Shown here: piece by piece, positions 1 to 64,000 of the stretch
Numbering within the stretch: position 1 is the first letter of the stretch
How the letters are laid out: each line of letters opens with the position of its first letter
Assembly (NCBI GenBank): GCA_016281605.1
Contig: JAEEJA010000095.1
Span: 62,001 to 126,000, forward strand
DNA: 64,000 bases
Source of the DNA: Lachnospiraceae bacterium
Lineage (GTDB): Bacteria; Bacillota; Clostridia; Lachnospirales; Lachnospiraceae
Direction of reading: 5' to 3'
Translations under genes and position numbers: made by a program
The notes under the pieces: model-generated
The model's database searches: none
The model's input: the letters and a program-made list of their open reading frames with translations, nothing else
What the model was told of the DNA's origin: nothing

Positions 1-377
1 ATGATGGCAATATTACCCATGTTGAATCCAAGAGCACTCCTCATGATAGTGCCAATATTCCCCGCATTTGAAGGGTTATGGAGCACTATGTGGGGCTTTG
101 TGCTTTCAAGCTGCATATCAAATTTTCTAAATACCCCTATCACAAATACATTTTCCTTTTCGGAAAGAATATTAAAGGGCTTATCACTGAAAATAATTTC
201 TGTATCGGTAGCCCTGCAAAGTGCTTCAAGCTTTTCGTAGTTTTCATTTTTCTTTATCTGGGAATGAATATAAATGCGCTCAGCATACTGTGGCTTGAAC
301 TTTAAAAGCTCAAATGTCAAAGTTATACCAAGCGCATAAGATAATTCACTGCCTTTTTTATATTTTTTAAATGGCAT
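1..377 (-). CDS. TrmH/SpoU-family RNA methyltransferase, partial (runs off left edge)
   Basis: Not in the ORF track. Reverse-complement reads MPFKKYKKGSELSYALGITLTFELLKFKPQYAERIYIHSQ...PHIVLHNPSNAGNIGTIMRSALGFNMGNIAI. NPSNAGNIGTIMRSALGF is the SpoU motif-1 type sequence. Start ATG at 377; no stop before the window edge. Confidence 0.85.
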   Translation of the reverse strand, partial: MPFKKYKKGSELSYALGITLTFELLKFKPQYAERIYIHSQIKKNENYEKLEALCRATDTEIIFSDKPFNILSEKENVFVIGVFRKFDMQLESTKPHIVLHNPSNAGNIGTIMRSALGFNMGNIAI

Positions 378-412
378 GCTGATATCCTTTTTAATTATTT
401 AAATAATATTTT

Positions 413-1513
413 TTACTTTATCATACTTTGTGAAGTACGGTACTTCTTCCACTGGGCCTTAATTCTGTCTTCCTCATCCTTAATCTGCTTTGCAGTATCA
501 AGGTAACTGGTAACATATCTTCTCAATTCTACTTCATCTATTCCGTCAGGATTGAAGATAAACTTTGATCTGCAGACATAGTAAAAGCCAACCGTAGATA
601 TAAGTTCATCTATCTCCGAATCGGTAAGCAAATCTCTTGCCATCCTAAGTGCATGTGGCCTCTGCTCTTCTATAAAAGCTTTAAGCTCACCAAGAGTATT
701 GATACCAAGTGCGTCGAACCTCTTAAGGTAGGATTCAGGATTGACATCAAGTATGCGTGCACCAGATATTGAAGCTATTTCATACAAGAAATTCTGCATG
801 AAGTTACTTCTCTTCATAAATGCCCAAAGAGTTACGCGGTCGATAGTCATATCATCTGCCTTATCCTCTTCGATATTCTTTCGAACCTCGAGTTCGTACT
901 CAGCTGTAGCTTCTCTTATCCTGGAGAATGACTCGTCTGCAATTTCCAAAAGCCCTGCAACTCTTGAAAACTCACGCCTTATGTCTCTTGGCACCGCAAA
1001 AACCGTTTTATATCCCAGGTCATGCTCAATTTCCGCCCATGCATGCTGAAGCACAGTCCTGATTTGTATCTCAAAGGAAACATCGGTATAGGAATCAGGA
1101 TACTCATCACTCTTCCTCAATTTGCATATAAAGTGTAGGGACAAGTACCCAAAAGTATTGGGGGAGAGCATCCTTCTTTTATCACATGAATTCTCCCAGT
1201 CAATATCAAATATATCCTCGATATAATCTGCAACCACATCCACCTGCTCTGAAAAGTAGCAGATAATACGAAAGCCTATGTTGTCAGTAAACTGCTTAAA
1301 TGTTGAATACTTATCAGCCTTTCTTGCAAGCTTTCCTTCAATTGAGGACCATGTCTTTATGCGGCTTGTAACCTGCATAAGATTTACATCGATACCTCCT
1401 ATTCTCTCTCTAAGCTTTGCATCCACTATGGCTTCGATTTTTTTATAATCAGGGTATATTTCTTTATATTGTTCCTTTAAATATGCAATTCTTTCCAATG
1501 AAAAAACCTCCAA
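413..1513 (-). CDS. RelA/SpoT-domain (p)ppGpp synthetase-like protein, no HD domain
   Basis: Motifs KADKYSTFKQFTDNIGFRIICYF, GYLSLHF, FEIQIRTVLQHAWAEIEHDLGYK are typical of the RelA_SpoT synthetase fold. Likely start is the internal TTG (~1498) preceded by GGAGG. Confidence 0.85.
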   Translation of the reverse strand: MEVFSLERIAYLKEQYKEIYPDYKKIEAIVDAKLRERIGGIDVNLMQVTSRIKTWSSIEGKLARKADKYSTFKQFTDNIGFRIICYFSEQVDVVADYIEDIFDIDWENSCDKRRMLSPNTFGYLSLHFICKLRKSDEYPDSYTDVSFEIQIRTVLQHAWAEIEHDLGYKTVFAVPRDIRREFSRVAGLLEIADESFSRIREATAEYELEVRKNIEEDKADDMTIDRVTLWAFMKRSNFMQNFLYEIASISGARILDVNPESYLKRFDALGINTLGELKAFIEEQRPHALRMARDLLTDSEIDELISTVGFYYVCRSKFIFNPDGIDEVELRRYVTSYLDTAKQIKDEEDRIKAQWKKYRTSQSMIK

Positions 1514-1571
1514 GTTACCTGTTAAAAAAATTATAATAATAAATTATTATAATTATTATTTATATTAAGAA

Positions 1572-2372
1572 TCAGTCCTCTATGATCTTTATTCCGTACT
1601 TTTCAGCGCACTCATGCTCGATATGACACCCTCTTGCGCCTTCCCAACCGGCTGCAAAGTAAACATAATCAGCTTCTGATAAAAGCTGTATGGATCTTCC
1701 GAGATAATTAAGAGATTTATTCTTATAATCACTCTCTGTGAAGTCGTCCATGTAACTGTTCAAAATATTGATGTCACGGCCTTTAAATATAACATTTTCC
1801 AGTTTCTCAATAATAGCCAGTCTCTCGACCATAATCTCATCATCTGACTTATATCTCATCGGCTGAGCTATAAATATCTTAATTTCTGACATATCATCTA
1901 CTCCTTCCAGTCCGTAATTATAAGCATCATCCAAACCTGCACGGCTATACTGCTCATCTGTAACTTCATTCAACCACTCTGTAGATGTGTCCTCTCCCGG
2001 AACTTCTACGGCGATGTGTGAAAACCAGCTGTTTTCCTTAGCTCCGTGCCAATGCTTAACATTTGGCGGAATATTGATAACAGATCCCTCTGTAAGACTT
2101 ACGGCAGGTTTCCCCTTCTCCTGATACCAGCCTTCACCTTCCAGGCAGATAAGTGTCTGTCCTCCACCTGACTTTGCATGATGAATGTGCCAGAAATTTC
2201 TGCAACCGGGCTCAAATGTCACATTTGCCATAAATAAATTTCCGCTACCCGGCTGTGAAATAACCTTTAGATACGACCTTCCCGTAAAATATTGAGCATA
2301 AGCATCATTTGGCTCTCCTATCCCAAATTTATCAACTACTTCAAGCTCATCTTTTGTCTTAATAATAGCCAA
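1572..2372 (-). CDS. Cupin-domain protein fused in frame to a DUF4406-like (nucleoside deoxyribosyltransferase-like) domain
   Basis: N-term cupin (FWHIHHAKSGGGQTLICLEGEGWYQEKGKP...VINIPPNVKHWHGA). C-term KIFIAQPMRYKSDDEI...LLSEADYVYFAAGWEGARGCHIEHECAEKYGI matches DUF4406-type motifs. TTG start at 2372 preceded by GGAGGG; the track start at 2450 is probably too long. Confidence 0.75.
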   Translation of the reverse strand: MAIIKTKDELEVVDKFGIGEPNDAYAQYFTGRSYLKVISQPGSGNLFMANVTFEPGCRNFWHIHHAKSGGGQTLICLEGEGWYQEKGKPAVSLTEGSVINIPPNVKHWHGAKENSWFSHIAVEVPGEDTSTEWLNEVTDEQYSRAGLDDAYNYGLEGVDDMSEIKIFIAQPMRYKSDDEIMVERLAIIEKLENVIFKGRDINILNSYMDDFTESDYKNKSLNYLGRSIQLLSEADYVYFAAGWEGARGCHIEHECAEKYGIKIIED

Positions 2373-2473
2373 AGTAATCCCTCCTTTACTTGTATACCCT
2401 CTGTAGTTTAAAAAACTTAAGTAAAAGTATTTTACCAATAAATATAGCATTCGTCAAGGCTCTGGACCTTTCG

Positions 2474-3229
2474 TCACTTTAATTTGTTAAGGAAAGATCT
2501 GGTTCTTTCGTTAGATGGATTATCAATTACATCTTCCGGAGCACCTTCCTCAACTATTAGACCTTCATCCATGAAAACAACCCTGTCAGACACCTTCCTT
2601 GCAAAGTCAATCTCATGAGTTACAATAACCATGGTCATGTGTTCACTTGCAAGTTCCTTAAGTATGGATAATATGCCTGCTGTAATCTCCGGATCAAGGG
2701 CTGAAGTTGGCTCATCGAAGAAAAGGATCTTCGGATGCATGGCAAGAGCCCTTGCTATGGCTACTCTCTGCTGCTGTCCACCGGAAAGCTGATAAGGATA
2801 AAGATTTTCTTTTCCTTTAAGTCCAACCTTTTCAAGAAGAGAAAGTGCCTCTTTTTTAGCTTCCTCTTTCGATACATTTTTTACATGCTCAGGGGCATGG
2901 GCTACATTTTTAAGGGCATCAAAGTGTGGGAAAAGGTTAAAGTTCTGAAATACCAATCCGTAGGTCTCTCTAGCCTTTTTCATATTCTCAGCATCAGCCT
3001 TATAGCGCTTTTCTTCAGTGATTTCATAGGCACATGTCCCATCGTAGGAGATTATTCCTGAATCTATAGACTCAAGCATGGTGGCACATCTTAAAAATGT
3101 TGTTTTTCCCGAGCCTGAAGGACCAAGTATGGAAACCACCTCTCCACTCTCAACTTTTAATGATATATCCTTTAAAACTTCATTATCTCCAAAGCTCTTT
3201 TTTATATTTAATAATTCTAATAACGGCAT
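2474..3229 (-). CDS. Polar amino-acid ABC transporter ATP-binding protein
   Basis: Walker A GPSGSGKTT, signature LSGGQQQRVAIARAL, Walker B ILFFDEPTSALDPE; GlnQ-like. Confidence 0.93.
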   Translation of the reverse strand: MPLLELLNIKKSFGDNEVLKDISLKVESGEVVSILGPSGSGKTTFLRCATMLESIDSGIISYDGTCAYEITEEKRYKADAENMKKARETYGLVFQNFNLFPHFDALKNVAHAPEHVKNVSKEEAKKEALSLLEKVGLKGKENLYPYQLSGGQQQRVAIARALAMHPKILFFDEPTSALDPEITAGILSILKELASEHMTMVIVTHEIDFARKVSDRVVFMDEGLIVEEGAPEDVIDNPSNERTRSFLNKLK

Positions 3230-3247
3230 ACAAGCCTCCTAACTAAA

Positions 3248-4795
3248 CTACATGATATTGTATTTTATGCTTTTTTCAACTCTTGACATAACAAATGCAA
3301 CTATGAAGTTAAATATGTAATAGAAAAGTCCGGCAGCAAATAAAGGAAGTATACTCGCCTGTGCTGCAGCTATCTGCTTAGCCAACGTAAACATTTCCGT
3401 GTATGCAAGGGCAAATGCAAGAGATGTATCCTTAACCAATGTAATTATTTCGTTGGTTACAGGTGGTATAACTCTCTTGACCATCTGCGGAAACAATATC
3501 TTCCAGAAGGTCTGTGTCTTAGTATAACCAAGTATAAAGGCTGCCTCTGTCTGTCCTGCAGGTATTGAGTCAAAACCTGCTCTAAAGATTTCCGCGAAAT
3601 AAGCTGCATAGTTTAGCGAAAAACCTATTATTACGGCATAAAACCTATATGATGAAGATACAGACATTCCAAATATATAGTAAGGACCAAAAAATACAAC
3701 CAAGAGCTGAAGCATAAGAGGAGTTCCTCTTAGTATAGATATATATACCTTTGCAATTGTACTTAGAATTATAAACTTCGACCTTCTTGCAGCCATAACC
3801 AGTAGTCCCAGAGGCATGGAAAAAATAAGGGTAAAAACGAAAATCAACAAGGAAGAAAGCATGCCCTTGGCTAACTCTTTAACAGTATCAAACATTCCGC
3901 TTTCTGATGTTTTCTTTTCATCCTTATCTTTCTTATAAGCTTCATCAGTTCCCGGCTTACCTAAGCATACGAAATCAGATAATTCCCACTTCTCAGCTAT
4001 TTTTTCAAATGTACCATCATTCTTCATCTTGTCGAGAGTTTCTTGTACTTCGTCACGGAGACCGGTATTTCCCAGCTTAAAACCAATTCCGTAAAGCTCG
4101 GATGATATCCTCTCATCAAGAATTTTATAATCATCTCCTCGATGTTCAACCTCATAAGAAGCTACTCCTATATCCATACATAACGCATCTGCAGAGCCGG
4201 ATTCAAGATTCAAGAATGCATTATTATAATCGGAAACCTGCTGTAATTCCGCAAAAGTCTTGCAGAGTGCTTTATTTTCTTCATCTGCATCCTCTCCGGT
4301 AAAAGCCTCTAGTGCAGAAGAGTCGGTCTGCACCATTACATTTTTCCCCTTAAGATCTGCCTTCTTTTCGATTCCTGAGTCACTTTTTACGACTATGACC
4401 TGAGAATTATCAACATAAGCTTTAGACCATGTGTAATTATTCTCGCGACCATTGATTGTAAAACCGTTCCATATACAGTCTATGCTTCCGGTTTTAAGCT
4501 CCATATCCTTTGAATCCCAATCGATAGGCTGCTTTACAAGTTTCCAACCATTACGGTCTGCAACCTCCTGAGCCAGGTCTAAGTCGAAGCCCACATACTC
4601 TCCTGATTCGTCTTTATATCCATAGGGGGGAAATGCAGCGTCAAAACCTACTGTAAAGGTTGTTCTTTTTGAAGCTTGCTTTTTATCTTTATCTGAGTGA
4701 AAATAATTAATCTGAATTACAACCAGAATAGCAACCAGAAAAACGATTGCGATTACAAATCTGAAAGTCTTACTTGTTAAATCATTATTTTTCAT
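3248..4795 (-). CDS. Amino-acid ABC transporter, fused substrate-binding and permease protein
   Basis: N-term SBP domain (FTVGFDAAFPPYGYKDESGEYVGFDLDLAQEVADRNGWKL); C-term HisM/GlnP-like permease (YISILRGTPLMLQLLVVFFGPYY...FRAGFDSIPAGQTEAAFILGYTKTQTFWKILFPQ). Confidence 0.9.
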   Translation of the reverse strand: MKNNDLTSKTFRFVIAIVFLVAILVVIQINYFHSDKDKKQASKRTTFTVGFDAAFPPYGYKDESGEYVGFDLDLAQEVADRNGWKLVKQPIDWDSKDMELKTGSIDCIWNGFTINGRENNYTWSKAYVDNSQVIVVKSDSGIEKKADLKGKNVMVQTDSSALEAFTGEDADEENKALCKTFAELQQVSDYNNAFLNLESGSADALCMDIGVASYEVEHRGDDYKILDERISSELYGIGFKLGNTGLRDEVQETLDKMKNDGTFEKIAEKWELSDFVCLGKPGTDEAYKKDKDEKKTSESGMFDTVKELAKGMLSSLLIFVFTLIFSMPLGLLVMAARRSKFIILSTIAKVYISILRGTPLMLQLLVVFFGPYYIFGMSVSSSYRFYAVIIGFSLNYAAYFAEIFRAGFDSIPAGQTEAAFILGYTKTQTFWKILFPQMVKRVIPPVTNEIITLVKDTSLAFALAYTEMFTLAKQIAAAQASILPLFAAGLFYYIFNFIVAFVMSRVEKSIKYNIM

Positions 4796-4828
4796 GAATT
4801 TCCTCCATGTTGATGCTTTTTTCTTATG

Positions 4829-7594
4829 TCAAATCTCAAATTCATCTTTTATATAGCTTTCTTCGGAGTTTCCAATACTAAGCACATATTTCCCCGGCAA
4901 TACTACCATTTTCTTTTGGTTTTCATCATAGAATCTTAAATCGTCTGTATCTATAAAAAGTTTTACCGTGCGTCTTTCACCCGGGATAAGCTCCTTAACT
5001 CTTACAAATGCTTTTAGCTGCTTACGTGGAAGCATTCCTACTCCGGATTTTTCTTTTGATTCTTCCGGCAGTTTACTTACGTAACACTGTACAACTTCAT
5101 CAGACTTTACATCTCCTATATTTGAAAGTTCCAGCGAAATCTCTATGATTTTATCCTCAAGATTTTTATCATAATATCTACTTCGTTTTTCTATTACTGT
5201 ATCTTCAAAATACCTGTTTTTAAGGCTTTTTAAGATTAAATCTTCACCGGTAATTACAAGCAGTTTTTTAATCTCATCCTCTGTTTTTTCTCTTATATTT
5301 ACACTTAAATTATCATAAGAAAATGTAGTATATGAAAGACCATATCCAAACGGATACAAAGGCTTCTTATTAAAAAACATATATGTACGGTTTCCGTCTG
5401 CTATAGCATAATCTGCAATAGGATTTAAGTCATCATCGGAATTGTACCAGGTTTCATTGAGCCTTCCGGCGGGTGAATAATCACCAAAAAGTATATCCGC
5501 TATACCGTTACCAAACTCCTCAGCACCTGTTACTGTCCAGACAGCTGCTTTTGAAGCATCAATCTCATCTTTTATTGCAAACGGATATGAGCCTATAAGA
5601 ACCAATATTACATTTTCGTACTTTCCGGTTAATTTCTTATATATTGCCTTCTGAAACGGTGGGAATTCGATGGTTTTTCTGTCGGTTTCCTCTTTGCAGT
5701 TTATGAGCGGATGACTTCCGAAAGCCGCTATACAGGTTGTGCCTGAACTATCTTTACCTGATTTTTCCAAACTTCCTGATTCCGGTTTTAATTCCACATC
5801 CTTTTCGAAATCCACAGGTTCCATGGTAATGCTTAATACACATATATCATCAAACACTGAATCATCGGACACTTCAATATCCGGATCAGCAAATATATTC
5901 CCATTTTCATCCATGAATATGTTTTTATTATTCCATGAACAAAGCTTCTCTATACGGTTATCCGTAGTGAATTGCTCTGCATCATTTTCATTAAAAGAGA
6001 TGATATTTCCCTCGCAGTCTGCAGGCAAAAACACTTCCTTTACAAACCATCCAAAAGCCTTTTGGGCTTTTACGGATAGGTACTCTCTGTTGATATCAAT
6101 AGAATTTATAACCTTTTTTTCATCTGCTGTTGTAAGTAGTTTTCCATTATCAGTGCAGGTAAAAGTCATTCTTTCGTCATCCCAGAGCATAGCTTCAAAG
6201 GTGAGAGCCCGGTCACTTTCGGTAAGATTTACATATTCATCGGCTCTTCTTCCGATATAATATTCTTTATCCGGATCTATATTATTAGACTTTAACTTCT
6301 TCTTATATTCATCGCTACATTTACCAATATTTGCTTTAAGCTTTACTACAGGGCAGATGCTTTCTACATTTACTTTTTTACCTGTCCCTTTAAGTGCATT
6401 TTCTACACCCTGCTTCAATGTAACATAATTATCATTTATACCACTATACCAGTCCAGATAAGTCATATCCGCATGTGGTCCCACAATAATAATATCAGAA
6501 TCTCCCTTTTTTAACGGAAGAGTGTTATCCTGATTTTTAAGAAGAACCACTGATTCTCTTTGGATTTGACGAGAAAGGGCACGACCTTTTTCATTATTTA
6601 TATCAGCTTCGCTACAATCTCTATGAGCATCTTTATCAAATAAACCGAGTCTCATAGCTGTCATAAAATGATTTCTTATGGACCGGTTGATATCATCCAT
6701 GCTTATAAGTCCCTTGTCATAAGCCTTCTTTACCGCTTCCGTAACCACATCGAAATCATCTGTAAACATATCCTGTCCATTTTTTAACCCAGCTGTTACG
6801 GTCTCATAATGATCCTCAAAATAATGATGTGCATTTACAACAGGCTGCATGCCACCACCGTCACAAACTGTATGATTTAAACCAAATGAGTCCTTCAAGA
6901 TATCCTGAAGTTCTGGATTTATGGCACAAGGCATACCATTAACTGCGTTATATGCAGCCATTACAGCCTCAGCTCGACTGTACTTTATAACCTGTCTAAA
7001 TACCTCGAGATAGTATTCCCACTTATCCTTCTCATTCATATCCGATGAGGTTGAACACCTGTCCTGCTCTGAGTTATTGGCATAGAAATGCTTAAGAGTA
7101 GACGCACATCTAAGATACTTTCCATCACCCGAAAGACCGTTAACATATGCTGCTGCCATACGACCTGTAAGATGTGGATCTTCACCGTAGCCCTCTTCGT
7201 TTCTACCCCAACGTGGATCTCTTTCCATATCCACTGTAGGTGCCCAAACGCAGAGAACTCCGTTATCTTTACGATTGTAGATTGCTCTTGCCTCGCGACT
7301 GGCTATCTTTCCAGCCTCATGTATTAACCTGGTATCCCAAGTAGCACTCATGCCTATGGGATTTGGAAAAATAGTTGTATAGACAGCTTTTCCCTTATCA
7401 AAGCTCTGATCACGTCTGGCCTGCACTCCGTGAGCTGCTTCTCCACCAAAATAAAACTCATGTATGGAAAGGCGCTCCATATGCGGGACTCCTGTTGTCA
7501 TACATGATATCTTTTCTTCAAGTGTAAGCTCATCTATAAGCCAATCAACTCTTTCTTCAAATGATAATTCGTTGTTAAATAATTTGTTTTCCAT
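4829..7594 (-). CDS. Glycoside hydrolase family 3 (beta-glucosidase/xylosidase-like)
   Basis: WAPTVDMERDPRWGRNEEGYGEDPHLTGRMA, CASTLKHFYANN, CDGGG (nucleophile region), RLNETWY, YPFGYGLSYTTF, fibronectin-III-like C-term. Confidence 0.92.
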   Translation of the reverse strand: MENKLFNNELSFEERVDWLIDELTLEEKISCMTTGVPHMERLSIHEFYFGGEAAHGVQARRDQSFDKGKAVYTTIFPNPIGMSATWDTRLIHEAGKIASREARAIYNRKDNGVLCVWAPTVDMERDPRWGRNEEGYGEDPHLTGRMAAAYVNGLSGDGKYLRCASTLKHFYANNSEQDRCSTSSDMNEKDKWEYYLEVFRQVIKYSRAEAVMAAYNAVNGMPCAINPELQDILKDSFGLNHTVCDGGGMQPVVNAHHYFEDHYETVTAGLKNGQDMFTDDFDVVTEAVKKAYDKGLISMDDINRSIRNHFMTAMRLGLFDKDAHRDCSEADINNEKGRALSRQIQRESVVLLKNQDNTLPLKKGDSDIIIVGPHADMTYLDWYSGINDNYVTLKQGVENALKGTGKKVNVESICPVVKLKANIGKCSDEYKKKLKSNNIDPDKEYYIGRRADEYVNLTESDRALTFEAMLWDDERMTFTCTDNGKLLTTADEKKVINSIDINREYLSVKAQKAFGWFVKEVFLPADCEGNIISFNENDAEQFTTDNRIEKLCSWNNKNIFMDENGNIFADPDIEVSDDSVFDDICVLSITMEPVDFEKDVELKPESGSLEKSGKDSSGTTCIAAFGSHPLINCKEETDRKTIEFPPFQKAIYKKLTGKYENVILVLIGSYPFAIKDEIDASKAAVWTVTGAEEFGNGIADILFGDYSPAGRLNETWYNSDDDLNPIADYAIADGNRTYMFFNKKPLYPFGYGLSYTTFSYDNLSVNIREKTEDEIKKLLVITGEDLILKSLKNRYFEDTVIEKRSRYYDKNLEDKIIEISLELSNIGDVKSDEVVQCYVSKLPEESKEKSGVGMLPRKQLKAFVRVKELIPGERRTVKLFIDTDDLRFYDENQKKMVVLPGKYVLSIGNSEESYIKDEFEI

Positions 7595-7609
7595 AAGTTA
7601 TATTCTCCG

Positions 7610-8050
7610 TTAGAACTCTCCCTGCCCTGTCACATCAAGCCCGTACTTAATAAGTTCCATGGCTCTTCCTGACTCTCCGGACATATAAAGATATCCTATT
7701 AATGCTTCAAAACCGGTTGCTATCCTATAATCGTGTATAGATGCATTTTTTGCGCTTGTAGGCGATTTAGCATTTCTTCCCCTGTGATATACATCTCTCT
7801 CTTTATCGGTCAGCTTGTTCATGATCCGTCTTACAAGCTCTGCCTGTGACTCAGCCTTTACTATAGCGCTTGTCTTTTTGTGCAGTTCCTGTGCTTTTCG
7901 GTTCTTATCCTTTAGCATAAGAGTTCTGATTACTATATCATAAAAAGCGTCACCTATGTATGCAAGAGTGAGAGCTGAATAATTATCTGCCTTTACGCTT
8001 CCCTCACCAAATACATTTTCTATGCTACCGAAAATATCATTTTCCTGCAT
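7610..8050 (-). CDS. mrnC: Mini-ribonuclease III
   Basis: LAYIGDAFYDIVIRTLML, HKKTSAIVKAESQAELV, YHRGRNAKSPTSAKNASIHDYRIATGFEALIGYLY. Confidence 0.9.
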   Translation of the reverse strand: MQENDIFGSIENVFGEGSVKADNYSALTLAYIGDAFYDIVIRTLMLKDKNRKAQELHKKTSAIVKAESQAELVRRIMNKLTDKERDVYHRGRNAKSPTSAKNASIHDYRIATGFEALIGYLYMSGESGRAMELIKYGLDVTGQGEF

Positions 8051-8195
8051 TGGTTTAACCTCATTTTTTCATACTGTTTTCTTATTTTGTTAAGAATATA
8101 ATGTATCCCTATCTGTTCAGATACACCGCAAACTAATAAATTAACTTGTGAAAATCACGGAATTGCCATGAATAAAATCAAGACTAGCTTGAGCG

Positions 8196-8756
8196 TTATT
8201 CCCGGTTAAACAGCGCAACTATAAAGCCTACAAGTAAAAATATGATTAATATAGGCAGAATAACAGTTACAGTAAACTTAAATACAATCGCAATCACAGC
8301 AAATACAACGCCGATCACCACTACGCCAATAAGTATTGCCAGAGCAAGTTCGTACCACTTTACTGACTCTCTGTCAAAAATAAGTCTGAATAGTAATGGT
8401 GCCTTTTTGTTCCCGTAATCCTCTCCGTAAGGATCGCTATATTCGGAATTATCATATCCATTATCATATCTGTTTTCACTTCCTGTATAATCACTGCTTG
8501 CTCCGCCGGATGTGTATTCCTGTCTTGCCTGCTCCTCAAAAATCCCCGCCATATCGCCCTTACTCTCTTTATAAGCGGTAATTATGGTTCTTGCAATAAT
8601 CGAAGGATCCCCGAGTTCCTCGTATACTTCACTTTCGCTTTTTCCTGAAGTATCAAAATACTCGCTGTAATAAGCTATATTTTTCTCTATTTCAGACTCC
8701 GGTATCCTACCAAATAACGTCTTTCTTAATCCTGCCAAAAACTCAGTTTTTCCCAT
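8196..8756 (-). CDS. DUF1700/HAAS-domain membrane protein
   Basis: KTEFLAGLRKTLFGRIPESEIEKNIAYYSEYFDT..EEEL-type HAAS helix bundle plus C-terminal TM segments. Confidence 0.75.
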   Translation of the reverse strand: MGKTEFLAGLRKTLFGRIPESEIEKNIAYYSEYFDTSGKSESEVYEELGDPSIIARTIITAYKESKGDMAGIFEEQARQEYTSGGASSDYTGSENRYDNGYDNSEYSDPYGEDYGNKKAPLLFRLIFDRESVKWYELALAILIGVVVIGVVFAVIAIVFKFTVTVILPILIIFLLVGFIVALFNRE

Positions 8757-8789
8757 AGATAACCTTTCTTTTATATGAATAAGAGCTTT

Positions 8790-8824
8790 GTGATTATATA
8801 ACCAACCACAAAGCCCCTATAGTT
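8790..8824 (-). terminator. Intrinsic terminator downstream of fba
   Basis: GCTTTGTG...CACAAAGC inverted repeat in the gap after the aldolase gene. Confidence 0.6.
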
Positions 8825-8846
8825 TTTTATCATTTAAGGTCTATGA

Positions 8847-9710
8847 TCAAGCCTTTCCAACTGAACCGAAAAGTTCCATCTTCTCTTTAACCTTATCACA
8901 GATTGCAGCAGCACCCGGAGCAAGAAGCTTACGAGGATCAAATCCCTTGCCTTCTTTATCCTTACCTGCCTCGATGTAAGCACGAGTAGCTTCCTGGAAT
9001 GCCCACTGACACTCAGTATTTACATTAACCTTAGCAACGCCCATGCTTATTGCCTTCTTAACCATTTCATCAGGAATTCCTGTACCACCGTGAAGTACGA
9101 GTGGAGTATGTCCTGTTACGGCTCTGATTGCTTCAAGTGTCTCGAAGCTAAGACCTGCCCAGTTTTCAGGATAAGCACCGTGAATATTTCCGATACCTGC
9201 AGCAAGCATGGTAACACCTAAATCATTAACCATCTTACACTCTTCAGGATCAGCGCACTCGCCCTGTCCGATAACTCCGTCTTCCTCTCCGCCGATAGAA
9301 CCAACTTCAGCTTCAAGAGAAATACCAAGTACCTTACAAGCGTCTACTAAAATCTTTGTCTTTTCAATATTCTCATCAATAGGAAGTGAAGAACCATCAA
9401 ACATAACTGATGAGAAACCAGCCTTAATACAAGCTACAGCTCCGTCGTATGTTCCATGATCTAAGTGAAGTGCAACAGGAACTGTGATATTTAACTCTTC
9501 AATCATTCCTTCCACCATGCCTACGATTGTCTTGTAGCCACACATATACTTTCCTGCACCCTCAGATACACCAAGAATAACCGGTGACTGGCACTCCTGA
9601 GCTGTAAGAAGGATTGACTTAGTCCACTCAAGATTGTTGATGTTGAACTGACCTACTGCATATTTACCTGCTTCTGCTTTTTCAAGCATTTCCTTTGCTG
9701 ATACCAACAT
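8847..9710 (-). CDS. fba: Class II fructose-bisphosphate aldolase
   Basis: GKYAVGQFNINNLEWTKSIL, VALHLDHGTYDGAVACIKAGFSSVMFDGSSLP, VLHGGTGIPDEMVKKAISMGVAKVNVNTE. Confidence 0.95.
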   Translation of the reverse strand: MLVSAKEMLEKAEAGKYAVGQFNINNLEWTKSILLTAQECQSPVILGVSEGAGKYMCGYKTIVGMVEGMIEELNITVPVALHLDHGTYDGAVACIKAGFSSVMFDGSSLPIDENIEKTKILVDACKVLGISLEAEVGSIGGEEDGVIGQGECADPEECKMVNDLGVTMLAAGIGNIHGAYPENWAGLSFETLEAIRAVTGHTPLVLHGGTGIPDEMVKKAISMGVAKVNVNTECQWAFQEATRAYIEAGKDKEGKGFDPRKLLAPGAAAICDKVKEKMELFGSVGKA

Positions 9711-9906
9711 GTAAATTTACCTCCAATGTATAAATTGTATAAAATAATGGAATCGGTATAATCTCCGACTCAATTGAAGCGGATAGATCCGCCTTAGTTA
9801 ACTATGATTAACAAATACTTCTGTATTATATAACACTTTAGGCGTAATGTAAACAAAAAATGGCTAGAGAAAGTCGTTCATAAAAATGTGATTTTTCCCC
9901 TCCCTG

Positions 9907-10599
9907 TCACACCTGGCCGGTGCAAAGTGCGATAAAACAGACCTTCTGAACGCCTGCGTGCTTTAGAGCTCTGGCACAGGCGTCTAAAGTACTTCCGGTT
10001 GTTAATATGTCATCTATTATCAATACTGATTCAGGGATTTTTTCATGATTTTTTTTATTGTAGATAAAAGCATCCGAAAGGTTAAAGAATCTTTCTTCTG
10101 CCGAGAGTTCCTTCTGTCTCTTGGTTTCTTTTGTTCTGAGTAGTAAGTCGTTTTCGTACCGGATACCGGTTAGATTTGAGATTTTTAAAGCAAGAAGTGC
10201 TGCCTGATTGAATCCTCTTTTTTGGAGACGCTTTTTATGTATGGGAACGCCGGTTATACACTCACACTTACTTCCCACTATCCAGTCGGATAGTCTTTCC
10301 GTGATCCAAAGAGCATACTCATCTGCATACTCCTGTCTTCCATGGTACTTATACATGGTTATGGAATCCTTCATGTAATCATCATACCAAAGTAGTGCTC
10401 TCCCACTATCAAAACGAAAATTATGATTTTTACAGCTTTCGCAGTATTCCGACTCATCTATCAACGCTCTTCCACACTTCATGCAGAAGGGTTCTTCTAT
10501 GTATGTCCTTAAATTTGTACATTTATTACAAAGCCCCTTTTTTCCTAATGGTCTTACTTCATCGCATATAGGGCATCTCCTGGGATAAATTAAATCCAA
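9907..10599 (-). CDS. ComF family phosphoribosyltransferase-like protein
   Basis: N-term Zn-binding CPICDE..CNKC..CMKCGRAL..CESC; PRT motif ESVLIIDDILTTGSTLDACARALK; KRGFNQA. Confidence 0.9.
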   Translation of the reverse strand: MDLIYPRRCPICDEVRPLGKKGLCNKCTNLRTYIEEPFCMKCGRALIDESEYCESCKNHNFRFDSGRALLWYDDYMKDSITMYKYHGRQEYADEYALWITERLSDWIVGSKCECITGVPIHKKRLQKRGFNQAALLALKISNLTGIRYENDLLLRTKETKRQKELSAEERFFNLSDAFIYNKKNHEKIPESVLIIDDILTTGSTLDACARALKHAGVQKVCFIALCTGQV

Positions 10600-10726
10600 A
10601 AAGGATTCACCGATTTTTGCTATTATGGTAACATTCCTTCTTTCTGTGTATTATATATATTTCTATAATTATTATTTCACTTTTTTATCATACTTCCAAA
10701 CTCTTATAAGTCTATTTACTACTATT

Positions 10727-12946
10727 TCACTCTTCCCTCAGTCTCTCTTCTAAGCTTGAGTACCTCTTCTGGCTGTCAAGGGTTTCTATCATTCTCATTA
10801 CCGTACTCTCCCTTCCAACCAGTATTACGCACTTCTTTGCTCTCGTTACTGCAGTGTAAAGTATATTTCTGTTCAGAAGTCTTGGAGGTCCTGAAAGGAT
10901 AGGCATGATAACCGCAGGGTACTCACTACCCTGTGATTTGTGAATGGTTACTGCGTAAGCTAGAGTTATATTTTCAAGATCTGAAAATGGATAGATTACC
11001 TCTTTATTTCCATCAAATACGCAGGTAAAATACTCGCCCTCTTCGTCTATACTTTCGATAATCCCCATATCTCCGTTAAATATTCCTGCACCCTCATCAA
11101 TAGTTATCTTATATTTGTTTACAATTCTCCACTCCATAAGATAATCATTTTTTATCTGCATTATCTTATCACCCTCTCTGAAAAGGGTCCCACGAAAGTC
11201 GTATTCACGCTTTTTATGAGATTTAGGATTAAGACTTTCCTGGAGATATTTATTTAGATTTTCAACTCCAAGCTCACCTTTTCTCATAGGCGCAAGCACC
11301 TGTATGTCATAAGGATTGGCATGAACATAATTAGGAATTTTATCCTTGGCAAGAGTAAGAACTACGCCTAAGCAGGACCTTATGTCATCCCTCTTAAGCA
11401 TGAAAAAGTCTTTACTTTTATTGTCAAATACCGGCTTCTCACCATGATTAATCTTATGAGCATTTTGAACTATATCGCTTTTGGCAGCCTGTCTAAAGAT
11501 GCGCTCTAGTCTTACACAGGAGCAAAAACCGGATTTTATCATATCTTTCAACACATTTCCCGGACCAACACTTGGGAGCTGATTGGCATCACCTACCATG
11601 ATGAGTCTCATTCCCGGAACTATAGCCTTTAAAAGTGCATTGAATAAATATATATCGACCATAGACATTTCATCTACGATAACTACATCACACTCCAGAG
11701 GATTCATTTCATCTCTTGTAAATCTCATTCTTCGCCCGGTTTCCTCTTCCTCCGGATTAGCATTTATTTCCAAAAGTCTGTGTATGGTCTGAGCTTCATA
11801 GCCTGAAGTTTCAGTCATTCGCTTCGCGGCGCGACCGGTAGGGGCTGCCAGTAAAACTGTCATTCCCTCATCCTTAAGAACCTCTATAATAGCATTTATG
11901 GTGGTTGTCTTTCCCGTTCCCGGTCCACCTGTGATTATAAGTATACCGTTTTTTACGGACTGAACCACGGCATTACGCTGTATATCATCAAGCTCTATAC
12001 CAAGCTTTTTTTCAATATTCGAAATCTGCTTTCCGAGATCCTTTTCATTTACCTTAAAGCCAATATCCAGGTCAAAAAGCATGGAAGCTACATTTCTTTC
12101 CATGTAGTAAATTTCAGACAAATATATCCTCTTACTGTATTCATCACCTGTTATGACTATATCCTTATCAAATGAAAGCTTTTCTAAGTTCACTTCCACA
12201 ATATCCTCAGTTACATGAAGCATCTCAGCAACCCTTGGCACAAATATATCGAGTGGCTGATAGCAATCTCCTTCTTTAAGGGCTTCGTAAAGTGCGTAGC
12301 TCATACCTGCTTTAACACGGAACTCAGAATCCGCATTTATGCCCATGGATGATGCAATCATATCGGCAGTTTTAAATCCCACACCCTCTATATCTTCAGC
12401 AAGTCGATATGGGTTCGAGTCCAATATTTGGTACATCTTCTCGCCATACTTTTTATAAATTTTTACGGAAAGATTCATGGGGATATTGTACTGCTGTAGA
12501 TAGATTGTAGCATTGCGAAGCTGCCTTTTCTCCGCAAACTGCTCTGCTATAGCTCTTGCTTTCTTCTCGCTTATCCCCTTTACGCTCGCAAGCTTTTCAG
12601 GAGCTTTGTCAATGATATCAAATGTATCACTGCCAAACTTCTTTACGATTCTTGCAGCCAAAGCTTCACCTATACCCTTTATGGCACCGGATCCAAGATA
12701 CTTCTCCATAGCCACAGGGCTGTCAGGTTGCTTTGATTCATAAGAGGATATATTGAACTGTTCACCATAATTTTTATGAACTACGATCTCGCCTTCAAGG
12801 GATAAGAACTGACCCTCATTAACAAAAGAAAGATTACCCGTACAGGTAATCTCTTCTCCGGAATCAGCATCAGAAAGAGAGAGAACGGTATAGCCGTTCT
12901 CCTCATTATGAAATACTATTTTTTCTATATAACCTTCTAAATGCAT
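10727..12946 (-). CDS. recD2: ATP-dependent RecD2-type DNA helicase
   Basis: IITGGPGTGKTTTINAIIEVL, DVVIVDEMSMVDIYLFNALL, VGDANQLPSVGPGNVL, TLAYAVTIHKSQGSEYPAVIMPIL. Track start at 12982 overlaps mreB; ATG at 12946 (MHLEGYIEKIVFHNEENGYTVL) is the likely start. Confidence 0.93.
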   Translation of the reverse strand: MHLEGYIEKIVFHNEENGYTVLSLSDADSGEEITCTGNLSFVNEGQFLSLEGEIVVHKNYGEQFNISSYESKQPDSPVAMEKYLGSGAIKGIGEALAARIVKKFGSDTFDIIDKAPEKLASVKGISEKKARAIAEQFAEKRQLRNATIYLQQYNIPMNLSVKIYKKYGEKMYQILDSNPYRLAEDIEGVGFKTADMIASSMGINADSEFRVKAGMSYALYEALKEGDCYQPLDIFVPRVAEMLHVTEDIVEVNLEKLSFDKDIVITGDEYSKRIYLSEIYYMERNVASMLFDLDIGFKVNEKDLGKQISNIEKKLGIELDDIQRNAVVQSVKNGILIITGGPGTGKTTTINAIIEVLKDEGMTVLLAAPTGRAAKRMTETSGYEAQTIHRLLEINANPEEEETGRRMRFTRDEMNPLECDVVIVDEMSMVDIYLFNALLKAIVPGMRLIMVGDANQLPSVGPGNVLKDMIKSGFCSCVRLERIFRQAAKSDIVQNAHKINHGEKPVFDNKSKDFFMLKRDDIRSCLGVVLTLAKDKIPNYVHANPYDIQVLAPMRKGELGVENLNKYLQESLNPKSHKKREYDFRGTLFREGDKIMQIKNDYLMEWRIVNKYKITIDEGAGIFNGDMGIIESIDEEGEYFTCVFDGNKEVIYPFSDLENITLAYAVTIHKSQGSEYPAVIMPILSGPPRLLNRNILYTAVTRAKKCVILVGRESTVMRMIETLDSQKRYSSLEERLREE

Positions 12947-12959
12947 GCAAAAAGACTCC

Positions 12960-13955
12960 TTATTCGTCGTCCCTCTTCTCACTTAAGAAATCAACATACA
13001 TACCTGTTCCGATAGCAACAGCTGTCATCGGATCCTCTGCTGTCATGGTATTGATACCGGTCTTTTCTGAGATAAGCTCCTCAAGACCGTATAACAGACT
13101 TCCGCCACCTGTTAAAACTATACCTCTGTCAGATATATCTGCAGCAAGCTCAGGAGGTGTCTGCTCAAGTACTGTATGTACAGCCTCAACTATCTGTGAG
13201 GTTGCTTCCGAAAGTGCTTCGAGTGTTTCCTCTGATGTAATTTCTATTGTCTTTGGAAGACCTGTGATAAGATTACGTCCACGAACATCAAGAGTTACTA
13301 CCTCCGGTCTTCTGTAAGCAGAACCAATCTTTATCTTTATTTCCTCTGCTGTACGCTCACCTATAAGAAGATTGTGAGTTTTACGCATATAACGAACGAT
13401 AGCATCATCGAAATCGTCGCCTGCTATCTTAATGGATGTAGATACTACTGTACCTGCAAGTGAAATAACCGCAACATCTGTAGTACCACCACCTATATCA
13501 ACTATCATGTTTCCACATGGCTTTGCTATATCAATACCTGCACCAATGGCAGCTGCAACCGGCTCCTCTATGATTGCAACCTCTCTGGCACCTGCTTCGT
13601 ATGTAGCCTGTTCAACAGCCATCTTTTCAACTTCTGTAGCCGCACTTGGTATACAAACAGCTATTCTTGGCTTTCTGAAACGGTTTCTACCACATGCCTT
13701 CTGTATGAAGTATCTAAGCATCTTTTCTGTAACCGTATAATCAGATATAACACCCTGTCTTAGCGGTCTTACGGCAATTATATTACCGGGTGTACGTCCG
13801 AGCATAAGTCTCGCATCATCACCAATTGCCTTGATTTTGTTTGTATCTCTGTCAAATGCAACAACTGAAGGTTCTCTTAAAACAACACCCTTATCCTTAA
13901 CATATACCAGGACATTGGCTGTACCTAAATCTATACCTATATCACTACTAACCAT
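12960..13955 (-). CDS. mreB: MreB/Mbl-family rod-shape determining protein
   Basis: DIGIDLGTANVLVYVKDKGVVLREPSVVAFD, IVDIGGGTTDVAVISLAG, RGIVLTGGGSLLYGLEELI. Confidence 0.95.
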   Translation of the reverse strand: MVSSDIGIDLGTANVLVYVKDKGVVLREPSVVAFDRDTNKIKAIGDDARLMLGRTPGNIIAVRPLRQGVISDYTVTEKMLRYFIQKACGRNRFRKPRIAVCIPSAATEVEKMAVEQATYEAGAREVAIIEEPVAAAIGAGIDIAKPCGNMIVDIGGGTTDVAVISLAGTVVSTSIKIAGDDFDDAIVRYMRKTHNLLIGERTAEEIKIKIGSAYRRPEVVTLDVRGRNLITGLPKTIEITSEETLEALSEATSQIVEAVHTVLEQTPPELAADISDRGIVLTGGGSLLYGLEELISEKTGINTMTAEDPMTAVAIGTGMYVDFLSEKRDDE

Positions 13956-14118
13956 CTTAAAACCTCTTTCTCTAATACACTTTTTAATCTAATCTGTTAT
14001 CCCTCAATATTTTCTTCTACCTATCCATATTCGCAAAAGCAAAAAATCACCTAAGCCATTTGATTATAATACACTTTTTTCTGAACGTCAATATACTATA
14101 AATGAGATTAACGCATTT

Positions 14119-15864
14119 TTATCTTGAATCTAAAATCTTAAACTGAACTGAATTATTGTAATCATTGATGTCGGGAGCATACATAATATCCATGTAGACA
14201 CCTTCAAAATCACCTTCGGTCAAAGCGTTCCACACTGATTCATCATATTTTTCCATTATTCGGTTTTTAATACCCGACTCAACATCAAAGTCCACTGCAT
14301 AGTACTTTCTTCCACCGTCCTCAAGTACTATTCTGCCGACATTTTGAGTTCTTCCGCACAAAAATATATTTTTTATAAGCACGTGCCTCTTTACAAGCTT
14401 TGCAGAAGGATTGTCAGTACCAAAGGGTTCCATAAGAGCTAACTCTTTTACGGTATTTATGCTTATGTCACCAAGGTCTACCTCAGCATCAAAGTAAATC
14501 TCTTCAGTAAGATCTTCATCTGTCAGATTTTGATTTTTCAGCAATGCTGTGTAAACTTCTTCCATGCGATCCTTCTCGAATGAAAAACCTGCTGCAAGAG
14601 CATGTCCGCCATACTCCAATAGAAGCTCACTTATTTCATTTAAAGCCCTCTGCATATGGTACGCGGGTATAGATCTGCCGGATCCCTTAACCTTATGAGA
14701 GCTCTCCGAGTGAGCGTCCACCACTACCATTACAGGTTTATAGTACTTTTCTCTTATCCTTCCTGCCACGATCCCAACTACTGATTCGCTTAAATCACCC
14801 AGATAGATGAGAAATATCGGTTTCTCCTTTAAATTATGCTCTTCTATGTAGCTTTCTGCCAGTGCTACGCCTCTTTCTGTAATATCCTTTCTCTCATCAT
14901 TAAGACCTTTTAAGTAAGTTGCCAATTTCTCCGCCTCATTTTCATCCTCGGTAAGCATGAGTTTAAGGCTTTTTTCAGCACTTTCTAATCTTCCCGCCGC
15001 ATTGATACAAGGACCTATACGAAATCCATAGTCAAATGAGCCGATATCCTTTTTAAACTCCAACTTCTCTATAAGTTTATTAAGCCCCATAATCTGACAT
15101 ACCTTATTAATGTAGCTTAAGCCATAACGGGTAATAATTCTGTTTTCGCCCGTAAGTGGAACCACATCACAAACAGTGGCGATTGACGCAGGTATCATAA
15201 GCTGCACAAGCAAAGGATTGTAGGCTTTATCTCCGGCTGTAAGCATCTGTATCATACGATAAGCTATGCCCGCTCCGCACATATCCTTATATGGATATTT
15301 GCAATCGCTTTGCTTTGGATCTACGATAAAGTCTGCATTTGGAAGTATATCCTTCCCATCCTCCTTGGGAGTTTCATGATGGTCTGTTATAATAATAGGT
15401 ATCTGCAGCTCTCTTGCTCTATTTACTGCCTCAATTGCCGATATACCATTATCACAGGTAAGGATAATATCTGCCCCTGCCTCCTTCGCCTCATCTACCA
15501 TGTAAGGTCGTATACCATAACCATCATGTACTCTGTGGGGCAGGCGATAATCCACCTTATAGCCCAATTCTCTTAGACCCCTTACAAGAATGTATGAAGA
15601 CATGACACCATCTACATCATAATCCCCTACAACCCTTATATACTCACCTTTTCTCGATTTCAGAAAATCACAGGCTGCACTCATACCTTTCATTTCGCTT
15701 ACGTCACCTAACTTTGGTGCACCTACGTTTAAGTAAGCATCCATTTCATGCAGTGTTTTAAAACCCTTATTAATAAGGATTTTTGCAAATACTTCGGAAA
15801 CCTTGTACCTTTCCGTGATTATTGAAAGATCAAAGTCGATATTTTTATGAACCCATTTATTCAA
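14119..15864 (-). CDS. recJ: Single-stranded-DNA-specific exonuclease RecJ
   Basis: VVGDYDVDGVMSSYIL, LTCDNGISA, IIITDHHETP, CGAGIAYRMIQ, GGHALAAGFSFEKD. Confidence 0.94.
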   Translation of the reverse strand: MNKWVHKNIDFDLSIITERYKVSEVFAKILINKGFKTLHEMDAYLNVGAPKLGDVSEMKGMSAACDFLKSRKGEYIRVVGDYDVDGVMSSYILVRGLRELGYKVDYRLPHRVHDGYGIRPYMVDEAKEAGADIILTCDNGISAIEAVNRARELQIPIIITDHHETPKEDGKDILPNADFIVDPKQSDCKYPYKDMCGAGIAYRMIQMLTAGDKAYNPLLVQLMIPASIATVCDVVPLTGENRIITRYGLSYINKVCQIMGLNKLIEKLEFKKDIGSFDYGFRIGPCINAAGRLESAEKSLKLMLTEDENEAEKLATYLKGLNDERKDITERGVALAESYIEEHNLKEKPIFLIYLGDLSESVVGIVAGRIREKYYKPVMVVVDAHSESSHKVKGSGRSIPAYHMQRALNEISELLLEYGGHALAAGFSFEKDRMEEVYTALLKNQNLTDEDLTEEIYFDAEVDLGDISINTVKELALMEPFGTDNPSAKLVKRHVLIKNIFLCGRTQNVGRIVLEDGGRKYYAVDFDVESGIKNRIMEKYDESVWNALTEGDFEGVYMDIMYAPDINDYNNSVQFKILDSR

Positions 15865-15967
15865 TGTTTAGGTACCTTTCTAAATGAAATTATTATATAT
15901 AAACACACTCAAAGCGCATTCTTCAGAGATTTTATCCTGGATTAAAGGTTAAAAAAACTGTTTTATG

Positions 15968-16999
15968 TTAAGACTCTCCCGCAAGTCTTGCTGTAAACGA
16001 AGACCACTCTCCCGATTCACTGTAATCTACTATCTCAAAACCGGCTTCAAGAAGAGCCTTCTTCACTCTTTCGGCTCTTTCCAGTAAGATTCCGGATGTT
16101 ATAAAGAGACCACCCGGATTCATAAACTCTGAAACTACAGATGTAAGTGGCACAATAACATCATCCAGTATATTGGCCAAAACTATATCGGATTTGTGAC
16201 CGACCTTTTCTTTCACAGCCTTTGTATCTGTAAGAATATCTGCTCTGAAAGCACTGTACTTATCTTCAGTAATAGAATTTAATTCCATATCTTCTTTTAC
16301 GTTATCGATAGCAAGCTCATCTATATCCATAAGGACAGCACTCCTCGCGCCTAAGCAAAGAGCTGTAATTCCAAGTATTCCACTTCCGCAACCTATATCA
16401 AGAACGTCCATTCCGGGTTTTAAGTGCTTCTCAAGAGCCGTAAGGCAAAGCTTTGTAGTATCATGCATACCGGTTCCGAATCCTGCTCCCGGATTGATGG
16501 TAACAATTATGTCCTCTTCATTTGCAAAGTCAGGTCTTTCTTCCCACATTGGCTTTATAATTATATCAGAAGTCACGCGAAATGACTTAAAAGCTTCTTT
16601 GTACTTATCCTTCCACTCGCTGTCATCTCTGATGGAGTAAGTAACAGAAGGCTTCTCTGACTCATTTCCCTCATAAGCTTTACTTAGTGCTTCACCGATA
16701 AGCTTCATGGTTTCTTCTGCACCCTTCCTTAAAAATGTATCGGTAAGAGCTTCGTCGCGAATAGACGAGCCTGTACTAAGTCCCGAAACATCGTCCTCTG
16801 TTGAGTAAACTATAAATTCTGCCCTGTCAGTTTTTGGAAGTTCGGCACTTATATCTGTAAACATACGCTTCTCGTCTTCCCTGCTTAGCGGAACATCATC
16901 CCTTATCTCGTAGGATGTAAATCCAAGCTCGTAGAGAATTCCTTCTACCTTTTCAACCTGTGACAGGACTGTTTTTATCGTATATTCTATCCACTGCAT
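15968..16999 (-). CDS. prmA: Ribosomal protein L11 methyltransferase
   Basis: INPGAGFGTGMHDTTKLCLTALEK, VLDIGCGSGILGITALCLGA, DIVLANILDDVIVPL, GGLFITSGI. Confidence 0.93.
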   Translation of the reverse strand: MQWIEYTIKTVLSQVEKVEGILYELGFTSYEIRDDVPLSREDEKRMFTDISAELPKTDRAEFIVYSTEDDVSGLSTGSSIRDEALTDTFLRKGAEETMKLIGEALSKAYEGNESEKPSVTYSIRDDSEWKDKYKEAFKSFRVTSDIIIKPMWEERPDFANEEDIIVTINPGAGFGTGMHDTTKLCLTALEKHLKPGMDVLDIGCGSGILGITALCLGARSAVLMDIDELAIDNVKEDMELNSITEDKYSAFRADILTDTKAVKEKVGHKSDIVLANILDDVIVPLTSVVSEFMNPGGLFITSGILLERAERVKKALLEAGFEIVDYSESGEWSSFTARLAGES

Positions 17000-17089
17000 G
17001 TGACTTAGACCTCTCTTTCTCATTTGCTTTCTTTACAAATCAAAATTCGGTTTAACCTCGAAAATTTCATTTGAATTTTTCTCGGTAAA

Positions 17090-17162
17090 TTATGAGATAC
17101 TTCGTGTCTTCGCAGGTTTCGTAACAAAAAACCTGCTGAAGTTGCTTCGCAACTTCTCATAA
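17090..17162. repeat. Multi-branched inverted-repeat structure in the prmA/U32 divergent intergenic region
   Basis: Outer arms TTATGAGA (17090-17097)/TCTCATAA (17155-17162); inner hairpins GCAGGTTT/AAACCTGC and GAAGTTGC-TTC-GCAACTTC. Confidence 0.6.
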
Positions 17163-17231
17163 GTAATATATCAAACAAAAATGGGTTTGTCATCTGTAAA
17201 AATCCTTTAGGGGTGTTACATTATTATGAAG

Positions 17232-17261
17232 TTGACACAAAACCCTTTATAGTGTTATAAA
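17232..17261 (+). promoter_or_regulatory. Sigma-A-type promoter for the U32 peptidase gene
   Basis: TTGACA, ~18-bp spacer, TATAAA just upstream of the gene. Confidence 0.6.
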
Positions 17262-17300
17262 TTGAAAGTGAGAGTAGAAATATATTTGGAGGAATTTATA

Positions 17301-18551
17301 TTGGATAAGAAATACAGAAAAACCGAACTTCTGGTGCCAGCCGGCAGCTTAGAGGTTCTTAAGATAGCAGTGCTCTACGGTGCAGATGCAGTTTATATCG
17401 GTGGGGATATGTATGGACTCAGAGCCAGAGCAAAGAACTTTACACTCGACAAGATGGAGGAGGGCATCGCATTTGCCCATTCCCGTGGCGTTAAGGTATA
17501 TGTTACAGCAAATATTACGGCTCATGATAGGGATTTAGAGGGAATCCGGAAGTACTTCAACGAACTTAATGCTCTGGGAGTAAACAGGCCCGATGCCCTT
17601 ATTATATCGGATCCGGGTGTGTTTACCATAGCTCGGGAAGTGTGTCCTGAGATAGATATCCACATATCCACACAGGCAAACAATGTTAATTCCGGGACCT
17701 ATAACTTCTGGAGATCTCTCGGTGCAACCCGAGTTGTGAGCGCTCGAGAGCTTTCGCTTAAAGAGATAAAGACAATCCGAGAGAGTATTCCTGAAGACTT
17801 TGAAATCGAGACCTTTGTTCACGGAGCTATGTGTATATCCCATTCCGGAAGGTGCCTTCTAAGTCACTATTTTACCGGAAGAGATGCCAATCTGGGGGCA
17901 TGTACTCATCCATGCCGATGGAAGTACTATATAGTTGAAGAGAAAAGACCCGGAGAATATCTACCGATAGAGGAGAATGAAAGAGGAACCTATATATTTA
18001 ACTCTAAGGATTTATGCATGATAGAGCACATCCCTGACCTTATGGATGCAGGTATAGACAGCTTTAAGATTGAAGGAAGGATGAAGACAGCACTTTATGT
18101 AGCCTGTGTTGCCAGAACTTATCGTAAAGCAATAGATGATTTCTTAGAATCTCCTGAGAAGTATGAAAAAAACAAGGACTGGTACTTGGATGAGATTGCC
18201 AAATGTACCTACAGGCAGTACACAACGGGATTCTTCTATGGTCCTACCACTCACGAGGCCCAGATTTACGATAATAATACCTACGTTACAAATTATATAT
18301 TCCTGGGAATTATAGATAGGATGGATGAAGATGGAATCGCATGGTTTCAGCAAAAAAATAAATTCTCGGTTGGAGATAAGATAGAGATAATGAAGCCTGA
18401 CGGAAGCAATATAGATGCTGAAGTGCTCGAGATGTACAACGAAGATCACGAGGCTATCGAAAACTGTCCACACGCAAGTGTTATGGTTGGTGTCAAGCTT
18501 TCAAGCACTAACCTAAAGGAATTTGATATCTTAAGAGTTTCCGGAGAATGA
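17301..18551 (+). CDS. Peptidase U32 family protein (tRNA/rRNA hydroxylation-type U32)
   Basis: TELLVPAGSLEVLKIAVLYGADAVYIGG, ETFVHGAMCISHSGRCLLSHYFTGRDANLGACTHPCRWKY, LCMIEHIPDLMDAGIDSFKIEGRMKT. Likely TTG start after TTTGGAGGAATTTATA. Confidence 0.9.
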   Translation: MDKKYRKTELLVPAGSLEVLKIAVLYGADAVYIGGDMYGLRARAKNFTLDKMEEGIAFAHSRGVKVYVTANITAHDRDLEGIRKYFNELNALGVNRPDALIISDPGVFTIAREVCPEIDIHISTQANNVNSGTYNFWRSLGATRVVSARELSLKEIKTIRESIPEDFEIETFVHGAMCISHSGRCLLSHYFTGRDANLGACTHPCRWKYYIVEEKRPGEYLPIEENERGTYIFNSKDLCMIEHIPDLMDAGIDSFKIEGRMKTALYVACVARTYRKAIDDFLESPEKYEKNKDWYLDEIAKCTYRQYTTGFFYGPTTHEAQIYDNNTYVTNYIFLGIIDRMDEDGIAWFQQKNKFSVGDKIEIMKPDGSNIDAEVLEMYNEDHEAIENCPHASVMVGVKLSSTNLKEFDILRVSGE

Positions 18552-18567
18552 TAAATATAGAAATAAA

Positions 18568-18595
18568 AAAGGGAGTCCCTCGGGATTCCCTTTGT
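18568..18595. terminator. Intrinsic terminator downstream of the U32 gene
   Basis: AAAGGGAGTCCC-TC-GGGATTCCCTTT. Confidence 0.7.
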
Positions 18596-18660
18596 TGTTA
18601 CTCCTCATTAGCAAATATCCATCTATTATAAAATGATTTATGCAATGATAATAACTTTAA

Positions 18661-18864
18661 TTATTCAGCTACCTTTACAACGTTAGCTGCCTGTGGTCCT
18701 TTTTCGCCCTCAACAACGTCAAACTCAACTGTTTCGTTGTCATCAAGAGATCTGTAACCATCCATCTGAAGTGCAGAAAAATGTACGAATACATCATTTC
18801 CTGTTTCATCTGAGATAAAGCCATAGCCTTTCTTTGCATTAAACCACTTAACTGTTCCTCTCAT
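18661..18864 (-). CDS. Cold-shock protein (CspA family)
   Basis: [62 protein letters not shown]. Confidence 0.97.
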
Positions 18865-19049
18865 ACTAATTGTGCCTCCTAAGACAAAAATTCGTTGACT
18901 TACTTAAATGTTTTCAACGTCATAAAGATAGCATAATTACACTATAAAGTCAATTATTAATTTTTAGATACTTCGTTTTCCTTGACGTATAAGCAGTTTA
19001 GGTGTATCATTTTATATGTTCTTGTTATTATCAATAAGACAAATGTATA

Positions 19050-19123
19050 CGGGGCGTGGCGTAGCTTGGTAGCGCGCTTGACTGGGGGGCAAGAGGTCGT
19101 CGGTTCAAATCCGGTCGCCCCGA
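19050..19123 (+). tRNA. tRNA-Pro (anticodon GGG)
   Basis: CGGGGCG/CGCCCCG acceptor stem, D-arm GCGTAGCTTGGTAGCGC, anticodon loop CTGGGGG, T-arm GTCGG-TTCAAAT-CCGGT, discriminator A, no encoded CCA. Confidence 0.93.
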
Positions 19124-19217
19124 TTATTCATGGAGACATCAGGAAGATTCTTTTGTCTCTTTTTTTTATCGCAGAGTATGACAACTTTACAATTATGGAA
19201 AGATGGTATAAAATAAC

Positions 19218-19919
19218 ATGGATAGTCAGTTTATACGAACAGAGTTAATAATAGGAGAAGAGGCAGTTTCGCGCCTTGCCCAAAGCAGGGTTATAATCTT
19301 TGGCATCGGAGGTGTAGGAGGATACACTTGTGAAGCACTTGCGAGAGGTGGTATAGGGCACTTCGACCTTGTGGACAAAGACGTAGTTGATGTTTCAAAT
19401 ATTAATAGGCAGATAATAGCATTGCATGATACTGTAGGAAGATATAAAACCGAGGTTATGAAGGAAAGGATATTATCCATAAATCCGTGTGCTGAGGTTG
19501 TTATTCATAACACATTTTTCCTGCCTGAAAACTCTGATGATTTTGATTTTAATAATTATGATTATGTAATAGATGCAGTAGATACAGTAACTGCGAAGCT
19601 CGAAATTATTCAAAAAGCGAAGGCAACAGGTGTTCCTGTTATTAGTGCGATGGGAGCCGGTAATAAGCTGGATGCAGGTGCATTTAAAGTGGCTGATATC
19701 TACGATACGAAGGTCTGCCCGCTAGCAAGGGTTATGAGAAAGGAATTAAAGGTTAGAGGCATAAAAAACTTAAAAGTTGTATATTCTGAAGAAAAGCCGG
19801 TAAACACAGCCGAGAGGACACCCGGAAGTATATCCTATGCTCCCGGCATCTGTGGTCTAATGATTGCGGGAGAGGTTATTAAAGATCTGACTTTAGGATT
19901 TAGTATAAACAATCATTAA
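19218..19919 (+). CDS. tcdA: ThiF/TcdA-family tRNA threonylcarbamoyladenosine dehydratase
   Basis: RVIIFGIGGVGGYTCEALARGGIGHFDLVDKDVVDVSNINRQIIALHDTVGRYKTEVMKERI; CPLARVMRKELKVRGI. Confidence 0.9.
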   Translation: MDSQFIRTELIIGEEAVSRLAQSRVIIFGIGGVGGYTCEALARGGIGHFDLVDKDVVDVSNINRQIIALHDTVGRYKTEVMKERILSINPCAEVVIHNTFFLPENSDDFDFNNYDYVIDAVDTVTAKLEIIQKAKATGVPVISAMGAGNKLDAGAFKVADIYDTKVCPLARVMRKELKVRGIKNLKVVYSEEKPVNTAERTPGSISYAPGICGLMIAGEVIKDLTLGFSINNH

Positions 19920-19935
19920 TATAAACAATCATTAA
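19904..19935 (+). repeat. Perfect 16-bp tandem duplication spanning the tcdA stop codon
   Basis: TATAAACAATCATTAA repeated twice head-to-tail. Confidence 0.9.
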
Positions 19936-19971
19936 GAAACCGGAAAACTTGCAATAATACGGAGGGATGAG

Positions 19972-21237
19972 ATGGGATACTTAAAAGATGAAAAAGTGAG
20001 AAAAATTTTATTCGTCGGAACATGTCTGATGATAATATTTTTTGCATTATACAATATAGACAGTTTATGGAAGTTGGCGCAATACCTTATAGGTGTTATC
20101 TTCCCCTTTATACTGGGTGGAGCGATTGCCTTTCTTCTAAATGTGCCCATGAGACAGCTTGAAAAAAGACTTTTCAGGAACAGAAAGAAGTATCCCGGAA
20201 GTAAGTGGCAAACATTGAGAAGAGTTATATCCCTTATTGTTACACTTATACTAGCCTTAGCGATTGTAGGTCTGATAACTTATCTGGTGCTTCCAAAACT
20301 GACGGATACTATTACACAGCTTGTAAAGCAGATTCCATCCGGTGTTAAAAACGTGAGCAACTGGGCAAAAACAACATTTAAGGACTACCCATATATATTA
20401 AATCCGATTATGGATTTTACTGAAAACTGGCAGGATTTACTTGAAAAAGGCGTAAATCTTATCAAAAAATATATTAATAATATTTTATCAGGAAGTATCG
20501 ATGCTGTAAGTGGAATCATATCCGGCTTCATCACATTTATCATTGGACTTGTTTTCTCCATATATGTTCTTTCAATCAAGGAAAAACTTGGAGAACAGGC
20601 AAAAAAGATAATATATGCCATGTTAAAAAAGGATAAGGCTGACGTCCTTCTGGAAGTCGCAGGTATGACTCACAGAACATTTTCTCATTTTATAGCAGGA
20701 CAGTGTTTGGAGGCATGCATAATCTTCGGACTTTTCATAATTACCTTGAACATTTTTGATATTCCTTACGCTTTGCTTATCAGTATTATTATTGCAGTGT
20801 TGTCGCTGATTCCTATAGTTGGATCATTTACAGGTTGTGCTATAGGCGCCCTTCTTATACTGATAGCTAATCCGGTAAAAGCGATTGTATTCGTTGTTTT
20901 GTTTATAGTTGTTATTCAGATAGAGGCAAATGTTATCTATCCACATGTGGTTGGAAATCAGGTGGGACTGCCCGGTATATGGGTTCTTGCTTCTGTTACA
21001 ATAGGAGGTAATCTCTTCGGTATAGTAGGAATGCTTGTATTTATTCCGCTTGTATCAGTGCTTTACTCACTGTTCAGAACCTTTATATATAAGCGTTTGA
21101 ATGCTAAAAATATAACTATCAAAACCGTACAACCCTGGGAAATAGAGGATGATGACGATATGGATTACGACCCTGCTGAAAAGTATAAAAAAGCCGTAAT
21201 GATTGAAAGTAAGACGGACAATAAAAAGAAAAAATAA
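19972..21237 (+). CDS. AI-2E family transporter (membrane permease)
   Basis: Multi-TM; IGVIFPFILGGAIAFLLNVPM, SLIPIVGSFTGCAIGALLIL, VGLPGIWVLASVTIGGNLFGIVGMLVFIPLVSVLYSL. Confidence 0.88.
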   Translation: MGYLKDEKVRKILFVGTCLMIIFFALYNIDSLWKLAQYLIGVIFPFILGGAIAFLLNVPMRQLEKRLFRNRKKYPGSKWQTLRRVISLIVTLILALAIVGLITYLVLPKLTDTITQLVKQIPSGVKNVSNWAKTTFKDYPYILNPIMDFTENWQDLLEKGVNLIKKYINNILSGSIDAVSGIISGFITFIIGLVFSIYVLSIKEKLGEQAKKIIYAMLKKDKADVLLEVAGMTHRTFSHFIAGQCLEACIIFGLFIITLNIFDIPYALLISIIIAVLSLIPIVGSFTGCAIGALLILIANPVKAIVFVVLFIVVIQIEANVIYPHVVGNQVGLPGIWVLASVTIGGNLFGIVGMLVFIPLVSVLYSLFRTFIYKRLNAKNITIKTVQPWEIEDDDDMDYDPAEKYKKAVMIESKTDNKKKK

Positions 21238-21241
21238 TAAT

Positions 21242-21279
21242 AAAAACTCAGTCGGAGATTAGAGGCCGACTGAGTTTTT
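21242..21279. terminator. Bidirectional intrinsic terminator between convergent genes
   Basis: AAAAACTCAGTCGG-AGATTAGAGG-CCGACTGAGTTTTT: 14-bp perfect arms flanked by A/T tracts. Confidence 0.9.
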
Positions 21280-23610
21280 TTATACTCTTTCAATTGTTAT
21301 TATGTTGGATTGCATATCTCCGTGACTCCATTCGCCTCTGTAAGGTCTGGTAGCTTCTAAGTTCGGACCCAGGCAGATACCTGCTTCCATAAGAAGCCTA
21401 CCTGTCATTATAGCTTCGGTTCCGTCAAAACCATCTTTGATTCGATATCTAAAATCAGGATTAAGTCCACAAAGCTGTACCCTGTCACTTGGCATATTAG
21501 GAGTGTTTTTCTCTTTTACTATAGCTGCAATTCCTTTATCCTTTTCTTCAGTTACATAAACCCATACATGAAGGTTATTTTGAGTATTTTTGTAAAATGA
21601 AGAATCCTGGAAAATATTTCTATATTTTTTATAAAAATCTATTGTCTTTTTTAGAAAAGTCTTATCTTCTTCATTTAGGTCGGCCGGATTCATCTCTATG
21701 CCAAAACCGCCGAAGGATGCAACAGCAAAGCGTGTGAGCAGCGGAGTTATACGTCCGGTCTGATGATTTGGAACTGCTGATATATGAGAACTTACGCACA
21801 CAGGTGGATAACCATAGCTGTAACCTTCCTGTATATCCAATCTTTCATAAGCATCTGTGTCATCGCTTGCCCAGATTTGTGGGAAGAAACAAAGAGAAGC
21901 AAGATCAAAGCGATTTCCACCGGATGAACAGCCTTCAAAAAGTATGTCGGGATAGCTTTCTGTCAGTCTTTTGAGTATATCGTAGAATCCCAATACATAT
22001 CTATGATAAACCTCACCCTGTCTCTTTGCAGGAAGATACTTCGAGTATGCATCTGAAAAAATACGGTTCATATCCCATTTTACATATGTTATATTAGCTG
22101 ACGAGAGTATGTCGCTAATTGAATGTACTATATAGTCTCTAACTTCGGGATTGATAAGATCAAGTAAACGCTGCTGTCTTCCTTCACTGTGAGGTTTTCC
22201 CGGAATATCTATAACCCACTCCGGATGCTTCTCAAAAAGCTCGCTGTCTACATTTATCATTTCAGGCTCTATCCAGAGACCAAATTGTAACCCTGTTTCA
22301 TTTATTTTTTCACAAAGACCTTTTAAGCCATTAGGAAGCTTATATTTATTTACAAACCAATCACCAAGACTTGATGTGTCGTCATCCCTGTGTCCAAACC
22401 AACCATCATCCATTACAAAGAGTTCTATACCGAAGTCCGAAGCGCTTTTTGCAAGGTTTGTAAGCTTCTCTTCATTAATATCAAAGTAAGCTGCCTCCCA
22501 ACTGTTAATAAGTATAGGTCTTGGAGAATGAGCATATTTTCCGCGTAATATATGTTTTTTTACAAAATTTTGCATATTAAGAGAGGCTTTTCTATATCCT
22601 TCGCAACTATAGGTCATAACTGCCTCAGGAGAACGAAGGGACTCTGTCGGATTTAAAAGATAAGAAAATCCCGTAGGATTGATACCTGTAAGGAATCTGG
22701 TTTTGCCAAATCCACTGACATCTACACTTTCATAATGGTTTCCGCTGTAGATAAGATTTGATGCGTATACTGAACCGTAATTTTCGGTAGCGCACTCGTC
22801 AGATATAAAAATCAAGGGATTTGCTCTGCTTGAAGTTGTACCTGTAAAGGATGAATTAACAAATCTCCCGGCAGGAAGTGTTAACTCTTGCTTTTGCATC
22901 TCCTCACCCCATCTGCCGGTAAAGTATGTAATCTTATATTTGTTTGAATCAAAGTCTAACTGATTACTCATAAAACGCTCTACTCTGACAGGATAAGGAG
23001 AGTTGTTTTCAAGTTTTACAGATCTTGTTATGATATTGGTGTCCTCATACACAAGAAAATCCAGCACCAGTATAACATCATTATTCGTCTTTTCTTTATC
23101 TTTATAGGTGTTTAAATCCTTCAAAAGTATAGAAAGGTGGTTATTATCACCGGAAATACCGTAGGAAGCCGGAAGTTCTCCTTGGGATGATGAACTTCTT
23201 TCTACTATACCATCCATAGTACATACAGAAATATCCTTCATAGATGGAAGTTTATTATCTATAGTATGATGCACATACACAAAGTCAGAAGTTCTGCTTC
23301 CATTTTCATATATTAATTCTATAAAAGGCTCTCTTATATCACCCTTTCCAAGGGACGATACTACAAATCGTGTATCCTCCATAGAAAGTGGAGGTGTGTC
23401 TTTATTGTAGGATACTGTATTTCCCATTTCATGCAGATGTAGCTCTGTAGCCTCTTCCGGGAAAAGCTCACCATCCTCATCCATGGAAGAAGGATTTAGA
23501 ATAGGAGCACCAAAATAAAGTTCTATAAGGTGTCCCGTTTTTGACACTCGGAAAATATAATTGATTTCTTTTGTCATCAGGTAAAATGTATCATTTTTAA
23601 AGTATATCAT
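21280..23610 (-). CDS. Alpha-galactosidase, GH36
   Basis: ELFVMDDGWFGHRDDDTSSLGDWFVN, FGLWIEPEMIN, YVKWDMNR, LFEGCSSGGNRFD, IWASDDTDAYERL. Confidence 0.95.
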   Translation of the reverse strand: MIYFKNDTFYLMTKEINYIFRVSKTGHLIELYFGAPILNPSSMDEDGELFPEEATELHLHEMGNTVSYNKDTPPLSMEDTRFVVSSLGKGDIREPFIELIYENGSRTSDFVYVHHTIDNKLPSMKDISVCTMDGIVERSSSSQGELPASYGISGDNNHLSILLKDLNTYKDKEKTNNDVILVLDFLVYEDTNIITRSVKLENNSPYPVRVERFMSNQLDFDSNKYKITYFTGRWGEEMQKQELTLPAGRFVNSSFTGTTSSRANPLIFISDECATENYGSVYASNLIYSGNHYESVDVSGFGKTRFLTGINPTGFSYLLNPTESLRSPEAVMTYSCEGYRKASLNMQNFVKKHILRGKYAHSPRPILINSWEAAYFDINEEKLTNLAKSASDFGIELFVMDDGWFGHRDDDTSSLGDWFVNKYKLPNGLKGLCEKINETGLQFGLWIEPEMINVDSELFEKHPEWVIDIPGKPHSEGRQQRLLDLINPEVRDYIVHSISDILSSANITYVKWDMNRIFSDAYSKYLPAKRQGEVYHRYVLGFYDILKRLTESYPDILFEGCSSGGNRFDLASLCFFPQIWASDDTDAYERLDIQEGYSYGYPPVCVSSHISAVPNHQTGRITPLLTRFAVASFGGFGIEMNPADLNEEDKTFLKKTIDFYKKYRNIFQDSSFYKNTQNNLHVWVYVTEEKDKGIAAIVKEKNTPNMPSDRVQLCGLNPDFRYRIKDGFDGTEAIMTGRLLMEAGICLGPNLEATRPYRGEWSHGDMQSNIITIERV

Positions 23611-23636
23611 GATTCTATCCTCGTATTACACATAAT

Positions 23637-24443
23637 TTACGCCTTTTGTCCAAGACACTCACCCAACTTAACAGGTACTTCTATCTCCCGCTTTGTTGCC
23701 TCAAAGTAGAAGTTATCAATATTTACTTTATCTTTTTGAAGCAGGATAATTATAGTTGAACCACCGTACAAAAAGCACCCCTTCTCTTCGCCGCGCTTTA
23801 CTATGCGTGCTTCATGATGATTTTTGATTTTTCCTACCAGCATGGCACCTACTTCCATTTGTATGATTTTTCCAAAATTTTCGGTATCCATAAGGGTATA
23901 CTCTCTGCAATTTTCGGCAAAAACAGGTGTATGTCTAAGTGCGATAGGCTGAACTGTATGAAGTACGCCCGGGATAAATCTGTTGTTCGCTTTTTTTGCA
24001 TTGTCAGGGTAAGCATATCTGTGATAATGATTTACACAAAGTCTGAAAATAAGGACAGTTCCGTCTTCATAAAGAGAAGCGAGTTTTTTGCTTCTAAGCA
24101 AATCCGAGATGTGATAATTGCTTTGCTTTACGGGAATTACGAGATCCCCTGTAATCTTATATGCACTCAATAAACCATCGCAGGGAGATATAAAGTGTGT
24201 CGGATAGTAATCGATAGGTCTGAGTTCAGGTTTTATATGTCTTGAAAAACAATCATTGAAATTTTCATAGTTTTCATCTATATATTCATCTGGATTTATA
24301 TGATTCATTTTCATAAAAACCGGTATAAGCCACTTTGAATACGGACTATCCATATAACTCCCCGCAAGCTGCGATACTTTCCTGTTTGTGAGTAGTTTTA
24401 GAGCGACTCTGCCGGGAAAAGTTTCGTATAAAAATTTTAACAT
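23637..24443 (-). CDS. psd: Phosphatidylserine decarboxylase
   Basis: FISPCDGLLSAYKI, FRLCVNHYHRYAYPD, GVLHTVQPIALRH..VFAENCREYTLMDTENFGKIIQMEVGAMLVGKI, LYGGSTIIILLQK. Confidence 0.92.
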   Translation of the reverse strand: MLKFLYETFPGRVALKLLTNRKVSQLAGSYMDSPYSKWLIPVFMKMNHINPDEYIDENYENFNDCFSRHIKPELRPIDYYPTHFISPCDGLLSAYKITGDLVIPVKQSNYHISDLLRSKKLASLYEDGTVLIFRLCVNHYHRYAYPDNAKKANNRFIPGVLHTVQPIALRHTPVFAENCREYTLMDTENFGKIIQMEVGAMLVGKIKNHHEARIVKRGEEKGCFLYGGSTIIILLQKDKVNIDNFYFEATKREIEVPVKLGECLGQKA

Positions 24444-24527
24444 GAATTTTACCTCTCTGTGTATTAATTATAATATTATTTTTAGGAAAATTTCAGTTGA
24501 ATTATGAATTAATACTAATTATTTAAC

Positions 24528-24558
24528 AAAAGTAGCATCATAAAAATGATGCTACTAA
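24528..24558. terminator. Hairpin between pssA and psd
   Basis: AGTAGCATCAT-AAAA-ATGATGCTACT inverted repeat. Confidence 0.6.
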
Positions 24559-24580
24559 AATGTTACTTGTTATTAAAGTA

Positions 24581-25276
24581 TTATGAATATAATTTTGCAA
24601 AAAGTAATGCTATAAACTCCAGAGCTCCGATGCTTATTAGTGCCATAAGTCCCTTACTTCCGGGCTTTGGAATTTTTATTTTACTTAAGAAAAGGATTCC
24701 TACAATAACCATAACCACAAAGTAAGGTATGGTTACATCCCACTTGGTTATAAACTGTATAAGCAGGACATTGGGGAAGATAAGAGCTGAAGAAGTAACA
24801 GGAAGGCCCTCATATGTTTTACGAACTGTCTTTTCTGTTTTTTGTCTTTCTTCCTCTGCAACATTGAAGTAAGCAAGTCTTATAAGTGCAGCCAGTATGT
24901 AAAGAAGGATGATGATCCAGAAGATAAGAGCTGCGTGCCATGGGATAAATCCATGATGAAGCTTAATCTTTGGAACTTCTTCAATCTTTGGATTAACACG
25001 AATCATGGCATTACCTATACAAGCAGGTAAAGCGCCAAATGCGAGCAAGTCGGATAATGAATCAATCTGAATACCGAACTTTTGTCCAAATTCTGTTCTG
25101 TCTTTTTTACTTCTTGCAACTTTGCCATCGAATGCATCACAAAGTCCGCAAAATAATAAGAAAAATACACCCATATAAGGATGACCGTTTCCGTTAAGAG
25201 ATACACATATACCCAGTCCCGCAGACAGGACAGACATATAGGTTAGTATAACAGTATAATCATAAACTCCTAGCAT
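24581..25276 (-). CDS. CDP-alcohol phosphatidyltransferase (phosphatidylserine synthase-like)
   Basis: FFLLFCGLCDAFDGKVARSKKDRTEFGQKFGIQIDSLSDLLAFGALPA is the CDP-OH-P motif; adjacent to psd. Confidence 0.9.
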   Translation of the reverse strand: MLGVYDYTVILTYMSVLSAGLGICVSLNGNGHPYMGVFFLLFCGLCDAFDGKVARSKKDRTEFGQKFGIQIDSLSDLLAFGALPACIGNAMIRVNPKIEEVPKIKLHHGFIPWHAALIFWIIILLYILAALIRLAYFNVAEEERQKTEKTVRKTYEGLPVTSSALIFPNVLLIQFITKWDVTIPYFVVMVIVGILFLSKIKIPKPGSKGLMALISIGALEFIALLFAKLYS

Positions 25277-25331
25277 AATTCCTCCAAATATTTCCACCCA
25301 TAATAATTGTTATTATAATCTGTATTATACG

Positions 25332-26432
25332 TTAATTATCCTTATTCTTTGATGAACCCTTAATTCGTCTGGATACATAACCACAAATAAGTATGATGAT
25401 GCTTACTACAATACAAATGTAAAATGATATACCACGGCTTAAAAGCTCAAGATTAGCAGGGTTCTCTATGTCCTTTATTTCGGAAAGTGCGTGAAGCAAA
25501 AGATAGTCAGCAACACCCATGGAACCCGGAATAGGAACGGAGTTAGAACCTACCGTAACTAATATCTGTGAGCAAAGAACTTCGTCAAAATTATGAATAT
25601 TACCACCCAATGCAAGGTAGCAAAAGACGGTAACCAAAATCTGACTCAGTTTTTGTAAGAAATTATAAATAAATGCCTGCAAAAGCATACCAACCTTACC
25701 CGAAATTGCTTCTGCACACTCTGAATAGCGAGCAACCGTAAGCTCAAGCTTTCTAATTCTTCTGTGTGGATATTTTATAATATGCAACTTATAGCCCAAC
25801 ATAATCAGAAGTATAAAAAAGCTCCTCATGATATTATGTTTCTTAATAAGCATTAAAAAGCCTACAACCAAAAGGACAAGTACGACAACACCAATTATGA
25901 TAAGTATCTGTCCGGGTAATTCAAAATTATAAAATATCTCTCCATGAATAATAAAAGCAATTCCACCTAAAAGCATCAAAACCACATTATACATGATCAG
26001 GTTTACCAAAAGTACTATAGTTGTTTCGGCTGTAGGTATACCATCCCACATCATGAAAAATGCACTGGCTGGTTGTCCTCCGGAAGCGGATGGTGTTATA
26101 GCTGAAAAGTAAACATCTGCTGCCGCATAAACTATTCCGTCCGGGTGCTTTTTTTCTTTATATACACCCTTTATAAGGCTTGATAAAGCAAGACCTTCAA
26201 ATACTATAAAACCAAGCATGGATATACCTGCACATATCATCCAAGGTACCTTCGCATGCTTGAGTGATTCTATAAGAGCTTTAAATGAAAAGCTTGAGCT
26301 TTGAGACACTACTGCCCATATACTCAACCCTGCTATGATTACAAAAAGAATCATCCAGGGGATTTTCTTTTTCACCATATCCTTAAAAAACTCCTTAAAA
26401 CTCAATAGGAGAAAACCCCAAAATATACTCAC
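25332..26432 (-). CDS. Lysylphosphatidylglycerol synthase TM-region / YbhN-type flippase-like membrane protein
   Basis: YAAADVYFSAITPSASGGQPASAFFMMWDGIPTAETTIVLLVN...VTVGSNSVPIPGSMGVADYLLL. Likely start ATG at ~26378 (MVKKKIPWMILF). Confidence 0.85.
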   Translation of the reverse strand: MSIFWGFLLLSFKEFFKDMVKKKIPWMILFVIIAGLSIWAVVSQSSSFSFKALIESLKHAKVPWMICAGISMLGFIVFEGLALSSLIKGVYKEKKHPDGIVYAAADVYFSAITPSASGGQPASAFFMMWDGIPTAETTIVLLVNLIMYNVVLMLLGGIAFIIHGEIFYNFELPGQILIIIGVVVLVLLVVGFLMLIKKHNIMRSFFILLIMLGYKLHIIKYPHRRIRKLELTVARYSECAEAISGKVGMLLQAFIYNFLQKLSQILVTVFCYLALGGNIHNFDEVLCSQILVTVGSNSVPIPGSMGVADYLLLHALSEIKDIENPANLELLSRGISFYICIVVSIIILICGYVSRRIKGSSKNKDN

Positions 26433-26495
26433 AAGGGGTTAGTCTGCGATACAATTATCATAGGATAATTCGTATCGAAAAACATATCTTTTCAT

Positions 26496-26523
26496 ATTAT
26501 AACATTAATACAAAAAAAATCAA
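26496..26523 (-). promoter_or_regulatory. Putative sigma-A promoter for the phospholipid operon
   Basis: Minus strand TTGATT, 16-bp spacer, TATAAT. Confidence 0.5.
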
Positions 26524-26555
26524 TTATTAAAAATAAGTTGTGAGTAGTATTTTAC

Positions 26556-26924
26556 TTATCGATACACGATTATATCTCCTATTTTTTCTCGTTTTATGCC
26601 AAGACCCAGGACAGAACCTAAAAAATCCCTATGAGTAAGATTGTCTGAAAACTTAGCAATAATAGGTTCTATCTTAAGAAGTTTAACAGGGTAAGCTTCA
26701 TCATAACCATAATTATCTTTAGATCCAAACTTTACAATCCTTCTTTCAGCTGTTTCATAGCCGCCATATGACTCGCTTCCTGCGTAATCAAAATCTCTTA
26801 CAGACTTATTATATACTGATATTTGTGCTATGCTTAAAAAATCCGTATATACATATCTGTTCTCTCTGTACGCTTCATCTGCAAGTTCTGTTAATCTCTT
26901 ATAAACATCTATATTTTCATTCAT
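26556..26924 (-). pseudogene. YlmH-family RNA-binding protein, N-terminal part only (S4 domain absent)
   Basis: SIAQISVYNKSVRDFDYAGSESYGGYETAERRIVKFG...VKLLKIEPIIAKFSDNLTHRDFLGSVLGLGIKREKIGDIIVYR*, ending where YlmH proteins normally continue. Confidence 0.65.
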
Positions 26925-26957
26925 TCTTTCTTTTTATTCACCCCTCGTTACTTCTCT

Positions 26958-27020
26958 TTTTAACTCAGTCGTAGAAATTCCCTTCCTCTAAGCTAAAGCG
27001 TAGGCGGGAGTAATGACAAA
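26958..27020 (+). repeat. Intergenic element A (IS200/IS605 right-end / omega-RNA-like)
   Basis: TTTAACTCAGTCGTAGAAATTCCCTTCCTCTAAGCTAAAGCGTAGGCGGGAGTAATGA; shares TTTAACTCAGTCG.AGAAAT.CCC..CCTCTAAGCTAAAG with element B (rc). Confidence 0.6.
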
Positions 27021-27088
27021 CTTTACTCAGTCGTGGTTCAAGTTCCTGACTTTAAGAGCTGCTTCGAAACTCTATAAACGTTCCGTAA

Positions 27089-27140
27089 GTGCCTCTCACT
27101 ACAAAACAGACTTTCTGCAACTAGCAAAAAGTCTGTCGTT
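27089..27140 (-). terminator. Hairpin downstream of the rhomboid gene
   Basis: ACAGACTTT...AAAGTCTGT inverted repeat. Confidence 0.6.
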
Positions 27141-27147
27141 AAACTAA

Positions 27148-27735
27148 TCAATTATTTTTTTTATTGATTACAAAACCTGTTACAGCACCTACCGCTCCGC
27201 CGATTATATGTGTAAAGTTTGAGATGTTATCAACTTCTGTGATCCCGCTTAAAACCTGATTACCTATGTAAAGCGCTGCAACAAGTATAAATGTAACAGG
27301 TATGGTTCCATCCTTGAAGCTTGTAAATGAAGAGAGAAGAATAAATGCAAATACAACTCCACTCGCTCCCAAAAGCATAACACGAGGGAAGAATATTACC
27401 TCTGCAACTCCCGTAACTATGGCTGTTATAGCTATAATTACAACCAGACTTTTAGATCCATACTTCTCTTCTAACAGTGGTCCTATTAAGAGAAGCATCA
27501 TAAGATTATTTACAAGATGAGTAAGGTTTGCATGTCCAAATATATGTCCTATGAAACGAATATAAGTAAACGGACTTATCATGGATGATCTGTATACACT
27601 GAAAAGCAGCTTATTGGTAAATCCATTTGTTATGTAATTAAGTATAAGCGCTCCTACACATATTATGGTAAACCATAGTATAACAGGCGAATTAAACGAA
27701 AATCTAATTGTGTGCTTTTTGCCTTCTCCCGCCAT
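27148..27735 (-). CDS. Rhomboid-family intramembrane serine protease
   Basis: FGHANLTHLVNNLMMLLLIGPLLEEKYGS, MLLGASGVVFAF (GASG), FTHIIGGAVGAVTGF. Confidence 0.85.
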   Translation of the reverse strand: MAGEGKKHTIRFSFNSPVILWFTIICVGALILNYITNGFTNKLLFSVYRSSMISPFTYIRFIGHIFGHANLTHLVNNLMMLLLIGPLLEEKYGSKSLVVIIAITAIVTGVAEVIFFPRVMLLGASGVVFAFILLSSFTSFKDGTIPVTFILVAALYIGNQVLSGITEVDNISNFTHIIGGAVGAVTGFVINKKNN

Positions 27736-27765
27736 TATTTCCTCTCTTTCTTATATTCGTATATC

Positions 27766-28998
27766 CTAACGAATCTTTACATGCTTTTTTCTAAGGGACT
27801 TAAGATATCTAATACTTGCTCTTGTCACTTTAGATCTTAGCTTTATAAGTCTTAGCTTTTTACAACTGTTAAATGCTCCTGTCTTGATAACATTTACGGA
27901 CTTACCAAGTATAACTGCTCTGACTCTCTTATTGTATGCAAATGAACCGGCAGATATCTCTTTTACAGGATAATTCTTTCCTAATGCTTTTATCCTGGCA
28001 GGTATTACAACCTTCTTAGCTGTCTTCCTTGCTTTGTAAACCGTAAAGTAAGGAATCTTGCTGCTATTATATGCAATCTTATAGGTTATTCCTCTTTTCT
28101 TTATTGTATATCCGCTTGCTATAGTAGCATTCAAAGAGACACTTACAGGTATACTTACACTTTCAGGATAATATAAATCAATTGCAAATGAGGAGGAAGC
28201 AGAAGTTGTTCTGTAGCTACTCACATTCTCAGACTCTATACTACGAACCTTTAAGTCTTTCTTGTCAATATAAAATGTAAATATTTCCTTCGTTGATGAA
28301 CTAGAAGACGTTGTAGTACTTGAATCTCCACTCACTTTTCCCATGATCTCAGATGCAAGACTTCCGCTGATTTCATCTGACTTTATAACATAGCAGTCAT
28401 ATGTTGTTCCATGTACTTCCTTCTTTACATCTTCTTTTTTCTTAATTGTAACTTTATCGGAATTCAGTACATTTACAAATGTATCCCTTACCTGAGTAAC
28501 AGTCTCAAGCACCGCTTTTTTATTCTTATTACTTATACGAGTATACTGGGTTCCGAGCTTTGAAGAACGGGCATACTCTAAGTTTTTGTTCATATCTATC
28601 CAGTACTCGGTACCTAACATAACTCCATAGGAAATATTAGTATTCTCATCGTGCTCAAATACCATCTGATAATTACCTAAAGCACTGCTGTAGGTTGATG
28701 AGTACAGTGGTCCGAGAAGAGATTTGAGGTCAAAAGAGATACCCATAATCTTTTCCTGGCTCAGTTTGGTTGCAGCTTCTTTTCTGATGGTTTCAACAGA
28801 AGCACTTGTAGCAGGAGCAGAACTTGGTGTCACAGTACTTCCGGTGGCCGGCAGAGAATCACCTAATACTGAAGATATCACACCTCCCTTAATTTCGTTA
28901 CTATCGGTAATAACAGCACCTGCGGGCATTGCACTTCCTAAACTCAAACTAAGTGCACAGATCAAGCTGATATTTTTAAAATATTTATTTAATCTCAT
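27766..28998 (-). CDS. Secreted protein of unknown function with a C-terminal BspA-like leucine-rich tail
   Basis: N-terminal signal peptide; C-term GKNYPVKEISAGSFAYNKRVRAVILGKSVNVIKTGAFNSCKKLRLIKLRSK resembles LRR_5/BspA repeats. Confidence 0.65.
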   Translation of the reverse strand: MRLNKYFKNISLICALSLSLGSAMPAGAVITDSNEIKGGVISSVLGDSLPATGSTVTPSSAPATSASVETIRKEAATKLSQEKIMGISFDLKSLLGPLYSSTYSSALGNYQMVFEHDENTNISYGVMLGTEYWIDMNKNLEYARSSKLGTQYTRISNKNKKAVLETVTQVRDTFVNVLNSDKVTIKKKEDVKKEVHGTTYDCYVIKSDEISGSLASEIMGKVSGDSSTTTSSSSSTKEIFTFYIDKKDLKVRSIESENVSSYRTTSASSSFAIDLYYPESVSIPVSVSLNATIASGYTIKKRGITYKIAYNSSKIPYFTVYKARKTAKKVVIPARIKALGKNYPVKEISAGSFAYNKRVRAVILGKSVNVIKTGAFNSCKKLRLIKLRSKVTRASIRYLKSLRKKHVKIR

Positions 28999-29022
28999 TT
29001 TTCCCTCCGTTTAAAATTCTTA

Positions 29023-29949
29023 TTATTTGCCGTTTAATTTATCAATTATTGTAGGAAGTTCACCGTCTACCTTATCATTATCCAACTGACATGTACCGGC
29101 ATTGGCATGACCTCCGCCTCCGTATGAAAGGCAAAGCTCTCCAATATTAAAGCTTGATGATTTGTTAATAATGGATTTTCCTATCATAACTGCAGTATTT
29201 TGCTTCTTAAATCCCCATGCAACATGCACGGAAATCTCAATTTCAGGCCACATAGCGTAAACCATAAATCTGTTTCCGGTATAGATAACTTCTTCATTTC
29301 TTAGGTCTATTACTGCAACCTTATCATGGATCTTAGTTATACGGCTTAACTGCTCTTTGAAAAGCTCCTGCTGCTCAAAGTACATATCCACTCTTTCCCT
29401 TACATCCGGTAATTCCAAAACTTCATTGATGGTATGATTGGTACAATAATCTATAAGTTCCATCATAAGCTCATAATTTGAAATTCTGAAATTGCGGAAT
29501 CTTCCGAGTCCTGTACGAGCATCCATAAGGAAATTCATGAGCACCCATCCGGTTGGATTAAGTATTTCATCTTCGGTGAAATCAGCACTGTCTCCCTTAT
29601 CAACAGCAAGCATTATCTCCTCAGATACTCTCTTAAATTTATCTGCTCCGCCATAATAGTCATATACCACTCTTGCAGCAGACTTAGCCTTTCCGTCTAT
29701 TACATATTTATCTTTATTCTTTTCAACATCATTTCTAATAAGCTCGCTCTCATGATGGTCAAATGCCATACCTACGCGGCTGTCGAAAGGTAGATTTGTA
29801 GTTATATCATTCTCATTTAAGTCTATTTTCCCATCCTGTACATCCTTAGGATGGACAAACCTTATATCATCTATGATATCAAGTTCTTTAAGCAGCATTG
29901 CGCAAACCAATCCATCAAAATCACTTCTTGTTACTAATCTTTTTTTCAT
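29023..29949 (-). CDS. DHH-family phosphoesterase (exopolyphosphatase-like)
   Basis: LVTRSDFDGLVCAMLLKEL, MAFDHHESEL, SYGGGGHANAGTCQL. Confidence 0.8.
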   Translation of the reverse strand: MKKRLVTRSDFDGLVCAMLLKELDIIDDIRFVHPKDVQDGKIDLNENDITTNLPFDSRVGMAFDHHESELIRNDVEKNKDKYVIDGKAKSAARVVYDYYGGADKFKRVSEEIMLAVDKGDSADFTEDEILNPTGWVLMNFLMDARTGLGRFRNFRISNYELMMELIDYCTNHTINEVLELPDVRERVDMYFEQQELFKEQLSRITKIHDKVAVIDLRNEEVIYTGNRFMVYAMWPEIEISVHVAWGFKKQNTAVMIGKSIINKSSSFNIGELCLSYGGGGHANAGTCQLDNDKVDGELPTIIDKLNGK

Positions 29950-30190
29950 ATTAACCTTACCTCCATATTTGGCGAATACGTCCTTCGCTTTTTATATTAA
30001 CCTCCATGCCGAGCACAAATAGCTAAACAACCTCTGGTTGTTTGTGAAGGAATCATCGCATCAGCGTGATTTTTCGCACTACTATCTTCTGTCGTCATCA
30101 GTCCGACAAATAAACTCCTATAATCAGTCAAATATCTTTATCAATAGTAACATAATCAAGGTTAATATGCAATAATCAGGTCTGTTTTAT

Positions 30191-30219
30191 TTGACAAAAT
30201 TACAAAAGAGGTCTATTAT
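30191..30219 (+). promoter_or_regulatory. Sigma-A promoter upstream of the PAP2 gene
   Basis: TTGACA-N17-TATTAT. Confidence 0.75.
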
Positions 30220-30268
30220 AGCAAAAGATTTATTCTATTTATTTCAAATATAAACTACGGAGGTCATC

Positions 30269-30838
30269 ATGGAAGCTATCTTTAATTTTGACAGGACAAT
30301 ACTGCTTTTTTTTCAAGATAATATAAGAACAGAAAAGTTAACTAAGTTTTTTACACCCATAACAAGTACGGGCAACTGGGGAATGCTCCCAATATTTGTA
30401 GCCATAGTTCTTCTTATGTCGGTTGCATACAGAAAAACAGGAATTATGTGTGCCATTGGACTTATCACACAATCCCTGACTGTAAATCTACTTATAAAAC
30501 CTTTGGTAAACAGAGCCAGACCTTATGAGGTGATTGATGGACTGACTTCAGTTATAGGACCCATGTCCGACAAATCATTTCCCTCCGGACACTCCTGTGC
30601 TGCTTTTTTAATAGCAGTCATCCTTTATAATAACGTTCCCAAAAAATACGGAATCTTCTCACTTGTTATAGCTTGCCTTATCGCTATATCACGTATATAC
30701 ATGGGCGTTCATTATCCCACAGATGTTATATGCGGTGCTCTCATCGGTATAATCATAGGCATTACAGTATCAAAGCTTTACCCTAAGGCTGAAGCCTACT
30801 TTAAAAAAGATAAAAAAGCTACGAAGGAAAATGAATAA
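30269..30838 (+). CDS. PAP2-family phosphatase
   Basis: KPLVNRARPYEV, SFPSGHSCAAFLIA, SRIYMGVHYPTDVICGALIG. Confidence 0.92.
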   Translation: MEAIFNFDRTILLFFQDNIRTEKLTKFFTPITSTGNWGMLPIFVAIVLLMSVAYRKTGIMCAIGLITQSLTVNLLIKPLVNRARPYEVIDGLTSVIGPMSDKSFPSGHSCAAFLIAVILYNNVPKKYGIFSLVIACLIAISRIYMGVHYPTDVICGALIGIIIGITVSKLYPKAEAYFKKDKKATKENE

Positions 30839-32296
30839 TTATCTTAATATAACCTGCTTATACTTATCGTAAGCAGCTTCCCAGAGCCCTGTATCGCAGG
30901 GCTCATATACTTTACTCCCGAAAGAATCGATGAGTATCCTGCTTTTATCATCTTCTGAATTATACTCTCCGACGGCTTTTAACTGCTGCATGATATTTCC
31001 TGCTGCTGTCGCTTCCGAAGCTCCTGTTATAACAGGCACTCCAAGGGCATTGGCAGTGAATTGGCAAAGCACCTTGTTATTGATGCCTCCGCCAATCATG
31101 TATACCTTCTCTTCCCAGTGTATGTAAGGCTTAAATGAGTCATAGACCTGACGATACTTCATAGCAAGGCTTGTAAGCACCGTAGATATAAGCTCCGCGT
31201 CACTCTCAGGCACTTTCTGTCCGGTTTCTTTACAATAATTCCTTATCTTCTCAGGATAATTACCCTCTTGCATATAATCATCCGGATTTATAAAAGACTC
31301 ACTTATTCCTTGGCTTTGGGCCATATCTGCAAGAGTAGCAAATTCATAATCTTTTCCTGCATCCTTAAAGTTGCGGCGTAGCTGCTGAACTATCCAAAGC
31401 CCTATGATATTTACGGTAGGGCGATACCCTCCATCGTAGGTACCTTCATTTGAAATCTTATCTTTTATAACCTGTTCTCCCGTAAGCATATTCTCAGTTG
31501 ATATTCCCATAAGAGACCATGTTCCACTGGATAAAAATGTGTACTCCTTCTCGCTTGATGGAACCGCTGAGCATGCACAGGCTGTATCATGTCCTGAAAC
31601 AGTGATTACCTTTGTATCTTTAAATCCATAAGCCGAAGCTATGTCGGATGTTAGATTACCTGCAACTCTGCCGCTGAAAACAACCTCAGGAAATATGTTT
31701 TTTGAAAAATCCAGTGCATTTATAATACTATCAGACCACCTGGAAGTTTTCATATCAAGCAACTGTGAAGTGGATGCTATAGAGTACTCTGCAGCTATAT
31801 CTCCACAAAAAAGAAAAGCAAAGAGATTTGGCATAAAAAGCACCTTATCTATGGCTTCAAACTGATAAGGAAAATGCTTTCTGATATAGTAAAGCTTGTA
31901 GACCGTATTGTAAGCAAGACTCGCAATACCGGTATTCTCAAACATCTTCTTTTCTCCGCCACAAAGATTTAAAACTTCTTCCATATTGGTGTCATCAAGT
32001 CCTGCATCCCTATAGCTTAATGGCATATTAATAAGATTTTTGCTTTTATCTATAAGACCACAATCGACACCCCAAGTGTCAAAAGCCATTCCGGACAGGT
32101 CCTTAGGACACTTTGAAAGAGTTTCCTTCATTGCTTCATAAAGGTAAAGAGCATCCCAATAAGCATGACCATTAAGAGTCGTAAAATTATGCGGAAATCT
32201 GTGAATTTCCTTGAGATTCAGTTTTTCCCCATCAAAACTTCCAAGTATACCTCGTCCGCTGCTCGCTCCAAGATCAAAAGCCAATACATTTTTCAT
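30839..32296 (-). CDS. rhaB: Rhamnulokinase (FGGY family)
   Basis: LAFDLGASSGRGILGSFDGEKL, GMAFDTWGVDCGLID, SGHDTACACSAVPS, FLSSGTWSLMG, VYMIGGGINNKVLCQFTANALGVPVITGASEATAAGN. Confidence 0.9.
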   Translation of the reverse strand: MKNVLAFDLGASSGRGILGSFDGEKLNLKEIHRFPHNFTTLNGHAYWDALYLYEAMKETLSKCPKDLSGMAFDTWGVDCGLIDKSKNLINMPLSYRDAGLDDTNMEEVLNLCGGEKKMFENTGIASLAYNTVYKLYYIRKHFPYQFEAIDKVLFMPNLFAFLFCGDIAAEYSIASTSQLLDMKTSRWSDSIINALDFSKNIFPEVVFSGRVAGNLTSDIASAYGFKDTKVITVSGHDTACACSAVPSSEKEYTFLSSGTWSLMGISTENMLTGEQVIKDKISNEGTYDGGYRPTVNIIGLWIVQQLRRNFKDAGKDYEFATLADMAQSQGISESFINPDDYMQEGNYPEKIRNYCKETGQKVPESDAELISTVLTSLAMKYRQVYDSFKPYIHWEEKVYMIGGGINNKVLCQFTANALGVPVITGASEATAAGNIMQQLKAVGEYNSEDDKSRILIDSFGSKVYEPCDTGLWEAAYDKYKQVILR

Positions 32297-32317
32297 TGCG
32301 CTACCATCTCCCGTTTT

Positions 32318-33058
32318 TTATTTAGGTTCATAAAGAAAAGCAGGCATAAGCTCCAACTTAAAAAGATTTGCTGCATGTCTTCTGTCTATGTTTTCTTTAA
32401 TCTCCTCATCCTCACAAATGCCTTCTCTTATGTACTTATCGAGAGTAGCATAAGAAAATCCAAGATTATCTTCATCTGTTTTATCTGTAAGTCCGTCAAT
32501 CGGAACTTTATCTACAAGTACATCCGGAAGACCCAGTTCGCGACCTATAGCCTTTACTTCTGTAACGGTCAGGCGTGAAAGGGGGCTAAAATCACCTGCT
32601 CCGTCTCCATACCTGGTTGCGTATCCCACCCAGTCCTCTGAAAGATTGCAAGTATTGGCTACTCTTCCATTATTACTCTGACTTACTGCATATACTGTTG
32701 CCATGCGGATTCTGGCAGGAAGATTTATATTGGTCTGCTCTTTAGCAGTTACTCCTGCTTCTTCCATGGCGCTTAAAACTCCATCACAAGCCTTTGCTAT
32801 ATTTATCTCATAATTTTTAATACCAAGGTGATTTACTAAAAGTCTGGACATATCAATATCAACTTGCTCTCCTCTAGGCATGAGAACACCGATTACTCTG
32901 TCTGCTCCTAAGGCTTCTTTGCAAAGAGCTGCTACGACAGAACTATCCTTTCCTCCCGATATACCAACAACTGCATTGCAACCCGGACCGTTCTTTTCAA
33001 AAAAATCTCTTATCCACTCAACTATTTCATCCTTTACCTTCTTTGCATCAAATGACAT
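32318..33058 (-). CDS. nadE: NAD+ synthase, ammonia-dependent type (single domain)
   Basis: AVVGISGGKDSSVVAALCKEALG, NTCNLSEDWVGYATRYGDGAGDFSPLSRLTVTEV, DKVPIDGLTDKTDEDNLGFSY. Confidence 0.93.
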   Translation of the reverse strand: MSFDAKKVKDEIVEWIRDFFEKNGPGCNAVVGISGGKDSSVVAALCKEALGADRVIGVLMPRGEQVDIDMSRLLVNHLGIKNYEINIAKACDGVLSAMEEAGVTAKEQTNINLPARIRMATVYAVSQSNNGRVANTCNLSEDWVGYATRYGDGAGDFSPLSRLTVTEVKAIGRELGLPDVLVDKVPIDGLTDKTDEDNLGFSYATLDKYIREGICEDEEIKENIDRRHAANLFKLELMPAFLYEPK

Positions 33059-33148
33059 ATCTGCCTCCGTTTCTTTATAAAAAAATCAGAACTGATTTTC
33101 AAGTATCATGATTTGCTCACACTACTTTGACTCTGACAACTTAACAGC

Positions 33149-34066
33149 TTATATTTCCTTGCTTACAGGGGGATTTGCTCTGAAATCAGTATATGCCGCA
33201 TTGTAATTCGCATTAAAATCTCTGGATTCAGCAAAAAGCGGATCGTAGAGCCTGCCCTCTATATCAGTCCAAGCGTGAGCAGTATCACAACATACCTTTA
33301 CAGGATCGTATCCACACTCTTTAGCAAAAAATGCAAGAGCTGCACTGAAGGATACACAGCATCCCATATGGTTTTCAAAACAATCATTTGCAAAGACTAT
33401 TTCCCAATCTTCGGGATTGGAAACCTTCGCTTCCTCATAAGTCCTATAACGATTATATCCAAGAGCTTCAACCCACTTAAAGCACTTATAAAGCCTATCT
33501 TCTCTGCTCTCTGTAGGTTTTGAAACTGAATTCATGATTTTCCTTGCAGTTATAAGAGTCTTAATCTTAGAGACACTGTAATCCGTTTCCTTTGCAATAC
33601 CATTTTTCTTTATTTTTATACCATCGCTTTTCTTGTTAAAAAGCATTTTTCCTGTTTTTCTATCAAAGAAATAATAGTGCCCAAGTACGGTTCTCCATCC
33701 TCTGGACAAGACACCGGACTTCTCTGCTCTGTAAACGTTTTTCTTGTAAGTAAAGAATTTTTCCTTTACTATTACCCCATCCTTGTTTTTAAAGAAAAGC
33801 TCTCCGTTCTTTTTCTTTATCTTTCCTTCAACTCTTTTGGTTTCTACAAGACCATTATCCTTCCAGATAGTCTTTCCAGGCGGAGTGTCATCCACTTCTT
33901 CTTCTGTTTTATCATCAGAAACAGCTGCATCTGTAGCAACCTTTGCCTTTATAACTTCTTCTTGAATCGCCTCTTTAGGGCTTTCCATGGTACATAAGCC
34001 GTAAAGCAGTGCAACAACTGCTATTATAAATATTGCGGGAATTCCCTTTCTTATTAGAAAATCCAT
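33149..34066 (-). CDS. Exported transglutaminase-like protein
   Basis: N-terminal TM; candidate Cys-His-Asp triad: GCCVSFSAALAFFAKECGYDPVKV..DTAHAWTDIEGRLYDPLFAES. Confidence 0.65.
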   Translation of the reverse strand: MDFLIRKGIPAIFIIAVVALLYGLCTMESPKEAIQEEVIKAKVATDAAVSDDKTEEEVDDTPPGKTIWKDNGLVETKRVEGKIKKKNGELFFKNKDGVIVKEKFFTYKKNVYRAEKSGVLSRGWRTVLGHYYFFDRKTGKMLFNKKSDGIKIKKNGIAKETDYSVSKIKTLITARKIMNSVSKPTESREDRLYKCFKWVEALGYNRYRTYEEAKVSNPEDWEIVFANDCFENHMGCCVSFSAALAFFAKECGYDPVKVCCDTAHAWTDIEGRLYDPLFAESRDFNANYNAAYTDFRANPPVSKEI

Positions 34067-34240
34067 AGTGTCACCTCTTTATTTAAGTTAATTCAAAGTG
34101 ATTATGTCACGATATGATGCCAATGTCAAGGCACTAGATGTAGATGTAAAGGTTCAATATATCTCTTGCTTTATAAATAATATAGGAGTATAGTATTTAC
34201 ATGCATGTAAATTAAGACAACTCGAAAGGAACCTAAAAAC

Positions 34241-35521
34241 ATGAAAGTGATGGCCATCTTTTTTCTTTCAATTGTCGCCACTGTGATGCTTTTTACAGCA
34301 TGTTCGGAAGACGACAGAAGCAGCAGTGTAGGTGTGGAAGCAAATGGAAAATCGATAAATAATAAAACAGGTACCGAACTCGGAGCTCAACAAAATATAA
34401 TGGATGTTGTAACAGAGGCGGCTGTAGTTTACAAAAGTAAGGTTGTTGAAAATCTTGCAAAGCACAACAAATGCAATCTTCATGTAGGTGAGTATACAAC
34501 TCTTCCCTGTGCCAATATCGGTAAAGCTTTTAAATCAATGAATGAAAATATCGTTCACGTAAGCGATTCCGGAAAAATATATGCGAAAAAAAGTGGTAAA
34601 ACTAAAGTAATTTCAAGAGACGCCAAAGGAAAATACTACAAATATAAGATTAAAGTGCTAAAAAAAGGCTTTATTTACTATAATTACACTATCATGAAGG
34701 GTGAGAAGCTCGACTTAAGACTTGGTTTTACCAATAAGTTAAAGCACATGAAGTGGTCTTCTAACAACCCAAGTGTTGCAAGCGTTAAGAAGTACGGCCT
34801 TGTAAAAGCAAAAAAAATAGGCAAAGTTACTCTAACAGGAAAGAAAAATAAAAGAAGATATTTCTTAAGACTTACTGTTAAGAAAAAGCCAAAAAGCATT
34901 ATCTATCTTACCTTTGATGACGGACCGAGTCCTAATTGTACGCCGAAAATTCTTGATATACTTAGGAAGTATCATGTAAAGGCTACATTTTTTGAGCTTA
35001 GACCCGCAAGCACCGATTATCATATAACAAAGCGAGTAATACGTGAGGGTCACACACTTGCTCTTCACGGATATTCACATCATTATGAACAGATATACCG
35101 CTCCAAAAAGATATATCGTAAAAATCTTGACGACCTACAGAAGCTCTTCTTTAAGCAATTCGGTGTATGGTGCACAGTATCCCGTTTTCCGGGTGGTTCA
35201 TCCAATACCGTAAGTCGCTTTAACAGAGGTATAATGACAAAAATTACCAAAAAGATACATGACTGGAGATACCACTACTTTGATTGGAATATATCTTCGG
35301 GAGATGCCGGCCTCACTACCTCAACTAAGGTAGTTTACCGTAATGTTACAAGCTGTTTAAGAGAGGGCCAGGAAAATGTGGTTCTCATGCACGATGCTCC
35401 AACTAAGATGTTTACTGTAAATGCTCTAGAGGACATCATAAAGTACGGTAAAAAACACGGGTTTAAATTCAGAGCCATAACCGCAGCTACGAAGGAAGTT
35501 CATCATAATGTAAATAATTAA
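34241..35521 (+). CDS. Lipoprotein with Ig-like (Big2) domain and polysaccharide deacetylase domain
   Basis: Lipobox LFTAC; IYLTFDDGPSPNCTPKILDILRKYHVKATFF, HTLALHGYSHHYEQIY, FPGGSSNT; upstream Big2-like segments. Confidence 0.88.
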   Translation: MKVMAIFFLSIVATVMLFTACSEDDRSSSVGVEANGKSINNKTGTELGAQQNIMDVVTEAAVVYKSKVVENLAKHNKCNLHVGEYTTLPCANIGKAFKSMNENIVHVSDSGKIYAKKSGKTKVISRDAKGKYYKYKIKVLKKGFIYYNYTIMKGEKLDLRLGFTNKLKHMKWSSNNPSVASVKKYGLVKAKKIGKVTLTGKKNKRRYFLRLTVKKKPKSIIYLTFDDGPSPNCTPKILDILRKYHVKATFFELRPASTDYHITKRVIREGHTLALHGYSHHYEQIYRSKKIYRKNLDDLQKLFFKQFGVWCTVSRFPGGSSNTVSRFNRGIMTKITKKIHDWRYHYFDWNISSGDAGLTTSTKVVYRNVTSCLREGQENVVLMHDAPTKMFTVNALEDIIKYGKKHGFKFRAITAATKEVHHNVNN

Positions 35522-35522
35522 A

Positions 35523-35572
35523 AAACAGGCAGTTTTCTGTAATCATTTAAGAAAACTGCCTGTTTTTATTTC
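35523..35572. terminator. Intrinsic terminator between convergent genes
   Basis: AAAACAGGCAGTTTTCT...AGAAAACTGCCTGTTTTT. Confidence 0.9.
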
Positions 35573-35591
35573 TTTTATTAATATATTTTTA

Positions 35592-37535
35592 CTACTTTAA
35601 CTCAAGTGCATTTTCAAGGCAATTAAGCCATGTTCTTCCGTTACCGCGTCTTACATCAAGAGAATTAATTGCTACTCCGTAAACTGTCTTAACATCATCT
35701 CCTGCATTTGCGCTTTCTGATTCCACAAGAGAACCCAGATCGCTTATTACATAAAGTTTTCCATCTGCTTCACCCAGGTACATCATCTCATGAGAAGAGA
35801 AAATCAGTATAGTGCCCGGCATACATGTCCTTATGTAATCAGTCTTTTCTTCATCAGTTTTGCCGCTTATATTTGTTACATATCCCGGTACGCGAGCCTG
35901 CCATGTAGTATTTCTCGGAAGGTCAAATCCAAAGCACTTGTATATCTGTCTCATGTAAAGAGAGCAATCCATAGCGTCAAGCATTCCACCCCAACCGTAT
36001 CTGTCTCCAAGACATGTAAAAGCAGTTTCAAGCACATTTCTCTCAGTATAGTCAAGGTAACCTGCATTTACTTTTGCATTCATAGGTATGAGTGCATAAG
36101 CCTTAACAAGCTTTCCTTCATCATCTCTTGCAGGAACATAAACCACATGATTATACCATGTATTTCTCTCTCCTATATTAGCAGGAATGTTATCAGAAGA
36201 GACTATCGGAAGGGTTGTTCCTAAGTAAAGCTCAAGCTTTGAGGATTCGGGATATGAGATAGAAGCATCTAAGGTAATGTGATTTGTGTTAACCACAAGT
36301 GTTTCTTTATCCGGTGTATTCCACATGGAAAGCCATGTTTCCTTATCATCACAGATTGCAATATCCTCTGTGGCAACCCATCCTGAGCAATAAGAACATA
36401 TCCCAAAAGCAAACTTCCCATCTGCTGTAATAGCGCTTACTATCATAGGATCATTTATATTTAATCCTGTGTTCATAAACTCATCATCAGGATCTGTGGC
36501 GCTCCAGCCTACGCAATCTGCCGTAGGGATACTTCTCATACCTGTCCTTTTTACAACAAGGGCAAGCTTTCTTGTGGTAAATCCGGTAGTATCAGCATTT
36601 GATACATTGTCAAAAATATCATCAAAGTAATCGTTTGTATCGACAGCTTTACCCTCAACATACATTGTTTTTCCTCTGCCGATAACATAGTCATCACGAA
36701 CACTTATAAGGTCATTTTTAAGTGTTGTCTTCATAGATTCTGCATTGAAATTATCTATATTGAAATTTTTAAGATCATATGTATTGGTAGATGCATCCTT
36801 GTAAACAGACTCATTTATTTCTTTTATCTGCTCAGCAGTCATGATTACATCATCCGCAGTTTCTGACTTATCAGCCCAGAATTTTGCATTTGTCATAGCG
36901 TATGTAACATCTCCCTGAAATAGTACGTTATCATTTGGCGAAAGAGTCGGAGTTGAAGTTGGAGTGACCGTAGGAGTTACAGTAGGTTTCTCTGCTGGGT
37001 CTGTATCCGGTGTCTTGGTTGGCTCGGTAGGTGGTGTTACAGCCGGAGAAGTGGTTGGTTCGTGAGAAGGATCTGCAACGGGTTCGTTAGTTTTTTGATC
37101 TTCAGGTCTTCCAGCCGGTGGAAATGAAACGACAACATATACTGTAATTGCAGGTATAGTTGACGGTACAGAAACAGCAGGAGTAGTGGCAGGACTGGCT
37201 ACCTTACCTTCTATCACCTTAACTTTGGTTTTAAGCTTGATTTTTTTATTATCTTTGGTTGTTATAGTTACCTTAATCTTAGTACTACCAACTGACTTAG
37301 CTGTTACTTTTCCCTTTTTCGAAACAGCAGCAACCTTTGGTTTTGAGCTTTTCCACTTTGTCTTAAGACCGGAAGCTTTTTTTACTTTAAGTTTTACGGT
37401 TTCACCAACTTCTAAGGTTACTTTGGTTTTATTGAGCTTTGGTTTGCTTTCAGCTTTTACTGTATCTGTTGGTAAACATGTTACAGTGAGAGCTAAAGCA
37501 AGTATAGATGCTATTATTTTTTTTGTGTTTTTCAT
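35592..37535 (-). CDS. Secreted Big2-domain protein with Pro/Thr linker and NlpC/P60-like C-terminal domain
   Basis: Signal peptide; Big2 (KVTLEVGETVKLKVKKASGLKTKWKSSKPKVAAVSKKGKVTAKSVGSTKIKVT); PT-rich linker; GDRYGWGGMLDAMDCSLYMRQIYKCFGFDLPRNTTWQ. Confidence 0.82.
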   Translation of the reverse strand: MKNTKKIIASILALALTVTCLPTDTVKAESKPKLNKTKVTLEVGETVKLKVKKASGLKTKWKSSKPKVAAVSKKGKVTAKSVGSTKIKVTITTKDNKKIKLKTKVKVIEGKVASPATTPAVSVPSTIPAITVYVVVSFPPAGRPEDQKTNEPVADPSHEPTTSPAVTPPTEPTKTPDTDPAEKPTVTPTVTPTSTPTLSPNDNVLFQGDVTYAMTNAKFWADKSETADDVIMTAEQIKEINESVYKDASTNTYDLKNFNIDNFNAESMKTTLKNDLISVRDDYVIGRGKTMYVEGKAVDTNDYFDDIFDNVSNADTTGFTTRKLALVVKRTGMRSIPTADCVGWSATDPDDEFMNTGLNINDPMIVSAITADGKFAFGICSYCSGWVATEDIAICDDKETWLSMWNTPDKETLVVNTNHITLDASISYPESSKLELYLGTTLPIVSSDNIPANIGERNTWYNHVVYVPARDDEGKLVKAYALIPMNAKVNAGYLDYTERNVLETAFTCLGDRYGWGGMLDAMDCSLYMRQIYKCFGFDLPRNTTWQARVPGYVTNISGKTDEEKTDYIRTCMPGTILIFSSHEMMYLGEADGKLYVISDLGSLVESESANAGDDVKTVYGVAINSLDVRRGNGRTWLNCLENALELK

Positions 37536-37565
37536 GCATGAACCTCCTTTTTATCACATATTTGA

Positions 37566-39392
37566 TTAGTTTTTCTTTCTGTCAGCGTAGACAGGATTGT
37601 CCTTATGAAGCTCTACAAAATCTGCAAGTGTCTGCTTAGAAGCCTCGACTCTTGCCTTTGCATTTTCTATATCAATTTTTATAACCTTATCATAGCCAAG
37701 ACCCTTTACTGTATCCTGCATATCTTTAAGAAGTGAGTTGAATTCTGCTTCATCCTTAGCAAATACCATTTTCCATGAATTGTCAACTATTATTGGCTTA
37801 CATTGATTTCTGATAGCTGTGACTTCAGAGCTTTCTTCTATAGGTGTAAACTGTGTTCCAATCTGTACTGTCAGTGCTTTTTTCTTTCTTAAGAACTGTA
37901 ATGTGGTATCGGAATTGTCGGCATACTTTTTCCAATCCTTATCAAGGGCTGTATTATTCTTTTCGAGAACAGATTCCCACATAGTAGTAAGGTAAGGTTC
38001 ATTTGATTTAGGATCAATATCAACAAATGAAACGGTCTTATAGTTGAGTGCGGAAACTCCTTCGCTCCATTTACCACCGCCCCACTCTTCAGGAATTGTA
38101 ACATCTTCTCCAGAGAATATTTTATCTCCAAGCTCAGTTAATATAGCCTTTCCGTAGTTCATCTCCCATGTAAGTCCTTCAGGACCTGCAGCACCATTAG
38201 ATGCGCCTGCTGTTTCTACACCTTCCGGAGAGTAGAGCCAATCGATAAAGTCAGCAAGTCTCTGTGGATCTTCTGCTTTGCACCCTACAGCTATACATGT
38301 ATTTGCGTTACCCTGTGAATAGCAACCATTAGTAAGGCAATTTGAATCATTTATAAAGAGAGGCATGTAACCTTTGCCTTCTTCACCATGCTCAACTGAA
38401 TTATAAACTGACTTAGACTGATAACTCCATGTTGAGAAAAGTATCTGACCATCTCTGAATTTATTGGAAAGTATATCATAATTCTGAGATGTAGATTCCG
38501 GATCAAGAAGTCCTGCCTGATTACAATCAAAGAGGAACTTTAAGCAACGTACATAAAGTCCGTTTGAATCTGTTATATCCTGTATATCACTTCCGTCTGC
38601 CTTCCAAAGCGAAAATCCCATCTCTTCATATCCATAGAGAGATGCAATATTTTTGGTGGTACACATCATGGCGCCATCCCAATCCTTGAAAAGTGATAGC
38701 CCGTATGTTTTCTTGCCTGATTCACTTTTTGGACACTTCTTCTGCATTTCCTTAAGTGCAGGAATTAAATCTTCAAGGGTACCTACTTCAGGGTAGCCTG
38801 CTGCCTTGTAAGCATCCCACCTAACATAAGGAGAAACTATAGGTTCATTACCATCTGCAGGAAGTCTTGGAGAACGTATGGATATCTCACTCGGTATACC
38901 ATAGATTCCCTCAGATACGCTTGTTCCGTTAAACTTTTCTATAGCTGCCTGATATGTTTTTACAACATCCTTATCTGCGAGATATGTTGAAAGGTCTATA
39001 ACAAGACCTGATTTTATAAGATTCTTAAAATCATTTCCTGCACCACCTGTTATAATAAGATCACCTAAGTCACCTGCGGCAGTTCTGCTCTGAAATAGAG
39101 TATCTCCGTTACCGTCTACATTGGGTGCTATGATATTTAGTTCCATGTTGAACTTGTCTCTTACTATCTGAGCAAACCAGCCTGACTGTATACCCTGATA
39201 ATTTGCGAGCGCATCATAAACATCTACAGTTATGAATTTTTCATACTTAGAACCACGGGTTGTCTGACCCTGATTTGTGTTAGTCTGGGTAGTTTCCTTA
39301 TCCTTACCGCAACCTGAAAGCCCTACTGTAAGACCTAAAACGAGAGTCGTAGCAATAAATCTACTACATAAACGCTTAAAAACTTTTCTCAT
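37566..39392 (-). CDS. Extracellular solute-binding lipoprotein (family 1-type, carbohydrate ABC transporter)
   Basis: Lipobox LSGCGKD; periplasmic-binding-protein-like sequence (RTAAGDLGDLIITGG...GSVDWLYSPEGVETAGASNGAAGPEGLTWEMN). No permease or ATPase adjacent. Confidence 0.8.
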   Translation of the reverse strand: MRKVFKRLCSRFIATTLVLGLTVGLSGCGKDKETTQTNTNQGQTTRGSKYEKFITVDVYDALANYQGIQSGWFAQIVRDKFNMELNIIAPNVDGNGDTLFQSRTAAGDLGDLIITGGAGNDFKNLIKSGLVIDLSTYLADKDVVKTYQAAIEKFNGTSVSEGIYGIPSEISIRSPRLPADGNEPIVSPYVRWDAYKAAGYPEVGTLEDLIPALKEMQKKCPKSESGKKTYGLSLFKDWDGAMMCTTKNIASLYGYEEMGFSLWKADGSDIQDITDSNGLYVRCLKFLFDCNQAGLLDPESTSQNYDILSNKFRDGQILFSTWSYQSKSVYNSVEHGEEGKGYMPLFINDSNCLTNGCYSQGNANTCIAVGCKAEDPQRLADFIDWLYSPEGVETAGASNGAAGPEGLTWEMNYGKAILTELGDKIFSGEDVTIPEEWGGGKWSEGVSALNYKTVSFVDIDPKSNEPYLTTMWESVLEKNNTALDKDWKKYADNSDTTLQFLRKKKALTVQIGTQFTPIEESSEVTAIRNQCKPIIVDNSWKMVFAKDEAEFNSLLKDMQDTVKGLGYDKVIKIDIENAKARVEASKQTLADFVELHKDNPVYADRKKN

Positions 39393-39721
39393 AATAATCT
39401 CCATTCCTATAAATAACTAATACTTTTAAATGATTTTTACTTACGCAATCCGTGTCAGTATACACTCGTAATTTTGTAAATGCAAGTTTTTTCTAGATAA
39501 ATTACAAGCATTATAAAATATAGAATTCTACAATTATATTTCTAAATAGTTTTACAAAATCCATAAAAAAGGAAGCCGTCACACTTTTTAGCATAACGAC
39601 TTCCCATGGGAATCTGTTGTATTAATCAAATAAATCAGATTTTACTTTTTTTACTTAAGTCCGGAACTTTTAATGAATCTTTTGTCTTAAAAGGTATGTT
39701 CCACTTGCCTTCAGAGAACTT

Positions 39722-40861
39722 TCATGATTTACTCTTAACTTGTATTTTTATGGAATTATCACTAACTCCGATAATTTTAGAGCCTACTCCTACATTTATC
39801 TTTGTTATACTCTTATACTTCCTGTTACGTTGTAAAAGAACACCATTCTTTATTACGAAGTCGCTATTCATATATCCGGATTTATCCAGTGTTACAAACT
39901 GTGTTCTCATACCAAAGCGTACACTCAGGGAAGTTGAATCCGGCATACGTCTCTTTGCTACATATGTTTTCTTTCCGGTTGACTTTCCGTATTTTCCGCT
40001 GCTATCAGGGAATTCGACTTTCACATCATGTTTATTACAATATTTAACATAATCCTCATATGAATCAAAGTCATCAGGAGCAGGTTGATAACGCAAAACA
40101 TAGGAAACTTCTTCTCCATCTGCATCTAGGAAGCATTTATATTTTTCTTCTCCCTGTCCACCAAAGTATTTGTTAGAATTCTCATCAAAGTAACCTTTTT
40201 CAACCAGATTTCCGGTTAAGGCGTAAACCTCAATCTCAACTTCTCCACCCATACCTTCTATCATTTCTTTCATGAAACTGATACTTTTATCAACATCAGG
40301 TGTTTCATTAAAAAGCTTGATTCCAAATATTAAACAATAATCATAGTATTCTTTATCTGAAGAAAACTCATCTCTCGATAAAAACAAACTATCTACGTAA
40401 TCACTTCTGGATTTGAAGCCTAAAGCTTTGTAATCAACTTTATATGCCCCTTCTATAGGAAGTTCCTTTAAGTATTTGATGAAATCATTAAATGATGAAA
40501 AGTCCTTAGGTTTTTTTGTTGTTGTTATCGCCTTTAACAGATTTCCGGCTCTGTTGCCCGATAATGAAAGATTTGAGCTGATTGTCTTAATATCGCTTTC
40601 CTTATTTTGTAAGTTTAATGAATTAGAGAGACTCTCTATTACAACGGTTTTTTCAGGTAGAATCAGCTCTCCCGGCTGATAATTAATTACAATTTCATCA
40701 TTTTCTTCTGCTTCGATAATAGTATCGCCAAGTAACTCAGCTAATTTACGATACATGTCTCTCATATTCGATGGTATTTGATTTAGATCCAGAATATGCG
40801 TTGGATTTATTTTATAAGTCAAAGGTAAATAATTTTCTTTTTCTTCCCTCTTCTCTATCAA
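39722..40861 (-). CDS. Conserved-looking protein of unknown function with internal D-F-x-S-x-x-(D/E)-Y-x-x-Y repeats
   Basis: Long ORF; three related motifs: KDFSSFNDFIKYLKEL, DEFSSDKEYYDYCLIFGIKLF, DDFDSYEDYVKYCNKHDVKVEF. TTG start. Confidence 0.55.
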   Translation of the reverse strand: MIEKREEKENYLPLTYKINPTHILDLNQIPSNMRDMYRKLAELLGDTIIEAEENDEIVINYQPGELILPEKTVVIESLSNSLNLQNKESDIKTISSNLSLSGNRAGNLLKAITTTKKPKDFSSFNDFIKYLKELPIEGAYKVDYKALGFKSRSDYVDSLFLSRDEFSSDKEYYDYCLIFGIKLFNETPDVDKSISFMKEMIEGMGGEVEIEVYALTGNLVEKGYFDENSNKYFGGQGEEKYKCFLDADGEEVSYVLRYQPAPDDFDSYEDYVKYCNKHDVKVEFPDSSGKYGKSTGKKTYVAKRRMPDSTSLSVRFGMRTQFVTLDKSGYMNSDFVIKNGVLLQRNRKYKSITKINVGVGSKIIGVSDNSIKIQVKSKS

Positions 40862-40876
40862 TAGAGGTCCATTACC

Positions 40877-40910
40877 GTCATGAACGACAGTTAATTTGTC
40901 ATGAACGACA
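40877..40910. repeat. Two perfect 13-bp direct repeats, 21-bp period (candidate operator)
   Basis: GTCATGAACGACA at 40877-40889 and again at 40898-40910. Confidence 0.85.
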
Positions 40911-41023
40911 TAATATTTAAAATATTAAAAAAAAAGGAAATGTATTTGGGGGTTGATTTTATTTCTGTTCGGATGTACTCTTTTCTTGCATAACAATTTA
41001 ATCATACACATACGGAGATTATC

Positions 41024-41776
41024 ATGAGTATCACATCTTACGAAAAGGATTGCTTTTTTAAAGCTTATGACAAAGTGATAAATAAGAATTCATTAAATGG
41101 TGGCATAGGCACACTTAGTGAAAAAACCATGCATGCCATAATTAAAAACTATTACGAGTCTGATGAAAGCTATCAGGAAATAAGGGTTGGAACTAATATT
41201 GCTGATATATATAAAGACGGTGAGATAATAGAAATCCAGACTCGATCATTTGATAAATTAAGAAAAAAACTGGATGCTTTCCTTCCAGAGCACCCGGTTA
41301 CAATTGTTCATCCTATAGTACATAAAAAGAAACTCATATGGATAGACCCTAACACAGGAGAACTTTCAGAGCCTAGAAAATCTCCAAAAACAGGTTCTGT
41401 ACTTGATGCATTTCGTGAAATATATAAAATCAAAATGTATCTTAATGATCCCAATCTAACTATAAATATAACTATGGTTGATGCCACCGAGTACAGAATT
41501 CTAAATAAAAATCCCAAATATGCCAAATATCATACAACAAGATATGATAGGATTCCAACCGAACTTATAGATGAATACTGTTTGAATTCATTTTCAGATT
41601 ATGTTGCCCTTCTTCCAAAAAGTTTACCTGAGTGCTTTACTGTTCAGCAACTTGCAAAAGAGGGGCATGTAACCCGTAGTACAGCCGGTATTGTGGCGAA
41701 TATTATGCGAGAAGTCGGTGCTATCGAGCATGTGGATACTATAAAAAGAGCATATGTCTACCGGATAAAACCTTAA
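41024..41776 (+). CDS. Putative PD-(D/E)XK-like domain (EXQ variant) + C-terminal winged-helix protein
   Basis: EIRVGTNIADIYKDGEIIEIQTRSFDKLRKKL (D-x8-E-x-Q pattern); C-term LPECFTVQQLAKEGHVTRSTAGIVANIMREVGAIEHVDTIKRAYVYRI resembles wHTH. Confidence 0.5.
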   Translation: MSITSYEKDCFFKAYDKVINKNSLNGGIGTLSEKTMHAIIKNYYESDESYQEIRVGTNIADIYKDGEIIEIQTRSFDKLRKKLDAFLPEHPVTIVHPIVHKKKLIWIDPNTGELSEPRKSPKTGSVLDAFREIYKIKMYLNDPNLTINITMVDATEYRILNKNPKYAKYHTTRYDRIPTELIDEYCLNSFSDYVALLPKSLPECFTVQQLAKEGHVTRSTAGIVANIMREVGAIEHVDTIKRAYVYRIKP

Positions 41777-41869
41777 ATTCTTATTTAAGATATTATTAGC
41801 CGCTATGAAGTATCTTTTGACACTTCATGGCGGCTATGGATCATTCGATATCAAATCAGTTGACTTAAT

Positions 41870-44284
41870 TTAAATCCTATCTTTCATATTAAGGTTTTCA
41901 AGGTCGAAGCTTACCATGTCTACGCCCGGCTTAACTACATACAGATAATCATTTATATATAGTCCTCTTGAAGATTCAAATATATACTCATATGTAAGAG
42001 CTTTATTCTCTTTAGCGCTATACACTCTTACTCCGTCATAAGCCGAATTAGAATCATCCTTTGCTGAATTATCAATCTTTTCTTCATCAGACTTTACACC
42101 CTCATTCATTTCATCTTCTATTGCATCTTCGTCTATATAGTAAGGCTCATCTACATAGTACTCATCCTGCTCATAGCTGTTTCCGACATACTTAAGTCTG
42201 AGCTTAAAACCATCTTCCTTTGTATAGGAGTATAACAGATAATCTGCGCTACTGTTTCCTGATGCACTAAAGCCTATAAGATTCTTTTCTTGATCTATAA
42301 GGACACCATTCATATTTTCGCTAAGGAAATGAGCGAAAGTGTAGTTTCTGTCGACACACTTGTTGATTTCCTTAACATTGGTAGGATCGCTTACATCAAA
42401 CATTGATAGCTTGATACCTGTTGTTGGACCGCCGTTTTCATCGGAATCATAGCCTATTCCCAGTAAAAGTCCATCTCCAAACGGATGAAGGTAAGCTGAA
42501 AATCCGGGGATTTTTAATTGTCCTATAAGCTTTGGATTCATAGGGTCGGAAAGATCTACACTAAAGAGTGGATCGGTATTTAAATATGTCACAAAGTAAC
42601 CTGTGTCACCCATAAATCTTGCTGATTTGATTTCTTCTTTTCTTGCAATATTTTTAAGAGAGCTAACTACTTCAAGTCTCATGTTAAGGATATAAAGCTG
42701 ATTTGTTCTTACCCATGTTGAGTAATTTGTTTCCGTACTTACAAGTCTTAGATATCCATTATATTCATCCATGCTGTAATCATTGAGTATCTGTCCTACA
42801 CATTCACCTTCTGCCTCTAATGCAAATTTTCCATCTTTATATGCTATTCTCTGAATAATAGTCTTTGTCTTGCTTCTGACACTTTCATCCCATATTGAGT
42901 AAAACTTATCGATTATATTTCCCTTTTTGTCATAATAATCAATCTTATAATCCACAAGATAAATATTTGATGCACTTACATACTCCGATGCATTGCCACC
43001 AAGAACTGCTAAGGTATCTACCTGCTTCGGCTCACCCTCAAGCTTATAAGATGATATAACTGTGTAAATTTGAGACTTTACATATGGGTGAACTATCACG
43101 CAGCCCTCATCCACAATTTTATCATTTACCTTTGGGATGAAGGTTTCTTTTTCTTCAAACTTAGGTTTCTTCTCGTAGTTATACATATTCTTTTCAGAAA
43201 ATGTATAGAGAACACCGTCAGCTATCCTTGAACTCTTATATGCACCATCCTGCTTAAATGTCTCAATCTTCTTTGGTTCCTGTCTGTTTGATATATCATA
43301 GATAACTATAGCGGTAGTATCATATCCGTAACCATAACCATAATCAATTACATAGAATTTCTTTTTTCTTCCATCTTCTGATGTTTCTACATTCGAATAA
43401 TTACCGACAAATATGAGCATATCTCCCCTGACATACATATCGGTTACATATATTCCATCATCCATTATACCTGTTTCGGACACAACCTCAAGTTCTCCGT
43501 CATTAGCCTTTGTAATAGTAAATTCTGATTTGTGCTGATTATAAGAATAAATATAATTTCCGTCAGTCTTTACCTTATCTCCCTCATCAACGCCTTCTGT
43601 TCTGGTATTTGTCTCAGAGTACTCGTTTGATCTTGAGTCGTCAGTAGAGGCTAATGCATTTTTCTCTGCACTGTAGCTTTGTGTTGTCTCGCCTTCTGCT
43701 GCACCATCAACAGCTGTGTCATTTACAGCATTGTTTGCAGATTCAGATATTGCAACATTTCCGTTGGTTTTAAAACTTTCCTCTGTTTCTTTATAAAAGC
43801 TGTTTATGGCATCAAATGCTTTTTTATAATTATCACCTTCGGTTGCATACTTGATTCCGATGGTATCTATGTTATTCTTTTCAATATTCTTTGGATTATC
43901 AGTGATTCGCTTCTGATTCATGCTTACTCCAAAGACAGCAAGTCCTCCGATTATAACCACCAAGCAAGCTACACTTACAAGCCCCTTAGTACTCTTCATA
44001 AAGTTAAGGATTTTACTGTTTCTTTGCTTATGAGGAACTGATTCTAACGAATTTACAGGCGGTGTAACTGTTGCTTTAGTATTTTCAAACTCTCCTGCTT
44101 CCTGCTTTCTTCTGAGCATGTCCTCTATTGCACCGGGCTTAAGAGAATCCGGAACCTCCACTCCATCATTCATCTTGTCCCATAAACCGGACTGCATTGC
44201 TTCTTTTTTTTCATTTTCCATACCTATATTTTCATTTATATTATCAGCATTATTGGTTTTATCGAATCTATCGTCCATAGCCAT
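41870..44284 (-). CDS. Membrane-anchored beta-propeller domain protein (candidate anti-sigma/sensor)
   Basis: N-term cytoplasmic DGVEVPDSLKPGAIEDMLRRK, single TM GLVSVACLVVIIGGLAVFGV, long extracellular region of the 'beta-propeller domain' type (RTEGVDEGDKVKTDGNYIYSYNQ). Confidence 0.8.
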   Translation of the reverse strand: MAMDDRFDKTNNADNINENIGMENEKKEAMQSGLWDKMNDGVEVPDSLKPGAIEDMLRRKQEAGEFENTKATVTPPVNSLESVPHKQRNSKILNFMKSTKGLVSVACLVVIIGGLAVFGVSMNQKRITDNPKNIEKNNIDTIGIKYATEGDNYKKAFDAINSFYKETEESFKTNGNVAISESANNAVNDTAVDGAAEGETTQSYSAEKNALASTDDSRSNEYSETNTRTEGVDEGDKVKTDGNYIYSYNQHKSEFTITKANDGELEVVSETGIMDDGIYVTDMYVRGDMLIFVGNYSNVETSEDGRKKKFYVIDYGYGYGYDTTAIVIYDISNRQEPKKIETFKQDGAYKSSRIADGVLYTFSEKNMYNYEKKPKFEEKETFIPKVNDKIVDEGCVIVHPYVKSQIYTVISSYKLEGEPKQVDTLAVLGGNASEYVSASNIYLVDYKIDYYDKKGNIIDKFYSIWDESVRSKTKTIIQRIAYKDGKFALEAEGECVGQILNDYSMDEYNGYLRLVSTETNYSTWVRTNQLYILNMRLEVVSSLKNIARKEEIKSARFMGDTGYFVTYLNTDPLFSVDLSDPMNPKLIGQLKIPGFSAYLHPFGDGLLLGIGYDSDENGGPTTGIKLSMFDVSDPTNVKEINKCVDRNYTFAHFLSENMNGVLIDQEKNLIGFSASGNSSADYLLYSYTKEDGFKLRLKYVGNSYEQDEYYVDEPYYIDEDAIEDEMNEGVKSDEEKIDNSAKDDSNSAYDGVRVYSAKENKALTYEYIFESSRGLYINDYLYVVKPGVDMVSFDLENLNMKDRI

Positions 44285-44302
44285 ACCTCACTTTCTAAAA
44301 AT

Positions 44303-44845
44303 TCACTCATCCTTGATAGCCTCTGCCATCTTTTGCAATGAGCGGCTGTATCTGGATCGTACTGTGGCTCTGTTGAGCTGAAGTTCCTCGGATATTTCCT
44401 TACTGGTGTAACCTCCATAAACAACCATAGTTACTATCAGTCTGTCCTCGGGCGAAATTACATTAAATGCTTTTTCAAGGAGTGCACGGTTTACAATCTC
44501 TCCTTCAACATCTGCATCAGAACTTACCTGAACTGCCATGTCTTCTACACTATCATTCATAAATAAATTTCTTTGATTTACGTATTCTCTTATCTTAGCC
44601 TTACATTTATTGGATAATATGCGGAATATCCAGCCTCGAAATGCTGTTTCGTCTCTAAGACCTGCCATCCCCGTATACGCCTCAATTACGGTTTCACTCA
44701 CTGTGTCCTCAGCGTCTTCCTTGTTTCCGAGTGAAAAGAGTGCCATCTTATACAAATCCTCATATACCATCTCGTACAGACAAGCAAATGCATGAGGGTC
44801 GCTTTGCTTTGCTTTCATAACCAAAGCAGACATTTCTTCAGCCAT
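44303..44845 (-). CDS. ECF-type RNA polymerase sigma factor
   Basis: DPHAFACLYEMVYEDLYKMALFSLGNKEDAEDTVSETVIEAY, FRGWIFRILSNKC, ISPEDRLIVTMVVYGGYTSKEISEELQLNRATVRSRYSRSLQKM. Confidence 0.92.
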   Translation of the reverse strand: MAEEMSALVMKAKQSDPHAFACLYEMVYEDLYKMALFSLGNKEDAEDTVSETVIEAYTGMAGLRDETAFRGWIFRILSNKCKAKIREYVNQRNLFMNDSVEDMAVQVSSDADVEGEIVNRALLEKAFNVISPEDRLIVTMVVYGGYTSKEISEELQLNRATVRSRYSRSLQKMAEAIKDE

Positions 44846-44973
44846 TATTCTATTCCCCCTTTCTTTTTTTCATCCTTAAAATCAAACCTGGTTTGTTTTA
44901 TCAAACTATTACGTCTTCTGTTTAATAAGTGTAAAAAACATATGAAAGTGTTGCATGAATTTTAAAAAAATTT

Positions 44974-46125
44974 TTATTTTATGATAATCGGACTTTTATA
45001 TTCACCTTCAAAATCAGCTAAACCTTTGATTCTTGCCAGATTTGTGTACATTTCTCCGGCATTTATGTCCTGTATTATCATCTGTCTTGCGAGTAATATC
45101 TTTTTCTTTTCTTCACTTAAATTGTTTCCTCTTATCTCTTCTTCAGTAGATGTAAGATAATCAGATACTTTCGTTACTATTCGGATATTTGATTCTTTTA
45201 AAAGATGAGTTGCAGATGAATATGCTCCTAACAGTCTTACAGCTTCTATCTTAACAAGGTCTTTTGCATCCCTAAGTCCTGTAAGTTCATCCTCTGTCTT
45301 TTTGATTCCGAGTGCAATGTGAAGAAGCGCTCTGCTTACTCTGGTATAAGTATACTGCTTAACCTTTACTCTTTGTATAAAATCCTTAAAGCCCTTAAAC
45401 TCCGGAAACTCTGCGATTATTCTCCCTGCAATCCCCTCTGTTACTTCACTGAAGGTACATAGCTTTTCACTTATACTTTCTCCTTCATCTATTATGCTTT
45501 TAATAGCTATGTAAAGCGCTTCATCCAGAATTGATTCATCGACTTTTAGTATTCCTCTCTTCTCTAAAACATCTATCGGAAGATAATTCCGACAGTCAGA
45601 ATTGCATATCATATCTCTTATATTGCTTGCACTCTCTATACTCTCTCCGCTAATTCTTTCTATGGGAACGCACTTTATGTCTGATTTTAGTTGATTCAAG
45701 GCTTCCTTATACAGAGTCGCCAATATATCGTTGGGAGCTAAGTAGGTTTTCTTATCTTTTTGATTTATATCTGTTATAGGATCATTTTCCAATATATCTT
45801 TATCTTCCACGCCAAAGCAAAGATAGTCGATGAATCCAAGTTTTTTAGTAATCAAGACTCCGGCATACGAAAAAAACGGGGCAGATGCCGATGCGTATCT
45901 AACCGGAATTTCTAAAACCATATCAGCTCCGTGTCTTAATGCCATCTCTGCCCTACTCCACTTATCTGTTATTGCAGGAGCACCTCTTTGGACGTAATCA
46001 CCACTCATTATCACTACGAGGTGCTCTGCTCCTGTTATTTCTTTTGCTTTTCTTACTATATACTCATGTCCGTTATGAAAGGGATTAAACTCCGCAATCA
46101 AAGCTGCTACACTCATATTTTTCAA
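44974..46125 (-). CDS. tmcAL: tRNA(Met) cytidine acetate ligase / YlbM-type nucleotidyltransferase
   Basis: ALIAEFNPFHNGHEYIVRKAKEITGAEHLVVIMSGDYVQRGAPAITDKWSRAEMALRHGADMVLEIPVRYA. Confidence 0.93.
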   Translation of the reverse strand: MKNMSVAALIAEFNPFHNGHEYIVRKAKEITGAEHLVVIMSGDYVQRGAPAITDKWSRAEMALRHGADMVLEIPVRYASASAPFFSYAGVLITKKLGFIDYLCFGVEDKDILENDPITDINQKDKKTYLAPNDILATLYKEALNQLKSDIKCVPIERISGESIESASNIRDMICNSDCRNYLPIDVLEKRGILKVDESILDEALYIAIKSIIDEGESISEKLCTFSEVTEGIAGRIIAEFPEFKGFKDFIQRVKVKQYTYTRVSRALLHIALGIKKTEDELTGLRDAKDLVKIEAVRLLGAYSSATHLLKESNIRIVTKVSDYLTSTEEEIRGNNLSEEKKKILLARQMIIQDINAGEMYTNLARIKGLADFEGEYKSPIIIK

Positions 46126-48557
46126 CTTTTTCCCTTCTTTTTCAAGCCTTCTAATACCTTTTCAAATTCTTCTTTTGTTATAATCCTATCTGAAAAACCG
46201 GCTCTCTCTAATATCTTTATGTACTCTTCGAGTTCCTCAGAGCTTATATTTATGTATCCTTTGGCTGCCATGTAGCGAAGCTGAGTATTGTAATTAATAT
46301 GCTCATATATACTGTCTTCCTTATTCGCAAAGCGTTCCCTTCTTTTTATGCCCTTCAAAAGAGAATTATACTTTATAACAAGCTTATCGCTATAATTAGC
46401 TTTTCTGTATATATATCCGGCTACTACGCTTCTTGCAACCGGACGAAGCAGGAAGAAAAGAACTATGAGACCTATAATACCCATAATCACATACAGTACA
46501 TTCATAACTGTAGTCATCTTTACAGGAAGTCTAAAGTTAAAGCCTCCTCCGTCTCCATCATTTCCCTCACTGCTTCTGTTCTCTCTTGCCCTCTGAAGTG
46601 CGGTCCAGAAGTCATCCAAGGTCTGTTCGTCAGTAACCGAAGGAGTAACCTCAGCTATAGTCCAGCCCTTGCCTTCTAAGTAAACCTCAACCCATGCATG
46701 AGCATTGGCATCCGAAGCCGGCACCTTAACATAAGCGGTTTCTCCAAGTTCGGAGTATCCCTGATAATAATCAGAAAACTTCTTATTCTCCTCTATTTCA
46801 CCTTCCATTACTACATCATCGTAAGGAATCGCATATCCCTCACAATACCTTGCAGGAATTCCGTAATACCTAAAAATCAGAGTTGCGGCTGATGCAAAAT
46901 GAGCGCAATACCCTTTTTTATTGGTAGCTAAAAACCAGTTTACGAAATCATCTCTGTAATTTATACCCGGTCTTGTGGTATACGGTATATTTTCCTGATA
47001 ATAATTTATAAGGAGTTCAATGTTTTCTTCTGCTGTATTATCTCTCGAAAGTCCGGCCTGCTCTCCAAACTGGGCAACTATATCCTTATTATCATCCGGA
47101 ACCTTAAGGTATCCCGAATCAGTCCTATAATCCTCTATAGTATACTCAGTATCCGCCTGCTTCGGGAAATAAGTGTACTCTCTTGGGTTTCTAAATGTAA
47201 GGCGTGTACTCTCGTCATAGGAGTAGTAAGGCAGATATCCACCGATATTTCCGGCCTTGTTGTTGATAGTCATCTTACCCTTTGCACTATACTCTCCACC
47301 GTTCTCATAAAGCTTTTCTAGAGCCTTAGCCTCGTGCTCATTTTGCTCGGAAGGCTTCTCGAAATCAGTGGTCTGAGTCCATCTGTTCTGGAAAGGAATA
47401 TACTCCCTGCCTATAAAATTCTTTATGTAAAGGGTGTCATAGCTGTAAGGCGTAAATTCTACTTCTATATCAGTCTGATAATCAAAGGTAAGAGTACCCA
47501 CGCCGCCGAGACGACCACTGCTTAATCCACCTGAATTTTCATAATAGTTAAATACACTGCCAACGCCGAGTAACAACACATTTCCCATTATTTCTACCGT
47601 CGCCTGTTTAAATGGGTTTTCTTCGTGTCTCTTTTGAAATGTATCTTTAGGGGATATAAGATTGGCAATTAATATAACAACTGTCGTAAATAAAAGCAGA
47701 ACTCCTTGCATCTGCCCCAATGCCTTAAAATCATTACCATACTTTAATACTTTTATATTTTCATCTTCTTCTTTTTTGGTAAAAATCTTTTTTATCTTTA
47801 AGAACATCCTTCTGCGGAAGGAGGGTTTATCGTGATACTTATATATACTTTCACTTCTGTGAAGTATATGATGCTGTCCGGCTCTGATAACATAGGCCAT
47901 TATAAGACCGGCAACAACCATTATCATGTAAAGGAGATCAGGCTCAAGACCGATATAAAACGGAACAACATTGAAGAAAAATACAATAATCGTAGAAACC
48001 ATATATCTCATGGTTCTGGATATATAGTTATTAATAAATATATTGAAAACCACACATATAATGCATGCACAGACTGTAATTGCCGTATACCTGTCATCCA
48101 TACTTTCGGCAAATCTCTGCATACCCTCTGAATCAAAGTAGTTAGACATTTCTTCGTAGGAATCATTTAATATTGAGTTAAATCCACTACTTATATATGT
48201 CCTTACGGAGTAAGTAATTACTGCAAATATAGCGAAGAAAATCAGATAACCCACATTTTCGGTAAGATAACTATGATAGAGAAGTGAACAGAGAATGGCA
48301 GTCACAAAAGCTACTACATTGACGGCAATTTCGTTAAAATCGCAACCGACGCAGGATAGATAAGTTCCTATGGATCCCATGGACAGCAAATATACCATAA
48401 TGCCCTTTAAAAACATGGTAAGCAGACGGTTTTCCTTCAGGTCGTACATCGACTCATCTATGGCAATACCGTCACATATTTCTATTTCCTGTCTTCGGTT
48501 TCTGTATATTTCATAAAAGCCTCTTTTGGCTTTCTTTTTATCTTTATCTATAGCCAT
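46122..48557 (-). CDS. Transglutaminase-like domain membrane protein (TgpA-like)
   Basis: N-terminal multi-TM; GYCAHFASAATLIFRYYGIPARYCEGYAIP...DANAHAWVEVYLEGKGWTIAEVTPS; C-terminal TM. Confidence 0.9.
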   Translation of the reverse strand: MAIDKDKKKAKRGFYEIYRNRRQEIEICDGIAIDESMYDLKENRLLTMFLKGIMVYLLSMGSIGTYLSCVGCDFNEIAVNVVAFVTAILCSLLYHSYLTENVGYLIFFAIFAVITYSVRTYISSGFNSILNDSYEEMSNYFDSEGMQRFAESMDDRYTAITVCACIICVVFNIFINNYISRTMRYMVSTIIVFFFNVVPFYIGLEPDLLYMIMVVAGLIMAYVIRAGQHHILHRSESIYKYHDKPSFRRRMFLKIKKIFTKKEEDENIKVLKYGNDFKALGQMQGVLLLFTTVVILIANLISPKDTFQKRHEENPFKQATVEIMGNVLLLGVGSVFNYYENSGGLSSGRLGGVGTLTFDYQTDIEVEFTPYSYDTLYIKNFIGREYIPFQNRWTQTTDFEKPSEQNEHEAKALEKLYENGGEYSAKGKMTINNKAGNIGGYLPYYSYDESTRLTFRNPREYTYFPKQADTEYTIEDYRTDSGYLKVPDDNKDIVAQFGEQAGLSRDNTAEENIELLINYYQENIPYTTRPGINYRDDFVNWFLATNKKGYCAHFASAATLIFRYYGIPARYCEGYAIPYDDVVMEGEIEENKKFSDYYQGYSELGETAYVKVPASDANAHAWVEVYLEGKGWTIAEVTPSVTDEQTLDDFWTALQRARENRSSEGNDGDGGGFNFRLPVKMTTVMNVLYVIMGIIGLIVLFFLLRPVARSVVAGYIYRKANYSDKLVIKYNSLLKGIKRRERFANKEDSIYEHINYNTQLRYMAAKGYINISSEELEEYIKILERAGFSDRIITKEEFEKVLEGLKKKGKS

Positions 48558-48589
48558 ACTAATCTCCGGTTTAATTTTGTATTTATAAC

Positions 48590-49633
48590 TTACATCAGCT
48601 CTCGAATCTCCACGCCTGCTTCACCCTCCATATATCCTACCTTTACAAATGCTCTTAACTCAGGGAATATACCCGGAAAGTGACGCAACACATCTTCAGA
48701 GTTTTCGTATATATGAACGTTATACATGTCGGCAAATGCTTCGTCAAGCTCTTCTAATTCAAGTAATCTTCTACACTCAAACTCTCCTAAGTCTTCGTTC
48801 CACCATATAAGTCTCACTACTACATTTTCACGTATAAGCCGCTTTACAAGTGCATAGGAAAGGCATACTACACTTTCAATGTTTTCTTTATAACCGTCCA
48901 GAGAAACAAAGAGAGCCATCTGCTCATTTGACATGCTTTCTCTCTCTTTTACCATAAGCACATCTCGCTTTGCAGAAAGCTTCCAATGGATATTCATAAG
49001 TTTATCCCCCGGAATATACTCTCTTACATCCGTAACATCTGAGAAATCATAGCCTCTCTTCTTAGTTTCCTCAACCTCGGTCATACCTTCGGATATATCA
49101 CTCATGCTACCCTTATACTCTTCCTCCGAAGCCGGAAGCACCAGAGTTTCAGCCTTTATATCAATCTTTCTCCTGACCTCCACAAATCCCAGAAAGTCAA
49201 GTAATCTGACGATTTCCACCCTATATCTGATATTACCACTCATACTGAGTTTCATGGGAATGTCCAATTCATACCGTGAATGTAATCTTACAGGCATGGA
49301 AAGTATAATAGTATCTTTATTTTGATAAAATGTATTCTCGCAGATTAGTGCTTCCTTAAGGTCAAGTGATACCATGTAAGTAGGATTATTTACTATAACT
49401 TTTAGGTAACTGAGCTCATATTTTCTGGTGGACTGCATGACACACTTAAGAGAAAACTCGAGCCTCCTGCTTACATATATCGTACTAGCGATAGAAAGAG
49501 GTGGCGCTATAGTCATAATTATAAGGAAAGCTAAAAACGTATAACTGTGAAAAAATATAAAGAACACAAGATTGACAATATAAAGTATTATATACATTAC
49601 CAATCTGCCCGGAAATATTTTTGTATATTTCAA
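48590..49633 (-). CDS. DUF58 domain-containing protein
   Basis: DFSDVTDVREYIPGDKLMNIHWKLSAKRDVLMVKERE is the DUF58 signature; next to MoxR and transglutaminase genes. Confidence 0.9.
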   Translation of the reverse strand: MKYTKIFPGRLVMYIILYIVNLVFFIFFHSYTFLAFLIIMTIAPPLSIASTIYVSRRLEFSLKCVMQSTRKYELSYLKVIVNNPTYMVSLDLKEALICENTFYQNKDTIILSMPVRLHSRYELDIPMKLSMSGNIRYRVEIVRLLDFLGFVEVRRKIDIKAETLVLPASEEEYKGSMSDISEGMTEVEETKKRGYDFSDVTDVREYIPGDKLMNIHWKLSAKRDVLMVKERESMSNEQMALFVSLDGYKENIESVVCLSYALVKRLIRENVVVRLIWWNEDLGEFECRRLLELEELDEAFADMYNVHIYENSEDVLRHFPGIFPELRAFVKVGYMEGEAGVEIRELM

Positions 49634-49708
49634 ATTGCCCTTACTCCTCTTTTTCCTTCATTTACTTTAAATGTTTTTAATTATTATAATTTACGTATTG
49701 TCAATATC

Positions 49709-49759
49709 CGTACCCACTCTTTAGCTTAGAGGTGGGGGATTTCTCCGACTGAGTTAAAA
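49709..49759 (-). repeat. Intergenic element B (IS200/IS605 right-end / omega-RNA-like)
   Basis: Minus strand TTTTAACTCAGTCGGAGAAATCCCCCACCTCTAAGCTAAAGAGTGGGTACGG; CCCCCAC/GTGGGT stem. Confidence 0.65.
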
Positions 49760-49764
49760 CCTTA

Positions 49765-50694
49765 TCACCTAGGCAATTTCACTTGTTTTAACAATTCCTG
49801 CATGGCATTTTCCATGTTCATGCCTTGTGTTCTGGCTCTCTGACTTATCTTTACTCTGTGCCCAAGAGCATCTTTTGTAACACTTTGAACATCCTCAGCA
49901 GTAACAAAATCTCTACCACCTATCACCGCCATCGCCTTTGCCATCTTGAGCATGGCTATGGTTCCACGAGGACTCGCTCCTGCGCTAAACATCTCATTGT
50001 TTCTGGTTTCTTCAACTATGGAAACTATATACTCATATATTTCATCTTTAACATACATATCGTTGGTATACTGTCTTATTTCCTTAAGTTCATCAAGTGT
50101 AATCACGCTTTGAACGTGCTCTACAGGGTTAGACGCATTGCCCTTAAGTATCTGTATGGCATCAAAATGTGACGGATATCCCATGGAAAGACAAATCATG
50201 AAACGGTCGAGCTGCGATTCCGGAAGCATCTGTGTTCCAGAAGAACCATAAGGATTTTCGGTAGCTATTACCACAAATGGATCGGGAAGAGGTCTGGTAA
50301 CGCCGTCAACTGTGGCATGCGCTTCCTCCATAACCTCCAGAAGTGCCGACTGAGTCTTTGGTGAAGTACGATTTATCTCGTCAGCTAAGAACAGATTACA
50401 AAAAACCGTACCCGGTCTGTACTCAAACTCCTGAGTTGCATTGTTATACATGGAAAATCCAAGGATATCGCTAGGAAGAACATCGGGAGTGAACTGCACT
50501 CTCTTATAATCCAAGGAAAGAGTCTTTGCAAATGTGGTTGCAAGGGTAGTCTTTCCTACTCCCGGAATATCCTCCATAAGGATATGTCCACCTGCTATCA
50601 TACCGGCAAGAACCTTCTCAACTACGTACTCCTTGCCCTTAATAACAGTATTTACATTATCGATAACTATTCGTAACTTGTCTGCATATGCCAT
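49765..50694 (-). CDS. MoxR-family AAA+ ATPase
   Basis: GHILMEDIPGVGKTTLATTFAKTL, RVQFTPDVLPSDILGF, FLADEINRTSPKTQSALLEVMEE, ATENPYGSSGTQMLPESQLDRFM. Confidence 0.95.
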   Translation of the reverse strand: MAYADKLRIVIDNVNTVIKGKEYVVEKVLAGMIAGGHILMEDIPGVGKTTLATTFAKTLSLDYKRVQFTPDVLPSDILGFSMYNNATQEFEYRPGTVFCNLFLADEINRTSPKTQSALLEVMEEAHATVDGVTRPLPDPFVVIATENPYGSSGTQMLPESQLDRFMICLSMGYPSHFDAIQILKGNASNPVEHVQSVITLDELKEIRQYTNDMYVKDEIYEYIVSIVEETRNNEMFSAGASPRGTIAMLKMAKAMAVIGGRDFVTAEDVQSVTKDALGHRVKISQRARTQGMNMENAMQELLKQVKLPR

Positions 50695-50790
50695 ATAAAT
50701 TTCCCCGTTTCTTTATTTTATGATTTATAGTATTTAATTTTTCCCTTATATATGTATAATACTAATAAGATATGGTCTGTATTACATTGA

Positions 50791-50828
50791 TTTAACTCAG
50801 TCGGGGTTCAAGCCCCGACTGAGTTAAA
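50791..50828. repeat. Perfect 16-bp inverted repeat
   Basis: TTTAACTCAGTCGGGG-TTCAAG-CCCCGACTGAGTTAAA. Confidence 0.92.
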
Positions 50829-50848
50829 AAGCTCCGCGAGGATGCACA

Positions 50849-50919
50849 CGGATTCGGATAGGTAAATGTCTGCTAAAGCAGACCCGAATCCGGCGCGCAA
50901 GACTCGCAAGCGAGTCTTG
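50849..50919. repeat. Cluster of nested and adjacent hairpins
   Basis: CGGATTCGG (50849-50857)/CCGAATCCG (50884-50892) enclosing GTCTGC-TAAA-GCAGAC; then CAAGACTCGC-AA-GCGAGTCTTG (50898-50919). Confidence 0.85.
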
Positions 50920-50983
50920 ACATAAAAACGATTATAGATGATAAAATTGTATGATTAAAATATGTTTATTATGTGTATTTGTC

Positions 50984-51859
50984 TTATATATTTTTATAGT
51001 TTTCTATTATATGCTTGTACATGGTCTCCACGGCAGGTGCCATGAAATCCATATCCAGGGTTGCTATACCTATAGTTCTGTATGCATTACCCTCTATGGA
51101 GTATGTATCTACATCGTAAGGCATATCGTTCATAACAAGCTCCGGCATAATAGCTATACCAAATCCGTTAGCAACAAGGGCAATAGCAGACATGTCGTCA
51201 ACTACATGGTATGCCGACTGGATATTTAGATTATTACTCTTAAAAAATCTTTGTATATCTGCATCGGTGGTCTCTCTCTGAGCTACAAACTTTTGCTTCT
51301 TAAGTGTCTCAATCTTTATAGGGAGAGTCTTATCATCAGGCCCCTTTCCCTTTGGGAATACGCATAAAAGCGGCTCCTTATAAAGGGACTCTATGGGTAT
51401 ATCACCTGCGCTGGAGGCAGATAAAAAGCCTATATCTACGATTCCGTTTTTAAGCCAATATGAAACATCATCATATGAACCTTGAAAAACTTCAATTATT
51501 ATATCCGGATACTGCTTTTCAAAGGAATGTATGATATCAGGCAGCCAATTGGTACATATACTCGAAAAGCACCCTATCTTGACCTTGCCCTTTTTAAGTC
51601 CATTCATCTCGGCTATGACTTGCTTCAAGCTTTCATCGCTGTTTAAAACGGCATTAACATAGGGAAATATCTGTTCTCCGTAATTTGTTAATGTTACACC
51701 GTTTTTACTTCTATTTAAAACAGCCGAACCAAGTTCACTTTCCATAGCGGATATGGTATGACTTATGGCAGATGGGGTTAATCCCAGTATTTCTGCTGCC
51801 TTCCGAAAACTCCCCTGTTCTGTAACAGTCTTAAAAACCTGATATGATAAAAGTGTCAT
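50984..51859 (-). CDS. LysR-family transcriptional regulator
   Basis: LLSYQVFKTVTEQGSFRKAAEILGLTPSAISHTISAMESELGSAVLNRSKNGVTLTNYGE. Confidence 0.94.
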   Translation of the reverse strand: MTLLSYQVFKTVTEQGSFRKAAEILGLTPSAISHTISAMESELGSAVLNRSKNGVTLTNYGEQIFPYVNAVLNSDESLKQVIAEMNGLKKGKVKIGCFSSICTNWLPDIIHSFEKQYPDIIIEVFQGSYDDVSYWLKNGIVDIGFLSASSAGDIPIESLYKEPLLCVFPKGKGPDDKTLPIKIETLKKQKFVAQRETTDADIQRFFKSNNLNIQSAYHVVDDMSAIALVANGFGIAIMPELVMNDMPYDVDTYSIEGNAYRTIGIATLDMDFMAPAVETMYKHIIENYKNI

Positions 51860-51979
51860 TATCAAAAACCTCCACTTTACTTATTTCATTGCCTTTTTCC
51901 TATACAAATAATCTAGATTTATTTTAACCGAATCATACAGATATTACAATAATTAATTATATTAGACTTAGTAAACCGG

Positions 51980-52046
51980 GTAAAAAAAGCACTCGATAAG
52001 AGCAGTAATAAGCCATTGGATATCACTGCCCCTACCAAGTGCAAAT
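51980..52046 (-). terminator. Long intrinsic terminator downstream of the alcohol dehydrogenase gene
   Basis: Minus strand GCACT...GCAGTGATA...TATTACTGC...AGTGC followed by TTTTTTT. Confidence 0.7.
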
Positions 52047-52067
52047 TATAAGTTTAACATATTATGA

Positions 52068-53213
52068 TTACATTAATTTCTTAAACATCTCTCTGAATTC
52101 TTCAAGCGATGCAGGTCTTGGATTACCCGGTGCACATGCGTCTGCTGCTGCAGATTCGCAAAGGAAATCAAGATCCTCTTCCTTTAACTTTTCAAGCTTA
52201 GTTGGAATACCAACATCTACAGAAAGCTGACGAACAGCATCTATAGCAGCTTTGCGATATGTAGCCTGATCCATACCTGTAGTATCTACTCCAAATGCCT
52301 CAGCAATTTTCTTATACTTTTCGCCTGTTTGCTCAGCATTGAACTCCATAACTATAGGTAACATCATAGCACACGCAACACCATGAGGTGTATCGTAAAC
52401 AGCACCTAAGGTATGAGCCATAGAATGTGCTATTCCAAGACCAACATTTGAGTAAGCCATAGCTGTAACGTACTGCGCAAGAGCCATTCCTTCTCTTCCA
52501 TCAGGATCATTTTCAACTGCTTTTCTTAAGTTTTTAGCAATCAGCTGTATAGCTTCGAGATTCAAGCAATCTGAAAGCTCCCATGCTGCAGCTGTTGTAT
52601 AACCTTCTATAGCGTGAGTTAAAGCATCCATACCTGTTGAAGCAGTAAGTCCCTTTGGCATGGTAGACATCATATCCGGATCAACTACAGCTACATCAGG
52701 AATATCGTTAGGATCCACACAAACAAATTTACGCTTCTTCTCAACATCGGTAATTACATAGTTAATGGTGGATTCTGCTCCTGTTCCACCTGTTGTAGGA
52801 ACTGCTATAGTAAATACAGTACGCTTTTTGGTCGGTGCAACACCCTCTAAAGAACGAACATCTTCAAACTCAGGATTGTTTATAATGATACCTATACCCT
52901 TTCCTGTATCCATAGAAGAACCACCACCGATGGTAATCATGAAATCAGCTCCTGATGCCTTGTATGCTGCTACTCCGCTCTGTACATTTTCAATAGTTGG
53001 ATTTGGTTTTATGTCTGAGTAAACCTCAAAATCAATTCCATTTTCTTTAAGTAAATCTGTCACCTTAGCTGTTAATCCAAACTTTACAAGATCCGGATCA
53101 GATGCAACAAAGGCTTTTTTGAACCCCTTAGCCTTTACTATTCCCGGAATCTCCTGGATTGCTCCATGACCATGGTAAGATACACCATTCAATACAAAAC
53201 GATTTACACTCAT
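52068..53213 (-). CDS. Iron-containing alcohol dehydrogenase
   Basis: DFMITIGGGSSMDTGKGIGIIINNP, AVPTTGGTGAESTINYVITD, GMDALTHAIEGYTT, GIAHSMAHTLGAVYDTPHGVACAMMLP. Confidence 0.93.
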   Translation of the reverse strand: MSVNRFVLNGVSYHGHGAIQEIPGIVKAKGFKKAFVASDPDLVKFGLTAKVTDLLKENGIDFEVYSDIKPNPTIENVQSGVAAYKASGADFMITIGGGSSMDTGKGIGIIINNPEFEDVRSLEGVAPTKKRTVFTIAVPTTGGTGAESTINYVITDVEKKRKFVCVDPNDIPDVAVVDPDMMSTMPKGLTASTGMDALTHAIEGYTTAAAWELSDCLNLEAIQLIAKNLRKAVENDPDGREGMALAQYVTAMAYSNVGLGIAHSMAHTLGAVYDTPHGVACAMMLPIVMEFNAEQTGEKYKKIAEAFGVDTTGMDQATYRKAAIDAVRQLSVDVGIPTKLEKLKEEDLDFLCESAAADACAPGNPRPASLEEFREMFKKLM

Positions 53214-53415
53214 TATAAAATCCTCCTTCTCATATTTGTTCATGTCGTGCACTTTACACGCTTTTTATATTATATCTGATTTTTCAAAATATAACAAGTA
53301 TCGATATCGTAATGTCCGTGTCAATTTGTTGTTCAAAAGAAATAAGTTGTCTATCTTGGAAAGTTCGTATATAATTGGAAATGTATGCACTTCTATAAAG
53401 AAAGGAATAAGTAGT

Positions 53416-54693
53416 ATGGCTATGAAGAAAAAGCCGGTTACCGGCATGAAGGATATATTGCCCAGAGAAATGGAAATCCGTGATTATGTTATAGGGCAAA
53501 TAAAGGAGACTTACAGAACATTTGGTTTTTCATCTATGGAGACCCCATGTGTAGAGCACATTGAGAATCTTTCCTCAAATCAGGGTGGAGAAAACGAAAA
53601 GCTAATATTTAAGATTTTGAAGCGTGGAGATAAGCTTTCGTCAGCCGTTTCTCGAATTTCTGAAGCTACAGTTCCTGATGTAAGCACTCTGACTGACAGT
53701 GGTCTTCGTTACGACCTTACTTTACCTCTGTCTCGTTACTATGCAAACAATGCAAATGAACTGGGAAGTCCTTTTAAAGCGCTCCAGATGGGAAATGTAT
53801 GGAGAGCTGACAGACCTCAAAGAGGCAGGTATCGTCAGTTTATGCAGTGTGATATAGATATTTTGGGTGAACCCACCATCCTGGCTGAGATAGAGCTTAT
53901 CACTGCAACCACAACACTTCTTGGAAAGATAGGCTTTGAAAAATTTACCATACGTCTTAATAATCGAAAAATGCTTAAGGCTATGGCTGCCTACAGTGGT
54001 TTTGGTGAAGCAGACTATGACAGCGTATTTATAACCCTTGACAAAATGGATAAAATCGGCCTTGAGGGGGTAAATTCCGAGCTTATAGAGCAGGGTTACT
54101 CTGAGGAGTCCGTAGACAAGTACTTGGATCTTTTTGATAAAGTCACTCCTGATGCAGAAGGTGTCAGATACTTAAAGGATACCTTGGGGGAATACTTAGA
54201 ACCGGGAATTGCCGAAGACCTGGAGACTATTATATCAAGTGTGGACAGTGTTAAGTCAGCTGACTTTAAGATTGCGTTTGATCCTACATTGGTTCGTGGT
54301 ATGAGCTACTATACCGGACCTATATTTGAGATATCCATGGATGAGTACGGCGGATCTGTGGGTGGTGGCGGACGTTATGATGAGATGATTGGTAAATTCA
54401 CCGGTCAGAGTACTCCGGCTTGCGGTTTTTCTATCGGTTTCGAGCGAATAGTTATGCTTCTCTTAGAGCGAGATTATCAGGTTCCTACAAGTAAAAATAA
54501 GGTTTGTTACTTAGTCGAGAAGAACATGCCTTCCGAAAAAATGCTTGAGATCCTTAAGAAAGCTAAAGAGGAAAGAGAACAAGGTACAATCGTAAATATT
54601 GCAATCATGAAGAAAAATAAGAAATTCCAGAAAGAACAGATGGAAAAAGAAGGTTATACCGAATTTGTAGATTTTTTTGTTAATAAATTGTAA
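53416..54693 (+). CDS. hisS: Histidyl-tRNA synthetase
   Basis: PVTGMKDILPREMEIRDYVIGQIKETYRTFGFSSMETPCVE, LTLPLSRYYANN, MGNVWRADRPQRGRYRQFMQCDIDILG, GGRYDEMIGKF. Track start at 53236 is too far upstream; ATG 53416. Confidence 0.95.
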   Translation: MAMKKKPVTGMKDILPREMEIRDYVIGQIKETYRTFGFSSMETPCVEHIENLSSNQGGENEKLIFKILKRGDKLSSAVSRISEATVPDVSTLTDSGLRYDLTLPLSRYYANNANELGSPFKALQMGNVWRADRPQRGRYRQFMQCDIDILGEPTILAEIELITATTTLLGKIGFEKFTIRLNNRKMLKAMAAYSGFGEADYDSVFITLDKMDKIGLEGVNSELIEQGYSEESVDKYLDLFDKVTPDAEGVRYLKDTLGEYLEPGIAEDLETIISSVDSVKSADFKIAFDPTLVRGMSYYTGPIFEISMDEYGGSVGGGGRYDEMIGKFTGQSTPACGFSIGFERIVMLLLERDYQVPTSKNKVCYLVEKNMPSEKMLEILKKAKEEREQGTIVNIAIMKKNKKFQKEQMEKEGYTEFVDFFVNKL

Positions 54694-54896
54694 TAATTTT
54701 TCATTATGAATTTGAGGCTATATATGTTACAATTTTGTCAAATGGGTGGTTGTGAATAAGAATTAAAAATGTAAATTTTATTACCTTTTATACTAACGTA
54801 TCTTTTATTCGTTAAAATTATTACATTTAATTAGTACATTGTGTGTACATATTACACATTGTAATACAATTAAACATTTTAAAAGGAGGTTTAACA

Positions 54897-56201
54897 ATGA
54901 AAAAGTTAACAAAGAAAGCTTTAGCTCTCACTCTTTGTGCCAGCATGGTTTTCGGCAGCGCATTTACAGGTGCCAATGCTGATGCAAAGAAGAAAAGCAA
55001 AAAAGTCACAATCTCAAAGACAAAGCTTACTCTTTCTGTTGACCAGTCAAAGAAACTTACTCTTAAGAAAGGAAAAAAGACACTTAAGTGTAAAACCTGG
55101 TCATCCAGCGATTCTACAGTAGCTACTGTAGGAAAGAAGACAGGTAAGGTAACCGGTGTTTCAGAGGGAAGTGCAGTTATTAAGGCCAAGTTCAAAGGTA
55201 AGGTTTATAAGTGCAAGGTAACAGTTAAGTCTGATGCTACACCTTCACCATCAGCTACACCATCTACAAAGCCAGGTGTATCTGCTTCACCTACAGTAAG
55301 ACCTTCAGGTTCACCCGGAACATCAACCAGACCAACTACTAGGCCTTCATCAAATCCTACTACAGATCCTTCAGATAATCCTACTCCAACTCCCGGTATA
55401 GAGGATAACGGATTTAATTATGAAGACGATGTAACTTATGTTGACAACGCTAAGAATGTTAGAGTTGAATTCCAGATCAATAAAGATGTTGTTTCCGAAG
55501 AAGAGCTTATTGAACTCGGCTACGATGTAACAGATGGCGTTGCTTCTAAGGATACTATCTGCGAAGTAAGAGAATACACCTTCCAGAAGCTTCCTAACAC
55601 ACTCAGAGGATTACAGACTATTCCTCTTACAGGAGAATATTCTTTCGAAGATCCTATCGATGGTTATGAGTATGAAGAAGATGGAATCGGATTCAATACT
55701 ATGATGGCTTCTGCTTGTGTAGCGGCTACATTTAGAGGATACTCAAATCCTTCAGACCCAATGGGTGATAAGGATCCTATGGTTCAGGAGTGCAGAAAAA
55801 TGTTCGAGTACTTAAATGGACCTCGCGAAGCTAACAATATCGCTAATGCCCGTTGGCAGACATGTGTACAGAGCATGAAGGATGCTACAACAGTTCATCC
55901 AAATGTATACTTAAGCTACTTCGGAGCTAAGTCAGATCTCTTCTATGAGGATCCGGGCGAAGGAAACTATAAGCTTACTGTTTATCGCGGACCTTACATG
56001 ATTCCTGAAAAGGAAACTATTACCGGTAAGAGACCCGCGACATACATGATGTTCATCGGAAACGGTGATGAGCAAAACGATTGGGGAACTGACAGATATA
56101 TCGATGTTTGGAAGTCTTCAGACGGAAATTGGTATTCATGGGATGATAATTATCTTCATGTAACAGCTAATAACTTCAGAACTCCTGAAGAGGGATTCTA
56201 A
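54897..56201 (+). CDS. Secreted Big2-domain protein with Ser/Thr/Pro linker and uncharacterised C-terminal domain
   Basis: RBS AGGAGG, signal peptide, Lys-rich Big2 domain (KVTISKTKLTLSVDQSKKLTLKKGKKTLKCKTWSSSDSTVATVGKKTGKVTGVSEGSAVIKAKFKGK), PTPSPSATPS linker, acidic/aromatic C-term. Confidence 0.8.
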   Translation: MKKLTKKALALTLCASMVFGSAFTGANADAKKKSKKVTISKTKLTLSVDQSKKLTLKKGKKTLKCKTWSSSDSTVATVGKKTGKVTGVSEGSAVIKAKFKGKVYKCKVTVKSDATPSPSATPSTKPGVSASPTVRPSGSPGTSTRPTTRPSSNPTTDPSDNPTPTPGIEDNGFNYEDDVTYVDNAKNVRVEFQINKDVVSEEELIELGYDVTDGVASKDTICEVREYTFQKLPNTLRGLQTIPLTGEYSFEDPIDGYEYEEDGIGFNTMMASACVAATFRGYSNPSDPMGDKDPMVQECRKMFEYLNGPREANNIANARWQTCVQSMKDATTVHPNVYLSYFGAKSDLFYEDPGEGNYKLTVYRGPYMIPEKETITGKRPATYMMFIGNGDEQNDWGTDRYIDVWKSSDGNWYSWDDNYLHVTANNFRTPEEGF

Positions 56202-56260
56202 GATAGTAGCGTGAATTAAGAGCAATAGTTCATTAAGAACTACTGACTAAATAACAAAAT

Positions 56261-56308
56261 CAAAGGGGCTGTCGCACTAAGTATAATGCAACAGCCCCTT
56301 TTTTATAT
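56261..56308 (+). terminator. Intrinsic terminator
   Basis: AAAGGGGCTGTCGCA...TGCAACAGCCCCTTTTTTA. Confidence 0.9.
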
Positions 56309-56333
56309 AATTAATAATAGATTTTATATGCAC

Positions 56334-57626
56334 CTACTGCAGATAATACTGATGTCTGTCCTGCATAAACTTCTCTTCATTATAGACAAGTAGGATATCA
56401 TCAAATCTTTCTACGCTTTGCAAAGTGTCAAATATACTTGAGTTTGCATATCTTAGGTCTATCATGTAAATATAATCATAATCCTGACAAAGGTAAGGCA
56501 CAAGCGCATTGGAGTAAGAATCCTTAACCATGATAAGGGTTGAACCGTCATCCTTAGGTGTATCAATTATTACCTGACTGTAATTACCTGAAAGAAAATA
56601 CTCGTACTTATCAGCAGTTTTTAGCTTTTCTGGATAGTACATGGTCTTTCCCTTTGTTATTTCTCCGGAATCATTAATAGTTACGTCCGCCTTCTCTGCA
56701 GCCTCTATATCAGGCTTTTCTATAACATCAGCCTCTACCTTGAGGTGAATCTTATTGTATGTTGTACCATAAAAATCATCTGCTAACTTAACATACTTAA
56801 ATCCGTCCGGCTTGGTTATCAGGTCGCTCTTACCTGATTTATCGGATTTTGAATCCTTCTTTTTCTCATTTTCAGAGCTTGAATCAGAATCAGATTTTTT
56901 ATTCTTATCTGTATCAGAGTCCGAATTCATACCTTCTCTGGTGTCATCGGTTCCCTTGACTCCAAGGGAATTTTTGATCTCTTCGTATCCATATGCTGCT
57001 CCAAGCGCTGTCCAGTGGTGATCCGTCCGATAATATATATATTCATCATCATGCTTTTTAAGTGGTTCAAGTAAGTTGATAATTACTGAATCCGAATCAT
57101 TTATCTTCTTAGCAAGCTTCTTCTCCATGTATTCCTGCATACTGCACTTGCTCGAAAACATCGGAAGCTTTGATTTTAATGCCCTCGCCTTACCCGGAAC
57201 CAATACAACTTTCACATGCTTAGTTCCTATGCTTTCCGATGCCATGTTGACAAACTTAGATACATAGCGCGCATTTTCCTTTATAACATCTTTTTCAAAA
57301 TCAGAATCCTCATACTTTTCTATGAGATAATCATCCTTCCCGATGTATATATCATTTATCAGCTTTTTTCCTGTGGTTATGTCTGCCTTGGTTTTTATGG
57401 TTACCCAGCCGTCACGAAAAGCAAAGTGATCACTTAGGTAATCCACAAATCCCTTCTGGAACTTACCGTTTAAAATCCTCGATAAGCTAACCTTTGGAAA
57501 TGTAGCGAGTTTTCTTTTTTCTAACTCTGAATAACTCTTATTTCGATTCATAACAGTAAATACAATCATGGCTGATATGTATAGTACAGATAGAATAATC
57601 AAAGAATATTGTAATTTTCTTTTCAT
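56334..57626 (-). CDS. DHHW/AlgX-like protein (O-acetylation associated)
   Basis: NGKFQKGFVDYLSDHFAFRDGWVTIKTKAD, YYRTDHHWTALGAAYGYEEI, STLIMVKDSYSNALVPYLCQDYDYIYMIDLRY; N-terminal TM. Confidence 0.85.
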   Translation of the reverse strand: MKRKLQYSLIILSVLYISAMIVFTVMNRNKSYSELEKRKLATFPKVSLSRILNGKFQKGFVDYLSDHFAFRDGWVTIKTKADITTGKKLINDIYIGKDDYLIEKYEDSDFEKDVIKENARYVSKFVNMASESIGTKHVKVVLVPGKARALKSKLPMFSSKCSMQEYMEKKLAKKINDSDSVIINLLEPLKKHDDEYIYYRTDHHWTALGAAYGYEEIKNSLGVKGTDDTREGMNSDSDTDKNKKSDSDSSSENEKKKDSKSDKSGKSDLITKPDGFKYVKLADDFYGTTYNKIHLKVEADVIEKPDIEAAEKADVTINDSGEITKGKTMYYPEKLKTADKYEYFLSGNYSQVIIDTPKDDGSTLIMVKDSYSNALVPYLCQDYDYIYMIDLRYANSSIFDTLQSVERFDDILLVYNEEKFMQDRHQYYLQ

Positions 57627-57651
57627 AAATATCACCAATTAATAACATTAG

Positions 57652-59136
57652 TTAAAATCTAAAATATAAGAATGGATTATAAGTACTTGAAACCATGTAT
57701 GCACTGCAAAGAAAGAGACAAGTTATAACAAATAAAACTCTTCCAATCCATGCTGCACTTTCAGATTTACCAAACACCTTTATACAAAGCTTTTTGATAA
57801 GTGAAAATGATCCTATAAGGCCTATCAAGAGTAATATTATATTACTCATCACCATAAATGCTGCGTCTCTGCTTACAAGCCCCTTTCCGGCATTAAAGCA
57901 AAGGCTCTTTACAAAATCACTTCCGTACTTTACATCACTGAATGAGAAAATAGCCCAGCCAATAACTACGAGCACAAATGTGTATATCCATGATATAAGC
58001 TTTGGAAGTTTCTCTAATACCTTAAGGAATCCAAGCTTTTCTATCAGTAAGAGTATAGCGTAGTACACTCCCCAAAGCACAAAATTCCAGCTGGCTCCGT
58101 GCCAAAGTCCCGTAAGCAGCCATACAATCGCTATATTTAATATCTGTCGTCCTTTACCCTTCCTGTTTCCGCCAAGAGGTATGTAAACATACTCCTTAAA
58201 CCATGTACTCAGGCTTATGTGCCACCTTCGCCAGAATTCCGTGATAGATCTGGATTCGTAAGGATGTTCAAAGTTTTCAGAAAAATTAAATCCAAAAAGC
58301 TTTCCGAGACCTATTGCCATATCGGAGTATCCTGAAAAATCAAAGTAAATCTGTAAAGTAAATGCAAATACACCGAGCCACGCGGTAAAGGTTGAAAGTT
58401 CAGATCTTTCCATAACCCTTATGCTATCCCAGAGAGCACCTACGTTATTTGCTATGAGAACCTTCTTTCCAAGTCCGATACTGAATCGGAATATGCCCTC
58501 GGAAGCCATATCAACTGTTTCCTTACGGCTCCTGATTTCCTTGTCGACAGTCTTGTACCTTACTATAGGACCTGCTATAAGCTGAGGAAACATAGATATA
58601 TAAGTCGAAAAGCTTACAATGTTTTTATTTACATTTACATTCTTCCTGTAAACATCTATTACATAGCTCATAGCCTGAAATGTATAGAAACTGATGCCTA
58701 TGGGAAGCGCAACCTTTAGAAGATCTATGTTTTTATCCGCTGTCCCTATAACAATCTTATCTATGTCTGTATGGAATAAATCATTAATTGTATTTACTAT
58801 AAATCCGGTATACTTAAAAACTCCAAGATAAAAAAGGTTGAAAACCACTGATATAACCAGTATAACCCTGGTGGTATGCTTTTCTTTTGTTTTATCCGAT
58901 ATGCTTTTATTATAAGCTTCATCAAGCTTAGCCCTGTGTGATATCAAGAGACCGAACAGAAAATTAAATACTATGGATATAATCATAAGTATTGTGTAAG
59001 CCGGTCTGTCCCATGCGTAAAAAACCAGGCTAAACGCAGTAAGCACCGCATTCTTTAAGAAACGCGGTGCAATATAATAACACAATAATACAATTGGTAA
59101 AAATACAAATAAAAACTCTATATTACTGAAAACCAT
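57652..59136 (-). CDS. MBOAT-family O-acyltransferase
   Basis: PIGISFYTFQAMSYVIDVYRK, FPQLIAGPIVRY, YFDFSGYSDMAIGLGKLFGF, RRWHISLSTWFKEYVYIPLGGNRKG, LTGLWHGASWNFVLWGVYY. Confidence 0.95.
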   Translation of the reverse strand: MVFSNIEFLFVFLPIVLLCYYIAPRFLKNAVLTAFSLVFYAWDRPAYTILMIISIVFNFLFGLLISHRAKLDEAYNKSISDKTKEKHTTRVILVISVVFNLFYLGVFKYTGFIVNTINDLFHTDIDKIVIGTADKNIDLLKVALPIGISFYTFQAMSYVIDVYRKNVNVNKNIVSFSTYISMFPQLIAGPIVRYKTVDKEIRSRKETVDMASEGIFRFSIGLGKKVLIANNVGALWDSIRVMERSELSTFTAWLGVFAFTLQIYFDFSGYSDMAIGLGKLFGFNFSENFEHPYESRSITEFWRRWHISLSTWFKEYVYIPLGGNRKGKGRQILNIAIVWLLTGLWHGASWNFVLWGVYYAILLLIEKLGFLKVLEKLPKLISWIYTFVLVVIGWAIFSFSDVKYGSDFVKSLCFNAGKGLVSRDAAFMVMSNIILLLIGLIGSFSLIKKLCIKVFGKSESAAWIGRVLFVITCLFLCSAYMVSSTYNPFLYFRF

Positions 59137-59182
59137 CGGTTTGCCTTTCAAGAACTAAATCAGTTTTATCGTAAGTAAAGAA

Positions 59183-59698
59183 TTATGCATTCTTGTTAAA
59201 TGCTTTGACAGCCTTTGAGTTTCCGCTTGTATCTAAGATAAAAAGATATACAAAATTTCCCTTTGAACCTATCTTTGCGTTTTTCATAAGCTTCTTACCT
59301 GTAGCACTGAAGTAATTCTCATTGCCACTGGTCTCATTCTTTACATATTTTTTAAGCTTTTTCTTAATTTTATTTACATTAGCTGAACCATCAGCCTCGC
59401 AAACAAAGCTTACGTACTCATACTTACTGTTTGACTTCTTAGCAGCTTTGTAAGAAGTAAAAAGCTTTGCAGAAACGCCTAAGATGTTGGAATACTTACC
59501 GAAAACATTGGTTCTGGCGGTATTAATCTCATTATCATCACTTAATGGATAAGACTTTCCGTATGCACCGGAAACCGCAGTATAAATGCTGCTTGGTGTA
59601 GCTGCTGCAGCTGCTTCCTCTGGCATCGCAACAGTAAATGATAAAGCAAACATGAGTACAATTGCTGATATATACTTTAATGCACTTCTTTTATTCAT
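59183..59698 (-). CDS. Secreted protein, DUF4358-like
   Basis: Signal peptide; YGKSYPLSDDNEINTARTNVFGKYSNILGVSAKLFTSYKAAKKSNSKYEYVSFVCEADG; found next to MBOAT/DHHW genes. Confidence 0.6.
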   Translation of the reverse strand: MNKRSALKYISAIVLMFALSFTVAMPEEAAAAATPSSIYTAVSGAYGKSYPLSDDNEINTARTNVFGKYSNILGVSAKLFTSYKAAKKSNSKYEYVSFVCEADGSANVNKIKKKLKKYVKNETSGNENYFSATGKKLMKNAKIGSKGNFVYLFILDTSGNSKAVKAFNKNA

Positions 59699-59776
59699 TT
59701 ATTTTCTCTCCCTATTCTTTATTATCATCTATCCCTTTATATTTATTGAATTTTAATACTATTCATAATTCTAAAA

Positions 59777-60868
59777 TCAATACAAATAATCATCTAACCA
59801 TATCATAAGGTCTTTCATTACATTTATAGTTGCTGCAGATGTCCAGTGACAACCATCACCTGCATCTGACTCAGCACTTAAATATCCATCCTCACCTGTA
59901 ATGATTTCGGAATAATCATAATAATATACATTATCCTTAGTTTCAGCAAATGCTTCGTACTCATGATTGAAGTTATCTCTCTGTACAGGTGTAGGGATAT
60001 TAAGGCTTGATGTCTTACCTGTAGGCGACACAGCCATAATTACAACCTTGACATTCTCATTTATCTGCTGAAGTGAAGATATAATTTCATCGAAATTACT
60101 TATAGTATCGAGTGTATCCTGGTTAGTTGCTTCATTCATACCTACCAGCAAGCAAACTATATCCGGCTTGTAAACTGCTGTTCTCTCAAGAGCTGAAACA
60201 TTTGATCCTTTATATGAGTAATCCGAATCATTTATAATCTTATATGTGGTAGTACCCTCTTTTCCAAGTATGAGAGTATTCTTTGGAAGCTCACCCTTAG
60301 CCCACTCTGAGATACCTTCTACGTAACACTCACCAACTATAGCCATCTTAGGCTTAGCAGGAAGAACATAAGCTTCAAGCGCTTCACTGGCATCACCCTG
60401 GGCAATTTTACCATCCTTACTCTTCTTCTCAGGTATAACCTGATAATAGTACTTAGTACGCTTTGTTACTGTAGTATCCGTATACTCATTAGTTTCAGTA
60501 TTTCCGATAGCTTCAAATGTGCCCTCTGCCGTATCGGCACGAAGTACACTGTAGCTTGTTGCTGACTCAAAAGCTTCCCATGAAAGTGCGACCTTACCCT
60601 TAGTATCAGTAACCGTAGGCTCTACGCTACCCGAGAACTTCTCAACCTTAGTAGTATCACTCTTCTTTGATGTACTTGAAGAGTCAGAGCCCTTAGAGCA
60701 CTTCACAACTATCAATATAACTATTATTAAAACGGCCACGACTGCTACAGCACCTATCACAAGCCTCTGACGGGCTTTTCTTGCAGCCTCGGCCCTTGCT
60801 AATCTCAATTCTTCCCTTCTTTTTCTACGGGAAATATCATCTCTCGAACTGGCCATCTTATTATCCAA
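59777..60868 (-). CDS. Membrane-anchored FN3 + SGNH/GDSL hydrolase-like protein
   Basis: N-terminal TM VIGAVAVVAVLIIVILIVV; FN3 segment; MAIVGECYVEGISEW, VCLLVGMNEATNQDTLD, DAGDGCHWTSAA. Confidence 0.75.
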   Translation of the reverse strand: MDNKMASSRDDISRRKRREELRLARAEAARKARQRLVIGAVAVVAVLIIVILIVVKCSKGSDSSSTSKKSDTTKVEKFSGSVEPTVTDTKGKVALSWEAFESATSYSVLRADTAEGTFEAIGNTETNEYTDTTVTKRTKYYYQVIPEKKSKDGKIAQGDASEALEAYVLPAKPKMAIVGECYVEGISEWAKGELPKNTLILGKEGTTTYKIINDSDYSYKGSNVSALERTAVYKPDIVCLLVGMNEATNQDTLDTISNFDEIISSLQQINENVKVVIMAVSPTGKTSSLNIPTPVQRDNFNHEYEAFAETKDNVYYYDYSEIITGEDGYLSAESDAGDGCHWTSAATINVMKDLMIWLDDYLY

Positions 60869-60951
60869 CCTTTTAATAATTTATGTGACAAATCTTACTT
60901 CTATAATTTAGCCTAAAAATAGGGTATTTGTCAACCCAAAATGGTCATTCT

Positions 60952-62388
60952 TTACTCTTTTCCGTCCCAACAATATGTACATAGTTTATCAGTATCTATT
61001 CCAACCGACTCTAACATGTCGTCAAGACGATTAAATCTAAGTGTTGTAAAATGTAATTCCTTGCGAATTTCCTCAACCATCTTCTCATATTCAGGCGTGT
61101 CAGGATTGGCATACTTACTGAGAATCTCTTCAGAAACATCGGTTGTTCCCTCAAGCTTAGCTATAACTCGCCTGGTTATAAGATCCATCTCTGAATTAGA
61201 ACGTGAGAAATTCAGGTACTTACAAGCATATACAAGAGGTGGGCAGGCAGGTCTTATATGAACCTCCTTCGCTCCATTATCATAAAGAAACTCTGTGGTT
61301 TCTCTTAACTGAGTACCTCTAACTATGGAATCGTCAATAAGCAGCATACTCTTATCCTTGATAAGGTCGTTGACAGCTATAAGCTTCATCTTTGCTATCA
61401 TATTACGCTTACTCTGTATGGTAGGCATAAAAGATCTTGACCATGTAGGAGTATACTTTATAAATGGTCTTGAAAATGGAATGCCTGACTCATTGGAATA
61501 TCCTATAGCATGAGCTGTTCCTGAATCAGGAACTCCTGCGACTATATCAGGCTTTACATTATCGCGCTTAGCAAGACATGCGCCACAGTTGTAACGCATC
61601 TTCTCTACACTTATGCCCTCATATGAGCTTGACGGGTATCCATAATAAACCCAGAGAAATGTGCATATCTTCATCTTATCCCCTGGAGTAACTAGCGTTC
61701 TTACACCCTCCTGTGTGATAACATCTATCTCGCCGGGACCGAGTTCCTTGTATGTCTCGTATCCAAGCTTCTGAAATGCAAAATCCTCGAATGAAACACA
61801 GTAACTTTCGCTATCACCTGTTTCTTCGTCGGTATTAAGCTTCTTTCCTAAAACCACAGGTGTGCGTCCGTAGCTGTCACGAGCACAGAAAAGCCCCTTT
61901 GGAGTAAGGAGAAGCAACGAAAGAGAGCCATCTACGCTGTCAAGCGCGTACTTGATACCCTCTATAAGATTTTCTTTTTGATTTATAATAGCTGCAACGA
62001 GCTCAGTAGAATTGATATCTCCTCCACTCATCTCTAAGAAATGTGAATTTCCTGCGGAGAAGAGGTCCTCTATAAGCTGCTGCTTATTATTTATCTTGCT
62101 TACTGTTGTTATGGCAAATGTTCCATGATGAGAACGCACTATCAGAGGCTGTGGTTCATAATCGGAGATACATCCGATTCCCATGTAGCCGTCCATATCC
62201 TGTACGTCCTTGTCAAACTTGGTTCTAAAAGGTGAATTCTCGATATTATGTATGGCTCTGTCAAAGTCCTTACCATCATAAGTAACAAGTCCCGCCCTTC
62301 TGGTTCCAAGATGAGAATGATAATCTGTTCCGAAAAACAAATCAAATAAACAATTTTCTCTACCTACACATCCAAAAAAGCCGCCCAT
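60952..62388 (-). CDS. Amidophosphoribosyltransferase-like protein (PurF paralogue lacking N-terminal catalytic Cys)
   Basis: PRPP motif MLLIDDSIVRGTQLRETTEFLY, VAGVPDSGTAHAIGYS, C-term LCTYCWDGKE; N-term MGGFFGCVGREN. ATG 62388 preceded by AAAGGA. Confidence 0.85.
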   Translation of the reverse strand: MGGFFGCVGRENCLFDLFFGTDYHSHLGTRRAGLVTYDGKDFDRAIHNIENSPFRTKFDKDVQDMDGYMGIGCISDYEPQPLIVRSHHGTFAITTVSKINNKQQLIEDLFSAGNSHFLEMSGGDINSTELVAAIINQKENLIEGIKYALDSVDGSLSLLLLTPKGLFCARDSYGRTPVVLGKKLNTDEETGDSESYCVSFEDFAFQKLGYETYKELGPGEIDVITQEGVRTLVTPGDKMKICTFLWVYYGYPSSSYEGISVEKMRYNCGACLAKRDNVKPDIVAGVPDSGTAHAIGYSNESGIPFSRPFIKYTPTWSRSFMPTIQSKRNMIAKMKLIAVNDLIKDKSMLLIDDSIVRGTQLRETTEFLYDNGAKEVHIRPACPPLVYACKYLNFSRSNSEMDLITRRVIAKLEGTTDVSEEILSKYANPDTPEYEKMVEEIRKELHFTTLRFNRLDDMLESVGIDTDKLCTYCWDGKE

Positions 62389-62432
62389 AACTATTCCTTT
62401 CCTATAACAAAACAAATATTTCTAAAAGCCAA

Positions 62433-62448
62433 TACTCGCTTGCGAGTA
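62433..62448. repeat. Short palindrome TACTCGCTTGCGAGTA
   Basis: Core ACTCGCTTGCGAGT is identical to the core of the 50898-50919 palindrome (reverse complement). Confidence 0.85.
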
Positions 62449-62501
62449 CACCCACCCATACTTTGGCTTAGAGATGGGGGATTTCTCCTCCCAAGTTAAC
62501 C
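62449..62501 (-). repeat. Intergenic element C (IS200/IS605 right-end / omega-RNA-like)
   Basis: Minus strand TTAACTTGGGAGGAGAAATCCCCCATCTCTAAGCCAAAGTATGGGTGGGTG; aligned with element B. Confidence 0.65.
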
Positions 62502-62562
62502 ACTCCTTATTGTAGCAGTGTTTTGGATTTGCTTCAAGAGTTTTTTGTAATCTTATGGTGTT

Positions 62563-62605
62563 TTATAATGATTATCATATGATGATTATCTTATGATGAT
62601 TATCT
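62563..62605. promoter_or_regulatory. Three tandem 14-bp Fur-family-box-like repeats
   Basis: ATAATGATTATCA / ATGATGATTATCT / ATGATGATTATCT starting at 62565, 62579, 62593; first copy reads TGATAATCATTATAA on the minus strand. Confidence 0.5.
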
Positions 62606-62626
62606 TTTATTGGGGACATATCTTGA

Positions 62627-64000
62627 TTATTGATGTTTTTCTTTTTGATTTTTAAGCATTCTCATGGCGTTTAATATACAGATAACCGCAACTCCTACAT
62701 CTGCAAACACAGCGGCCCACATATTTGCTATACCCAGAGCGCCAAGTATAAGCACCCCTACCTTTACAGCCAATGCAAATATGATATTCTGCTTTGCGAT
62801 TCGGGTTGTTTTTCTCGCGATTCTCATTACACTTCCAAGATGCATAAGATTATCGTCCATAACCACAACATCCGCCGCTTCAATTGCAGCATCCGAACCT
62901 ATGCCACCCATAGCTATACCAACATCTGCTCTGGTTAAAACCGGAGCATCGTTTATTCCATCACCTATGTAACCAATCTTTCCTTTTCCTGTGTTTGCAT
63001 TTATCATCTCTTCCAGCTTTGCAACCTTTTCTTCAGGTAAAAGTTCAGATTCAACTATATCTATACCGAGCACCGATGCTGTATAGTCTCCGACTCTTTT
63101 GTCGTCGCCTGTAAGAAGCACTACACTCTTTACTCCCTCTTTACGAACACTCTCTAGCGCTTTCGCGGCTTCACCCTTTATGGTATCGGATATATATATG
63201 ATTCCAAGAGCTTTATTTCCCTTAGCAACATAAACAACAGTGCTTCCTCCGGCTTCACTCGAAACATCAGAAAATCCCTTTACTGCCTTTTCAATCATGA
63301 GCTGACGTTTTCCGACATAGACAGTATGTTCACTCTGATCAGCATCGAGAATGGTAGCTTTAAGACCCTTTCCGGTTATATTTTGGATATCTTTTAGGGT
63401 ATATATTAAGTTGTCGGATTTTAGTTTGAGGTTTGCTGTATTTCCAGGTATGGCGCTGTTTTCTTTGTTTTTGTTATCTACATCATCCGAGACGAGTTGA
63501 AGGTTCCAATAATTTCTGATAGATACAGCAATCGGATGTGTTGACATGCTTTCTGCAACGGCTGCTACTGAAATCACTTCATCTTCAGTATATCCAGGCA
63601 TAACCTCCACCTTGTTAACCTCAAAAACACCCTTTGTAAGTGTTCCGGTCTTGTCTGTTACAAGTACTTCAATATCTGCGAGAAGCTCAAGATAGTTAGA
63701 TCCTTTAACAAGCACACCGTTTCTCGAAGCTGCGCCTATTCCACCGAAGAAAGAAAGGGGTACACTTATAACCAGAGCACAAGGACATGAAATAACCAGA
63801 AATGTACAAGCTCTGTATATCCAACTAAGTGGATTACCGAGTACAGTTGATGGGACAACTGCAAGCAAAAGAGCACATATAACAACTATAGGAGTATAGT
63901 AAATTGCGAATCTGGTTATAAAATTCTCCGTAACTGCCTTTTTCTCCGATGCATTTTCCACAAGTTCAAGGATACGGGCCACAGTAGAGTCTTCATACTT
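62627..64000 (-). CDS. Heavy-metal P1B-type ATPase (Cd/Zn-type), partial; 5' end off right edge
   Basis: KYEDSTVARILELVENASEKKA continues to the window edge; SCPCALVISVPLSFFGGIG, VTDKTGTLTKGVF, TGDDKRVGDYTASVLGI, GYIGDGINDAPVLTRADVGIAMG. Confidence 0.95.
   Translation of the reverse strand, partial: KYEDSTVARILELVENASEKKAVTENFITRFAIYYTPIVVICALLLAVVPSTVLGNPLSWIYRACTFLVISCPCALVISVPLSFFGGIGAASRNGVLVKGSNYLELLADIEVLVTDKTGTLTKGVFEVNKVEVMPGYTEDEVISVAAVAESMSTHPIAVSIRNYWNLQLVSDDVDNKNKENSAIPGNTANLKLKSDNLIYTLKDIQNITGKGLKATILDADQSEHTVYVGKRQLMIEKAVKGFSDVSSEAGGSTVVYVAKGNKALGIIYISDTIKGEAAKALESVRKEGVKSVVLLTGDDKRVGDYTASVLGIDIVESELLPEEKVAKLEEMINANTGKGKIGYIGDGINDAPVLTRADVGIAMGGIGSDAAIEAADVVVMDDNLMHLGSVMRIARKTTRIAKQNIIFALAVKVGVLILGALGIANMWAAVFADVGVAVICILNAMRMLKNQKEKHQ

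Follow-up and report, generated by a model that had tools for sequence, protein, structure and literature searches.

At positions 62433-62501 of the window (the whole stretch of 64,000 nucleotides of Lachnospiraceae DNA analyzed here), a hairpin and a palindrome lie side by side on the minus strand, which raises the question of what kind of repeat this locus, termed copy C, belongs to and how such a repeat is dispersed. A preliminary description had presented it as the third copy, after copies A and B, of an omega-RNA-like element situated beside a shared ACTCGC/GCGAGT palindrome. We recovered the reported minus-strand sequence, GGAGAAATCCCCCATCTCTAAGCCAAAGTATGGGTGGGTG followed by TACTCGCAAGCGAGTA, at 62433-62488. 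The view that A, B, and C are copies of one structured repeat also held: R1, a covariance model built without them, ranked them above every other place in the window, with C located at 62439-62500 (E = 6.6e-6). The sequence of copy C is not a product of chance, since the 13-mer GGAGAAATCCCCC had 40 sites (at most one mismatch) in the 2.72-Mb draft host genome compared to one for a reversed-pattern control. Similarly, the left-end tag TTTAACTCAGTCGG occurred in 45 exact copies in the host genome and its control in none.

Architecture, borders, and distribution of the repeat family

In its full-length form, the element spans ~190-255 bp; it begins at TTTAA/CTCAGTCGGAG-AAAT-(hairpin) and closes with (ACTCGC..GCGAGT)CTTGAC/, where slashes mark the borders and parentheses the hairpins. 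The extracted copies gave the modular consensus TTTAA/CTCAGTCGGAGAAAT-(CCCCCACCT..AGGTGGGGG)-TATTGACAAATTATA-(CTCAGTCGGGG..CTCCGACTGAG)TTAAA-inner stems-GGCGCGCAAG(ACTCGC..GCGAGT)CTTGAC/. Copy lengths range from 68 to 255 bp, which is too short for a transposase gene, and 190 bp is the most frequent length among 58 full-length copies from several genomes. The borders of these 58 copies are sharp (TTTAA/C ... TTGAC/), with TTTAA at the left border in most copies, and their flanks are AT-rich and otherwise random by position profile; no target duplication was evident in them, as judged by inspection of the flanks. Palindromes lie near both termini, and terminal inverted repeats are absent, the left hairpin and right palindrome not being inverted copies of each other.

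The palindrome that had been described as shared forms the element's right end. Its core recurs at 50901-50916 as previously noted, in the form GACTCGC..GCGAGTC, with a different outer base. Its association with the hairpin is systematic rather than coincidental, given that, of the 34 exact palindromes counted in the genome, 10 have an exact left-end tag of the same orientation 53-235 bp upstream, compared to ~0.2 expected. Most of the other palindromes are solo right ends, GTCAAGACTCGC..GCGAGTCTTGAC, or belong to copies whose left end has degraded.

Aligned to the family, copy C extends over 62428-62495 (minus strand) and is annotated as a core-deleted, "terminal-only," non-autonomous element of IS605 type. 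In its ~68 bp, the left-end hairpin CCCCCATCT / GGGTGGGTG (62449-62480, delimited by the R1 match) is fused straight to the right-end palindrome TACTCGCAAGCGAGTA (62433-62448), and the same type of junction is present in its closest sister copy, G000:C22:4378-4447. Immediately 5' of the copy, the TTAA at 62496-62499 is the putative left cleavage and target site (the full family motif, TTTAA, is conserved beside more than 100 copies). The AAAT at 62481-62484, 5' of the left hairpin, is the candidate left guide tetranucleotide, in a position that fits IS608-type cross-complementarity with TTAA. The right end has decayed, reading ATTGGC where the family has CTTGAC, and the surrounding region upstream of purF lacks synteny in congeners. 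Copy C is a decayed, core-deleted copy of an ordinary kind; moderate interest attaches to the family, but not to this copy.

The other copies in the window illustrate the same modularity. Copy A (26959-27070, plus strand, 3' limit approximate) comprises the left-end unit and part of the inner module, with an R1 match at 26959-27020 (E = 2e-13), and no right end was found for it. Copy B (49697-49758, minus strand; E = 2e-12) is a left-end unit only, situated between moxR-like and DUF58-like genes, as named from their translations. A further copy at 50791-50921 (plus strand) lacks the first hairpin and consists of TTTAACTCAGTCGGGGTTCAAGCCCCGACTGAGTTAAA..., the inner stems, the right palindrome at 50901-50916, and the end TTGAC. 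Core-deleted forms are common and were also seen at loci L175, L217, L247, L254, and L238.

Besides three congeners, other genera of the Lachnospiraceae carry the family. An exact 24-mer scan identified at least 111 stretches that carry it, with carriers including Eubacterium oxidoreducens DSM 3217, Lachnospira multipara, Lachnospiraceae bacterium C10, Agathobacter ruminis, and rumen metagenome-assembled genomes. The element itself had no match in phage records, plasmid records, or IMG/VR; against Rfam, only a tRNA passed the gathering threshold in the window and relatives gave no match. No earlier description of the family was found in the literature searched, a search that cannot prove novelty. 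This is a high-copy, gene-less mobile DNA repeat of gut and rumen Lachnospiraceae.

Several variants were observed among the fetched loci. Solo right ends occur at L035:1500, L044:1500, L045:1500, L046:1500, L304, L306, and L308, and in L046 the palindrome reaches several bp further into the flanks. Some left ends are now near-perfect palindromes, TTTAACTCAGTCGGAGAAATCCCCCACC...GGTGGGGGATTTCTCCGACTGAGTTAAA (L171:918-990, L201:4750-4820, L239:2967-3040, and L195:6388-6470), and resemble the outcome of one arm serving, through the hairpin, as the template for the other. Another insertion sequence, with the end GACTGTCCGAAAAC, apparently lies inside the left hairpin of several copies (L014, L072, and L251). 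A second repeat family, with arms ACTCGCTCGCGAGT / CTTCCCTACTCGATT, was seen at L307, at L048:1500, and in the right flank of L020; it has the palindrome core in common with the element, but not the element ends.

Relation of the left end to IS605 elements

The left end of the element matches that of complete IS605 elements (tnpA plus tnpB) in L. multipara and the rumen genome RUG847. In L. multipara, this end, TTTAACACGCCGTGAGCAAGAAATCCCCCACCTCTAAAC..GTAGGTGGTGGG, lies ~180 bp upstream of a Y1 tnpA gene that is followed by tnpB. Matching left ends were also found in a TnpB-only element on the Butyrivibrio plasmid pCY360 (87% identity over 78 bp) and in TnpB loci on three IMG/VR contigs, and model R1 finds IS605/TnpB left ends at E-values of 6e-6 to 6e-3. 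None of the IS605/TnpB right ends matched R1, and no similarity was seen between the right end of the element and that of IS605, which reads GAAGC(A)GGAAG(CTCCGACTT..AAGTCGGAG)TAGTTCAC. The IS605 elements with TTTAAC...AAGAAATCCCCCACC left ends (L265/L281 in L. multipara, L282/L283 in RUG847, and L324 on pCY360 of B. proteoclasticus) resemble the family in the TTTAA site, the position of the AAAT guide, and the sequence of the left hairpin; in contrast to the family, they carry tnpA and/or tnpB and have a right hairpin, CTCCGACTT..AAGTCGGAG, ending in TTCAC. In the copy at L152 of strain C10, the first 30 bp of the element are joined to an IS605-type continuation.

These matches bear directly on the omega-RNA-like label, under which the hairpin would be the right-end RNA of a TnpB system. 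Near-identical hairpins do stand at the ends of TnpB-carrying elements, which places the repeat in the IS605 world. However, these hairpins precede tnpA/tnpB at the left end, whereas an omega-RNA is encoded at the right end, 3' of tnpB; because the hairpin matches the left rather than the right end, the label is unsupported. Moreover, the only TnpB locus of the host has neither such a hairpin downstream nor a model match, no TnpB was detected in G014, a genome very rich in copies, and the hairpin matched no Rfam family at gathering, described transposon-associated RNA families included. We therefore regard this reading as highly improbable. The case is a caution for the reading of raw sequence, in which an omega-RNA can wrongly be seen in the left-end hairpin of an IS605-type mini-element.

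Site and guide pairing and the proposed movement

The position rule of IS608 pairs site and guide bases as 1:2, 2:1, and 4:4. In IS608, the four bases that precede the hairpin on its 5' side determine the cleavage site through cross-complementarity (PMC8266576). The site/guide pairs TTAA/AAAT (129 copies), TTAT/AAGA (five copies), and TCAA/GAGT (two copies) of the family all obey this rule. These three combinations were found in different genera, such that site and guide change together, though few independent events underlie the three types, and the register was a post hoc choice. The IS605 ends also fit, with TTAA/AAAT on the left and TCAC/GAAG on the right. At the right end of the element, TGAC/CAAG conforms as well, a match that is weaker evidence because the guide bases also pair as a stem extension; some copies, with AAAG before the right hairpin, fit at two of three positions only. 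With dozens of copies per genome in several genera, these joint switches form a large natural data set in which the IS608 rule can be tested without engineering.

Copy B is absent from the orthologous moxR-DUF58 operon of congeners G001 and G002. The congener sequence keeps a TTTAG/TTAGA-like site where TTTAA stands, at a flank identity of ~78% and for a single empty site; a cross-search of the fetched loci yielded no further ones. Taken together, the fit to the site/guide rule and the absence of copy B support single-strand movement by a Y1 TnpA in trans. Copy C and its family are probably palindrome-associated transposable elements (PATEs), here gene-less derivatives of IS200/IS605 moved as single-stranded DNA by such an enzyme.

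Which TnpA would act, its binding, its strand specificity, and its cleavage positions are inferred. In the proposed scheme, a Y1 HUH transposase (TnpA) supplied in trans would excise an intact element in the form of a single-stranded DNA circle and reinsert that circle. The hairpins at the two ends, CCCCCACCT..AGGTGGGGG on the left and ACTCGC..GCGAGT on the right, would be bound by the enzyme, and its cuts would fall directly after TTTAA and TTGAC, respectively, each site being specified through pairing with the nucleotides immediately 5' of the corresponding hairpin. The circle would then insert 3' of a TTTAA target, with no target duplication.

The modular build, the size of 70-250 bp, the internal deletions, and the hairpins are also features of BOX/ERIC repeats; the sequences differ, and here the left end and the site/guide pairs point to IS200/IS605. 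The closest systems are the PATEs of Haloquadratum walsbyi and a PATE-like, ends-only IS605 sequence of Halanaerobium (PMC3119063, PMC7290912). PATEs and the present family have in common the lack of a gene and of terminal inverted repeats, near-terminal palindromes, no target duplication seen, an IS605-like end, core-deleted terminal-only copies (described for PATEs in PMC3119063), and carriers without a detected intact tnpA. Unlike PATEs, the family resides in another phylum, has its own end sequences, has a right palindrome that also occurs alone, and contains modular inner stems, with the left end repeated among them in inverted orientation.

Stem covariation and the search for a mobilizer

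No Y1 transposase (PF01797) was detected in the host, in the congeners G002 and G003, in G014, or in eight of 18 other element-bearing genomes, which are mostly drafts, such that the gene may be unassembled or lost. The same missing-transposase puzzle was reported for the Haloquadratum PATEs, and the question of movement without a resident tnpA has already been raised there (PMC3119063). If the mobilizer is truly absent from these hosts, such movement becomes testable in cultured rumen bacteria, e.g., E. oxidoreducens.

As a single strand, the canonical full element folds far below its shuffles (z = -9.8). Across 14 divergent copies, pairing holds for 91.6% of the cells that make up the first hairpin and the outer stem (positions 1-16 with 85-100), compared to 35-49% for slid partners. 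In the same copies, eight pairs have changed on both sides, and none of 500 shuffles reached this level of pairing and covariation, though these controls are no substitute for a phylogenetic null. The competing inner hairpin covaries as well; the long stem and the inner hairpin are therefore alternatives. Stem covariation is real across the family, and in this sense the earlier proposal that paired arms are maintained stands; it does not extend to the base change of copy C. There, the C-to-T and G-to-A changes form a compensatory pair only in a shifted register, whereas with the register of the family the new T stands opposite a G that has not changed, i.e., a one-sided change leaving a T·G wobble.

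Such stems could instead mark a chromosomal structured RNA or DNA (a transcript end or a regulatory or processing element) that is spread by an unknown mobilizer and selected for its fold, with the exclusive stems acting as a switch. The deep fold, the covariation of both the long stem and the inner hairpin, and the occurrence of near-identical copies in genomes where no Y1 gene was detected are in line with this, as is the finding that both neighbors lie on the strand of the copy in 44 of 68 copies at fetched loci. Yet copies vary in presence and absence, are often internally deleted, and stand beside unrelated genes, and we consider this explanation unlikely. The bias in direction is also compatible with IS200/IS605 insertion being biased toward one replication strand and with genes lying on the leading strand. 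There is likewise only a slim chance that the family spreads without any Y1 transposase, via another or a horizontally supplied enzyme, and that the exclusive covarying stems have a function of their own as a strand-switching DNA or RNA structure. An outward promoter starting from the TTGACA -35 motif at the ends was also considered and rejected: no TATAAT was found at the right spacing, compared to 3.7 expected.

Movement by a Y1 TnpA in trans, the reading we prefer, has a further competitor in a REP/BIME-like repeat mobilized by a RAYT (TnpA-REP). Like REP/BIME repeats, the family consists of high-copy intergenic hairpins, its right palindromes also stand alone, and in G013 and G072 a RAYT gene lies ~400 bp away from a copy. 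Against this, the RAYTs near copies carry their own flanking GGGGACGG repeats, while the family has neither a GTAG nor a GGGGACGG signature. No RAYT was found in the host draft; the G013 RAYT has no relative there or in G014, nor has either a Y1 match. Mobilization of this kind appears improbable. RAYT-type transposases with their own GGGGACGG-type repeats were observed in G013, Agathobacter ruminis, and SIG321, at L118:1066-1878 (minus strand), L261:1474-2232, and L262:584-1360.
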